Below, piece by piece: positions 1-47,599 of a stretch of DNA of 47,599 bases. Origin of the DNA: Phycisphaerales bacterium (lineage in GTDB: Bacteria > Planctomycetota > Phycisphaerae > Phycisphaerales > SM1A02); contig JABABM010000018.1 of NCBI GenBank assembly GCA_014238205.1, forward strand, positions 1-47,599, in the 5' to 3' direction. The translations under genes were made by a program, and so were the position numbers. Below the pieces are notes generated by a model, which made no database searches, had not been told where the DNA came from, and saw only the letters and a program-made list of their open reading frames with translations. The first letter of the stretch is position 1. Every line of letters starts with the position of its first letter.

Positions 1-752
1 GCTGGTACGGGACCTCTCCCCTGATGGCACGCCTGCAGTGGATCGATTCCGATGGGAACCGACTCATGGGCACCAGCGGGATGACCGCTACCACCGAGAC
101 GACCATGGTGCATGTGAACCCACACGCCTGCATCGATCCCGTCTCAGGTGATGCCACGGTCTTCTGGGTGCGGCAGAACAGTTCACAGAGCAGCTCAGGC
201 ATCCAGGCCAACCGAATTACTCCCGCTGGAACCCGGCTCTGGGGCGCAACTGGTACACAACTCCTGCCCGTCTCCAGTGGAACAAGCCTGCTGGACCTGC
301 ATGCGATGCAGGTCGGGTCGCTTGCAACCGGTTCGTGGATCAAGAGCCCGAGCCTTGGCTCGGAACAGGTCCAGGCCGCGGCAGTGCACGAAGATGGAAG
401 CCTGGCCTGGGGCTTCGCCCCCGTGCTGGTATCAAGCGCACCGAGTAACAAGACCGACATGACCTCCTGCGCAGGCGAGGGCATGCTGATCACCTGCTGG
501 GTCGACGACCGGAACGGCACCGACCAGCTCTTCACGCAGAACGTCAACGATGACGGCTCCCTCGGATCCACGACGTGCGCCGGGGACATCGATGGCAATG
601 ACGCGGTGGATGTCACTGATCTGCTGGCGATCATCAGCGCCTGGGGACAGTGCCCCATCGGGGGGGACTGCCCTGCCGATATCGATGGCAATGGGAGCGT
701 TGACGTCGGAGACCTGCTGATGGTGATCGCCAACTGGGGCAGTTGCCCGTGA
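1..752 (+). CDS. Secreted protein with C-terminal dockerin-like double repeat (5' end missing)
   Basis: The reading frame is open to the first base of the window (codons from base 3), so the true start lies outside and only about 249 residues are visible. The body has several W-x-D-x-R/N type stretches (for example WVDDRNGTDQLF) of a repetitive, probably beta-rich, extracellular domain I cannot name. The C-terminus, from about base 579, carries two full EF-hand-like repeats, GDIDGNDAVDVTDLLAIIS and ADIDGNGSVDVGDLLMVIA, each ending in a W-G motif and joined by a CPIGGDC linker. This is the type I dockerin-like C-terminal module common in Phycisphaerae secreted proteins. The next gene probably starts inside this stop codon (GTGA), suggesting translational coupling. 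Confidence 0.8.
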   Translation, partial: WYGTSPLMARLQWIDSDGNRLMGTSGMTATTETTMVHVNPHACIDPVSGDATVFWVRQNSSQSSSGIQANRITPAGTRLWGATGTQLLPVSSGTSLLDLHAMQVGSLATGSWIKSPSLGSEQVQAAAVHEDGSLAWGFAPVLVSSAPSNKTDMTSCAGEGMLITCWVDDRNGTDQLFTQNVNDDGSLGSTTCAGDIDGNDAVDVTDLLAIISAWGQCPIGGDCPADIDGNGSVDVGDLLMVIANWGSCP

Positions 753-2071
753 CGTTTCACCTGTTGACGTTCTTCTATGCAGCATCCTGCTTCATACCCA
801 CGGCACACGTGACACCATCCGATAGTTCAGCAGAAGACCGCTTTGGCAGCGCAGTTGCAATGGATGGTTCACACCTGCTTTCAGGGGCGCCTTTGCAGGG
901 TGGCTCGGGGTACCACGCCGGTGTCGTCTATGCTTTCGAAGCCAGTGACACCGAATGGGTGGAAGTGCAGCATATTCGACCTGATGATCTTGCCGCCTAC
1001 GGTGAGTTTGGTACAGCGATCGCCATCGAGGGCGACTTCGCTGCGATCGGCTGGAAAGGAGCGAGCACGGTTGCCAATAGTGCCGGCATGGTCGTGCTGT
1101 ACGAGTGGGTCGATGGACTGTGGCAGGAAATGGATCGCATCTGGGATCCAGAAGCGGAAGCCGGTGATCTTTTTGGAACCTCGATCGACATCGATGGTGA
1201 CCGCATGATCATCGGTTGCCAGTTGGATGATGTCAGTGGAACGGACAGCGGATCAGCCCTGGTATTCAACCGAAACAAGGAGGGATGGGTGTTTGAGCAA
1301 CGACTCGAGCCCTCCGGGGGTGGCCCATTCAACTGGGCTGGTCATGCAGTCGCGATCGACGGTGCACGAGCAGTCGTGGGTGCCTACCTTGAATCGGTGG
1401 ATGAACACCAGGCAGCTGGAGCGGCGTACATCTACCATCGTGACGAAGCCGGTCACTGGAGTGAAGAAATTCGATTGGTTGCAGACGATCCGGTTTCCGG
1501 GGACTACTTCGGTTACAGCCTGTCACTGGAGGGGAATCGCCTGGCAGTGGGCAGCATCCTCAATGATGCGCCTCTTGAGGATTCTGGCGAGGTCTACCTG
1601 TTCGAGCGGGTCGAAGGTGACTGGGTGCTTGAGCATCTGCCCCCGCCCGATGACGGTGGCGAGTTTGGATATGCCCTCGCTCTTGAGGGTGCTGATCTGT
1701 TTGTCGGCGCGGTGTATCACCCCGGCAACGGCATCGCCAATGGCGCCGTATACCACTTCGAGCACGATGGAGATCAATGGGCATGGAGTACCAAGTGGCT
1801 GCCGATGGACGGCGTCGATGACTGTTTTTTCGGCGCGAGTCTGAGTACCAACGGGCTTGGCCTGGCGATCGGTGCACCACGCGAGAATGTCACGGGGCTT
1901 GGCAGTGGAGCGGTGTATGTACATGATCTTGAACCACCCTGTCTTGGCGATCTCAATGGCGATCTGCTCGTCAACGTCAATGACCTGCTGGCCATCATCA
2001 CAGGCTGGGGTGACCCCTACGACGTCGACGACCTGCTGATCGTCATCGGTGCCTGGGGACCATGCCCCTGA
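749..2071 (+). CDS. FG-GAP repeat secreted protein with short dockerin-like C-terminus
   Basis: About 440 residues. I chose the GTG at 749 because it overlaps the upstream TGA as GTGA; a TTG at 743 is the alternative. A hydrophobic N-terminus (FHLLTFFYAASCFIPTAHV) looks like a signal peptide. The body is a run of integrin-alpha-like FG-GAP units, each with an FG-S/T-A/S-[IVL] start and a GA/GSP-type end, such as DRFGSAVAMDGSHLLSGAP and DYFGYSLSLEGNRLAVGS, expected to form a seven-bladed propeller. The C-terminus has one full calcium-loop repeat (GDLNGDLLVNVNDLLAIIT) followed by a contracted second repeat (DPYDVDDLLIVIGAWG) lacking the D-x-D-x-D-G loop. It is likely exported and surface-attached; its ligand is unknown. 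Confidence 0.85.
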   Translation: MTFHLLTFFYAASCFIPTAHVTPSDSSAEDRFGSAVAMDGSHLLSGAPLQGGSGYHAGVVYAFEASDTEWVEVQHIRPDDLAAYGEFGTAIAIEGDFAAIGWKGASTVANSAGMVVLYEWVDGLWQEMDRIWDPEAEAGDLFGTSIDIDGDRMIIGCQLDDVSGTDSGSALVFNRNKEGWVFEQRLEPSGGGPFNWAGHAVAIDGARAVVGAYLESVDEHQAAGAAYIYHRDEAGHWSEEIRLVADDPVSGDYFGYSLSLEGNRLAVGSILNDAPLEDSGEVYLFERVEGDWVLEHLPPPDDGGEFGYALALEGADLFVGAVYHPGNGIANGAVYHFEHDGDQWAWSTKWLPMDGVDDCFFGASLSTNGLGLAIGAPRENVTGLGSGAVYVHDLEPPCLGDLNGDLLVNVNDLLAIITGWGDPYDVDDLLIVIGAWGPCP

Positions 2072-2081
2072 GGCAGCGCAG

Positions 2082-2097
2082 CCATATATATGTATGG
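2082..2097 (+). promoter_or_regulatory. AT-rich near-palindrome, possible promoter region
   Basis: CCATATATATGTATGG is the only AT-rich block in the 140-bp gap before the beta-helix gene at 2212 and has CCATA/TATGG ends. It may hold the -10 region of that gene. No -35 box was identified, and placement rests on composition and position only. Confidence 0.25.
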
Positions 2098-2211
2098 AGC
2101 CAACCGGTCCCCCACACGCCTCAGTGCCCTGCCTTGATCGATACGCGAGGAAATGCTTTATTGATCCCACCCCATCCGCTCAAATGGGACCGCGGGAGAG
2201 GAGACCCATCC

Positions 2212-3603
2212 ATGCGCCAGTTCATCTTCGCCACCACGCTCGTCATGAGCAGTTCTGCACTGGGCGCCACACTTGAGGTCTGCCCCAGTGGCTGTGCGTA
2301 CTCGTCCATCCAGGACGCCATCGATGCCGCCAACAGTGGCGACGACATCTTCATCTACCCCGGTGCCTACACCGAGCAGATCGATTTCAACGGCAAGGCG
2401 ATCACCGTCTCTGGAAGTGGCGCTGACGTCACGATCATCGATGGCGGGGGGCTCCCCGGTTCCGTCGTCACATTCGATCAGGGAGAAGCCAACAGCAGCG
2501 TGCTCGAAGGCGTCACGATCGTCAACGGCAGAGGCACGTACATCATCGACCCGATCTTCGGCAGCCTCCCCTGCGGTGGAGGCATCGCCGTCATCGACTC
2601 GGCCCCCATCATCCGCCAATGCACGATCACTGAAAATGCCTGCTGGGGCGGCGCGGGCATGTTGAATCTGCGATCGAGTCCGCAGCTTCAGAGCTGTCTT
2701 TTTCTCGGCAACGTCTCCGAAGGACACGGCGGCGGCGCCTACAACCTCGACCATGCCGATCCGGAGTTCATCGACTGCGTCTTCGAGGCCAACGACGCCG
2801 CCTGGGGTGGCGGGATGACCAGCACGGTCGATTGCAACCCGAAGATCACCGACTGCCTCTTCCTGGCCAACACCGTCTTCAACGTCGGTGGCGGCATCTT
2901 CAGCCGGTCGCGCAGCAACCCGATCATCACCGACTGCATGTTCATCGGAAACCTGCAGACGGGGAACCCCATCGGCAGCGGTGCAGGCATGTGCACCTAC
3001 GGAAGCGGCAACGGAGGCGGCCCCTGCTACCCGATCGTGACCAACTGCTGGTTCGAAGGACATTCCGTGACCGGTGATGGTGCCGCCATGGCCAACGCCT
3101 ACGATGCCCACCCCACCGTCACCGACTGCACCTTCGTCGACAACCATGCCGGACGAAACGGCGGCGCCATGGCCTGCATGGGCAACGCCGACCCGTACGT
3201 TCCCGCAAACGCCATCGTCACCAACTGCAGTTTTTCAAACAACAGTACGGCCGACTATGGCGGCGGATTCCACTCGCGCAGCAGTACACCCACCGTTCGT
3301 GACTGTCTGATCCAGACCAACATCGCCGGCATCGGCGGTGGCGGCGCCGGCTTCGAGAACAGCGATCTGGCCACGCTCCCAACGACCACGCTGTGCGGCA
3401 ACAGTCCGGACAACCTCTTCGGTGTCTACTTCGACGGCGGCGGCAACGATGATGATGCCGACTGCATCGAGTGTGGTGGCGATTTCAACGGCGACCAGTT
3501 TGTCAACGTCAGCGACCTGCTCATGGTCATCGCCGGCTGGAACGATCCGTACACGGTCGACGACCTCCTGGCGGTCATCGCCGGCTGGGGCCCCTGCAAC
3601 TGA
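2212..3603 (+). CDS. Right-handed beta-helix secreted protein with dockerin-like C-terminus
   Basis: 463 residues. The ATG at 2212 follows a strong Shine-Dalgarno (GGGAGAGGAG at about 2194-2203) and gives a clean signal peptide (MRQFIFATTLVMSSSALGA); the frame continues upstream but looks noncoding. After VCPSGCAYSSIQDAIDAA, typical of secreted parallel beta-helix proteins, come many turns of the form C-x-F-x-x-N-x-A/S-x-x-G-G-G, for example CVFEANDAAWGGGM and CLFLANTVFNVGGGIF. These resemble the GGA[I/V] and FxxN repeats of chlamydial Pmp proteins. The C-terminus is GDFNGDQFVNVSDLLMVIAG plus a contracted second repeat ending in WGPCN. It is probably an extracellular adhesin-like or polysaccharide-interacting protein; no catalytic motif was seen. 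Confidence 0.85.
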   Translation: MRQFIFATTLVMSSSALGATLEVCPSGCAYSSIQDAIDAANSGDDIFIYPGAYTEQIDFNGKAITVSGSGADVTIIDGGGLPGSVVTFDQGEANSSVLEGVTIVNGRGTYIIDPIFGSLPCGGGIAVIDSAPIIRQCTITENACWGGAGMLNLRSSPQLQSCLFLGNVSEGHGGGAYNLDHADPEFIDCVFEANDAAWGGGMTSTVDCNPKITDCLFLANTVFNVGGGIFSRSRSNPIITDCMFIGNLQTGNPIGSGAGMCTYGSGNGGGPCYPIVTNCWFEGHSVTGDGAAMANAYDAHPTVTDCTFVDNHAGRNGGAMACMGNADPYVPANAIVTNCSFSNNSTADYGGGFHSRSSTPTVRDCLIQTNIAGIGGGGAGFENSDLATLPTTTLCGNSPDNLFGVYFDGGGNDDDADCIECGGDFNGDQFVNVSDLLMVIAGWNDPYTVDDLLAVIAGWGPCN

Positions 3604-3651
3604 CGGAGCCTTGCCATTTCGGCTTTGACCCGGGTTTTGCTTGCCCACTCC

Positions 3652-3659
3652 CCTAGAAT
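3652..3659 (+). promoter_or_regulatory. CTAGAAT-type -10 box upstream of the GACC/FG-GAP gene
   Basis: CCTAGAAT lies about 48 bases before the ATG at 3708. The same octamer recurs correctly oriented at both suf divergent promoters and before the gene at 45162. No convincing -35 hexamer is visible at the usual spacing. Confidence 0.45.
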
Positions 3660-3707
3660 GGGGTTCAATGGAGTACCCGGGATGTATTCCGGGCTGGAAA
3701 GAGAGCC

Positions 3708-5948
3708 ATGCACATTCCCATCCTGTCGATCTCTGCAGCCATGCTCATGGCTGGTCTTACCATTGCAGACAGGGAACATGTCGGCACGCCTGGGCAACAG
3801 GAGGTGGTCACTGCCTCCATGAATCCTGAAGTTCGTTCCTGGACGATGGACAGCACGCGAGATCCATGGAATGACTCCGCCTTGCAGCGAGGCGGTCTTG
3901 GCGGACCAGGCACGGAAAGCAACCAGACACCTGTCATTGAATCCCAGGAAATCCTTTCAAGAATCAGGGAAGATCCCTGCCAGGGAGTTGACGGCATCTG
4001 GATGGGCAACGTCTCCCGCACCGAAGATCTCTCTGCACTCCCGTTACCCACAGGTGCCTGCTGCACTGGCGGGCAATGCATGATCAAAACCGAGGCGGAC
4101 TGCGCAGGCACCTACCTCGGCGATGACACGTCCTGCTTGATGGAGAGCGCGGCAGAAAGTGACTGGTTCGGCTACTCGGTAGCTGTCTCGGGAAATGGTT
4201 TGACCGCCCTGGTCGGCGCTCCACTTCGTGATGAACTCATCTACGAATGTGATCCTGCAGATCAAGATTGCGAAGAGAGCGTTGAGTTCAACTGCGGGTC
4301 GGTCACCGTGTATCAGCGATCGAATGTCAACAGCTCCTGGACTGCAAAAGAAGTTCTCCTACCTCAACCCACCGACTACGAAGAGGAGAACAGGATCTCG
4401 CTTGCCCAGATCGAGTTCGGGCACTCCGTAGCCATCTCGGATGACGGCACCCTCGCCATCATCGGTGCACCCTACTACAACAACTACTACGACGATCTGA
4501 ACGATGTTGAAGTCGAGAATGCATTCAACTGCGGCACCGCCTATGTCTTCCAGCGGGATTGGGCCGGGAGACCATTCGGGGATGCCATTCACCAGTTCTT
4601 CCCCTCCCACGATGACGGAGTGGAAGAAACATACGACGACACGGCTTTCGACTGGTTCGGATGGTCGGTCTCCATCTACAAGTACCCGGATCCGCCACCG
4701 CGGGTTCCCAATCCACGTGCCATTGTGGGTTCTCCCAATGACCTGAACGTTCTTGAAGACAACATCAAGCCAGGTTCCATCTACATATACGACTCGAACA
4801 CCCAGGATGGCGGCGGATTGAATGCCTGGCCGGACGATCCAGAGGATGTATCAAATAGTCGCAAGTTCGTCGAGGACGATGGGTACGGATACACGAGCGA
4901 CCTGTTTGGCCACTCCGTTTCCATAGACCGCAACTTCGCCATTGCAGGTGCGCCTCAACATGCCATAGCAGGCATAGGCCTCGATGCAGGCGCCGCCTTT
5001 GTCTACCGAAAACGTGGCAACTGGGAGCTGGACGAGGAGTTGATACCTGATGAGCCAGCGCCCGTGTGGTGGGACGAACTGAAGACCGGTGACGAGTTCG
5101 GCTGGTCCGTCTCGATCTCCTTGACCCCCGCCGACCCGCTTAATGCAACGCCCGATACCTGGAGAGCACTCGTCAGCTCCCCTCATGATGAATACGGCGC
5201 ATGCTGTTTCGGGAACAACTGTGAGGACAACTATGATTTTGAGGATTGCATAGACGATGGAGGTACCTACCTGGGCGGGTTCTCGGAGTGCTCAAACGGC
5301 ACCTGTCGAAACAGCGGCCCCCTTGCCGTACGTGGCCCCTGCTGCTTCGAGACGGCATGCGTCGATTTCCACTATGCCATCGACTGCGTCGACCTCGGAG
5401 GCACCTTCATGCCCGGCTATGAAACCTGCGCCGAGGCCGATGAACTCTGTGGCTACGTTGGCCTCGACCGGGGCTCGGCCTGGATCTTCCGTAGAACCGG
5501 TAGTAGCTGGACAGTGGAACAGAAGATCTTCCCGGACGATGGTGTCACGGACGACTGGTTCGGCTATTCCGTTTCATTGAATGAGAATGCAGCGCTCGTC
5601 GGCGCAAACAGGGCCATCGAGTGGGGCTGGGATGATTACTACAACGAGTATCGAAATATCGAGGTCGGCAATGCCTACTACTTCCACCGCGAGGTTCCTG
5701 CCCTGACCTGGGAGCGGGTCAACAGGCTGCGTTCCGAGTTTCCCGAGTGGGGCGAGGAGTTCGGGCGAGCTGTTTCCATCTCGGAAGCATTTGACACGGG
5801 TAACGACAATATTGTCGATGAGTTTGAATCCTTCGTCGGTGCTCCCTACCACAAATTTCTGTGGAACCAGGACGATGGCGAAATCGAGGAGATCGAGAAC
5901 ACGGGCGCTACCTTCGTGTTCGATCTTGATATTCCCAATGCACCCTGA
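3708..5948 (+). CDS. FG-GAP propeller protein with three Cys-rich GACC modules
   Basis: 746 residues. The ATG follows GGAAAGAGAG, and the first 20 residues form a signal peptide. FG-GAP units (DWFGYSVAVSGNGLTALVGAP, EFGHSVAISDDGTLAIIGAP, DLFGHSVSIDRNFAIAGAP, DWFGYSVSLNENAALVGA) span most of the chain. Three Cys-rich modules interrupt it: one near residues 116-143, starting GACCTGGQC, one near 497-532 starting GACCFGNNC, and one near 543-581 starting GPCCFETAC. They follow a pattern CC-x4-C-x6-7-C-x3-G-[TG]-[YF]-x-x-G...C. It has no dockerin end, unlike its upstream neighbours. Acidic residues are abundant, suggesting calcium binding and an extracellular location. Function is unknown. Confidence 0.85.
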   Translation: MHIPILSISAAMLMAGLTIADREHVGTPGQQEVVTASMNPEVRSWTMDSTRDPWNDSALQRGGLGGPGTESNQTPVIESQEILSRIREDPCQGVDGIWMGNVSRTEDLSALPLPTGACCTGGQCMIKTEADCAGTYLGDDTSCLMESAAESDWFGYSVAVSGNGLTALVGAPLRDELIYECDPADQDCEESVEFNCGSVTVYQRSNVNSSWTAKEVLLPQPTDYEEENRISLAQIEFGHSVAISDDGTLAIIGAPYYNNYYDDLNDVEVENAFNCGTAYVFQRDWAGRPFGDAIHQFFPSHDDGVEETYDDTAFDWFGWSVSIYKYPDPPPRVPNPRAIVGSPNDLNVLEDNIKPGSIYIYDSNTQDGGGLNAWPDDPEDVSNSRKFVEDDGYGYTSDLFGHSVSIDRNFAIAGAPQHAIAGIGLDAGAAFVYRKRGNWELDEELIPDEPAPVWWDELKTGDEFGWSVSISLTPADPLNATPDTWRALVSSPHDEYGACCFGNNCEDNYDFEDCIDDGGTYLGGFSECSNGTCRNSGPLAVRGPCCFETACVDFHYAIDCVDLGGTFMPGYETCAEADELCGYVGLDRGSAWIFRRTGSSWTVEQKIFPDDGVTDDWFGYSVSLNENAALVGANRAIEWGWDDYYNEYRNIEVGNAYYFHREVPALTWERVNRLRSEFPEWGEEFGRAVSISEAFDTGNDNIVDEFESFVGAPYHKFLWNQDDGEIEEIENTGATFVFDLDIPNAP

Positions 5949-5972
5949 GGCAGCCTCTACACGAACATGAAC

Positions 5973-6467
5973 TCATTCGCCCAGGACTTCCTCGATGTCC
6001 CGGGGTGTCAGTCGTGATCCACATGCCAGGATCCAGATGCTTGGGATGGCTGCAACAAGGCACGCGCCTGCAACCACGAGCACACTCTTCCCAAGCCCAT
6101 CCATCGATGCCTCGAAGAAATGGTTCGAAAGCGAAATCGCAGCGACCAGAAAGCACACCAGCCATGCCACTGCGAGCAGTACACCCGTTGTCCTGTAGCT
6201 TCCATGCCGAATCGGCGACTGGCCAATCTGCAGGAAGATCACGCCGGGCAGGAGCAATAGAATGCCTGGAATGCCCATGACCGAGATGCCGATGGCCATC
6301 ATGTCCTGTTGCTTGCCGGTCTCGATCATCTCCGGGGTGAGCTCGTTGTAGGGTGTTGCGGGGTAGGGATCAGACATTCCCATGGTGCAACAGCACCCGG
6401 ACATCGGGATTGAGAACGCCACGATGGCCCAGAGAAGAACGATGGCAAGAATGCGCATGGCTGCCAT
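5973..6467 (-). CDS. Small membrane protein, possibly a lipoprotein
   Basis: About 164 residues starting MAAMRILAIVLL; the ATG at 6467 has GGGGG upstream, and a longer form from 6503 is possible. The N-terminal hydrophobic segment ends in PMSGCCC, a near-lipobox with Met instead of Leu at -3. Three further hydrophobic stretches follow: a segment containing MAIGISVMGIPGILLLLPG, one containing VLLAVAWLVCFLVAAISL, and one containing SVLVVAGACLVAAIPSIW. I recognise no domain. It lies 92 bp downstream of the TRASH-repeat gene on the same strand and may be co-transcribed with it. Confidence 0.7.
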   Translation of the reverse strand: MAAMRILAIVLLWAIVAFSIPMSGCCCTMGMSDPYPATPYNELTPEMIETGKQQDMMAIGISVMGIPGILLLLPGVIFLQIGQSPIRHGSYRTTGVLLAVAWLVCFLVAAISLSNHFFEASMDGLGKSVLVVAGACLVAAIPSIWILACGSRLTPRDIEEVLGE

Positions 6468-6559
6468 GCAAGGCCCCCGGGATACGGATGAACATCCCCC
6501 CACTTGATCCTACGCCCACCAAGTCCGTTCGACTTGAATATTCAGAACATCAAGGAACG

Positions 6560-7435
6560 TCAGGGAGCAGCTTCCGCTGCATCGCCAGCAGATTCCCAGG
6601 CCTTGTTGACCTTGGCGACGAAGACATAGGGCTTCTCGCGGATGGCGCCCTTGCATCCGTCACAGCACAGAAGCATCAGGCGATTGCCCACGATGACCTC
6701 CGTTGGCTTCGTACCTTCCTCGAAGTTGCTGTCGGCAACGATGCAACTCTTCAATGGGTACGTGCCACGCTGGGCCTCGGCAATCGCGAAATCCAACCGT
6801 TCACCGTACAAGGCGGGATCGGCCTTGATCTTCTCGAGGCACCCATTGCAGCAGAGACGAAACAAGCGGTTGCCCTGCACATGGTCGATGGCATCCTCGC
6901 CGAGGGGCCGGCCGGATACCAGGCACCGATCCGTCGGGTAGTAGGGTTTCTGCTGCTCGATGATCCTGGCTGCAACCTGGCCGCGGTACTCATCGTGGTT
7001 CTCCTCGTAGGCCTCGATACAGGGAGGGCAGCAGAAGGTGACATCGATCCCATTGATGACACGCCGCGTAGCCTTACCCATGGACGCGGCATCTCCACCG
7101 GACTTCGGGCAGATGCCCAGCGGATCAAGCTGGTTCATCCGGACCTGCGCATTCTCCGGGGCTACCGGCGGCGTGGGCCTGTTGGTTGCAGGCAGTTGAC
7201 GTGGGTCGGGCCTGGAAGGCGAAAGTGCGGCAAGTTTCTCCGTACGGCCGGCATCATCCAGCGCATTCCACTTGCGAACACAACGGGCGCAGCAGAAGGC
7301 GACCTCCTGCCCGTTGAACTCGACGACATGCTCGGTGTCCGTGATCGCCTCATCGGGCATCATCGGGCAATTGGAATTCATGGGCTCTGCAAGTGCAATA
7401 CAGGCAGTCATCATGATGAACAGCAGATGGTTCAT
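6560..7435 (-). CDS. Exported Cys-rich protein with four TRASH/YHS-like metal-binding repeats
   Basis: 291 residues; the ATG at 7435 is preceded by AAAGGAG. A short signal peptide (MNHLLFIMMTACIALA) predicts export. Four repeats follow, each with a leading Cys and a CC-x2-C end: NCPMMP...FCCARC, ICPKSG...FCCPPC, RCLVSG...LCCNGC and SCIVAD...LCCDGC. This matches the YHS/TRASH zinc-ribbon-like family, which binds copper or other soft metals. The third and fourth repeats share an x-V-x-G-N-R-L core. A Pro-rich linker separates repeats one and two. A periplasmic metal sensor, buffer or chaperone is plausible, but no metal transporter is adjacent and the metal is not identifiable from sequence. 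Confidence 0.8.
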   Translation of the reverse strand: MNHLLFIMMTACIALAEPMNSNCPMMPDEAITDTEHVVEFNGQEVAFCCARCVRKWNALDDAGRTEKLAALSPSRPDPRQLPATNRPTPPVAPENAQVRMNQLDPLGICPKSGGDAASMGKATRRVINGIDVTFCCPPCIEAYEENHDEYRGQVAARIIEQQKPYYPTDRCLVSGRPLGEDAIDHVQGNRLFRLCCNGCLEKIKADPALYGERLDFAIAEAQRGTYPLKSCIVADSNFEEGTKPTEVIVGNRLMLLCCDGCKGAIREKPYVFVAKVNKAWESAGDAAEAAP

Positions 7436-7472
7436 GGTCCTGCTCCTTTACCCGGGATCGATGCCTGGGCAA

Positions 7473-8378
7473 TCATGGTTTTGTCTTCGGAGTCTCCGGG
7501 TTCTCTTGACTTCCAGCATCACCGGAGCGATCCGAAAGCGGGGAAAAATCATGCAGAAGGAAACCCCATTGCGTCGTCTTGTTGTAGACCAGGAAAGCGG
7601 AGATGTGATTCCTTCGTATGTAGGCAACCCTGCCGACACCCTTGGCATAGAACGCGATGGACGTTGCCGACACATGCGCGGGTCCGACCTTTCCAACGTA
7701 GTTGATCGTGATCAACCGGGCTTCGAACGTGCCGGAGGGAACGGTGACTTCATACGCCCCCTTGTCGATGTAGGTGATCTGCAGTTTCCCCGTGTACTTC
7801 AGGTCCGATGGCGCATGCAGGTCATAGACCGAAACTGTTGTTTCACTGATCTGTGGCTCGCCCGGCTCCACTCCCTCCAGCAGCACCGGCTCTGGCGGAT
7901 TGAAGACGGAGACAACACCTTCGGACAGGTCCAGCTCCGTTGGAAGAAGCAGGTTTCCATCCTGCTGGACAAGGTATTCAACCTTCCTCTTCCCCGTACT
8001 CAGGCTCCAACCACCTTCCTGTGAACCTGGCGGTGATTTGGGATTCCTCTGTACCCAATTCAGCGTATCCGTCCGCATCGAGCCCTTCCGCTTGCCTGAC
8101 CCGTAGACGTACTCCCCGATCTGGTCGACCAGTGGAAACCAGTGAGTGACATCATGAATCGGTGTCAGCGTGGACCTCTCCCCGATGACACCCTCCCCAA
8201 GCAGTTGCAGCAACTCCTGCTCACGATCTGAAAGTGACATCGAGTCTGAATCAATCCACCTGCCCTGAACCTGGGATACGAGAAACAACTCGCTGAAGAC
8301 TGCAATCAGCAATACCACCACCACGATCGTGAGAAGTGGCAGGGAAACGGCATATTTCGAAGGCCTTGGGTCTGGCAT
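7473..8378 (-). CDS. Membrane-anchored hypothetical protein
   Basis: About 301 residues from MPDPRPSKYAVSLP; the frame is open 147 bases further upstream but that extension looks noncoding. One transmembrane helix (LLTIVVVVLLIAVFSELFLV, about residues 12-31) is followed by a roughly 270-residue domain on the other side of the membrane. I do not recognise the domain. It is rich in beta-forming stretches, such as LQITYIDKGAYEVTVPSGTF and EARLITINYVGKVG, resembling lipid- or polymer-binding beta-barrel folds in general terms only. It ends in a Pro/Thr/Lys tail. It lies 37 bp upstream of the TRASH-repeat gene on the same strand, suggesting an operon. Confidence 0.7.
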   Translation of the reverse strand: MPDPRPSKYAVSLPLLTIVVVVLLIAVFSELFLVSQVQGRWIDSDSMSLSDREQELLQLLGEGVIGERSTLTPIHDVTHWFPLVDQIGEYVYGSGKRKGSMRTDTLNWVQRNPKSPPGSQEGGWSLSTGKRKVEYLVQQDGNLLLPTELDLSEGVVSVFNPPEPVLLEGVEPGEPQISETTVSVYDLHAPSDLKYTGKLQITYIDKGAYEVTVPSGTFEARLITINYVGKVGPAHVSATSIAFYAKGVGRVAYIRRNHISAFLVYNKTTQWGFLLHDFSPLSDRSGDAGSQENPETPKTKP

Positions 8379-8550
8379 GGAACTGGCTCTGCCTGCTACG
8401 GGTCCGTTGAATCTGCACAGGCTACTTGAGGTCTGCTTCCAACGAAGCAGGGAGCGAGAACAGAAATGTACGGATTCCTCCACATACGCCTTCTTGGGGG
8501 GAATAGAGGGAGGTGAAGACAACACACCCCCTCAACCCAAGGACAGAACC

Positions 8551-8709
8551 ATGCTCAAGCTCGCAACAACCAACGGACTCGCCCTCGAAGCCAACCCCGG
8601 AACCTACCGCGAAGCCGTCAACAGCAAGAACCACTCCTCCAAGATCAACCTCGTCGACATCGCCATCGCCTGCACCTGGACCGGCCTCATCGCCGCGATC
8701 CTCGTCTGA
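8551..8709 (+). CDS. 52-residue small protein with C-terminal hydrophobic helix, strongly biased codons
   Basis: The ATG at 8551 follows AAGGA at 8539-8543 (spacing 7). The product starts MLKLATTNGLALEANPGTYR and ends in a hydrophobic stretch (IAIACTWTGLIAAILV) that could be a membrane anchor. Forty of 52 codons end in C and none ends in T, unlike neighbouring genes; this is typical of very highly expressed genes. A strong intrinsic terminator lies 84 bp downstream, so it may be a monocistronic transcript. The frame extends upstream without a good start, so I used this ATG. I recognise no family. A structural RNA covering the same bases is an alternative, but codon periodicity argues for protein. 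Confidence 0.65.
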   Translation: MLKLATTNGLALEANPGTYREAVNSKNHSSKINLVDIAIACTWTGLIAAILV

Positions 8710-8792
8710 AACACTGAAAAAGGGGTGTGCCAGCCCTGGGGGGCCTTCAGGCCCGGGGGCTGATCCAAGGATGGAAAAATGCTTGAGCATGA

Positions 8793-8827
8793 AAAGGGCC
8801 CCCTTTGGGGGCCCTTTCTGGTTTTTT
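8793..8827. terminator. Strong intrinsic terminator, possibly bidirectional
   Basis: An 11-bp perfect stem (AAAGGGCCCCC at 8793-8803, GGGGGCCCTTT at 8807-8817) with a TTT loop is followed by a T6 run at 8822-8827. It ends the small gene on the plus strand. Read on the minus strand it also has a short T-run and sits just past the stop of the A-type carrier gene, so it may serve both. Confidence 0.85.
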
Positions 8828-8844
8828 ACATGTGTCAGGGCTGC

Positions 8845-9213
8845 TTAAGCGCTGAAACTGCTTCCGCAGCCACAGGTATTGGTGGCATTGGGGTTGTTGA
8901 ATACGAAACCGCGGCCCATGACCTCGTCCTTGAAGTCGATTTCCGTCCCATTGAGGTACAGGTAACTTTTGGGGTCACAGATGATCTTCAGGTCGAAGAC
9001 CTTGACTTCATCCTCGCCCTCAAGGGGATACTCGTAGTTCCAGGTCTCATCAGAGTCCTTCGTATGCTCCGTGAGATCCAAGAGGTATGAGAATCCAGAG
9101 CATCCTCCCCCCTTCACACCAACGCGAAGGCTGATAGCCCCCAGGTCGAGTTCCTGCTGCTTGATGATGGAAACAATTTCCCTCGCAGCGGTTTCTGTCA
9201 CGGTTACAGGCAT
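8845..9213 (-). CDS. A-type iron-sulfur carrier protein (IscA/SufA/ErpA family)
   Basis: 122 residues, full length for the HesB/IscA family. It accepts Fe-S clusters from the scaffold and passes them to apo-enzymes in the cytoplasm. The three cluster-ligand Cys are visible: C38 in the GGGCSGFSY motif and C114/C116 in NTCGCGSS near the C-terminus. ATG 9213 follows a GAGGAG Shine-Dalgarno. The gene is divergent from sufB and shares its 177-bp control region, which contains a perfect palindrome and a minus-strand CTAGAAT box, so joint regulation with the suf genes is likely. It ends in TAA. The subfamily (IscA, SufA or ErpA) cannot be settled from sequence alone, so no symbol is given. Confidence 0.95.
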
Positions 9214-9265
9214 GAGATCAACTCCTCAATCCTCTTCTCCCGGGGTCATCCACCGGTACATATGT

Positions 9266-9273
9266 ATTCTAGG
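9266..9273 (-). promoter_or_regulatory. CTAGAAT-type -10 box for the A-type carrier gene
   Basis: Read on the minus strand this is CCTAGAAT, about 50 bases before the ATG at 9213. It mirrors the plus-strand copy at 9328-9335, with the palindrome between them. No clear -35 was found. Confidence 0.5.
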
Positions 9274-9301
9274 CCCTCGACCCGTGTTCAGATAGTCATG
9301 A

Positions 9302-9324
9302 CATTCTGGAATGATTCCAGAATG
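9302..9324. promoter_or_regulatory. Perfect 23-bp palindrome, candidate operator of the suf locus
   Basis: Arms CATTCTGGAAT (9302-9312) and ATTCCAGAATG (9314-9324) flank a single central G at 9313: 11 perfectly complementary bases per arm. It ends 5 bases before the plus-strand TAGAAT box, exactly over the -35/spacer region of the sufB promoter, a classic repressor or activator position. A dimeric Fe-S-sensing regulator (Rrf2/IscR or SufR type) is the natural candidate by analogy. I did not recognise the sequence as any published IscR or SufR site. Confidence 0.7.
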
Positions 9325-9327
9325 CAA

Positions 9328-9335
9328 CCTAGAAT
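9328..9335 (+). promoter_or_regulatory. CTAGAAT-type -10 box for sufB
   Basis: CCTAGAAT, about 55 bases before the sufB start and immediately downstream of the palindrome. The -35 position at the usual spacing falls inside the palindrome and does not resemble TTGACA, consistent with regulated initiation. Confidence 0.5.
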
Positions 9336-9390
9336 GCCACTTCTCGCGTGTTCTCGATTAAACCAACACGCACAGCCCTGCCAGGACACC

Positions 9391-10857
9391 ATGATGCCAG
9401 AAGATCCAAATGCCGCCCTGGATACCTGGGCAGACCAGACCGACTACAAATGGGGCTTCGTCACCGATATCGAATCGGAGACGCTGCCACCAGGCCTTGA
9501 CGAGGATGTCATACGCGGCATCTCGGCCAGGAAACGAGAACCGGAGTGGCTGCTGGAATGGAGACTGAAGGCCTACCGGCACTGGTTGACCATGGATGAG
9601 CCGGAGTGGGCGCACTTCCCGGATCATGATTGGCGACCAATCGACTACCAGGCCATCTCGTACTACTCGGCTCCGAAGTCCGATGAGGATCGCCCAAAGA
9701 GCCTGGATGAAGTTGATCCCAAGCTGCTTGAGACCTACGAGAAACTGGGCATTCCGCTTGAAGAACGCGCCGCTCTTGCCGGTGTCGCCGTCGATGCTGT
9801 CTTCGACAGTGTCTCGGTTGCAACAACCTACAAGGGCAAGCTCAAGGAGGCAGGTGTCATCTTCTGCCCATTCTCCGAGGCTGTCCACGAGCACCCGGAA
9901 CTGGTGCAGCAGTATCTTGGTCGCGTCGTACCGGCGAATGACAACTACTTTGCCGCCTTGAACTCGGCCGTCTTCACCGATGGTTCCTTCGTCTTCATTC
10001 CCAAGGGCGTCACCTGCCCCATGGAACTGAGCACGTACTTCCGAATCAATGCCATGTCGACGGGGCAGTTCGAACGCACACTGATCATCGCCGAGGAAGG
10101 TGCCTCCGTGAGTTATCTCGAGGGATGCACTGCCCCGATGCGCGATGAGAACCAGTTGCATGCTGCAGTCGTTGAACTGATCGCCCTTGATGACGCATCC
10201 ATCAAGTACTCCACGATCCAGAACTGGTATCCCGGAGATGAGAATGGCGTCGGCGGCATCTACAACTTCGTCACCAAGAGAGGTCTCTGTGAAGGAGACC
10301 GGAGCCACATCTCCTGGACGCAGGTCGAGACAGGATCCGCGATCACCTGGAAGTATCCATCGTGCATCCTCAAGGGCGATGATTCGATCGGCGAGTTCTA
10401 CTCGGTCGCATTGACGAACATGAAACAGCAGGCAGACACGGGGACGAAGATGGTGCACCTTGGTCGCAACACCCGGAGCAACATCGTCTCCAAGGGCATC
10501 TCCGCCGGCAATGGACAGAACACGTACCGGGGCCTGGTGAAGATCCGCCCGAAGGCCGTCAATGCCCGCAACTACACCCAGTGCGACTCGATGCTCATGG
10601 GCGATCGATGCGGCGCACACACCTTCCCCTACATCGAGGCTGAGAATGACAGCGCGGTCGTCGAACATGAGGCCTCGACATCGAAGATCGGGGAAGACCA
10701 GATCTTCTATCTCAACCAGCGCGGCATATCCTCGGAGGATGCCGTGTCCATGATCGTCAACGGGTTCTGCCGCGAAGTTCTCGCGGAACTGCCCATGGAA
10801 TTCGCCGTCGAGGCGAGAAAACTTCTCGAGGTCAGCCTCGAGGACAGCGTCGGCTGA
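9391..10857 (+). CDS. sufB: Fe-S cluster assembly scaffold protein SufB
   Basis: 488 residues, normal for SufB (about 470-490). SufB is the main scaffold of the SufBC2D complex, where the cluster is built from SufS-derived sulfur. Family hallmarks are present: the N-terminal region with [11 protein letters not shown], the central beta-helix stretch [20 protein letters not shown], and the C-terminal [19 protein letters not shown] followed by the helical end with [15 protein letters not shown]. Two adjacent ATGs (9391, 9394) are possible; AGGA at 9383 fits 9394 better by spacing. The frame extends to 9262 but that part overlaps the promoter elements. It is the first gene of the plus-strand suf run, 29 bp before sufC. 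Confidence 0.97.
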
Positions 10858-10886
10858 ACCAGCCGGCTCCTGCAACAGGAAGCATC

Positions 10887-11645
10887 ATGCTCAGTATCAA
10901 GAACCTCCATGCCTCGGTCGAAGGAACCCCGATTCTCAAGGGAATCGAGCTTGAGATTCCATCCGGCGAAGTGCATTCGATCATGGGACCCAACGGGTCC
11001 GGCAAATCAACCCTTGCCCGCGTCCTTGCCGGTGAAGAAACCTACGAAGTTACGAAGGGTTCCATCACCTTCAATGGAGTCGACCTGCTGGATATGGAGC
11101 CGGATGTTCGTGCACGCGAAGGCCTGTTCATGGCCTTCCAGTACCCCGTCGAGATCCCTGGAGTGAGCACGAAGTACTTCCTCCGAGCCGCCGTGAATGC
11201 CATTCGCGAACATCGAGGACTCGAGGAACTGGATGCCTACGAGTTCCTGAAGATGGTCAAGGAAAAGGCCCAGGTGCTCGACCTTGATACCAGCCTGCTG
11301 GATCGATCCGTGAACGAGGGCTTCTCCGGGGGAGAAAAGAAGCGGGCCGAGATCTTCCAGATGGCCATGCTGGATCCCACGATGTGCGTCCTGGACGAAA
11401 CGGATTCTGGCCTGGACATCGATGCATTGAAGGTCGTCTCAGACGGGGTCAATGCACTCCGGAACGAGCAGCGTTCATTCCTCGTGATCACGCACTACCA
11501 GCGACTTCTCAACTACATCGTTCCGGACAGGGTCCATGTGCTGATGGATGGGCGGATTGTCGAGAGTGGTGACCGCGACCTGGCATTGAAGCTTGAAGAA
11601 CAAGGCTACGCCGCCGTCGAGCACCCCTGTGGAGCCGACGCGTGA
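10887..11645 (+). CDS. sufC: Fe-S cluster assembly ATPase SufC
   Basis: 252 residues, the usual SufC length. It is an ABC-type ATPase that drives conformational changes in SufB-SufD. Walker [10 protein letters not shown] is at residues 34-42, the family-specific signature [10 protein letters not shown] sits near residue 145, Walker [13 protein letters not shown] follows, and the H-loop is ITHYQR. It has no membrane domain, as expected for this soluble ABC protein. It sits between sufB and sufD, and its TGA overlaps the GTG start of sufD (GTGA), implying coupled translation. Confidence 0.97.
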
Positions 11646-12958
11646 GCAGTACAACCATGAGTGATACCAGGCAGTTCCAGGATGACTTTGAAGCGATTGA
11701 TGCTTCCAGCCCGTTGGCCGAAATGCGCAGCGAGGCTTTTGAACGATTCCATGAACTGGGCTGGCCTACCACGCGAAGTGAGGCCTGGCGCTACACGAAC
11801 CTGAAGCCGCTCACCGCGGCAGACCTGTCGATGGCACCCAGTGCCTCCGTGGATGAGTCGGTCATCGAGCCATACCTCATCGAGGATGCGCAGGTTCACC
11901 GCATCGTGTTCGTCAACGGGCGATTTGATGACAGCCTGTCCGACATCGGCCAACTTCCCAAGGGAGTCACGGTCGGCCACCTTGCCGACGCGGTCACCGC
12001 AAACACCGATGCAGTCCTGGCTCACCTCGGCTCGACCTTCGATTGGAAGGCCGATGCGCTCGATGCCTTGAACACGGCCTTCATCGAGGATGGGCTCTAC
12101 ATCCACGTCCCGGCGAACACCGAGTTTGATCAGCCGGTGCACGTCCTGCACGTTACCGTGACGGATCCCGCCGTCACCGTCGTCACGCACCCGAGAACAC
12201 TGATTGTCGTCGAAGACGGCTCGCGAGCCACCTGCATCGAATCCTGCTTCGGTACAGGTGATGCCATGTGCCTGGTCAATCCTGTCACGGAAATCATCGC
12301 TGGACATGGCGCGCACGTGGACCACTATCGCGAGGTCCGTGAGGGCGAACAGACCTGGCACCTGGGCACGCTCGGCGTGACACAGGGCAACGATGGACAG
12401 GTGAACTCCTGCTGCCTCGCCCTCGAAGGCAAGGTCATTCGCAACGCGATGACCGGCACGCTGGAAGGCACCGATGCGATGGCCAACCTGCGTGGTCTGG
12501 CCTGGGGCAACGGGGATCGGCATATCGACAACTTCCTTCGCGTGAATCACATGAAGCCCGACTGCAACAGTCGCGAGTACTTCAAATACATCCTCGACGA
12601 CTCGTCCACCGCCTCCTTCACTGGTCGCATCTACGTCGAGCAGGATGCCCAGAAGACCGATGCCGTCCAGACAAACCGGAACCTCCTGCTCAACGAGAAG
12701 GCCAAGGTCTACACCCGGCCACAACTTGAGATCTTCGCCGATGACGTGAAGTGCACGCACGGTGCCACCATCGGGCGGCTGGACGAGGATGCCAGGTTCT
12801 ACCTCGAGGCACGAGGCATCGGCCGGGAAGCAGCCAACAGCCTGCTCATCTTCGCCTTCGCCAACGAGGTCATCGAGGACATCGCCTTCGAGCCTCTTCG
12901 TTCGAGACTCGAGACCATCCTGCTGGATCGCCTGCCCGATGGCGGGATGTTCCGCTGA
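11642..12958 (+). CDS. sufD: Fe-S cluster assembly protein SufD
   Basis: 438 residues from the GTG that overlaps the sufC stop; an ATG at 11657 (MSDTRQFQ) is an alternative start. SufD pairs with SufB in the SufBC2D scaffold and is needed for iron acquisition in E. coli. Visible hallmarks are the N-terminal [15 protein letters not shown], the beta-helix core, and the C-terminal [20 protein letters not shown] with the helical end [19 protein letters not shown], shared with SufB. The conserved His is in KCTHGATIG. It is the third gene of the run, 28 bp before sufS. Confidence 0.97.
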
Positions 12959-12986
12959 ACCAGGCCGCCGCGGCTAGGATGAACGC

Positions 12987-14234
12987 ATGGGAACTACCCC
13001 CACGACTTCAACCCGGGCATTCAACGTGAACTCGATCCGTTCCGAGTTCCCGCTGCTGCAACGGGAAGTCCACGGCAAGCCGCTGGTCTACCTTGATTCC
13101 GCCGCGACGACGCCCAAGCCCCAGGCGGTGCTGAATGCCGTTGCCGACTACGACATGCGATGCACGGCCAATGTCCACCGCGCCGTCCATGAACTGAGTA
13201 CCGAGGCGACCGAGGCCTACGAAGGCGCTCGCACCGCAGTGGCGACGTTCATCAATGCTGCCCGCCGCGAGGAACTTGTCTGGACACGAGGAACGACCGA
13301 GGCGATCAATCTCTTTGCATGGTCCTGGGGACATTCAAACCTGCAGGATGGTGATCACGTCCTGCTCAGCGAGATGGAGCACCATGCGAACATCGTTCCA
13401 TGGCAACTGCTTCGCGAGCGGGTGGGCATCGAGATCGACGTGGCTCCGATCACCGACGAGGGTGTGTTGACCGTGGATGCAGTCCTCAAATGCATTACTG
13501 ATCGAACGAAGTTGATCTCCCTTGCCTGGATCTCGAACGTGCTGGGCACAATCAACCCGGTGCAGGAGATCTGTGCAGCCGCACGTGAACGTGGCATCAC
13601 GACCCTGATCGATGCCGCCCAGGCTGTGCCCCATGCGCACGTCGATGTGCAGGCCGTCGGCTGCGATGCCCTGGCCTTCTCCGGTCACAAGATGTACGGA
13701 CCAACGGGCATCGGCTGTCTCTGGGCACGGCACGACCTGTTGGAAGCCATGCCCCCATGGCAGGGTGGTGGCGACATGATCAAGACGGTCAGTTTCGAGG
13801 AATCAACCTGGAACGACGTTCCCATGAAGTTCGAAGCGGGCACGCCCAACATTGCCGGTGCCATCGGACTGGGCGCAGCGGCCGCCTGGATCAGCGAACT
13901 GGGGTCCGACGTGATCGCCGCGCATGAACATGACCTGCTTGAACGTTGCGTTGAACGACTAAGCGCCATGGATCGGGTGCAGCTCATCGGAACGGCCTCC
14001 CGGAAGGCGGCCGTCGTGTCCTTCGTCATCGATGGCATGCATCCCCATGACGTGGGCACCTTCCTTGACCAGCATGCAATCGCCGTCCGCACCGGGCACC
14101 ACTGTGCATGGCCGTTGATGGATCGTTTCAAGGTCAACTCGACGGTACGTGCCTCGATGGGCGTGTACAACACGATCGAGGAAGTCGACGCCTTTGCCGA
14201 TGCACTTGAGCGGATCATCGAGGTGTTCGGATGA
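12987..14234 (+). CDS. sufS: Cysteine desulfurase SufS (group II)
   Basis: 415 residues. It is a PLP enzyme converting L-cysteine to L-alanine while loading a persulfide on its active-site Cys, the sulfur source for SufBCD. Substrate-loop and PLP hallmarks include YLDSAATTPKP near the N-terminus, EHHANIVPWQ, the PLP lysine K235 in SGHKMYGPTG, and catalytic C373 in RTGHHCAWP, the group II signature. ATG 12987 follows an AGGA. No separate sufE or sufU gene is visible nearby; the Rieske protein downstream occupies the place where such a partner often sits. Its stop overlaps the next start as ATGA. Confidence 0.97.
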   Translation: MGTTPTTSTRAFNVNSIRSEFPLLQREVHGKPLVYLDSAATTPKPQAVLNAVADYDMRCTANVHRAVHELSTEATEAYEGARTAVATFINAARREELVWTRGTTEAINLFAWSWGHSNLQDGDHVLLSEMEHHANIVPWQLLRERVGIEIDVAPITDEGVLTVDAVLKCITDRTKLISLAWISNVLGTINPVQEICAAARERGITTLIDAAQAVPHAHVDVQAVGCDALAFSGHKMYGPTGIGCLWARHDLLEAMPPWQGGGDMIKTVSFEESTWNDVPMKFEAGTPNIAGAIGLGAAAAWISELGSDVIAAHEHDLLERCVERLSAMDRVQLIGTASRKAAVVSFVIDGMHPHDVGTFLDQHAIAVRTGHHCAWPLMDRFKVNSTVRASMGVYNTIEEVDAFADALERIIEVFG

Positions 14235-14632
14235 GCATATTCACTCCCGAGGACCATCCCCTGACTGAAGCCGTCGGCAAGGCCCTGCGAAGCGTGCATG
14301 ATCCGGAGATCCCGGTGAACATCTTCGATCTCGGGCTCATCTACGAGGCGCGCATCGATGAACAGGCCGGCGTGCACATCACCATGACCCTGACAACGCC
14401 CAACTGCCCGATGGCCGAGGTCATCCCGGGCCAGGTCGAGCAGGCGGTCGCCGCCGTGGAAGGTGTCAGCGGCGTCGACGTGGAACTGACGTGGGAACCG
14501 ACCTGGGATCCGCAGATGATGACGGAGGCGGCAAAACTGGAACTGGACTTCACGGGCAAGTTCGATCCGGCGAAGTTGGCGAAGAAACCCATGGGCCTGA
14601 GTATCAATCGCAAGGAGCGGCCACGCGACTGA
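14231..14632 (+). CDS. sufT: SufT-like MIP18/DUF59 Fe-S maturation protein
   Basis: 133 residues; the ATG overlaps the sufS stop (ATGA). It has one MIP18/DUF59 domain with the hallmark LRSVHDPEIPVNIFDLGLIY and the Cys-containing TPNCPMAEVIPGQVEQAV. SufT-type proteins assist Fe-S cluster maturation or transfer and often sit at the end of suf operons; location here fits that role. The C-terminal tail (LDFTGKFDPAKLAKKPMG) is longer than the bare domain. The symbol is inferred from domain plus operon position; PaaD- or YitW-like naming is possible. Confidence 0.88.
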   Translation: MSIFTPEDHPLTEAVGKALRSVHDPEIPVNIFDLGLIYEARIDEQAGVHITMTLTTPNCPMAEVIPGQVEQAVAAVEGVSGVDVELTWEPTWDPQMMTEAAKLELDFTGKFDPAKLAKKPMGLSINRKERPRD

Positions 14633-14648
14633 CGTGGCTGGAGAACAG

Positions 14649-14960
14649 ATGGGTGATTTCAAGCGTGTTGCAATGCTCTCCGAGGTAGTGTCCGGAACCG
14701 TGATCGGCGTGGAGGTGGACGGGCAGCGTATTGCCGTTTGCAACCACGAGGGTGACATCCGCGCCGTGGACGGCACCTGCACGCATGCGGATGCCGACCT
14801 GTGCGACGGGGAGCTTGAAGACGGCGAGCTGGTCTGTCCCCTGCATTTCGCGACCTTCTGTACGAAGACCGGCCATGCGACTTCTCCTCCGGCGGATGAA
14901 CCACTGCGTGTCTACGAGGTGAAGGTCGAAGGCGAGGACATTCTTGTCAGGATTGACTGA
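14649..14960 (+). CDS. Rieske-type [2Fe-2S] ferredoxin
   Basis: 103 residues; the ATG at 14649 follows GGAG with spacing 5 (a GTG at 14634 would add five residues). The Rieske ligands are present in order: C44-x-H46 in GTCTHADADL and C63-x2-H66 in LVCPLHFATF. It is a stand-alone NirD or aromatic-dioxygenase ferredoxin-like fold without a transmembrane anchor, so it is cytoplasmic. It lies 16 bp after sufT, in the same run as the suf genes. Rieske proteins of this type are known in suf operons of other phyla (for example Actinobacteria), where an electron-transfer role in assembly is suspected. That role here is an inference. Confidence 0.92.
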   Translation: MGDFKRVAMLSEVVSGTVIGVEVDGQRIAVCNHEGDIRAVDGTCTHADADLCDGELEDGELVCPLHFATFCTKTGHATSPPADEPLRVYEVKVEGEDILVRID

Positions 14961-14964
14961 CGGG

Positions 14965-15609
14965 ATGGAACTGGACCCTGCGAAGACCATCATCGTTTCA
15001 CACCCAAGGAGTGGGCTCAACTGGGTTCGCTACTGCCTCGAGCATGCAACGGGTCGTCCCACTCCCGGCCGCACGCACCTCGTGGAAGACAGTGATCCGG
15101 TCATCTATCGCACGCATGATGTTCGACATGCAAAGGGACCTGAAACCGGGGACTGCATCTTCTACGAGGAGATGGGGTTGCCTCGACCGATTCGGTGGAT
15201 GCGCACGATGCTGGGCAGGCCGATGCGTCCCATCTTTTCGACCATGGTGCTGCTGCTTCGCGACTACCACGAGAACGCCGTTCGGCGCAACTGGCGTGCC
15301 TCGCGGTACGCAGCCAATGTTCGAGCGTATGACACCTTTCCTGGTCGCAAGCACGTGGTCTACTACGAGGATCTCGTGCAGGGCATGGGGGCCATGAACG
15401 AGTTGCTGTCCTTCCTTGAATGTCCACTGCCGGTCGACTTCAACGAGGCCGAGCATCGCAATCGGTCACTGGACTGGTACCAGGATGAGGGCATCGGGCG
15501 AAGCAGCGAGACAGGCATGCTGACCTTGGAAGAACGCCGCAGGCTGCAGGCGTCCATGCGACGCCGCATCGGTCCCTGCTTCGATACGCTCCTGGGCCGG
15601 TATGGATGA
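14965..15609 (+). CDS. Sulfotransferase-family protein
   Basis: About 214 residues from ATG 14965, 4 bp after the Rieske gene; a TTG at 14944 with an upstream GAGGA is an alternative start that would overlap it. The N-terminus has TIIVSHPRSGLNWVRYCLE, matching the 5'-phosphosulfate-binding loop of PAPS-dependent sulfotransferases. LLLRDYHENAVRRNWRAS fits the 3'-phosphate binding region, and VVYYEDLV is the usual later beta strand. The substrate is unknown. It ends the suf run, followed by a convergent gene after only 12 bp. Whether it is functionally tied to the suf genes or merely co-transcribed is not clear. Confidence 0.8.
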   Translation: MELDPAKTIIVSHPRSGLNWVRYCLEHATGRPTPGRTHLVEDSDPVIYRTHDVRHAKGPETGDCIFYEEMGLPRPIRWMRTMLGRPMRPIFSTMVLLLRDYHENAVRRNWRASRYAANVRAYDTFPGRKHVVYYEDLVQGMGAMNELLSFLECPLPVDFNEAEHRNRSLDWYQDEGIGRSSETGMLTLEERRRLQASMRRRIGPCFDTLLGRYG

Positions 15610-15621
15610 AGAACCTCGTGC

Positions 15622-16338
15622 TTAACTGCGGCGGCGACGCCGGCGACCGGCGATTCCCGCAAGACCCAGCAGTGCCAACGCACCCGGCGCCGGAACACCG
15701 AAGGTCACGCCATCGACGGACCATGGAATGGGTTCTCCAGGCGTGAAGCCCGACGAGAAGCCCGACAGGTTCAAGTAGCCCCATGGAGCAGTGGATGCCC
15801 CATATCCCCAGACCGTGAACTGGCCGACAAGGACCTGGTAGTTGGACATCCCCGGCAGCACGTCACCAAAGGCATTGGGATCATTCATCGCCAGGTCCCA
15901 ACTGCCGTTTGGAACATACAGGTTGCCACCAGCATCAAAGGACGTGGTGTCAAACCCGCTATTGACCAGATTGTTGCTGCCGTCGTTGTCTGAAGCACCG
16001 ATCGTGACCCAGCTGTCATATGCAAGCGAAGGAAAGACGCCATAGAGAACAGGGTTGATTTGTGTCGAAAAGGACCCCCCAAATATGTTCTGGTAGAAGC
16101 CGAGGTTCGGGTCTCCAATGATTACGCCACCTGCTCCAGGAGAGCCACCCACGCTGGTGAGCTGGTCGTTTGGATCATCAAACTCGGCGTAGAGTCGCCA
16201 GGTTGTCGTACCTGCGCCGGGTGTATACCCATTCATGTCGATGGCATGCTGTTCAACATGCAATCCAACCAAGGCAGCATCTGCAAGAGATGTGCTGAGA
16301 ACGATCGCGCCTATGGCGCAATATGCAGTTGTCTTCAT
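15622..16338 (-). CDS. PEP-CTERM-like sorted secreted protein
   Basis: 238 residues from ATG 16338, which has AAGGGAGAAGGA upstream and a signal peptide (MKTTAYCAIGAIVLSTSLADA). The C-terminus has the tripartite sorting signal: VPAPG, a hydrophobic helix (ALALLGLAGIAG) and RRRRRRS. Such signals are processed by exosortase in exopolysaccharide-producing bacteria. The body is a roughly 190-residue beta-rich domain with no recognised enzyme motif; Gly, Asn and aromatic residues dominate. It ends in TAA, 12 bp from the convergent sulfotransferase gene. No exosortase gene is in the window. Confidence 0.88.
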   Translation of the reverse strand: MKTTAYCAIGAIVLSTSLADAALVGLHVEQHAIDMNGYTPGAGTTTWRLYAEFDDPNDQLTSVGGSPGAGGVIIGDPNLGFYQNIFGGSFSTQINPVLYGVFPSLAYDSWVTIGASDNDGSNNLVNSGFDTTSFDAGGNLYVPNGSWDLAMNDPNAFGDVLPGMSNYQVLVGQFTVWGYGASTAPWGYLNLSGFSSGFTPGEPIPWSVDGVTFGVPAPGALALLGLAGIAGRRRRRRS

Positions 16339-16445
16339 GGTCCTTCTCCCTTTCCAAATCCTCTCCAGCAACACCGAGTCTATCGATCGCGAAAAATGAT
16401 GCATGAAGAAGGTTTCGAATGGGCTTTCTCACTGCATGAAGCCCC

Positions 16446-17270
16446 TCATGCCCTGCATTTTCCACACCAGCCCCAGGCGTCGAGCACTCGCAGCATGTCG
16501 GTCATGTTCACGACGCCATCGCCGGTGACATCCGCCGGACAGGGCGGGGGGCAGGGACTGCCCGCACAGTCCACGCCTTCCCCCCACCACTGCCCGCGTG
16601 CATCCTCGCAGGCGTCGATGGTCGTCATGACACACGCCCCTGCAATGCAACAGGCTCCCGCATCACCGCAGTCGTCACGAATACTGATGGCACCGGTGTC
16701 CCGCCATGCGATGCCATCATCATGAAACCCGCAACGGATGATGCGAGGCTCGGATCCCGTGCAGTCGATCTCCGCGCCGAACGTCGACACATTCCGATCG
16801 AACCAGCAATCCTCGAAGGTGGGCGCCGCTTCAAGCAACCAGGCCGCCGCGCCCAGGTCCGCCGTATTGTTCACCAGGATGCACCGGCGAATGGTCGGCG
16901 ATGACTTCTCGATTCGAAACGCCCCACCGATGCGATTGCCCATTGACCCAGGATCGCCCGTGCCACCTGAAATGGTAAAACCCTCGATGAGCGCCCCCGC
17001 GCCCTCGCCCTGGACCATGCAGATCACGGTGCCGCCACAGCCCCCGTGAATCGTTGTCCGGTCGGGGCCGTCTTCACTTTTCAGTTGAATGACCTTGCCC
17101 AGAAAATCAATGCACCCCTCGTGCCGGCCGGGAGCGACGAGAACGGTGTCTCCATCACCAGCCGCCTCGATAGCCGACTGGATCGTCGCATGGTCACCTG
17201 GAACGCGCAACACCTGCGCGTCTGTTCCAACGAGTCCCGCAAGCAGCATGATGCACCATGTCAAACGCAT
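16446..17270 (-). CDS. Beta-helix secreted protein with GACC module and single dockerin-like repeat
   Basis: 274 residues with signal peptide MRLTWCIMLLAGLVGTDAQ. The beta-helix opens with VPGDHATIQSAIEAAGDGD, the standard start of secreted right-handed helices, then has turns such as ALIEGFTISGGTGDPG and RRCILVNNTADLGAAAW. A Cys-rich GACCIAGACVMTTIDACE module follows, then one dockerin-like repeat (ADVTGDGVVNMTDMLRVLDA) ending in WGWCGKC. It combines in one short protein the module types seen separately in the 1-6 kb cluster. It lies 107 bp upstream of the PEP-CTERM gene on the same strand. Confidence 0.85.
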   Translation of the reverse strand: MRLTWCIMLLAGLVGTDAQVLRVPGDHATIQSAIEAAGDGDTVLVAPGRHEGCIDFLGKVIQLKSEDGPDRTTIHGGCGGTVICMVQGEGAGALIEGFTISGGTGDPGSMGNRIGGAFRIEKSSPTIRRCILVNNTADLGAAAWLLEAAPTFEDCWFDRNVSTFGAEIDCTGSEPRIIRCGFHDDGIAWRDTGAISIRDDCGDAGACCIAGACVMTTIDACEDARGQWWGEGVDCAGSPCPPPCPADVTGDGVVNMTDMLRVLDAWGWCGKCRA

Positions 17271-17352
17271 GGACGCACACTACTGCTGGACATGTTCATT
17301 CCCGATGCAAATGCCCAAAAGCCGATGAGCGTCAGGAAAGCATTCCGGGAAC

Positions 17353-18369
17353 ATGATCAAATACCTTGGCTCAAAGCGAAAGCTGCTGCCATCGATCCTT
17401 GAACAGGTCGATGCGGTGCGGAATTGCAGCAGCGTGCTCGACCTCTTCTCCGGCACATCGCGAGTTGGCCATGCCCTGAAGGAAGCCGGGTACCGCGTCA
17501 TTGCCAATGATCACAATGCCTATGCCCACACGCTGGCAACCTGCTACGTACAGGCCAATCGAGAAGAACTCCTTGAAGATGCCCAGGACCTTGTTGATGA
17601 ATGCAATGCAATCGTCGGCCGACCCGGCTGGTTCACCGAGACCTTCTGTCGCCAAAGTCGCTTCATTCACCCTCGAAATGGGGCACGCATCGACTCGATC
17701 CGCGAACACCTGGAAACCCTTGGCCTGCCCCCGGAACTGAAGGCCGTGATGCTGGTCTCCCTGATGGAGGCCGCCGACCGGGTCGATTCAACCACAGGTG
17801 TCCAGATGGCCTACCTGAAGCAATGGGCCAAGCGAGCCATGAAGGACATGGAACTGCGTGTTCCCAACATGCTCCCGCAAGCTGGCCCGGGAAAGGGAGA
17901 GGCGCACTGCCTCGATGCAGCGGCGGCAGCGAGCTTCAAGGTTGATGTCGCCTACCTGGACCCCCCCTACAACCAGCATTCCTACCTGGGCAACTACCAC
18001 GTCTGGGAAAGCCTGGTTCGCTGGGACAAGCCCGAGGTTTACGGCGTGGCCTGCAAGCGAACCGACTGCAAGACACGAAAAAGCCCCTTCAACCGCAAAC
18101 GAGAGATAGCAGATGCCCTTGAGAAGGTGATCAACCAACTCCAGGCAAAGGTCGTCATCATGTCCTTCAGCAACGAGGGATACCTGGAGCGAGCCGAATT
18201 GGAAGCCATGCTGGCCGATCGAGGGGATGTCACCGTCCTGGAACACGATTACAAGCGATACGTGGGGGCACAAATCGGCATCCACGACCCGAAAGGTCGC
18301 AAAGTAGGCAAGGTCAGCCACTTACGGAATACCGAGTACCTGTTTGTCCTCCACAACCAGGCTGCCTGA
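17353..18369 (+). CDS. Solitary adenine-specific DNA methyltransferase (D12 class)
   Basis: 338 residues. It transfers a methyl group from AdoMet to adenine N6 in DNA. The N-terminal MIKYLGSKRKLLPSIL is the typical start of D12/Dam-type enzymes. The AdoMet-binding motif is SVLDLFSGTSRVGHALKEAG, with IANDHNAYAH as the following acidic strand. The catalytic motif IV is DPPYNQHSY. There is no restriction endonuclease, specificity subunit or second methylase nearby, so it looks like an orphan enzyme. It is followed by a 375-bp noncoding stretch with 21-bp tandem repeats. The recognition site cannot be read from the sequence. Confidence 0.9.
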   Translation: MIKYLGSKRKLLPSILEQVDAVRNCSSVLDLFSGTSRVGHALKEAGYRVIANDHNAYAHTLATCYVQANREELLEDAQDLVDECNAIVGRPGWFTETFCRQSRFIHPRNGARIDSIREHLETLGLPPELKAVMLVSLMEAADRVDSTTGVQMAYLKQWAKRAMKDMELRVPNMLPQAGPGKGEAHCLDAAAAASFKVDVAYLDPPYNQHSYLGNYHVWESLVRWDKPEVYGVACKRTDCKTRKSPFNRKREIADALEKVINQLQAKVVIMSFSNEGYLERAELEAMLADRGDVTVLEHDYKRYVGAQIGIHDPKGRKVGKVSHLRNTEYLFVLHNQAA

Positions 18370-18445
18370 GGTTTCCGACCCAAAATCATGCCAACTGCCG
18401 CCAAAATGGGCTATCTGCAGCCTATCTTTGGAGTACGTGCCGCTT

Positions 18446-18508
18446 CATGTCGTCTTCTTTCATGAACGTGTCGGCTTCTTACGCGATCGTGTCGCTAAAA
18501 TACGCGAT
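18446..18508. repeat. Three tandem 21-bp repeats
   Basis: Units at 18446-18466, 18467-18487 and 18488-18508 abut without gaps. The last two share CGTGTCG at the start and TACGCGAT at the end, with a divergent 6-base core (GCTTCT versus CTAAAA). The first unit matches the second at 16 of 21 positions. A 21-bp period equals two helical turns, as in iteron-like protein binding arrays. Confidence 0.7.
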
Positions 18509-18600
18509 CTCCATCACCGCTTGAATTGCAATGGTTGTAAGTAACTGAAATGAAGCCAGTTATGTGTACATCGGCACACAAATGACCTTGAAGGGCATAG

Positions 18601-18631
18601 GAGGACGTGGTGCAGGAGCCACGATCTCCTC
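18601..18631 (+). other. Composite hairpin in noncoding region
   Basis: CGTGG (18606-18610) pairs with CCACG (18619-18623) around an 8-base loop, and the outer GAGGA (18601-18605) pairs with TCCTC (18627-18631) across a 3-base bulge. No T-run follows. It could be part of a small RNA or simply chance pairing. Confidence 0.25.
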
Positions 18632-18744
18632 ACGGGGGTCCATGAATCGGTGTCCCTGGGTTCGCCACGAAGCGGACTATGCCTGTACCACTCTCTTCCC
18701 GTCCCCAGCTCTCCCCACGGGCTGGGGGCGTTCAATTGAGGAAC

Positions 18745-19812
18745 TCACCGCGATTGGAGAAGGCAAAGGGGCCCCAGTTGCCAGGGCCGCACACGCCCAT
18801 GGATCTCCTGGTCAAAGCGGACAACCAGGCCCCCATCACCCGTTTCCAGGCTTGGCTCGGACAAGGACGCATCCATGACCGGCTCCCAGAGTCCATCCAG
18901 ATCCTCCATCGAGGCAGGCCACTGGCCATGTGCGCTGCGCCACGTCTCCACCGCGGCATGAATCCTTCGCATCTGAGTCCGGGCATGCTCGTCATCACCA
19001 GGTTCGTAGGCCACTGTTCCCGGCGGGGCTTCACTGAACTGCACTCGACCCCAGTACTGCGGACGGTGCATGTCGATGGCATCCTGCTTTGACCAGACCC
19101 AGTTGTCTTCACGCGTTTCAGGGATACGTCGATAGGCGCCCTCAACCAGTTCATGCCGCCACTGGACACGGGAGAAGTTCACCCACCAGTGGTCTCCATC
19201 CTCGGGGGGAATCGGCCTGTTGGCATGCGATGCAAGCGATGTCCAGGGAATGGCTATCTCCATGGTCCACGCTTCATCTCGATCGGCGGCATCATTGAGC
19301 GTGCCTTCAACAGCAACAGCCGTCTGCAGGCCCTGGATATCCCAGCCGATGTCGTACGTGCCACCACAGCGATAGGGGCGGGTCAACATCAGGTCGAACT
19401 GCGTATTGAGCGCATTGACTTCCAACTCGTAGTAGTCATGCGAATCGCCATCCGGATCGATGAACACCTCGAAGTCGTTGTCGTTGTAGATGATTGAATC
19501 CCGAGCAGTCAGCGAGCCCCACACGTGGGGTTCGGCCATCCAGGCGGCGATGTAGAAGTTGTCCTCATCCCAGGTCATCTTCGCACGAGTCCGGAAACGA
19601 GGTCGTGGCTTCACCTCACCCTCGATGTCGATGAACTCCTCGGTCCACGGGGCCCCCGCCCAGGCCTCGTCATCAAGTTGACCATCGATCAGCGGCGGAG
19701 AAGAAACCTGTCCGGCCACGTAGGTCCGGGGATGACTCGACACGCAGCCACCAAGGAGAAGCAGGAAAGGGACAAGCCGGGCACCATTCATGGATAGCAG
19801 CATACTCATCAC
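18745..19812 (-). CDS. CBM9-like carbohydrate-binding lipoprotein
   Basis: 355 residues; starts at 19803 or 19791 are also possible. The signal ends in a lipobox (VPFLLLLGGC), so it is lipid-anchored. The main domain matches family 9-like carbohydrate-binding modules: SPPLIDGQLDDEAWAGAPWT, then MTWDEDNFYIAAWMAEPHVW, then DNDFEVFIDPDGDSHDYYELEVNA-type and YWGRVQFSE segments. Such domains bind reducing ends of sugars or act in outer-membrane sugar handling. A C-terminal roughly 100-residue extension (RTQMRRIHAAVETWRSAHG) is unrecognised. The start codon is only 17 bp from that of divergent moaA. Confidence 0.85.
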   Translation of the reverse strand: MMSMLLSMNGARLVPFLLLLGGCVSSHPRTYVAGQVSSPPLIDGQLDDEAWAGAPWTEEFIDIEGEVKPRPRFRTRAKMTWDEDNFYIAAWMAEPHVWGSLTARDSIIYNDNDFEVFIDPDGDSHDYYELEVNALNTQFDLMLTRPYRCGGTYDIGWDIQGLQTAVAVEGTLNDAADRDEAWTMEIAIPWTSLASHANRPIPPEDGDHWWVNFSRVQWRHELVEGAYRRIPETREDNWVWSKQDAIDMHRPQYWGRVQFSEAPPGTVAYEPGDDEHARTQMRRIHAAVETWRSAHGQWPASMEDLDGLWEPVMDASLSEPSLETGDGGLVVRFDQEIHGRVRPWQLGPLCLLQSR

Positions 19813-19814
19813 CG

Positions 19815-19820
19815 TATGAT
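19815..19820 (+). promoter_or_regulatory. Possible -10 box of moaA (TATGAT)
   Basis: TATGAT ends 9 bases before the moaA ATG at 19830; a start site about 7 bases downstream would leave a leader of only a few nucleotides. No convincing -35 was found. Confidence 0.35.
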
Positions 19821-19829
19821 GCCACCGAC

Positions 19830-20894
19830 ATGGCGACCACGCTTCCCATTCTCACTCCCGACCTGCAGGCACCTCCGCCGGCACCGGACCAGGCCCGGAA
19901 GGCAGGACGACTCATCGACAGCCATGGCCGCTGCATCCAGGATGTGCGGCTGAGCATCACCGATCGCTGCAACTTCCGCTGCATCTACTGCATGGAACCC
20001 GGGGATCGATTCCTGCCAAAGATGGAACTGCTCTCGCTGGACGAGTACATCCGGCTTGTCGGAATCCTGCTTGAACTTGGAATACGAACGCTTCGCATCA
20101 CCGGGGGCGAGCCGACCCTCTACCCGGACCTGGATGCCCTCATCAACCACGTCGGGCAACTCGACCTGGATGACATCGCCATGACCACCAACGGGTCCAA
20201 CCTGGATCTTCGCAGGCTGGAACAATGGCGCAGTGCCGGCTTGCGCCGCATGACGTTCAGCCTCGACACGCTTCGTGAAGAACGCATGAAATCGATCACT
20301 CGATCAACAAGCACGGTGCAGGATGTGCTTGGTGCAATCCGACTTGCCCGGGAGGCCGGGTACCCGAGGCCGAAGGTCAATGCCGTGATCATCCGGGGCA
20401 TCAATGATGACGAGATAGTCGACTTCGCGAAACTTGCCCGCAACGAGGATCTCGATATCCGTTTCATCGAGTTCATGCCGCTGGACTCGGGCAGGGCGTG
20501 GAACCGCGATCACGTCGTCGATGCCAACGAGATGCTTCTGAACATCGAGCAACAGTTCACGCTGAAGGCCGAGAACGGCGACAATCCGCACTCGACCTCG
20601 ATGAACTGGACCTTTGCCGACGGATCACCTGGACGCATCGGCATGATCGCTCCCGTCAGCAGGCCCTTCTGTGGTGCCTGCAACCGGCTTCGCATCACGG
20701 CCGAGGGACGTATCCGCCCCTGCCTGTTCAGTCACGAGGAATGGGACATCCGCTCCCTGCTGCGAAGTGGGTCGACGAACAAGGCCATCGCCAATGCCAT
20801 CGTCGACATGGCCTGGACCAAGCAGGCAGGACACGGCATCGGCCACAGCGATTTCGTTCAACCCGAGCGGACGATGTCGGCCATCGGCGGCTGA
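19830..20894 (+). CDS. moaA: GTP 3',8-cyclase MoaA
   Basis: 354 residues. It is a radical-SAM enzyme starting molybdenum cofactor synthesis by converting GTP to 3',8-cyclo-GTP. The radical-SAM cluster motif is C47-x3-C51-x2-C54 in DRCNFRCIYCMEP. The SAM-binding ITGGEPTLYPDL follows, and the C-terminal cluster Cys are in PFCGACNRLRITAEGRIRPC, spaced as in MoaA. The chain ends in Gly-Gly (SAIGG), required for MoaA activity. No other moa, moe or mog gene is in the window. It is divergent from the CBM9-like lipoprotein with a 17-bp gap and convergent with the next gene. Confidence 0.95.
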   Translation: MATTLPILTPDLQAPPPAPDQARKAGRLIDSHGRCIQDVRLSITDRCNFRCIYCMEPGDRFLPKMELLSLDEYIRLVGILLELGIRTLRITGGEPTLYPDLDALINHVGQLDLDDIAMTTNGSNLDLRRLEQWRSAGLRRMTFSLDTLREERMKSITRSTSTVQDVLGAIRLAREAGYPRPKVNAVIIRGINDDEIVDFAKLARNEDLDIRFIEFMPLDSGRAWNRDHVVDANEMLLNIEQQFTLKAENGDNPHSTSMNWTFADGSPGRIGMIAPVSRPFCGACNRLRITAEGRIRPCLFSHEEWDIRSLLRSGSTNKAIANAIVDMAWTKQAGHGIGHSDFVQPERTMSAIGG

Positions 20895-20904
20895 AGCATC
20901 GAGC

Positions 20905-22782
20905 CTACTCGTCGCAGGTATTTCCCCAGTTGGCGATCACCAACAGCAGGTCGCCGACATCAACGAAGCCACTGCCGTCGATGTCCTCGTCGCACCCGCT
21001 GCCGATGCTGCAGTCGGTACCCCAGACCGCAATCACCTGGAGCAGGTCGCCGACGTTCACCATGTTGTCGCCATTCGTGTCTCCATCACAGGCCGGCTCG
21101 GTGATGACGAAGCTGCCGATCCATGTCTGCCAACCGCCGCTGCTTGCCCATTCCCCGATGTACCAGAACGTGGTGTCATCGACTGGATCAACGGTCAAGT
21201 CGAAGTAGTCACCCCAGCGGCCATCTGCACCAGTATCACTTTCAACGACCACCTCGGGCGTTCCCATCGTTCCGGGAGGATCGGATGCCATGCGGCCCGT
21301 GACCCGTACGTTGGGAAGGATGTTGCCCTGGCAATGGCCGATGACAAAGCCAACGTCGTCATGCTTGTTGGACGCAATCGCAGGAAAGAAGGAATGCTCG
21401 GTGCCGGGCAGATCTATGGCGCCACTCTGGACAAGAACCGGTGGCGATGGATTGCCGCTGCTGCCAGGCCAGTCCCCGGTATCGAAGTGGTACCACCGCG
21501 ACTCGGACTGGTTGCCACTTTCGATCGCGTGGCCGGTGTACAACTGGCCGTCACGCCAATGGGCATTCATCAGCCGGCCATCAAGGGAATCTATGCTCCC
21601 CCCGGGATTGGAACCATTTGGAGGACCACCGCCATGAGACGGAATGGCCACGGATGTGGTGCGAAGCTCCGGCTGTCCCCCGACCATGCGGATGGACTGG
21701 ATCTTCAGCGATGAATTGGAGTCACCCGAGATGAAGTACGGGGGCGTATCGGCATCTCCCTCGTAGACCTGGGCGCACTGGACGGAAGCAGAACCTGTGT
21801 CATTGAGATCCATCCAGGTCACGGGGTCACCGACAAGCATCGGCGCCTTGGGATACAGGCGATAGATCGCTCCACGGAATCCCGGACCGCCACCTGAAAG
21901 ACGGAACAGGTTGCCGGTCGTGTAGAAGGTGTCCTCATTGAAACCCAGGCCCGGGTAATCAACCCAGTAGTCGGTTCCCTCGATGTCGAAGACGGACCAC
22001 GTGCGGTACTTGTACCAGAGACCATTTGGATCGCTGTCATCCGACACGGCGACGGTGATCCATGATTCATTGCTTCCGCTGTAGTACTCCAGGGCAAGCA
22101 CGAAGAAACGATCCGTGTAATGGTCATAGAAGCACTTGGGATCGAAGGTGAATGTGCCAGCACCCAACTCCTCGAAGAAACCTGGATCACCCGTGCTGTC
22201 GAGGTTGGCGAAGAAATCAAGCGTGCCGTCCTTCTGGTAGAAGGCAATGGCCATGTTCACCGTCGAAATAACGTGATCAGGGCCAACAGCCAACGTCGGA
22301 TCAGGTGGCGTCCATGGCGTCTGCGAAATACCGGGGAACACCGGGGCCGGGTCTACTCGTGATTCGGCAAGGAGGCCGCCAAGGGGGAGGTCCAGTTGCG
22401 GACCGGGAGCCATCGTCTTGTCACGCTTGTGGGCTGGCAACAACGTGCCTGGACGCGCAGTCCCGCCTTCCCATGGATCATTGGACTGGATCGCCACGGG
22501 GAAATTTCGGGTATCGATGATCGTGGGGGCAACCGTGGTTCGAGCCATGCCGTTGGGAGCGAGGCTGATGGTCGGAACGTCATCCGGACGCTCCTGCCCG
22601 GTCGTGGGGGTCCAGCCAACGGGCCACTGTGGCGGGTGAGCCTGTGGTTGCAGAAGACGAGTATCCAGCCTTGAGGACCTGGTCGCATCGGTATCGGCCT
22701 GCTGTCCGGATTGACAGCCCGACAGTGCCATGACCGACAAAAGAACAAGTGGGCAAGTAACGCGATGAACGAGGTGATCCAA
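20905..22782 (-). CDS. Lipoprotein with C-terminal dockerin-like double repeat
   Basis: 625 residues from a TTG at 22782, chosen because AAGGAG sits 7 bases upstream and it yields a full lipoprotein signal ending in VMALSGCQSG; the frame is open 501 bases further upstream but overlaps the neighbouring gene. The body has SQTPWTPPDPTLAVGPDHVI and DHYTDRFFVLALEYY, typical of a beta-propeller-like secreted domain of unknown function in Planctomycetota. The C-terminus has two full EF-hand-like repeats, GDTNGDNMVNVGDLLQVIA and EDIDGSGFVDVGDLLLVIA, each with W-G. Its combination of lipid anchor and dockerin-like module is notable. Confidence 0.85.
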   Translation of the reverse strand: MDHLVHRVTCPLVLLSVMALSGCQSGQQADTDATRSSRLDTRLLQPQAHPPQWPVGWTPTTGQERPDDVPTISLAPNGMARTTVAPTIIDTRNFPVAIQSNDPWEGGTARPGTLLPAHKRDKTMAPGPQLDLPLGGLLAESRVDPAPVFPGISQTPWTPPDPTLAVGPDHVISTVNMAIAFYQKDGTLDFFANLDSTGDPGFFEELGAGTFTFDPKCFYDHYTDRFFVLALEYYSGSNESWITVAVSDDSDPNGLWYKYRTWSVFDIEGTDYWVDYPGLGFNEDTFYTTGNLFRLSGGGPGFRGAIYRLYPKAPMLVGDPVTWMDLNDTGSASVQCAQVYEGDADTPPYFISGDSNSSLKIQSIRMVGGQPELRTTSVAIPSHGGGPPNGSNPGGSIDSLDGRLMNAHWRDGQLYTGHAIESGNQSESRWYHFDTGDWPGSSGNPSPPVLVQSGAIDLPGTEHSFFPAIASNKHDDVGFVIGHCQGNILPNVRVTGRMASDPPGTMGTPEVVVESDTGADGRWGDYFDLTVDPVDDTTFWYIGEWASSGGWQTWIGSFVITEPACDGDTNGDNMVNVGDLLQVIAVWGTDCSIGSGCDEDIDGSGFVDVGDLLLVIANWGNTCDE

Positions 22783-22809
22783 CTGGATACTCCTTGATTG
22801 AGGCAGTTC

Positions 22810-22815
22810 AATATA
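22810..22815 (-). promoter_or_regulatory. Possible -10 box (TATATT) of the dockerin lipoprotein gene
   Basis: Read on the minus strand, TATATT lies about 28 bases before the TTG start at 22782 in the 145-bp gap after the ureohydrolase gene. No clear -35. Confidence 0.35.
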
Positions 22816-22927
22816 GACGCAATTACCCCGAAACCACCGGCAGATCTGCATCTTCAGTACTGCAAATACCCGTTTTGAGAACCAATGGAGGCCGTTTCCG
22901 CGTGTCAATGCGTACCAAGGCGAAACT

Positions 22928-23926
22928 TCACCCTTGTGTGGCGGCAAGGGCATCCAGCGCGAGAATCTCCGCAAGCAGGTGTGCTGCAAGCAGGGACGTG
23001 CATCCTGTTGGATCACGGTCTGGAAGCACTTCCACGAGATCCGCACCTGCCAACCGGACTCCGGCACATCGCCGCACCAGGTCCAATGCGTCCCTGCTGC
23101 TGAATCCACCTGGACAGGGAGTGCCGGTACCCGGCGCGAAAGACGGGTCGACACAATCGATATCGAAGGTGAGGTAGACCTCGTCCTTTCCAAGCTCGGC
23201 AAGGAAGGCATCCATCCGCTCGGCTCCCTCACCAGAGAACCACTCGGTCGCGGTAATGATCCGGACTCCATGCTCCGTTCCATAGTCGAGGTCCGATGGT
23301 GTATTCAACGGCCCTCGGATACCGATGCTGAGCATGCGTTTGGGATTGATCAATCCATCCTCGATCGCCCGGATGAAGGGCGATGCGTGGGTCCACTTCT
23401 CATCCCAGATCGTGTCGACGGTATCGAGGTGCGCATCAAAATGAAGAAGTGGAAGACCTCCCTCGGGACGTCCCCGCCGTTCCCAGGTTGCGCGGATGTT
23501 CGCATAGGCGATCGAATGATCCCCACCGACGGCAAGAAGTTTCGTGCGTGATGGATTCCCCAGTCCTCCTGCAAACGCAGCCGCCTCCTCCAGCGTTTCA
23601 CGCGTGGAATACGGACGAACCGGGGCATCGCCGGCATCGGCCATGTGCAACTGCTCCGCGATGTCGACTTCCAGTTCAAGGTGGTAGGGCTTGACGTACT
23701 GGGAGGCTTCACGGATCGCCCGTGGACCAAAGCGGGCCCCGGGTCGATAGGTCACCCCACCATCGAAGGGAATACCGTAGATCACCCAGTCGAGCGCGTC
23801 TGCGTCGACGGTGCCGGGTGCACCCTGGTCGAGCGCGGGGAATCGACAGAATGTCGTTACGCCTGCAAATCGGGGAGTACGTCGTGAATCGGGCAACTGT
23901 GTGCCACGTTGAACATCGTCTGGCAT
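22928..23926 (-). CDS. Ureohydrolase: agmatinase/arginase/formiminoglutamase family
   Basis: 332 residues, within the family range. It hydrolyses a guanidino or formimino substrate with a binuclear manganese centre. Metal ligands are visible: H137 in GGDHS (134-138), D164, H166 and D168 in DAHLD, and D255/D257 in TFDIDCVDPSFAPGTGTP. GIPFDGGVTYRPGARFGP is the typical N-terminal block. The sequence resembles agmatinases (putrescine synthesis from agmatine) most, but related guanidino substrates cannot be excluded, so no symbol is given. No polyamine gene neighbours are visible. Confidence 0.9.
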   Translation of the reverse strand: MPDDVQRGTQLPDSRRTPRFAGVTTFCRFPALDQGAPGTVDADALDWVIYGIPFDGGVTYRPGARFGPRAIREASQYVKPYHLELEVDIAEQLHMADAGDAPVRPYSTRETLEEAAAFAGGLGNPSRTKLLAVGGDHSIAYANIRATWERRGRPEGGLPLLHFDAHLDTVDTIWDEKWTHASPFIRAIEDGLINPKRMLSIGIRGPLNTPSDLDYGTEHGVRIITATEWFSGEGAERMDAFLAELGKDEVYLTFDIDCVDPSFAPGTGTPCPGGFSSRDALDLVRRCAGVRLAGADLVEVLPDRDPTGCTSLLAAHLLAEILALDALAATQG

Positions 23927-23982
23927 GACATCATGGTCGTGCCCACGATGCAGATTGGCAAGCAGGGCCCGTCAAATTCCAG

Positions 23983-25032
23983 TCAGGGCGAGGATCCCCA
24001 TCCCCTGGGGTGATCCTGCATCCATCGCCATGCCGTCTCGACGATCTCGTCGATCGAATCGATCCGGGCAGACCACCCCAGTTCTTCCTTGATCCGTGTT
24101 GGATCATTGAAGAGGCTTGGGGGATCACCGGCCCTCCGCTGGCCATCGACCCCGGTCACATCAATCCCCGTGACGCGACGAACGGCATCCAGGATCTCAC
24201 GAACACTGGTTCCCCGCCCCGTACCGACGTTGTAGACCCGCTCGTCGCCATCCTCGAGAGCCGGCAACACGGCAAGGTGCGCCTCGACCAGATCGTCGAC
24301 GTGGACGTAATCACGAATGCACGTGCCATCGGGTGTCTCATAGTCGGTTCCGAAGATGGTCACGGCATCACGTCGACCGGCTGCCGCCCCAAGGCAGATT
24401 GGAATCAAGTGTGTTTCTGGATCATGGTCTTCGCCAAGGCGACCCGTTGCATCCGAGCCGGCTACGTTGAAATACCGAAGCATGGCGCAGGAAAATGGTC
24501 GACCTGCTGCGTGTGCCGAAGTGCGTGCAGCGCGGAGCGCCTGCTCGACAAGCAGCTTCGAGTGTCCGTATGGATTGATGGGCGCCTGGGGACAATCTTC
24601 CGTGAGAGGCAGGTGTTCCTCGCCGGGTTCACCATAGGTTGCACACGTGCTTGAGAAGATGAACCTTGGAACACCGGCAGTCACGGCAGCCATCAACAGG
24701 TGGAGACTCGAGCCTGTGTTGTTCGCGTAGTACTTCAGGGGTTCCTCGACCGATTCGCCGACGTTGCAGAAAGCGGCAAAGTGCATGATCGTGTCGATCG
24801 AACGTGATGCGATCAACTCGAGCACCCGTGCCTGGTCACCACAGTCCGCCTGCAGGAACTCGACATCCCCCTCCTTGCGAAGCACATCGATCGCCTCGGC
24901 GTGACCACGTTCCAGCGTATCGATGATGGATACGCGGCATCCCGACTCGAGCAGTCGCAGGGCCGCATGCGAGCCGATGTAGCCGGCACCGCCGGTGATG
25001 AGAATACTGGTTGGTTCAGGGAGTACTGCCAC
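23983..25032 (-). CDS. galE: UDP-glucose 4-epimerase
   Basis: 349 residues. It interconverts UDP-glucose and UDP-galactose (or the N-acetyl forms) using tightly bound NAD+. The extended SDR features are NAD motif GGAGYIGSH (14-22), FIFSSTCATYGEP with the catalytic Ser/Thr region, and Y155-x3-K159 in NPYGHSKL. LRYFNVAGSD and RDYVHVDDLVEAH are standard GalE blocks. Start is a GTG at 25032. It is 56 bp upstream of the ureohydrolase on the same strand and divergent from the DUF368 transporter. It probably supplies galactosyl units for envelope polysaccharide. Confidence 0.95.
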   Translation of the reverse strand: MAVLPEPTSILITGGAGYIGSHAALRLLESGCRVSIIDTLERGHAEAIDVLRKEGDVEFLQADCGDQARVLELIASRSIDTIMHFAAFCNVGESVEEPLKYYANNTGSSLHLLMAAVTAGVPRFIFSSTCATYGEPGEEHLPLTEDCPQAPINPYGHSKLLVEQALRAARTSAHAAGRPFSCAMLRYFNVAGSDATGRLGEDHDPETHLIPICLGAAAGRRDAVTIFGTDYETPDGTCIRDYVHVDDLVEAHLAVLPALEDGDERVYNVGTGRGTSVREILDAVRRVTGIDVTGVDGQRRAGDPPSLFNDPTRIKEELGWSARIDSIDEIVETAWRWMQDHPRGWGSSP

Positions 25033-25091
25033 GGTGATGAGCCCCAGGAATCGCTTGCGGTGCTATCGTACAGTCGGGCTCGAGGAACGAC

Positions 25092-26087
25092 GTGAATCAG
25101 ATGCAGAACAGGGCGACGAGGCAGGATGAACACCGGGTACTTCCGGTCGGGACCCTGTCACGTGGTTTCTTCGGGGGAGTACTCATGGGGTTGGCCAACC
25201 TCGTCCCCGGCGTCTCCGGGGGGACGATGCTCGTGGCCACGGGTGTCTATGGCCATTTCATCAATGCCATCGCCCGGTGCAGCACCTTCCGGTTCAAGAC
25301 AGGTCCCGTGGTCATGCTCGGGATCATCGTCCTGGGGGCGTTGATGGCCATTCTCCTTGGCGCAGGAACCATGAGCAGCCTCGTGATGGACCACCGGTGG
25401 GTGATGTACAGCCTCTTCATCGGGCTCACTCTCGGCGGTGTTCCGCTCCTCTGGAAGATGGCCCATCCAATGAATACAAACACGATGGTCGGACTGGTTG
25501 TCGGCCTGGTTGCCATGATCGTTCTCGCCCTGCTGGAAGGAACGACCGATGGACCGGTCTTCGAGCAGAGCAGCGGCTGGCTCCTGGTCCTGACCGGAGC
25601 AGCCGCGGGCGCCGCCATGGTGCTTCCAGGTGTCTCCGGCAGCTACCTGCTGCTTGTCCTCGGGCAATATGTCGTCATCCTCGAGGCGGTCGATTCGCTT
25701 CGAAAGGGAGATGCCGGTGATGCCATGGGTGTCATCCTTCCAGTGGGCATCGGTGTCATCATCGGCGTGGTGCTCGTCAGCAACATCGTCTCGGTACTCC
25801 TGCGTCGCGCCCGGAATGCCACGCTCGGCGTACTCATCGGGCTGCTCCTGGGGGCCGTGTTCGGGCTCTGGCCCTACCGAGCTCCCGTGAAACCACAGGC
25901 TGGTGACATGATTCGCGGGCAGTTGATCGAATCACAGGCGCAGATCGATGCGATCGATACGGGACACTGGGCTTCAGCTTCCTTCTCACCATCGATTGCA
26001 ATGGTGGCCGGTTCTCTTGCACTGATCATCGTGGGCTTTCTCGCTTCGCTTGCCATCTCGCGACTCGGCCGCGAAGACACGGCTTGA
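25092..26087 (+). CDS. DUF368 (PopT-type) undecaprenyl-phosphate transporter
   Basis: 331 residues, multi-pass membrane protein. The DUF368 signature appears twice, as expected from its inverted repeat: GLANLVPGVSGGTM near residue 35 and MVLPGVSGSYLLLVLGQY near residue 180. DUF368 proteins were shown to flip undecaprenyl phosphate back across the membrane for reuse in wall and polysaccharide synthesis; that role is assigned here by family. GTG 25092 has GAGGAAC upstream; ATG 25101 is an alternative. The last helix (MVAGSLALIIVGFLASLAI) is near the C-terminus. It is divergent from galE. Confidence 0.92.
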   Translation: MNQMQNRATRQDEHRVLPVGTLSRGFFGGVLMGLANLVPGVSGGTMLVATGVYGHFINAIARCSTFRFKTGPVVMLGIIVLGALMAILLGAGTMSSLVMDHRWVMYSLFIGLTLGGVPLLWKMAHPMNTNTMVGLVVGLVAMIVLALLEGTTDGPVFEQSSGWLLVLTGAAAGAAMVLPGVSGSYLLLVLGQYVVILEAVDSLRKGDAGDAMGVILPVGIGVIIGVVLVSNIVSVLLRRARNATLGVLIGLLLGAVFGLWPYRAPVKPQAGDMIRGQLIESQAQIDAIDTGHWASASFSPSIAMVAGSLALIIVGFLASLAISRLGREDTA

Positions 26088-26227
26088 TGAGGAACCGTAC
26101 GACGCTGTTTTATTGGACGCTTCTTCCTTGCGCGCAGTTCCAACCGGAAATCCGGAGTGGGGTTCGACATCCGGCCGAAAAAAGAGTGAGTTCGCTTTCA
26201 ACGTCACCACCACTCGAACCTCAACCA

Positions 26228-26515
26228 ATGCCCATGCGGGATGTCCCACCCAACCCGGAAGTGCTGCGGATCCAGGTCCAGGAACTGCTGGAACGCCTCA
26301 TGCAGAATCGAGAACTATCACGCAAGCACCGCGAGGACTCGGGCCAGGACGACCCGATCGCCGTCGTCACCGGTCAAACCGCCCTCGATCATGCCATTGT
26401 TACGACGAAGGAAATGCTGCTTGACCTGGAAACAGCTGTCAAGAAAAACGATCACCCGTCACGCTTCAACACGATGTGCAATGGACTTTCCCGGCTCCGT
26501 TCCCGTGTGATCTGA
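26228..26515 (+). CDS. Small hypothetical helical protein
   Basis: About 95 residues from ATG 26228 (MPMRDVPPNPEV). No clear Shine-Dalgarno; ATG 26234 is close, and a longer frame begins at 26084, overlapping the DUF368 stop as ATGA, but its first 48 residues look noncoding. The chain is mainly charged helix (LRIQVQELLERLMQNRELSR and ALDHAIVTTKEMLLDLETAV), with no signal peptide. No family recognised. It is convergent with dut, 8 bp away. Confidence 0.55.
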   Translation: MPMRDVPPNPEVLRIQVQELLERLMQNRELSRKHREDSGQDDPIAVVTGQTALDHAIVTTKEMLLDLETAVKKNDHPSRFNTMCNGLSRLRSRVI

Positions 26516-26523
26516 GCACCTGC

Positions 26524-26967
26524 TCACTGCCCGGTCGAACCGAATCCACCTTCTCCACGCTCTGAATCATCCAGATCATCGACCTCCTGCAACTGGGCCT
26601 GGACGACCGGTGCAATGATCATCTGGGCGATCCGCATGCCAGGCTCGATGGTGAAAGTCGAATCGCCGAGGTTCACCAGCGGAATCTTGACTTCCCCCCG
26701 GTAATCGGAATCGATCGTGCCTGGTGCATTGGGCAAGGTGATGCCATGCCTGCTTGCCAGGCCGCTGCGGGGCCGGACCTGTCCTTCGAAACCCGGTGGA
26801 AGGGCCATGGCGAATCCAAGCGGAACGAAAACGATGGCACCGGGTTCGATCACGATGGCCTGCTCGATGGCTGCATGGAGATCCATTCCGGCCGCCTCGG
26901 CCGACTGGTATGCAGGGAGAGTTGCCAGGTCATTGAGACGCTTGATTGAAAGTACAGGTCGGTTCAT
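26524..26967 (-). CDS. dut: dUTP diphosphatase (dUTPase)
   Basis: 147 residues, the normal size for the trimeric all-beta dUTPase. It hydrolyses dUTP to dUMP and pyrophosphate, keeping uracil out of DNA and feeding dTMP synthesis. All five motifs are visible: AGMDLHA (1), RPRSGLASRHGI (2), APGTIDSDYRGEVK (3), GMRIAQMII (4) and ERGEGGFGSTGQ (5, the C-terminal arm). It is the last gene of a long minus-strand series, 12 bp after the BshB1-like deacetylase gene. Confidence 0.96.
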   Translation of the reverse strand: MNRPVLSIKRLNDLATLPAYQSAEAAGMDLHAAIEQAIVIEPGAIVFVPLGFAMALPPGFEGQVRPRSGLASRHGITLPNAPGTIDSDYRGEVKIPLVNLGDSTFTIEPGMRIAQMIIAPVVQAQLQEVDDLDDSERGEGGFGSTGQ

Positions 26968-26979
26968 GCTGACGCCATT

Positions 26980-27669
26980 TCAGTCGAGGTTGACGATTGA
27001 ATCAAGAGTACCCAGTCCGAGGGGTTCCCGGGTAAAGAAAGGCTCTGCCATGGGTCGCCCGATGCGAGATCCATGGAAGACCGCCGCCGCCTCGAGCCAG
27101 TCGATGATGCCCCGATTCCGTTCGGGCAGCACGAACTGTGATTCATAGGCGAGAACAGCTCCACGCTTTCGTTCCCATGTCGAGTGGATGTCGATCATGA
27201 ACGATGGATTCGGAACATGGCGCAGGTGCGTGCAGTAGTAGTAGAAGAACCAGGTCGGGTAGATGGGCTCACCCGGCAGATCCGTCTTGACGAGTTTCGA
27301 ATCGAATCTTGCATCTTCGACGATGCGGGTGCATGCCACGTGGTCCGGGTGTGCATCCTCGAAATAGGGCGCAAAGACGATATCCGCCTGGTGTGTCCTG
27401 ATGGCGCCCGCTGCCCGGTGCCTGGCATCGATGGAATGAACAACTTCCCTGTTGGGCAGACCCAGTTGACATCGTTGGACGTGAAGAATATCTGCCGCCT
27501 TCGCCGCCTCCGCTGCACGTGTCTCTGGATCACCGTGGGGCGTAGGTTCACCATCAGTCATGTCGACCAGGAGCACGTCATGTCCCTGGTCGACAAGGAG
27601 GGCGATGGTGCCACCCATTCCAAGTTCCTGGTCATCGGGATGTGGGCCGAATACGGCAATGCGAGCCAT
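26980..27669 (-). CDS. PIG-L family deacetylase, BshB1-like
   Basis: 229 residues from ATG 27669 (MARIAVFGPHPDD); an upstream in-frame start at 27693 is less likely. The zinc motif PHPDDQELGMGGTI and the later DAHPDHVACTR are those of the LmbE/PIG-L family. Order and length match BshB1, which deacetylates N-acetylglucosaminyl-malate in bacillithiol synthesis, including LGLPNREV and YESQFV. No bshA or bshC is in the window, so bacillithiol synthesis is inferred only from similarity; a related N-acetylsugar deacetylase is the alternative. Confidence 0.85.
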   Translation of the reverse strand: MARIAVFGPHPDDQELGMGGTIALLVDQGHDVLLVDMTDGEPTPHGDPETRAAEAAKAADILHVQRCQLGLPNREVVHSIDARHRAAGAIRTHQADIVFAPYFEDAHPDHVACTRIVEDARFDSKLVKTDLPGEPIYPTWFFYYYCTHLRHVPNPSFMIDIHSTWERKRGAVLAYESQFVLPERNRGIIDWLEAAAVFHGSRIGRPMAEPFFTREPLGLGTLDSIVNLD

Positions 27670-27700
27670 GGAACAGAGCAGGATACCCTGCACAGGAGCT

Positions 27701-29689
27701 TCAGCGTCGGCGGTCGTACCTCAGGCGATAGGTCGAGAGCTCGGGATTTGGATCAGTCCCCTCAAAGCCCGGGATCCTGACCGGATTCGTCGTTGGACCT
27801 GAGAGCAGGGCCCACAGGGAATGTGCCCTGCGAGCAAGTTCATGGTGCAGTTCCTCCGCTTCCTCCTCGCGACCGTCGATGCGAGCGGCCTGGGATTCCA
27901 TGGCCAGGCGAGAAATGGATGCCAGGGCGTCCCTGTGCTCCAGCAGCCAGGCATCATGCTCCGGAGGCATGGCAAGCTGGCCAAGTACCAATCCCGCCTC
28001 GGTACCACCAGGCGGCACCGGCCCGGTCTCGATGAGGAGGTGCGCCAGGCGAAGGACGGCCAGGTCCATCTCAAGATGATGGAGTTGTTCATCCGCCTGT
28101 TCCACGTCTTCTTCGGCAATGGCCGTAGCTGCAACACGCAATCGGTCTCTCATGTCACGTTTCCATTGCCTGATACGGTCGTCCGGCATGGACCACGCCG
28201 ACCAGGGTTCAAGCCGTGCCCCCGGATCAGCCTCTGTTTCAAGTTCACGGGCAACACGGACATGTTCCATGAGCCTGTTGAGACGTGCCAGTTCAAGTAC
28301 ACCGGAGCCGAGTGCATTGCCACGGCCCCAATCGCGGGCCCATGCGACCCGGGCCTTCCTGATCCGCTCCAGGATCGTGGTGGACCTGTTCGCCAGCAAC
28401 GCGTCCAGTTCCTGGTCTCCATCAAGCAGGTGCTGTTCCATGGGCAGCTCGTTGAATGAATGCACCTGCCAGGCAAGACTGCGAAGTGCCCGCATCGCAT
28501 CCTCACGACGTTGCACATCATCCAGCTGACGCACCATCTTGGTCGCCTGCTGCTGAATCGACCTGGCTGCAACCGGGTCGACCCCGTTGAAGAACTCGAT
28601 CTGCTTCGGCATTACGGACAGCAACTGCAGGGCATCAACTGCATCGTTCTGGTTCGTGATGATCGCGACGAGTTCGGGATCGGACCTGGGGGATCTGCTG
28701 GAAAGCAGGATGTCGATCTGTTCGATCATTTTCCGCTCGGCTCGCTTGTACAGTTCTCCCAGGCGGACATTGATCACCAGCAGTTCGCGGGGAAGGCCTT
28801 CGGCATCATGCTCATTGAACTCGTTCCTCCGCTCAAGACCCCTGGCCAGTTCCAGGAGTGCGCCTCGACCTGGTCGTTCAATCTCCTCGGCACCGATGGA
28901 TTTCAGGAAGATCGGGGGGAGTTGTTTCAGGAAAATTCGACTGTCATGGTCATGGCTGATGGCATCGATCGCCCGGGCAACCCTCAGAAGCACGTCATTC
29001 CATTCGCGATCCGATGAGAGGTCCAACTGCTCAAGAGCACGGGTCTGTTGCCGATCCGTGAGCCAGGTTGCAGCCACGATCAAGCTCGCCAGTTCAGCCC
29101 TCGAATCACTCCTGGAAACCTGCCGGTCCGGCGAAGACCACCAGCCCGTGGGAGGTGGAGCCTTGTCAAGATGACGGATCGCTGTCCGAACTGGAGACAA
29201 GAGCTGCTGCAACGTTGCATCAAGGCTGGCTGGAGCCGGGGTGACAAGGCTCGACATCCGGAATCGGTATTCCTCATCAAATCGTTTCAACTCCTCGCGA
29301 GCGGCCTCCCGGGTGGCAAGTGACAGTGATTCGGAATGGAGCTTGTCCAGGCTCTCCCTGATCGCCGGCAAACCATCAGCAAGCATTGAACCGGCAACCA
29401 GAGCCGAAGCGCTCTCTTCTCCTCCCCGCTGTCCTCGAAGGAGCAGACTCGTCGCCAAGGCTCCCAGCGATTGCATCGTTTCATCCACGAGGATGGCATC
29501 CTGGTCTTCGATCTCTGGAAATGGAAGCGAGTACAGGTAGTCGTCAATACGCCCGGCCTGAACCTGAGCCCAGCCGCGGTCTTCCTGGACAACCGCAGCG
29601 GACCTGCCGGCAGGGGCTGTGAGCAGGATCAGCATGCAGGCAAGTACTCCTGGCATGCCCGTACGCGACAACACTGTTGAACCAACCAT
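27701..29689 (-). CDS. Exported helical protein of unknown function
   Basis: About 662 residues from ATG 29689 (MVGSTVLSRTGMPGV), with a GTG at 29698 that overlaps the truA stop (GTGA) as alternative. A signal peptide (VLACMLILLTAPAGRSAA) predicts export. The rest is almost entirely alpha-helical and charged, with no recognised domain, Cys or obvious catalytic motif; regular Leu spacing in ELARGLERRNEFNEH and similar stretches suggests helical repeats or coiled coil. It lies 31 bp upstream of the BshB1-like gene on the same strand. Conservation elsewhere is unknown to me. Confidence 0.8.
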   Translation of the reverse strand: MVGSTVLSRTGMPGVLACMLILLTAPAGRSAAVVQEDRGWAQVQAGRIDDYLYSLPFPEIEDQDAILVDETMQSLGALATSLLLRGQRGGEESASALVAGSMLADGLPAIRESLDKLHSESLSLATREAAREELKRFDEEYRFRMSSLVTPAPASLDATLQQLLSPVRTAIRHLDKAPPPTGWWSSPDRQVSRSDSRAELASLIVAATWLTDRQQTRALEQLDLSSDREWNDVLLRVARAIDAISHDHDSRIFLKQLPPIFLKSIGAEEIERPGRGALLELARGLERRNEFNEHDAEGLPRELLVINVRLGELYKRAERKMIEQIDILLSSRSPRSDPELVAIITNQNDAVDALQLLSVMPKQIEFFNGVDPVAARSIQQQATKMVRQLDDVQRREDAMRALRSLAWQVHSFNELPMEQHLLDGDQELDALLANRSTTILERIRKARVAWARDWGRGNALGSGVLELARLNRLMEHVRVARELETEADPGARLEPWSAWSMPDDRIRQWKRDMRDRLRVAATAIAEEDVEQADEQLHHLEMDLAVLRLAHLLIETGPVPPGGTEAGLVLGQLAMPPEHDAWLLEHRDALASISRLAMESQAARIDGREEEAEELHHELARRAHSLWALLSGPTTNPVRIPGFEGTDPNPELSTYRLRYDRRR

Positions 29690-29694
29690 GATGC

Positions 29695-30465
29695 TCACCC
29701 ACCGTAGTCTATCCACATGAGGCAGAGCCCCTCGGGGGGCATTGTCCTGCCCGTCCTGCCGCGATCACGCGACTCGAGAAGATCCGGAATCACATCATCA
29801 CGTAGTCGCCCCCTGCCGACCTCTACCAGCGTGCCGGCGATGATACGAACCATGTTGTAGAGAAATCCATTTCCGGAAACATCAATGCAGAGCCTCTGAT
29901 CCCCTTCTGCTCGAACTTTGCATTCATGGATGGTACGGATGGTGGTTTCACGACCATGGTTCAAGCGGGTCAGGCTGGCGAAATCATGTTCACCGACAAG
30001 ATGCTGGGCAGCACGGTTCATGGCTTCGACATCCAGTTCCCATGGTGACCAGGCCGTGTAGTGCCGGTCGAATAATGGTCGCGTGCTCGAGCGACGCCGT
30101 GCGCTGGCAAGACGATATCGATACCCCTTGCTCAGGCAGTCCTGGATGGGGTCGAAGTCAATCGGAACAATGCTGGCTTCGTGGACCTGGACATCTGCAG
30201 GCAGGCGGGATGTGACCGCCTCGACAAGCTGCGCAGGCTCGATCTCGAAGGTACTGTTGAATGCAGCGACCTGACCCATGGCATGGACGCCCGCATCGGT
30301 TCGGGAGGCCCCGAGAACATTGACCTTCTCCCGAACGGCCTCGATGACCGCTTCCTCGAGCACGCCCTGGACGGTTCGAAGGGGTTCGCTGCCGGGAGGA
30401 TGTTGTTTCTGCCACCCGTGGAAGTTCGTGCCGTCGTAGGCAACAGTGAGCTTGTAGCGGGGCAT
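29695..30465 (-). CDS. truA: tRNA pseudouridine(38-40) synthase TruA
   Basis: 256 residues from ATG 30465 (MPRYKLTVAYDG); a TTG at 30486 overlaps the upstream stop and would add seven residues. It makes pseudouridine at tRNA positions 38-40. The catalytic Asp is D57 in GASRTDAGVHAMGQ. Other TruA blocks are DGTNFHGWQKQ, VHEASIVPIDFDP, GEHDFASLTRL and GNGFLYNMVRIIAGTLVEVG. It is tightly packed between the kinase-like fusion gene and the helical secreted gene. Confidence 0.95.
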   Translation of the reverse strand: MPRYKLTVAYDGTNFHGWQKQHPPGSEPLRTVQGVLEEAVIEAVREKVNVLGASRTDAGVHAMGQVAAFNSTFEIEPAQLVEAVTSRLPADVQVHEASIVPIDFDPIQDCLSKGYRYRLASARRRSSTRPLFDRHYTAWSPWELDVEAMNRAAQHLVGEHDFASLTRLNHGRETTIRTIHECKVRAEGDQRLCIDVSGNGFLYNMVRIIAGTLVEVGRGRLRDDVIPDLLESRDRGRTGRTMPPEGLCLMWIDYGG

Positions 30466-30482
30466 GCGAGGAAAACCCGGGT

Positions 30483-31616
30483 TCAATGACCAAACAGGTT
30501 GCCTGGGTGGAACATGCCTTCATCCCTGAAGTAGGCAAGCGCTTCATCGACACTGCCGAAGATCCGGGTTGCGGTCTCGGTAATGAAGGGTGAAGGATTC
30601 TTCTTCGGCTTCCACACGACGTACACCTCCTTGGTGTGTTCGAACGCGTGATGAAGTTCACGCTCGACGCCACTGGAAAGTCCGGGAATGCCACCGGCAA
30701 GTTCAGGAACCAGGGACACGATCATGTCCGACTGGTCGATCAACTTGAAGTCACGCATGTAGATCTGGCCATCGACGTCACCGGCGATGTCGAGGATTTC
30801 CCGAACACTGACCTTGACCGGTTCAGCGTCTGCACGTCCACCGAAACTGTGAGGCTCGACATCGATCCAATCCTTCCCCTCCGCCGCTGCAGCAAGGCCG
30901 CGATCAAGGAGGAGTTTCTCATCGACATCCGCGGGATCGAACGTGATGAAGTGGTTCGCCAACTCGGATCGAAAGTGCTCGATCTCGGCCAGGATGTCGG
31001 GCATGTCCATCACGTGGCTCATGGGAAAACTCGGGTAGACCTTCTTGAGTTCCGGGCGAGTGACCAGTCTCAGGGCAGTCTCGACCGTATCCTTGTGACG
31101 ACCTCGGCTGAGAATGTAGAACTCGTCTCGGCAGCCCATGGCATTGGCCAGCATCTCGGTGACGATGATTTCCTCTTCCCGCCAGACCATGCAGTCCTTG
31201 AGGGTCGCATCGATGTCGTGCTCTGCATGCAGTCGATGATGGACGACCTCTATGTTGTCGAGCAGGCAGATGAACATGTTGGCGTTCAACTCGCTGACCT
31301 GGTCGAAGTCGAATGCGCTGAAGAGGCCATGGTGCCACCTGAAGGTCGCATGGGTGTTGACAATGATGTCCGGGTGTGCATCCTCGGGCTTCGTCTGGGA
31401 AATGATGTCCTTGAACGCCGCACGCCGGAGCGAGGCCAGGCGACTCAGTGGAAGATCCAGGATCCGCCCGGGACGGATATCCGGCCCCTCGGCGTACATC
31501 ATCTTGCCCACGTTGAACAGGGATATCTCCCCGCCCCGCTCGCCGGCGCGATTGACAACAGCCTCAAGGTAAGGCTTCTTGTCGATACCAATCTGGCCCG
31601 TTACGACGGCTCGCAC
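30483..31616 (-). CDS. Fusion of kinase-like NTPase and nucleoside deoxyribosyltransferase-like domains
   Basis: 377 residues; start GTG 31616 has GGGAG 7 bases upstream. The first about 220 residues look like an archaeal AdkA-type adenylate kinase or NMP kinase: VVTGQIGIDKKPYLEAV resembles a P-loop, but the usual G-K-S/T is replaced by D-K-K, and a lid-like region follows with HATFRWHHG. A middle segment YPSFPMSHV...ELANHFITFDP bridges to a C-terminal domain. There, IYMRDFKLIDQSDMIVSLVPE and GLSSGVERELHHAFEHTKEV resemble nucleoside 2-deoxyribosyltransferases, with a Glu in the S-G-V-E position. I infer a nucleotide-binding or nucleotide-modifying role. No exact family was recognised. Confidence 0.75.
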   Translation of the reverse strand: MRAVVTGQIGIDKKPYLEAVVNRAGERGGEISLFNVGKMMYAEGPDIRPGRILDLPLSRLASLRRAAFKDIISQTKPEDAHPDIIVNTHATFRWHHGLFSAFDFDQVSELNANMFICLLDNIEVVHHRLHAEHDIDATLKDCMVWREEEIIVTEMLANAMGCRDEFYILSRGRHKDTVETALRLVTRPELKKVYPSFPMSHVMDMPDILAEIEHFRSELANHFITFDPADVDEKLLLDRGLAAAAEGKDWIDVEPHSFGGRADAEPVKVSVREILDIAGDVDGQIYMRDFKLIDQSDMIVSLVPELAGGIPGLSSGVERELHHAFEHTKEVYVVWKPKKNPSPFITETATRIFGSVDEALAYFRDEGMFHPGNLFGH

Positions 31617-31666
31617 GAAGGTCTCCCGTTGTACTGGGTGCGTCCCAGGTGATCTTCAGAGGAGGG

Positions 31667-31672
31667 ATTATA
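31667..31672 (-). promoter_or_regulatory. TATAAT -10 box upstream of the kinase-like fusion gene
   Basis: A perfect TATAAT on the minus strand about 50 bases before GTG 31616, in the 95-bp gap after the DedA genes. It suggests a separate promoter for the fusion gene and truA. No good -35 at standard spacing. Confidence 0.5.
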
Positions 31673-31711
31673 CGGGCCTGGTGCAACCCGCGCCGACCCA
31701 GGCCGCATTCA

Positions 31712-32368
31712 TCACTTCGAGGAGCCTGCTCGAAAACTCCTGAGCCAGGCCACCTTGGCCCTCTTGGGCCTCCTGCCATGCCGCCGGCCACGACGCCACA
31801 GTACGTGCCCGACCAGGATCACCACAACCAGGAGTACCCCGCCGATGGACCACTGGATGAGGTTGTATGTGCTCTGGGTCGCAAATTCACGACCAATGAG
31901 CCATCCCGCCCCGACCTGGATCGGGGCCGTTATCAGAACGCATGACATGGTCGCCAGGGTGAACTTCCAGAGCGGAAGATGGAGCATTCCGGCCATCGTG
32001 ATGACCGTTGTCCTGCTGGCGGGGATGAACCTTGCAAGGACAATTACCCACACGCCGGATCGGTCAATCCTGTATTTCGCCTGGAGGAGACGACGCGGAT
32101 GCAGGAAACGCTTGAACCACTTGATGTGCAGCAACCTCGCTCCCCACCTTGAAACGATGAAGAACCAGAGGATGTCACCGCCGCAGACTCCAACATAGGC
32201 TGCGATGAGTACCGGCCAGAACTCCATGTCGCCCTTGGCGACGAGGATCCCTGCTGGAATATTGATGATGTCTTCGCCAAGTGGAATACCCACACCACTG
32301 CACATCAACAGCAGGAACTGGATGATCGGGCCGAAGGTCGGACCATACTGCTGGAGGAGTTCCTGCAT
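31712..32368 (-). CDS. DedA family membrane protein
   Basis: 218 residues with five or six hydrophobic segments. DedA/SNARE-associated hallmarks: GVGIPLGEDIINIPAGILVA near the N-terminus and RFIPASRTTVITMAGMLHL in the centre, with the conserved Arg. DedA proteins recycle lipid carriers such as undecaprenyl phosphate or move phospholipids between leaflets. The C-terminus is a basic tail (RRGRRHGRRPKRAK). It lies 4 bp after a second DedA gene. Confidence 0.92.
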   Translation of the reverse strand: MQELLQQYGPTFGPIIQFLLLMCSGVGIPLGEDIINIPAGILVAKGDMEFWPVLIAAYVGVCGGDILWFFIVSRWGARLLHIKWFKRFLHPRRLLQAKYRIDRSGVWVIVLARFIPASRTTVITMAGMLHLPLWKFTLATMSCVLITAPIQVGAGWLIGREFATQSTYNLIQWSIGGVLLVVVILVGHVLWRRGRRHGRRPKRAKVAWLRSFRAGSSK

Positions 32369-32372
32369 GACT

Positions 32373-33215
32373 TCAGCCCTTCCCCATGCCGATCACCGAT
32401 CGATTCCCAGTCGCCTCACGCAACCAGTTCATCGATGCACGGGATCGATGAACACCGGCCCTGCTTGAACGATGCCACCACCATACAAGACCGAGGATGA
32501 GCAGGATCAGTGCTGCAAGCGCAAGTGAATCCCTGACATGGGTTGCTTCCGCCCCTGCCCCGATGCCCATTCCTATGAGCCAACCCAGGCCCAGTTGCGT
32601 GGTGACCGTGGGAATGGCGCTCATCGTCTCGGCAAGCATGAACTTCCAGATGCTCATTCTCGAAATGCCCGCAGCCGTTATCACCGTTGTACGACTGGCC
32701 GGTATGAACCGGCTGATGACCACGACCCAGATCCCGTACCGGTCGAACTGGTACTTGATCTCCAGGATGCGCCTTGGATGCATCAGTCGCCTGAACCAGC
32801 GAATGTTCAGGATCCGTCTTGAAAAGAGGCGGCATAGAACCATCCAGAGCGTGTCAGCCATGATCACGCCGAAATACGCTGCCATGATCGTGCCCCAGAA
32901 CGGCATGACCCCCCGCTCCATGAGCAGGCCGGCAGGAATGATGAAGATGTCTTCCCCGACAGCAACACCGATGCCTGAGAGCATGAGAAGGAAGAAGAGC
33001 AATGGTGGTCCATAGTCGGCAAGCGACTCCTGGACCTCGTCCTCTAGTTTTCCCTTCAAACCATCATGATGCGATGAGTCCCCGGCAACCGCCACATGGC
33101 TGCTGGTGGAATGAGATACCTCGGTACTGCCCGAGCATCCTGGCTGTAGAAAAGCAAGGGCACCCAGTATCAGCAGCACACCGGATCGGAGTGGAAAACG
33201 GTGTCGAGAATGCAT
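32373..33215 (-). CDS. DedA family protein with N-terminal lipobox-like signal
   Basis: 280 residues from ATG 33215; a longer form would start at 33299. The N-terminus has a hydrophobic segment ending LAFLQPGCSGS, a lipobox-like site, then a roughly 45-residue Ser/His-rich linker before the DedA domain. The domain has GIGVAVGEDIFIIPAGLLME and RFIPASRTTVITAAGISRM. It is tandem with another DedA gene and follows the UDP-sugar pyrophosphorylase gene by 22 bp. Sequence similarity between the two DedA genes suggests duplication. Confidence 0.88.
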   Translation of the reverse strand: MHSRHRFPLRSGVLLILGALAFLQPGCSGSTEVSHSTSSHVAVAGDSSHHDGLKGKLEDEVQESLADYGPPLLFFLLMLSGIGVAVGEDIFIIPAGLLMERGVMPFWGTIMAAYFGVIMADTLWMVLCRLFSRRILNIRWFRRLMHPRRILEIKYQFDRYGIWVVVISRFIPASRTTVITAAGISRMSIWKFMLAETMSAIPTVTTQLGLGWLIGMGIGAGAEATHVRDSLALAALILLILGLVWWWHRSSRAGVHRSRASMNWLREATGNRSVIGMGKG

Positions 33216-33237
33216 GGGCACAGTGTATGCCCAACGG

Positions 33238-34653
33238 TCAGAGCAACATGGATGAGCCGGGCTCAATCGAGCTGGGCAGGAGTTCAGAGGGAATCTCACC
33301 GGAAGACATGGCTGTGCCGGGTGCTATCTCTATGGCAGCATCGACATGCCCCTCGCTGGTCCATGGAATCACAACCCCTCGCTCCTCCAGCCAATGTGCA
33401 AACAGATCGCTCTGGATTTGAAAGGAGGTCGTTTGTGAGTCCGGCCCCTGGGCATTCTTGATCGGGGCAAACTCCTCGGCTCGTTCCGTGGCAAGTATGG
33501 CCGAACGCTTCGCACAACCCAGGACGTCGAATATGAACCGTTCCAGCTTGACCGCATTCGGCCCTGATGGCTTCTGCAATTTCCTGGTTTCAGGATTCCA
33601 GGAAGGCACTTCCTTCACTGCTCGATGCCAGGGAAGACCCTTTCCACCTTCACCAACGATCGACTGGATGAATGAAAGGGAGAAGAGGTGCATGGCGATG
33701 TTGGCGGCATGGAAGCGAAGACGACCATCGGCATCGACTGCTGAAGCCATGGTTCCCGGGAGATCCGAGTATTCAATCACGCAGGTCCGGCCTTCAAGCA
33801 GTCCGAATACGCCGACACGTTCCGCAGGATCGGTCTTCAGAACCATCTTGCTCGATGCTTCACCAGAGGAATGTGCTTCATCTACGTGCAGTCCTATGAA
33901 CACCGGATCAATGATCTTCGCAAGTGGATTGTCCACCTGGGAGTAGCTGATGATCGTTGTTCCCCGGGATTCCATGTCTGAAAGTGCTCCACTGCGATGC
34001 AGTGCATCGAGGGAACCGCCATGACCATCTGGACTGGTCGCGATCCGACCCGGCCCCGAGAGCAGGATGTGCCCGGTCTCTGCATCGAAGGAGGGCATCG
34101 TTCCCTGCTGAACAAGCATGATGGAGTCACGATCAAGTCCAAAGCACTTGTTGTCGAGCAGAAAATTCCGCGTCGACGAATCGTTCTCCGGACTGGTGAT
34201 GATGTACCAGGGCACACCAGCCCCGTATCGATGGCGAACTGCACGCAGCTGCTCAGCGAAGCATGCAAAGAGCGGCTTGCCACTGACCGGAGTTGCCGGG
34301 TAGGTCCCCTTCGGTCCGTTCCAGCCAAGCCGTGTTCCCTGCCCGCCAGCAACGGTCAAGGCGGCGACCTGCCCAGCAGCGATTGCCTCTTCACCTGCTG
34401 ATCGAAGCGACCCCGCTGAATCCGTATCGGGCACATGCGCTTCAACCGGCGCCAGGCAGTCGGGATCAACTGCTGCCTCACCCACACCTGAAATGACATC
34501 ACGTGCCTGGTCGATCACATCCCAATGCAGTGACTCAACCTGGTCGAGCAGTTGTTCCGCCGCCTGGGAATCAAGCGATTCGAACTCCTGAAGCAGGTGT
34601 CCCTGGTCCCGGGAATCAAGCAGCTTCCGTGCAGTCTCAAGTCGATTCAACAT
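33238..34653 (-). CDS. Eukaryote-type UDP-sugar pyrophosphorylase (UAP1/UDPGP family)
   Basis: 471 residues from ATG 34653 (MLNRLETARKLLD), preceded by GAGG. It transfers UMP from UTP to a sugar 1-phosphate. The nucleotide-binding signature is TVAGGQGTRLGWNGPKGTYP (L-x-G-G-x-G-T-x-L-G-x3-P-K). Later blocks include SPDGHGGSLDALHRSG and ISYSQVDNPLAKIIDP, as in UDP-N-acetylglucosamine pyrophosphorylases of the eukaryote UAP1 type. With the GlmM-like mutase at 36.8 kb this could make UDP-GlcNAc; UDP-glucose is the alternative product. It lies 10 bp after phoU. Confidence 0.9.
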   Translation of the reverse strand: MLNRLETARKLLDSRDQGHLLQEFESLDSQAAEQLLDQVESLHWDVIDQARDVISGVGEAAVDPDCLAPVEAHVPDTDSAGSLRSAGEEAIAAGQVAALTVAGGQGTRLGWNGPKGTYPATPVSGKPLFACFAEQLRAVRHRYGAGVPWYIITSPENDSSTRNFLLDNKCFGLDRDSIMLVQQGTMPSFDAETGHILLSGPGRIATSPDGHGGSLDALHRSGALSDMESRGTTIISYSQVDNPLAKIIDPVFIGLHVDEAHSSGEASSKMVLKTDPAERVGVFGLLEGRTCVIEYSDLPGTMASAVDADGRLRFHAANIAMHLFSLSFIQSIVGEGGKGLPWHRAVKEVPSWNPETRKLQKPSGPNAVKLERFIFDVLGCAKRSAILATERAEEFAPIKNAQGPDSQTTSFQIQSDLFAHWLEERGVVIPWTSEGHVDAAIEIAPGTAMSSGEIPSELLPSSIEPGSSMLL

Positions 34654-34663
34654 CACGCCTCGT

Positions 34664-35344
34664 TCAGGAATCCGGCAGTGCCGGTTCCGACCAGCCCGAG
34701 GGAAGGTGGCGGACGACCTTTCCAGTTTCAAGGTAGATCAACTGTTCGCAGACATTCGTACAGTGATCAGCAATCCGCTCAAGTGACCGGGTCAGGTTCA
34801 GCAGGCTCATTGCCCATGGAACACTGTATTCGCCCTCGGCCAGCTTGGACTGTGCTTCTTCCATGAGTTGCGCCTTGAACTTGTCGACGGTGTCGTCAAA
34901 GGCCAGGACACGTTGTGCCAACTCCGACCCCTTCTCTCTCATCGCATTGTTCGCATCACGAACCATCCCCACGACACTGTTGGCCATGACGCGATAGGTT
35001 CCTGGAAGTTCTCCGTCTTTTCCTTCCGGGAGAAGATGTTCGACGATCGATACCGCCCCGTCGGCGATCCGCTCCAGTTCGTTGTTGATCTTCACGATGG
35101 TCAGGACGCTGCGAATCTCATAGACCTCGGTCGGGCCCAGTTCAAGGAGCTTGATCGAGGCACGCTCGATATCGACGTCCGCCTGGTCGATGATGGAATC
35201 GCCCTCGATGACGACATCTGCCGAGGCCTGATCCCTGCCGAAGTAGGCCTCAACAGCTCGATGGATCACATCGACGACCCGGTCGCCCTGTGTCAAGAGG
35301 TCGTCCCTGAGCTGTGCATACTTTCGCTTGAAGTCATTCATCAT
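34664..35344 (-). CDS. phoU: PhoU-family phosphate signalling regulator
   Basis: 226 residues, normal size. PhoU is a peripheral cytoplasmic protein linking the Pst transporter to the PhoR histidine kinase. Two three-helix PhoU repeats are visible, each with the acidic metal-binding E/D-x3-D signature: ELERIADGAVSIVEHL in the first half and SLERIADHCTNVCEQL in the second. Starts at 35344 or 35341 (adjacent ATGs). No pst or phoR/phoB genes are in the window. Divergent from pdxJ. Confidence 0.92.
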   Translation of the reverse strand: MMNDFKRKYAQLRDDLLTQGDRVVDVIHRAVEAYFGRDQASADVVIEGDSIIDQADVDIERASIKLLELGPTEVYEIRSVLTIVKINNELERIADGAVSIVEHLLPEGKDGELPGTYRVMANSVVGMVRDANNAMREKGSELAQRVLAFDDTVDKFKAQLMEEAQSKLAEGEYSVPWAMSLLNLTRSLERIADHCTNVCEQLIYLETGKVVRHLPSGWSEPALPDS

Positions 35345-35452
35345 GGTTCTACCGCGTCGAAAGGCCGCGTGGAAGTATACTCCTGCAATTCTTCATCGGC
35401 ACGACGCATCGGATCACATGCGATGCTCTTTCCAGGAACCGGAATACCAGGC

Positions 35453-36220
35453 ATGCCTGCCCTCTGTGTAAACATCGACCACGTTGCCACTATCCGCCAG
35501 GCCAGACGGACCTGGGAACCGGATCCAGTCAAGGCTGCCGGGGAGGCGTGCCTTGGAGGAGCAGACGGCATCACGATTCACCTCCGGGAAGATCGCCGGC
35601 ACATCCAGGACAGTGACCTCCACCAGTTGGCCGGTGCCCTTGATATTCCCTTGAACCTTGAGATTGCGGCCACCCCGGAAATGGTTGATATCTCGCTGCG
35701 GACAAGGCCCGACATGGCCATGCTGGTCCCCGAGGGTCGGCAGGAGATCACGACCGAGGGTGGACTCGATGTCGTGGGCAGGTTCGACGAACTCAAGCAG
35801 GTCGTCAATGCCCTGCAGGAGGGTGGCATCAGGGTCAGCGCCTTCATCGACGCTGAGGAAGCCCAGGTGGAAGCTGCCCATGCCTGCGGCTTCGATGTCT
35901 GTGAAGTACATACCGGCCCCTATGCCCATGCCTTTCATGAACACGAGCAGGAACAGGAGCACCCGGATATCAAGACCCAACTGGACAAGGTCTGCAGGGC
36001 AGGTGAACTCATCCATGGAAAGGGCATGTACTTCAATGCGGGACATGGGTTGACGATCTGGAACGTGGGATCCGTTGCCGCGCTGCCCTGGTTGCATGAA
36101 CTGCACATCGGGCACAGCATCATCAGCAGGTCGATCTTCACGGGCCTGCGTACCGCCGTTGCCGATATGAAGAAGGTCATCACCCAAGCAGCAGTCCAGG
36201 GAGCAACACTTGATGCCTGA
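35453..36220 (+). CDS. pdxJ: Pyridoxine 5'-phosphate synthase PdxJ
   Basis: 255 residues from ATG 35453 (MPALCVNIDHVATIRQARRT); an ATG at 35423 would add ten. It condenses 3-amino-2-oxopropyl phosphate and 1-deoxyxylulose 5-phosphate to pyridoxine phosphate (DXP-dependent vitamin B6 pathway). Family blocks: NIDHVATIRQARRT, GITIHLREDRRHI, LNLEIAATPEM, MLVPEGRQEITTEGGLDV, EVHTGPYAHAFHE and FNAGHGLTIWN. The following Nudix gene starts 8 bases inside its end. Confidence 0.96.
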   Translation: MPALCVNIDHVATIRQARRTWEPDPVKAAGEACLGGADGITIHLREDRRHIQDSDLHQLAGALDIPLNLEIAATPEMVDISLRTRPDMAMLVPEGRQEITTEGGLDVVGRFDELKQVVNALQEGGIRVSAFIDAEEAQVEAAHACGFDVCEVHTGPYAHAFHEHEQEQEHPDIKTQLDKVCRAGELIHGKGMYFNAGHGLTIWNVGSVAALPWLHELHIGHSIISRSIFTGLRTAVADMKKVITQAAVQGATLDA

Positions 36221-36764
36221 TGAATCACCCGCACATCTCGAATGCGATATCTCTGGAGGGCGATCGGATCTGCCGTATCGAATCGCCGTTCTCTGCTATC
36301 TCCGTGATACGAATGGTCGACAGTTGATGCTCCACCGATCAAAGGAACCGAATGCGGGCATGTATTCACCGATCGGTGGCAAACTCGACATAGACACCGG
36401 CGAAGGTCCGCACGATTGTGCTCGACGTGAAATCCAGGAAGAAACGGGTCTCGACATTGCCCCCGGTGATATCCGACTCATGGGAATGGTCTCTGAAACA
36501 GCCTACGAAACTGCAGGTCACTGGCTGATCTTCTGCTTCCAGGTGACGCGGGTGATCGACCCCGGTGAACTTCACGTCACCGAATTCGATGAAGGCACGC
36601 TCGAATGGATCGATCAGGATCAAATCGATGCACTCGACATTCCGGATACCGATCGGAAGGTTCTCTGGCCTCTTGTGCAAGATCACCGGAACGGTGTCTT
36701 CGCCGTGCACATCGACTGCTCGGTAGACCCGATGACCTGGGTCATACACGAACCGAGCCATTGA
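36213..36764 (+). CDS. Nudix hydrolase
   Basis: 183 residues from ATG 36213, overlapping the pdxJ end by 8 bases. It cleaves a nucleoside diphosphate linked to another moiety. The Nudix box is GGKLDIDTGEGPHDCAR followed by REIQEETGLDI; the G-x5-E spacing is two residues longer than canonical, but the R-E-x2-E-E core is intact. The N-terminus (YRIAVLCYLRDTNGRQLMLH) and WLIFCFQVTRVID fit Nudix strands. Substrate unknown; linkage with pdxJ suggests co-expression rather than a known pathway step. Confidence 0.88.
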   Translation: MPDESPAHLECDISGGRSDLPYRIAVLCYLRDTNGRQLMLHRSKEPNAGMYSPIGGKLDIDTGEGPHDCARREIQEETGLDIAPGDIRLMGMVSETAYETAGHWLIFCFQVTRVIDPGELHVTEFDEGTLEWIDQDQIDALDIPDTDRKVLWPLVQDHRNGVFAVHIDCSVDPMTWVIHEPSH

Positions 36765-36771
36765 CGAGCCG

Positions 36772-38163
36772 TCAGGGTGCGTCCCACCCGGCAAGTTCCA
36801 CTATGGACTGAACGAGCGCCTCGGCCTCGGATGCCCTCGGAGCCTCGGCAATGATCCGTGCAATCGGTTCCGTGTTGCTTGGACGAACGTGGACCCAGGA
36901 CTGTTCGAAATCGACCCGGACGCCGTCACTGGTGTCCACCGAGGCATCAGCATGGGCCTCCCGGACCTTCTCCAGAACGGGGGCCACGGCGGCAGCTCCA
37001 CCGGAACCGGGGAGATCGACCTTCGACTTGACCATTGCATAGGACGGCAGGGTCGCCACCAGTTCCGACACGCTTGACCCCGATTCCGCGATCGATGCGA
37101 GTACCAGGGCCATGGCCCCGAGGCTGTCGCGGATGCAGCACACGCCCGGAAGAATGACTCCCCCGTTGCCTTCACCACCGATGAGGGCATCGTGTTCACG
37201 CATCGCCGCAACCACGTTGGCTTCGCCGACAGCCGTACGAACGACCCGGCCCCCATGACGAGCTGCAAGATCATCGACCATACGACTCGTCGAGAGGTTC
37301 GTCACGACGGTTCCACCTCCGCTTGCCCGGAGCATGAAATCCGCGACGATCGCAAGGGTGTACTCTTCGCCCAGGTACCGGCCCTGTTCATCGATGATGG
37401 CCAGTCGATCCGCGTCGGGGTCCTGTGCAAATCCGATGGCTGCATCCGCCCCGGCAGTCACGGAGGCCAGGTCGAGGAGGTTCGCCTTGGTCGGTTCCGG
37501 TACATGGGCGAAATCACCTGTCGGCTCACCATTGAGATGCTCGACTTCGCAACCGAGCATTTCAAGCAGGCGACGGCCGGGGATGCAACCAGCGCCATTC
37601 ACCGAATCGAGTACGACTCGATACGCCTGTTGTTGAATCGGGCCTGGGTCAACCTGTCCCAGTACTCTCGCCAGGTGCGTGTCATTTCCTCGTTCTTCCG
37701 TTTCAACGCCACTGCCCTGGGCCGGGCTGACCACCTCGTCACCCAATGCCTTGAACCGTGCAATAAGCTCCTGGGCAACCTCCAGGGGAGGCGCAGCTCC
37801 CGAGGCATCGATGCACTTCAGACCGTTCCACGGATTGGGATTGTGTGACGCCGTAACAACCATGCCACCGGCGCCCCCAGTTGCGGTCGCCATTACTCCA
37901 ACCGTCGGCGTCGTCACCAGCCCCAGGTCGATGACGTTGCAGCCAGCCGAGTTGAGCCCGAGTGCAGCCGCCGTGGCCAGTTTCTCCCCGGAGGGACGGC
38001 TGTCGCGGCCCAGGCATGCATGTGGGGTCTCGCCGGGAGACTGCTCGAGGAGAATCGAGCCCCATGCCGCTGCGAAGCGAGCAGCAACCGCCTCGGTCAT
38101 GCTTGCATCGACGATGCCCCGAGCACCGGAAACGGAAAGCATCAAGGGAGCCGGGTCACTCAT
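36772..38163 (-). CDS. Phosphohexomutase, phosphoglucosamine mutase-like
   Basis: 463 residues from ATG 38163, with GGGAG 7 bases upstream; ATG 38169 overlaps the upstream stop (ATGA). It interconverts hexose 6- and 1-phosphates. The active-site Ser is in VVTASHNPNPWNG, the metal loop is DPDADRLAI, the sugar loop is GGEGNGGVI and the phosphate loop is VRPSNTEPIARI. The GEGNGG sugar loop resembles archaeal GlmM-type enzymes more than bacterial GlmM. Glucosamine 6-phosphate is the likely substrate, giving input for UDP-GlcNAc. Confidence 0.9.
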   Translation of the reverse strand: MSDPAPLMLSVSGARGIVDASMTEAVAARFAAAWGSILLEQSPGETPHACLGRDSRPSGEKLATAAALGLNSAGCNVIDLGLVTTPTVGVMATATGGAGGMVVTASHNPNPWNGLKCIDASGAAPPLEVAQELIARFKALGDEVVSPAQGSGVETEERGNDTHLARVLGQVDPGPIQQQAYRVVLDSVNGAGCIPGRRLLEMLGCEVEHLNGEPTGDFAHVPEPTKANLLDLASVTAGADAAIGFAQDPDADRLAIIDEQGRYLGEEYTLAIVADFMLRASGGGTVVTNLSTSRMVDDLAARHGGRVVRTAVGEANVVAAMREHDALIGGEGNGGVILPGVCCIRDSLGAMALVLASIAESGSSVSELVATLPSYAMVKSKVDLPGSGGAAAVAPVLEKVREAHADASVDTSDGVRVDFEQSWVHVRPSNTEPIARIIAEAPRASEAEALVQSIVELAGWDAP

Positions 38164-38165
38164 GG

Positions 38166-38576
38166 TCATGCTCCCAACCAGTACATGGTTGCATGGCAAC
38201 CCGGGGCTTCTTCAAGGATGGCACGCGCATTCTCGATCCGCTTCCTGGCCGGCTTCGGCAACGCCTCTTCCACGACTGACCAGATGATGTGCTGAGCTAT
38301 GTTCTCCGCCGAGGGATTCTGTTCATCAAATGGCGGTGTCCCATTGAAGGTGTTGTCCTTGAAGGGCAGAAGCACCTCGTCGAGGGCCGATTCGAGCAGG
38401 TGGAAATCAATCAGCAGGCCCTCGTCATCAAGTTTGCCTGCAACCTCCACCCGTACATGCCAGTCATGCTCGTGGAGCAGTTCCTCCTCGCCGTTGATCG
38501 TGACGGCATGGCGAGCACGGAATCTCCGTTCGACTGAGATGCTTGGATATTCCGGCCCATCGGCAAAGCTCTTCAT
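38166..38576 (-). CDS. 6-pyruvoyltetrahydropterin synthase-family protein lacking the catalytic Cys
   Basis: 136 residues. PTPS/QueD enzymes convert dihydroneopterin triphosphate to pyruvoyl- or carboxy-tetrahydropterin. Zinc ligands fit H23 (FRARHAV) and H35/H37 (LLHEHDWHV), and the downstream PSAENIAQHIIW block is a family mark. The Cys normally four residues before the HxH motif is replaced by Glu31, as in the PTPS-III type; canonical QueD activity is therefore doubtful. It overlaps the mutase gene's alternative start by ATGA. Confidence 0.82.
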   Translation of the reverse strand: MKSFADGPEYPSISVERRFRARHAVTINGEEELLHEHDWHVRVEVAGKLDDEGLLIDFHLLESALDEVLLPFKDNTFNGTPPFDEQNPSAENIAQHIIWSVVEEALPKPARKRIENARAILEEAPGCHATMYWLGA

Positions 38577-38612
38577 GCCGGAATAGTAGCGGCATGGCGG
38601 CGCAACCTGCAG

Positions 38613-39176
38613 TCAGTTGCTCCATGCGGCGTTTCGAGGCATGGCCGAGCCGACAAGGCGATGGATGAATTGTGAATCACCCTCGATATCAAGATGCTGC
38701 CCCACATCCGCCACGACGCTCAGGTCGATCGTCGCCCGATGCAGGTGACGACCCAGGTGGTACTCGAGCACGAACGGGGACACGACCCCCATGGCCCCCT
38801 CTGGCAGCTGCGTCACTCCTTCCAGGACCGTGTAGGTGCCGCCATCCTCGGACCACGTGATTGACGAGGTCGCTGCGTCCCAGGCGATAGTGACCCAGGT
38901 GCCATCCGGTCGCTGGATGTCGAGATAACTGGATTCCAAGGTCGCTCCCGAGAAGGAGCCAGGCAGTGGAGCAAAGTCGATCCCATTGCGAATCAAGCCC
39001 TGGAGCCGCTCCATGATCACACGCCCTGCCATGCTCGTGGAGGTCGACTCGGTAGTCGCCCTGTAGGCCTTGTAGGACACGTCAAGCGAGACCATGACAG
39101 CCACAAGCAGGGTTGCCGTGATTGCCGTGGCAAGAAGCATTTCAACCAGGTTGAATCCTCGTCGACCCATGATCAT
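38613..39176 (-). CDS. Prepilin-type protein (PilW/GspJ-like)
   Basis: 187 residues. The class III signal MIMGRRGFNLVEMLLATAIT, with cleavage after the G of RRG and Glu at +5, is followed by a hydrophobic helix, so it is processed by prepilin peptidase and assembled into a pilus or pseudopilus. The globular part (LDIQRPDGTWVTIAWDAATS, VVSPFVLEYHLGRHLHR) is beta-rich as in GspJ/PilW minor pilins. ATG 39176 overlaps the upstream stop (ATGA). It is last of the pilus series. Confidence 0.85.
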   Translation of the reverse strand: MIMGRRGFNLVEMLLATAITATLLVAVMVSLDVSYKAYRATTESTSTSMAGRVIMERLQGLIRNGIDFAPLPGSFSGATLESSYLDIQRPDGTWVTIAWDAATSSITWSEDGGTYTVLEGVTQLPEGAMGVVSPFVLEYHLGRHLHRATIDLSVVADVGQHLDIEGDSQFIHRLVGSAMPRNAAWSN

Positions 39177-41557
39177 CTTCCTTCCCAGTAGGAACCCGGC
39201 TCAGCGCTGACGGAGACCGGCCAGGGGATGCCATCTGGAAGAAGTGCATCCGGGTCGTAGCGGAGGATGATCTCACCAAAGCCGGGGAAGGACGGATCAG
39301 AGGGATCAGAGCCCTCGCCATCACCATCGACGGGACCGAAATATCCGATGGTCGTGTTGAAGGCATCAGGAGTCCCTGCGTAGAACAACGGACCTTCGCC
39401 CTCGATTGGTCGGAATGTCATGAGCAACGTTCCATCGACAAGCGCCGTGCCACGGATGTCCATGACGCCTGCGACGATTGTTCCCGTCAACTTGACCCGG
39501 GTACTCGAATCGTTGTCGAAGTTGCCTACATCAACGGACCAGCCTGGCATGAGGACCGAACTCTTTGCAAGTTCCTGTCGGTCGGCCTCGTCTATGCCAA
39601 GCAGTGCCGCCTGGATCAATGCGGCATCGGGCTGTCCAGCCAGATCGGGGTCCGCCGGGTCGACGTAGAAGCGACTGTTTCCCGTGAGCTGGAGCTTGTT
39701 CCGCCAATGCGTGAACTCACCTGGTCGATCTCCTGCAACGGAACCGAGAAAGGTGCAGTCATGGAATCGAATGTTGTTCGAGACGATTCGCGTGTCCGCA
39801 TAGGTGGTCGCTCCGGAATCGGCCGTCATCCCGGGAAACCGTTCGGTGTATCCGCCGAGGCCGTCCGGTTCGATGGCGCCGGTGTAGTTCCAGTCGGGAT
39901 CGTTGCAGACCTCCTCGATTTCGACCCAGGTGACCCCGATGAAGGTGCAGTCCTCGAACAGCGCGTTCGTGCCTGGTGGAATGCGGGCATTCGTGAAGGT
40001 CATCCCGCGGTAGACCGGTCGCTGGTACCAGTCGTAGGCCCCGTTGGACCCCAGTGGCATCGACTCATGCAACTGCGTCGATGCCTCCAGGTACTCGGCT
40101 CCTGCGACGGTGTCGAGGTTGTCCGCAACCTGGCCGCTTGAATCATCACCGAATGCGACACCCGTCATCGACTCGGCCTCGAACCAACTGGTTGCGTTGA
40201 GAAACATGTCCGTTGTCACCTCGACCAGTTCCGGTGCCTCGACGAGAAAACGAACCGGGGAATCCGTGCCAGAAGTACGGACAGGCCCCTGCACGATGGT
40301 CTGCCAGCCTGCTCCATGAGCTGTTTCCCAGGCTTCCTGCTCCACGGAGAACGCCAGTCGCCCGTGCACCTTTCCATACAGGTCACGTGCATCGAGTACG
40401 CCATCGAGATACCCGAGGGACTGGTCCATTCCTCCCTCCACGACCATCCCGTCTCCATCACGGTCCGGCAATCCCTTGTCGATGAGGCTTGCCAACTGCA
40501 GATCGATGGTGAACTCATCGATCAACCCGGGCAGACCGGCTGCATCGGCCAGGATGGCGTCGTAGACCACGAGCCCATCGGAGTTGGTATCGAAGACACC
40601 CAGGAACAGGTCGAAGTCGTCGATGTATTCATTCCCATCGTAGTCCTGCAACTGGGCGTACCCGTTGATTCCCTCGGCTTCCACCGGATGGTCCGGGCGA
40701 AGCCGGTTGTCGCCATCGACATCGAAGAGGGACAGCTGCTGGTGCAGGATGTTCAACTGGGGATCAAGTACGAGTGGATCAAGATCGAAGAAATCACTGC
40801 GAAGGATGAGCGGATCACCATTGACCGGATCCAGTTCGCCCGGCAGAATCCCATAGAGAGAGCCGATGGGTCCCTCCACCAACACGTTCTTTCCGATCAT
40901 GATCCTGTTGGGTGCGAGCACGGCATATTCGATCTGCTTCTGGATCCGGAAATCCATCTGGATGGACCGGCGAATCCCGTGATCGACACCAATACTCGTC
41001 ACCCGGACGAAACGTCCGTCATCAAGCAGTTCGTACTGCAGGAGAACATGGGGATCATCCTCATCGGAACCGATTCGGATCGGCGGCACGGTAATGGACC
41101 CTGCAACCTCATCCAGTTCGAGAAATATCTCGCTGCCCTCGTCAAGTACAACCGGGTATGAATCGGCATGGAGGTGAGCGTCGTGTATGACATGCATGAG
41201 CCCGGAACCACTTGGATCGGATACCGAGTAGCCATCGGGATCCAGGAGCGTGACGGCACCGTCTGCGGCAGTCATCGTTCCAAACCAGAGCCGTTCCCCA
41301 TACCCATCGTCTACGACGCCTCGCTCGACCACGAAACGCATCGTCTCACGCTGCAGGCGACGAGCGGCGAAGACCATGCCGCTCTCCGCTGCGGACAGGC
41401 TTCGAGAAACCCGGAGAGCCGCATGGGCCGTACGCATGTTTCCCTGTGCAACGACAGCCATCGTCGCAGCCAGTGATCCGAAAAGCACGATGAACATCAT
41501 GGCAAGTACGGAAGCCACTCCACGATGCCTGTTCCAGGATGGAGATGTTGAATGCAT
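39173..41557 (-). CDS. Large PilX-like minor pilin with EF-hand-type loops
   Basis: About 794 residues from ATG 41557 (MHSTSPSWNRHRG); a start at 41590 would overlap the upstream prepilin gene. The N-terminus (GVASVLAMMFIVLFGSLAAT then RSLSAAESGM) is that of PilX/GspK-type minor pilins. Between bases about 40440 and 40735 it has four calcium-loop-like segments: DVDGDNRLRP, DYDGNEYIDDFD, DTNSDGLVVYDA and DRDGDGMVVEGG. A beta-helix-like part follows (ALFEDCTFIGVTW, NIRFHDCTFLGSV). It is much longer than typical PilX (about 200 residues), so it may be a calcium-responsive tip or adhesin subunit. Confidence 0.82.
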   Translation of the reverse strand: MHSTSPSWNRHRGVASVLAMMFIVLFGSLAATMAVVAQGNMRTAHAALRVSRSLSAAESGMVFAARRLQRETMRFVVERGVVDDGYGERLWFGTMTAADGAVTLLDPDGYSVSDPSGSGLMHVIHDAHLHADSYPVVLDEGSEIFLELDEVAGSITVPPIRIGSDEDDPHVLLQYELLDDGRFVRVTSIGVDHGIRRSIQMDFRIQKQIEYAVLAPNRIMIGKNVLVEGPIGSLYGILPGELDPVNGDPLILRSDFFDLDPLVLDPQLNILHQQLSLFDVDGDNRLRPDHPVEAEGINGYAQLQDYDGNEYIDDFDLFLGVFDTNSDGLVVYDAILADAAGLPGLIDEFTIDLQLASLIDKGLPDRDGDGMVVEGGMDQSLGYLDGVLDARDLYGKVHGRLAFSVEQEAWETAHGAGWQTIVQGPVRTSGTDSPVRFLVEAPELVEVTTDMFLNATSWFEAESMTGVAFGDDSSGQVADNLDTVAGAEYLEASTQLHESMPLGSNGAYDWYQRPVYRGMTFTNARIPPGTNALFEDCTFIGVTWVEIEEVCNDPDWNYTGAIEPDGLGGYTERFPGMTADSGATTYADTRIVSNNIRFHDCTFLGSVAGDRPGEFTHWRNKLQLTGNSRFYVDPADPDLAGQPDAALIQAALLGIDEADRQELAKSSVLMPGWSVDVGNFDNDSSTRVKLTGTIVAGVMDIRGTALVDGTLLMTFRPIEGEGPLFYAGTPDAFNTTIGYFGPVDGDGEGSDPSDPSFPGFGEIILRYDPDALLPDGIPWPVSVSAEPGSYWEGR

Positions 41558-41571
41558 GCAGGGAATCCCGG

Positions 41572-42117
41572 TCAATTCGGTGCCAGCCATCGGACCTTCG
41601 TCATCGTGACCGGCTCGGGGGCATCAGGGCCCTGCCAGTCAATCGTGACCTCCACTCGCATCATGTCTGATGTGGCATCGAGCACATCGTTGTTCACGTT
41701 GCCTGGATCCACGTTGAAGACATGGATGGTCTGGGTCCAGTGCGACATTCCAGGGATGAGCTGCCTCATGGAGTTCACGGGCCCGGTGCCCTCCGGTCCC
41801 GAAAGCACGAAGCCCTCACCATCGATTCCGTCGAAGTCATCGAGGTCATCAAAATCCTCGAGGTCGACCTCGTTGGCTTCCGGACCCCATGTTGCCGTTC
41901 CCGTGACCGGGTCATGTCTGGGTGCATTGAATGTCATTTCACGGATCTCATTCCCAAGGCGAGTGGCAACCGCCGCTCGCTCAGCCCAGGCGCTCTGCTC
42001 ATGCCATGCCTGCTGAGCGGCAACCAGGGACAGAACGCCGGATGCGATGATGACGATGGCAATGGCCGTTTCGACGAGGGTGAAGCCCCGGGAAGAAACA
42101 CATGGATTCCGGTTCAT
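41572..42117 (-). CDS. Prepilin-type protein (PilV/GspI-like)
   Basis: 181 residues from ATG 42117, with AGGAG 8 bases upstream. It has the class III signal SSRGFTLVETAIAIVIIASG with Glu at +5. An acidic stretch, EVDLEDFDDLDDFDGIDGEG, precedes the C-terminal beta part (MMRVEVTIDWQGPD). Size and place in the series fit PilV/GspI minor pilins. It lies 10 bp after the GspF/PilC gene. Confidence 0.85.
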   Translation of the reverse strand: MNRNPCVSSRGFTLVETAIAIVIIASGVLSLVAAQQAWHEQSAWAERAAVATRLGNEIREMTFNAPRHDPVTGTATWGPEANEVDLEDFDDLDDFDGIDGEGFVLSGPEGTGPVNSMRQLIPGMSHWTQTIHVFNVDPGNVNNDVLDATSDMMRVEVTIDWQGPDAPEPVTMTKVRWLAPN

Positions 42118-42127
42118 GAGTGCGCTC

Positions 42128-43354
42128 CTATCCACCGACGATTGCGCTCATCTTGAAGATGGGCAGGATGATCGCCATCGCGATGAATCCCACGACCGAT
42201 CCCATGACGACGATCAGGAGCGGCTCGATCATGCTGGTGAGTGTCTTGATCGCGTCACGAAGCACGGTCGCGTAGTAGGTTGCTATTTCCTGGAGGACCT
42301 CCGAGAGCTTCCCTGATTCTTCACCTGCGCTGATCATCTGGTTGACAGAGCGTGGCAGCAACGTCGAACGATCCAGCTCGTCATGGAGTTTCCGACCCTG
42401 CTGGACGGCAGAGTGCACATTCATCCAAAGGCATCTGTACTGCGTGTTTCCCGTGATGTCTGCCGTGACGGACAAGCTGTCGAGCACGGGGACACCGGCA
42501 TTGAGCAGTTCTCCCATGGTCTGAAGTGATCTGCTGACATAGAGAGCTCGGAACATCCGCTTGAACAGGGGTATGACCAGCTGCAGGTGATCGATTCGTG
42601 CTCGACCGGACTTGGTTCGTGCGGTGATGATCAGCAGCGTCAACAGGATGACGGATGCAATGAGAAGGATCCACCAGTAGGCCAACATCCAGCTGGAGAG
42701 TCCCATGAGAAACAACGTCGGCCAGGGAAGGACATCCTCCTTGCCCTCGAACACGCCGGCGAACCTTGGAAGAACAAAGGTGAGCAGGAAGATCGTCACA
42801 CTGATGGCCATCGTGGCGATGATGAATGGGTACACGCTGGCAGATACGATCATCCGCCGTGTTTCCAACTGCTGTGTCATGAATGAAGCGATGCGATCAA
42901 GCATCCTGGCGAAGGAACCCGACATCTCGGAGGCCCGAACCATGTTCACGTAGAGGGCATTGAACTGTGCCGGGTACCGTGAAATGGCCTCGGAAAATGG
43001 TCGGCCGGATTCGACGTCATTCTTGATGTTGACAAGCATGGTCCTGAAACGTGTATTCGTCGTCTGCTCGGCAATTCCCTCCAGCGCATGCCGGAGACTG
43101 ATGCCCGCACGGATCATGACAGCCAACTGCGTCGTGAAATCCAGAACATCACGTCGGCTGGGACCCGAACTCCAGTTCAATGCCCGAAGCAGCCCGACCC
43201 ACCGACCTGCCCGCGATCCAAGCGGCATGAGCTTCAGGACATCGTGACCCTGCTGCTGCAGGATGACTGTTGCCGCCGTCACGCTGTCGGCCCTGAGAAC
43301 ACCCGCCTGGATTTGCCCGCCCTCGAGGCGGGCCTGGTATCGGAATTGAGGCAT
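42128..43354 (-). CDS. Type IV pilus/type II secretion inner-membrane platform protein (PilC/GspF)
   Basis: 408 residues, normal for GspF/PilC. It anchors pilus assembly and couples to the cytoplasmic motor ATPases. The N-terminal cytoplasmic region starts MPQFRYQARLEGGQI, and each of the two GspF domains has a helix-plus-membrane arrangement, with FTTQLAVMIRAGISLRHALE in the first and RSLQTMGELLNAGVPVLDSL in the second. Transmembrane segments include IIATMAISVTIFLLTFVLP and the C-terminal LLIVVMGSVVGFIAMAIIL. It lies 24 bp after the pilT fragment. Confidence 0.93.
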   Translation of the reverse strand: MPQFRYQARLEGGQIQAGVLRADSVTAATVILQQQGHDVLKLMPLGSRAGRWVGLLRALNWSSGPSRRDVLDFTTQLAVMIRAGISLRHALEGIAEQTTNTRFRTMLVNIKNDVESGRPFSEAISRYPAQFNALYVNMVRASEMSGSFARMLDRIASFMTQQLETRRMIVSASVYPFIIATMAISVTIFLLTFVLPRFAGVFEGKEDVLPWPTLFLMGLSSWMLAYWWILLIASVILLTLLIITARTKSGRARIDHLQLVIPLFKRMFRALYVSRSLQTMGELLNAGVPVLDSLSVTADITGNTQYRCLWMNVHSAVQQGRKLHDELDRSTLLPRSVNQMISAGEESGKLSEVLQEIATYYATVLRDAIKTLTSMIEPLLIVVMGSVVGFIAMAIILPIFKMSAIVGG

Positions 43355-43378
43355 CCTGCACCTCCTGTTCCCGGAGCC

Positions 43379-44110
43379 CTACGCAGCCAACTGCCGGGAC
43401 ACGTACCCCGGCGAAACAGCGCGAGCAAGGGCATCCTCATGGCTGATGCACCCGCGTCTGCAGAGCTCGGTGATCGAGGCATCGAGACTGATCATCCCGA
43501 CAGAACGACTGGTCTCGATCACGTTTGGTATTTCAAACGTCCGTGCCTCACGGATGATGTTGCGGACTGCCGGGGTACAAAGAAGAAGTTCGACGGCTGG
43601 GATCATGCCTTCCTGGTCGATTCTCCTGAAGAGAGTCTGTGACACGACCGCCTGGAGCGTATTGCCGAGCATCGCACGGATCTGGTTCTGCTGGCCGGCG
43701 GGATACATGTCGATGATCCGCTCGACCGTCTGGCTGGCATTGACCGTATGCAGCGTTGAAAGAACAAGGTGCCCCGTCTCTGCAGCGGACATCGCCAGGG
43801 CCGTCGTCTCCAGGTCTCGCATCTCGCCGACGAGAATGATGTCCGGATCCTGTCGAAGGGCATGCTTCAGCCCCGACGAGAAGGATGCCATGTCCTGGCC
43901 GAGTTCTCGCTGTTCGATGAGGCATGTATCCGATTCAAGCCTGTACTCGATCGGATCCTCGAGGGTGATCACGTGAAGCCGGGCTCGACGATTCATCGCG
44001 GAGATCATCGCTGCAAGTGTTGTCGACTTGCCTGAACCGGTGTCTCCCGTGACCAGGACGAGTCCACGAGGCAGGCGTGTAAGGTTGGCAACAGTGGAAG
44101 GAAGGTTCAA
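43379..44110 (-). CDS. pilT: PilT C-terminal part (motor ATPase domain), separated from its N-terminus by an in-frame TAA
   Basis: 243 residues from a TTG right after the TAA at 44111-44113, in the same frame as the N-terminal piece. It holds the AAA+ secretion ATPase core: Walker A GDTGSGKST, Asp box region LEDPIEYRLES, Walker B ILVGEMRDLET and His box LSTLHTVNASQTVERIIDMYP, all typical of the PilT retraction ATPase. With the N-terminal piece it equals the full PilT length (about 350). No Shine-Dalgarno precedes the TTG, so independent translation is doubtful. Either the stop is read through, the gene is a recent pseudogene, or the base is a sequence error. Confidence 0.8.
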   Translation of the reverse strand: MNLPSTVANLTRLPRGLVLVTGDTGSGKSTTLAAMISAMNRRARLHVITLEDPIEYRLESDTCLIEQRELGQDMASFSSGLKHALRQDPDIILVGEMRDLETTALAMSAAETGHLVLSTLHTVNASQTVERIIDMYPAGQQNQIRAMLGNTLQAVVSQTLFRRIDQEGMIPAVELLLCTPAVRNIIREARTFEIPNVIETSRSVGMISLDASITELCRRGCISHEDALARAVSPGYVSRQLAA

Positions 44111-44434
44111 TTAAGAGAGTTCAGGAACCTCGCTCCGCACCATGCGAAGGGCAAGTGCAATCACACCTCGCTGCCGGTGTGCATTGACCCTGTACCGTCC
44201 CAGTCCGTTGACTTCATGAGAGAAATCCATGTCTCCAAGTTCTTCGAACCGTGCTCGCTGGGCATCGGTCGACATCGACTCGAAGCAGTGCTGAACATCC
44301 TCGTTGCGCAGCACGGGTGCGTCCATCGGTTCGATCATGGTATGGACACGAACCATGGGCGGATGGCCCGGCACCAGGTGCAGATCGGAGGCTCGAAGGT
44401 CATCGGCTCGTTGAAGAAGATCGTTGAGGCACAT
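44111..44434 (-). CDS. pilT: PilT N-terminal part, truncated by an in-frame TAA
   Basis: 107 residues from MCLNDLLQRADDLRAS. It matches the PAS-like N-terminal domain of PilT: LRASDLHLVPGHPPMVRVH, then DMDFSHEVNGLGRYRVNAHR, then ALALRMVRSEVPELS. The TAA follows exactly where PilT normally continues -x-LNLP-, so a single residue is replaced by a stop. The next codon resumes the PilT frame without shift. See the paired C-terminal entry for the rest. Confidence 0.8.
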   Translation of the reverse strand: MCLNDLLQRADDLRASDLHLVPGHPPMVRVHTMIEPMDAPVLRNEDVQHCFESMSTDAQRARFEELGDMDFSHEVNGLGRYRVNAHRQRGVIALALRMVRSEVPELS

Positions 44435-44615
44435 GGCAGTTCCTGCAGGTCATCGGAAAACGTGACCATGCCTACCATCGGCCCGGTTCAACAGGGCATT
44501 CAGGGGGATGCTTCATCAAGAGCAGGAGATTCAATCCAACTGGTCATGCTGCACGAGATGGAACAGATCGCATGCAATCGCAGTGTGTATGACCTGTTCG
44601 GGTTCTGCGGAGGAT

Positions 44616-45110
44616 TCAGCGTACTGAAACGGTTCTGTTCGATGGCCATTGCAGGACACCGGACGCTTTGAATCCAATGGAGGGCCGAAATCCCATGTCC
44701 AGAAAGGTTTCCGCAAGCACACCCTCACCCAGGTAGACCAGGTTCCCGGAAAGCGACCATTTGGATGAATCCGGGAGGAAACCGAGTCCCCTGTAATCAT
44801 GCGGCAACAACGGGAAGGATGCAGGAAGCGTGAACGTGCGTTTCGATCCTTCGGTCAAGGTCATCTCGGCTGCATGTCGCCCCTGGTAGACCTGTCGACC
44901 ATGCATGGAGAGGGTGTAGTCGAACTCGAGCAGGCGGAGAGTCTGCTCGTGGGCGTTCGAGATTGTTCCATTGAACACGAGGGACGCAGCCTCGTCATGT
45001 TCTCCAACTACTTCGACCGACTCGATCGCGATGGAGGGGGCAGACGCACACCCGGTGAAGGGAATGAGGCCAAGGAGGAGCAGACCGAAGATCCTATTGC
45101 AACGAGACAT
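44616..45110 (-). CDS. LEA14-like (WHy domain) lipoprotein
   Basis: 164 residues. A signal peptide ends in a lipobox (FGLLLLGLIPFTGC), predicting lipid anchoring. The domain begins PSIAIESVEVVGEHDEAASL and continues VFNGTISNAHEQTLRLLEFDYTL-type strands with SMHGRQVYQGRHA. This is the water-stress/hypersensitive (WHy) domain of LEA14-like proteins, thought to bind or protect other molecules. It is 182 bp after the pilT N-terminal gene start and divergent from the next gene by 51 bp. Confidence 0.78.
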   Translation of the reverse strand: MSRCNRIFGLLLLGLIPFTGCASAPSIAIESVEVVGEHDEAASLVFNGTISNAHEQTLRLLEFDYTLSMHGRQVYQGRHAAEMTLTEGSKRTFTLPASFPLLPHDYRGLGFLPDSSKWSLSGNLVYLGEGVLAETFLDMGFRPSIGFKASGVLQWPSNRTVSVR

Positions 45111-45140
45111 GGATGCACTCTACCACGGGCGGCTCATCGA

Positions 45141-45148
45141 CCTAGAAT
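45141..45148 (+). promoter_or_regulatory. CTAGAAT-type -10 box of the propeller gene
   Basis: The box TAGAAT ends 13 bases before the ATG at 45162, so transcription would begin only about 7 bases before the start codon. There is no Shine-Dalgarno between them, consistent with a leaderless or near-leaderless message. Confidence 0.4.
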
Positions 45149-45161
45149 CCTGTCAATCAGC

Positions 45162-47599
45162 ATGTCGATCCCACAGGCCATCCCTGCCCTTCTGGCCATC
45201 CTGATCACCTTCGCTTCTGCGGGTGGACAGGACAACCCGGTCTACATCGATGAATCACCGACAGGACTGGACCTGCTTCATGCCGCGGACCAACTTGTTG
45301 CAACTGATCCATCGGCCGCTGCACTGCGACTCCAGGAACTCCTTGAGAACTCTGCCGGTCGCGTAGTCCCCGTCGAGGGTGGAGGAGGAGACCGGTTCCA
45401 AGGGATCCGGGAGATGGTTCTTCAACGGCTCCGGGAAGAACCGGCACTGCTCGAGGCCTGGCGGAGGCAGTGGAGTGATACGGCTGCATCTGCGCTGGCG
45501 CGAAATGACCTTGCGAGTGTCGAACGGCGATGGGAACTTGCTCCGGCGGGACTCACCGCCCTGCTCCACCTTGGGCACCGTGACATTGAACGCGGGACGC
45601 CGGGTCGAGGTACGGAACGACTGCGTCGAGTGCTGTTGCACCCGGACGCGGATGACCAGTCACTGGCCAATGCACGTTATGGACTTGCAATGGCAGCAGC
45701 CATGACGGGTGATCAAGCGGCGTTGGATGAACACAAGGATGTACTTGTCTCAATCGGTCCAGCCGCCGAGCCATGGCTCGAGGCGATTGATCAATGGCGA
45801 TTCGAGCCATCTCCGTGGGCCTCGACCACGATTCATGACACCGGGGCATCTTCGGACATGGATCAACTCGTTGGTCTGTCGATCTGGTCAACCTCGCTGG
45901 AAGACAGCCTGCTTGCACGCCGATTCGGTGTGCCGAGCAGGCTTGCCCGAAACGCAAGTGAAAACCTGCAGACAAGGACCGATTCGGGCTGGTACACGAC
46001 CTCGTCACCCACGATTCATGGCGACCTGGTCTTCCTGAATCTCGGCAGGGATGTGATTGCCTTCGACGTGCTGACCGGACAGGAGCAGTGGCATTACAAG
46101 CACCGACAGGCCGACTTCACGCTTGACCCCAATGAACGTCCAAATGGAACGAACGAGGTGGCCATCGAGGGTCGGTTCATCGTCACCATTGCCGGAATCA
46201 ACTACGGGGATGAGCGATCGAGTGATGGTGCGATTCTCTGCCTTGATGCAGAGAGCGGCCGGCTTCGATGGTCCGTCATTCTTGACGGCAACCCCGACAT
46301 ACCCATGTCGAATGACCTGTTTCCCTGCAGTTCGCCGGTGATTCACGAAGGAGTTGCCTACGTCATGGCTCGAAGAATCAGCCGACAGCAACTTGTCAGC
46401 GAGTCACTGGTTGCCATTGATCTTGTTCACGGCGAAGTGCTCTGGTCACGTTGGATCGCCTCCTCAGGTCAACTCCGAAGAAACATCGAGCAGGCTGTTT
46501 CGATGCCCCTGCCAGATGGTGATCGGATCCATGTTCGAACCACCGCCGGCGCCATTGCCTCCGTCGATGCGTCAACCGGTGACCTGCTCTGGGTACAGCG
46601 AATGCCTCCACCAGACCCGAATGCGTTCGAAACCCGCATGCGACCCTACACCTCCCTCCAGCCTGTTCGTATTCCAGGAGGGCTGCTTGCACATGCTCCG
46701 GATGGAAGAACCCTCTTCATGCTCGATCCTGGAACGGGCGAGGTGCTGGAATCATGGTCACTGGTCAGTTCTCCCTCATGGAATGAACCCCTGTACCTGC
46801 TGTCAGACGGCACGTACATCTTTTCCATCGGGGTCGACCTGAGTTGCTTCAAGATAGACAACCTGGACGTACCGCTCTGGCGGCACCAGTGGGTCGACTC
46901 CGAAGAAGACATTGCAGGTCGCATCCAGATCCTTGAAGACAGCATCATCATTCCAATGCAGGACCGGCTCCTCCAGATCGACAGTGCAACGGGAACCGTC
47001 GACACGGAATTGCATGTTCCACGTTCAGGGAATGCACTGCTTGCAGGCTCACAACTGTTTGTCGCCGGACCCACTGCACTTGAAGCCTACTGCGCTTTTG
47101 AACGTGCTGAAACAGCACTCCAGGGCAGGATCGAGGCAACGCCGGATTCCCTGGAACCACGGATGGATCTTGTCCGACTTGCCGCGAGAAGCGGGAACAA
47201 CACCCTCCTGGTCGAAGCTGCAGGAAACATGCTGGATCTGCTTGAAAAGGATCCGGAAGACGAAGCTGCCCGCGACCAGCTGCTTGAACATCTCGTCACG
47301 GCGATGCAAAACCTTGACCCGGGGCAGGAACCTGCGGGTGAACTCGTAGCAGGATTGATGAAGCGGACTGCAACAACGCCCTCGCAGCAGCTTGAGGCCC
47401 GGTTGGCCCTGGGCGACTGGCTGTACGACACGATCCCTCATGCAGCTGCCCAGCACTGGATGGCGATCCTCTTGCAGGAAGAAATTGGAGATGCATGGCA
47501 TGTCGAGAACAATGTGCATGCCCCTGGATCCATGTGGGCTCGACAACGCCTTGCTGGAATCGATGCTCTTGATGTGAGTTCCGGGCCCCTGGCGGAATC
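45162..47599 (+). CDS. Exported PQQ-like beta-propeller protein (3' end beyond the window)
   Basis: The frame from ATG 45162 is open to the last base (over 812 residues), so the gene is cut by the window edge. A signal peptide (MSIPQAIPALLAILITFASA) is followed by an alpha-helical, TPR-like region of about 200 residues. Then come PQQ/Trp-docking type propeller strands: DLVFLNLGRDVIAFDVLTGQ, AILCLDAESGRLRWS, VAIDLVHGEVLWSRW, ASVDASTGDLLWVQ and LFMLDPGTGEVLESW. A helical repeat region resumes near the end. No catalytic residue set for a PQQ enzyme was seen, so a binding or scaffold role is likelier. Confidence 0.85.
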   Translation, partial: MSIPQAIPALLAILITFASAGGQDNPVYIDESPTGLDLLHAADQLVATDPSAAALRLQELLENSAGRVVPVEGGGGDRFQGIREMVLQRLREEPALLEAWRRQWSDTAASALARNDLASVERRWELAPAGLTALLHLGHRDIERGTPGRGTERLRRVLLHPDADDQSLANARYGLAMAAAMTGDQAALDEHKDVLVSIGPAAEPWLEAIDQWRFEPSPWASTTIHDTGASSDMDQLVGLSIWSTSLEDSLLARRFGVPSRLARNASENLQTRTDSGWYTTSSPTIHGDLVFLNLGRDVIAFDVLTGQEQWHYKHRQADFTLDPNERPNGTNEVAIEGRFIVTIAGINYGDERSSDGAILCLDAESGRLRWSVILDGNPDIPMSNDLFPCSSPVIHEGVAYVMARRISRQQLVSESLVAIDLVHGEVLWSRWIASSGQLRRNIEQAVSMPLPDGDRIHVRTTAGAIASVDASTGDLLWVQRMPPPDPNAFETRMRPYTSLQPVRIPGGLLAHAPDGRTLFMLDPGTGEVLESWSLVSSPSWNEPLYLLSDGTYIFSIGVDLSCFKIDNLDVPLWRHQWVDSEEDIAGRIQILEDSIIIPMQDRLLQIDSATGTVDTELHVPRSGNALLAGSQLFVAGPTALEAYCAFERAETALQGRIEATPDSLEPRMDLVRLAARSGNNTLLVEAAGNMLDLLEKDPEDEAARDQLLEHLVTAMQNLDPGQEPAGELVAGLMKRTATTPSQQLEARLALGDWLYDTIPHAAAQHWMAILLQEEIGDAWHVENNVHAPGSMWARQRLAGIDALDVSSGPLAE

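Follow-up and report, generated by a model that had tools for sequence, protein, structure and literature searches.

The suf operon of this marine Phycisphaerales bacterium is preceded by a palindrome that probably serves a FUR-family repressor as its operator; the repressor is most likely of the group here called class B and would hold suf repressed until peroxide or iron stress sets in. Sequence comparison gives good support to the view that a FUR protein would bind this box; that such a protein binds and represses, which metal it carries and what it senses are our inferences. The palindrome, CATTCTGGAATGATTCCAGAATG, had been proposed in an earlier note on this DNA and is confirmed as a perfect 23-bp repeat at positions 9302-9324, with two 11-bp arms around one central base at 9313. 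It lies between the gene for an A-type Fe-S carrier (8845-9213, minus strand) and sufB (9391-10857, plus strand), and it contains a core FUR-type box of the 7-1-7 form, CTGGAAT-G-ATTCCAG, at 9306-9320, for which the consensus in relatives is TTRGAATNATTCYAA; neither feature is assigned to a strand. No other perfect palindrome in the window, the whole stretch of 47,599 nt that was analysed, combines arms of at least 9 with a single central base. Base composition predicts 0.016 such repeats with 11-bp arms per window, and an order-2 Markov model 0.05. Across the 2.44-Mb genome no second copy of the 21-bp core was found at up to three mismatches.

The operon itself runs on the plus strand. Its first gene, sufB, is followed by sufC (10887-11645), an ABC ATPase recognised from motifs read in the sequence, and by sufD (11642-12958), a SufB paralogue (E 6e-15). 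Three further genes, all named from reading the sequence, encode a SufS-type cysteine desulfurase (12987-14234), a SufT/DUF59-like protein (14231-14632) and a Rieske-type ferredoxin-like protein (14634-14960), the last of which is probably the end of the operon. The divergent carrier gene was assigned with Pfam (Fe-S_biosyn, PF01521). Near its 3' end, a perfect G+C-rich inverted repeat (AAAGGGCCCCCTTTGGGGGCCCTTT, 8793-8817) is followed by a T-run and has the appearance of a terminator that serves the convergent genes on either side. Another inverted repeat, GTTCATCGATGCACGGGATCGATGAAC, with 10-bp arms and a 7-base loop, is found at 32427-32453.

Two inverted CCTAGAAT boxes, at 9266-9273 on the minus strand and 9328-9335 on the plus strand, flank the palindrome. 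This sequence occurs 15 times in the genome, so that the boxes by themselves are not unusual, and since relatives read TAGAAT, TACAAT, TAGACT or TATAAT at the same places, we regard them as ordinary -10 elements. The sufB -10 hexamer, defined by the alignment of relatives, is TAGAAT at 9330-9335 (plus strand), and that of the carrier gene is TAGAAT at 9266-9271 (minus strand). Six close relatives, among which this genome is counted, share a distance of exactly 17 bp from the centre of the box to the start of the sufB -10, although the hexamer itself varies (TAGAAT, TAGAAT, TACAAT, TAGACT, TACAAT and TACAAT). With the -10 starting at this distance, the -35 would be covered by the left half of the box; its position, placed at 9307-9312 on the plus strand from a 17-bp spacer, is a poor match to TTGACA. 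On the carrier side the hexamer is TAGAAT in four of the six and TATAAT in two, at 38-43 bp from the box centre (42 bp in this genome), and control of the carrier gene by the box is possible. The earlier note had placed the palindrome over the -35 and spacer of the sufB promoter, which the constant distance to the -10 bears out, and its proposal of an operator at this promoter gains support from the retention of the palindrome at orthologous promoters with fixed spacing. The likeness that it saw between the half-site and the CCTAGAAT boxes is coincidental: the box positions vary among relatives as -10 hexamers do, and the boxes were rejected as parts of the operator.

Orthologous loci were retrieved by means of SufB from 61 genomes and from 80 named loci, the closest named relative being a Phycisphaerales MAG (SufB 94%). 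A search for the palindrome before the suf genes of related genomes, which the earlier note had suggested as a check, located the box in 14 Phycisphaerales genomes, before sufB or before the operon to which it belongs. In one of these, G001, the palindrome is identical to that of this genome (G000); it is altered before sufB in G002, G008, G036, UBA3158, G025, G022, G032, G054, G010, G015 and G031, and it is degenerate in G021, where 9 of the 12 consensus positions agree. Alignment of the 14 sites reveals a nearly invariant T-R-GAAT-N-ATTC-Y-A, which corresponds to the FUR-family 7-1-7 box TTRGAATNATTCYAA and displays the inverted repeat and AATnATT core of a FUR operator.

The box is also associated with the kind of regulatory gene found beside sufB. 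Nine loci have a FUR gene adjoining sufB, and eight of these carry the box at 11/12 or 12/12, whereas among the 62 loci with an adjoining Rrf2 gene only two have a box of at least 10/12. The eight FUR-adjacent loci with a box belong to Verrucomicrobiota-type genomes, several of them labelled Akkermansia or Verrucomicrobia, and in each the box precedes a fur-sufB operon in which the FUR gene stands immediately 5' of sufB. The ninth, G021, has the degenerate box, and its sufB is transcribed divergently from a class-B FUR gene. The Verrucomicrobiota-type FURs just 5' of sufB (L084, L098, L099, L119, L125, L135, L143 and L146) keep both CxxC pairs and have a Cys at the position of PerR D85 (RFCPNM), and with Cys as a ligand the regulatory site may sense a different metal or signal. 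A further arrangement is seen in G031 (L032), which has an Rrf2 gene inside the suf operon and a FUR-type box before it, and which is possibly an intermediate of a regulator swap between Rrf2 and FUR.

This genome, which is 95% complete, encodes two FUR proteins by Pfam profile. The candidate regulator, the class-B protein, whose gene lies outside the window on contig C2 at about 49777-50202 on the minus strand, scores 65.7 bits with the FUR domain, for which the cut-off is 23.1, and is thus a member of the family. Three groups can be told apart among the FUR proteins of the relatives: class A, which is nearly universal, class B, and a group resembling Zur. Class B forms a clade in the tree (100/99), and a 98/89 branch separates it, together with the suf-linked FURs of Verrucomicrobiota and the PerR references, from class A and the Zur-like group; several long branches leave the finer placement unsure. 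When the class-B profile was compared with solved structures, the best match was the B. subtilis PerR structure 2fe3 (E 7e-23), followed by the Leptospira and Campylobacter PerR proteins. The ligands of the PerR regulatory site are H37, D85, H91, H93 and D104, and these align with H34, D82, H88, H90 and D101 of the class-B protein of this genome. Four of the five positions are invariant across class B, and G036 has a Cys at the D85 position. The four cysteines of the structural zinc site, arranged as two CxxC pairs in PerR, are absent from all 14 class-B proteins. Scores with the NCBIfam equivalog models also fall far short of their cut-offs: the best PerR model gives 66 bits where 180 are required, IrrA 63.5 where 150 are required and Irr 60 where 170 are required. 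With the PerR ligands aligned, the structural-zinc cysteines gone and the scores under the cut-offs, class B would be a metal-dependent repressor of the PerR/Irr type, and we file it as neither. A shikimate-kinase gene follows the class-B gene in this genome and in UBA3158 (L010 1390-1911, L305).

The suf box and class B tend to occur together. Of the 14 genomes that carry the box at suf, 13 have class B, as do 2 of the 14 that lack the box (Fisher p 7e-5, from counts put together by hand). Perfect TTRGAATNATTCYAA sites were found in 24 of 397 genomes belonging to the class, namely in 14 of 59 genomes with class B and 10 of 338 without (p 4e-7); because the genomes are related, Fisher values overstate independence and these p-values serve as guides. 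The sole box-bearing genome without class B is G001, which is 65% complete and in which no FUR protein was found. Counted against a role for class B are G024 and G030, which have the protein but no suf box, and G158, which has a box at iscS and in which class B was not detected. Within one sister pair, UBA3158 has both the box and class B (split at contig ends), and ALOHA_ZT_35 (G035) has neither.

Perfect boxes elsewhere in the relatives point to a wider set of targets. In the order there are 20 such sites. One of them (G032 C25) is within an ORF, and the other 19 lie before the genes listed below; sites outside the order are mostly within ORFs or before unrelated genes. The 19 are found at suf in G054 and, before rrf2-sufB, in G031; at iscS in G038, G321 and G158; at catalase in G046, G223 and G396; at katG, a call just under the Pfam peroxidase cut-off, in G306; at SOD with a divergent sigma factor in G362; at that sigma factor in G332, G045 and G038 and, less closely, in G295; at a DCC1-like thiol oxidoreductase in G279 and G391; at cbiX in G243 and G186; and at the class-B gene itself in G295. 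Pfam confirmed catalase, SOD, DCC1, CbiX and the fold of the desulfurase, and some of the other names were read from the sequence. As the consensus was derived from suf sites alone, the catalase, katG, SOD, iscS and class-B sites test it independently, with the reservation that the narrowing of TTNGAATNATTCNAA to TTRGAATNATTCYAA came after the first catalase and iscS sites were known. In several Phycisphaerales (L209, L219, L221, L228 and L231) the gene behind the box encodes a member of the sigma-70 family, possibly an oxidative-stress sigma factor, in which the stretch TSWYHPVMD is conserved. The genes for the DCC1-like thiol-disulfide oxidoreductase and the CbiX chelatase stand directly behind perfect boxes in two related genomes each (L222, L223, L224 and L225).

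A box before catalase or peroxidase genes, as expected of a PerR-type regulator, is thus a feature of the relatives and not of this genome. Here a search for a second strong or convincing site found none, and the wider stress regulon is accordingly seen solely in the relatives. A further 48 weak matches in this genome (10-11 of 12 positions) were set aside, being mostly within ORFs or poorly symmetrical and none of them convincing.

We envisage that a class-B dimer loaded with Fe(II) or Mn(II) would occupy the 7-1-7 box, across the -35 and spacer in front of sufB, and RNA polymerase would be blocked, with the result that expression of sufBCDS-sufT-ferredoxin stays low. Oxidation of the protein by peroxide, or loss of its metal, would cause it to leave the box, and the ensuing derepression would provide more cluster-assembly capacity while clusters suffer damage. 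Peroxide (or iron loss) is the preferred releasing signal given that the targets are catalase, katG, SOD, suf and isc.

It is possible, if doubtful, that the operator and its class-B regulator are as described but that the protein is Irr-like, sensing iron or heme status and fitting suf to iron supply. The alphaproteobacterial Irr, which acts mainly on iron genes and is governed by iron or heme, is likewise a FUR-family protein, and its ICE motif is TTTAGAANNNTTCTAAA; the present box, very similar in sequence, appears to match this consensus and resembles it more closely than the PerR box given below. For class B the Irr and IrrA scores are near those for PerR, and the four structural-zinc cysteines are absent. 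In R. sphaeroides, Irr affects the expression of suf and katE (PMC3413700). Against an Irr-like role, all five PerR regulatory ligands are kept in this genome, class B stays under the Irr and IrrA cut-offs, and its box stands in relatives mostly at catalase, katG, SOD and Fe-S assembly genes, with no iron storage, iron uptake or heme-synthesis targets other than cbiX. We consider it improbable that the palindrome is bound not by class B but by the class-A paralogue (C39), even though this is encoded in the same genome, is nearly universal in the order and could bind too, the boxes of FUR-family proteins overlapping in sequence. Class A occurs throughout the order, including genomes without the suf box, whereas the box tracks class B, whose genes adjoin sufB (G021) and sit behind a box of their own (G295); the 98/89 branch, moreover, places class A apart from class B, the Verrucomicrobiota suf-linked proteins and PerR.

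Binding by a regulator of another family, whether Rrf2 (IscR or SufR), ArsR or unknown, appears very unlikely. Rrf2 is the usual neighbour of sufB in most other genomes, in many relatives its gene lies 5' of sufB in the same target operon, and G031 has both Rrf2 and the box. The box is almost never present at Rrf2-adjacent loci, however, its symmetry and AATnATT core are of the FUR type, and no Rrf2 protein was detected in this genome by Pfam profile at E 0.001, a search that was positive in 13 of 14 control genomes. The Rrf2/IscR/SufR partner was therefore rejected, and the evidence favours the FUR family over the Rrf2 or ArsR regulator that the earlier note had suggested. That note had not recognised the palindrome as a known IscR or SufR site, and this is upheld: this genome has a FUR-type box in place of such a site. 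There is next to no likelihood that the palindrome lacks a regulatory role, being a repeat that arose by chance or one that forms a hairpin in RNA. Such a repeat could fold when single-stranded, but it lies 5' of the sufB -10 and hence outside that transcript, and the would-be loop, ATNAT, is among its most conserved parts; a hairpin was rejected on these grounds. Chance is opposed by the low expected number per window and by conservation across genera.

The preferred reading, an operator for a class-B FUR repressor, has parallels in known systems. In S. mutans, PerR binds the sufCDSUB promoter directly in EMSA, PerR-box and Fur-box elements are found there, and the PerR box is quoted as TTATAATnATTATAA (PMC11631912). 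The present case resembles it in the predicted presence of a peroxide-type FUR regulator at a suf promoter, and differs in the organism, in the regulator subfamily with its missing structural-zinc cysteines, and in the box, where G/C stand in place of T/A four positions out from the centre. The Leptospira PerR structure 5nl9 aligns with most of class B, and the aligned stretch also lacks CxxC. In that organism sufB, catalase and perR rise together under peroxide (PMC7567364), but the phylum and protein subfamily are different and the Leptospira sufB, an isolated copy, adjoins ahpC.

Control of suf by FUR-family proteins is therefore already known elsewhere, through Irr and PerR. What is new lies in class B as a subfamily, in the box and the phyla that go with it, and in what appears to be an exchange with Rrf2 control. 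Nothing relevant on FUR or PerR acting at suf in either Planctomycetes or Verrucomicrobia came from the open literature; as subscription papers mostly lie outside it, this argues weakly for novelty. On a broader reading, which we hold to be evenly balanced, an unnamed Phycisphaerales FUR subfamily, without structural zinc and intermediate between PerR and Irr, would govern a peroxide/Fe-S regulon (suf, isc, catalase, katG, SOD and a sigma factor) through TTRGAATNATTCYAA and would have displaced Rrf2 at suf, with Verrucomicrobiota having a parallel fur-sufB operon behind the same box. The distribution, with both regulators represented in G031, suggests that control of suf has passed between the unrelated Rrf2 and FUR families within one order. 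Class B is a FUR subfamily that is named by no curated PerR or Irr model. The findings offer a regulator, an operator and a probable regulon that can be put to the test, both for Fe-S cluster assembly and for the defence against oxidative stress, in Planctomycetota and Verrucomicrobiota.
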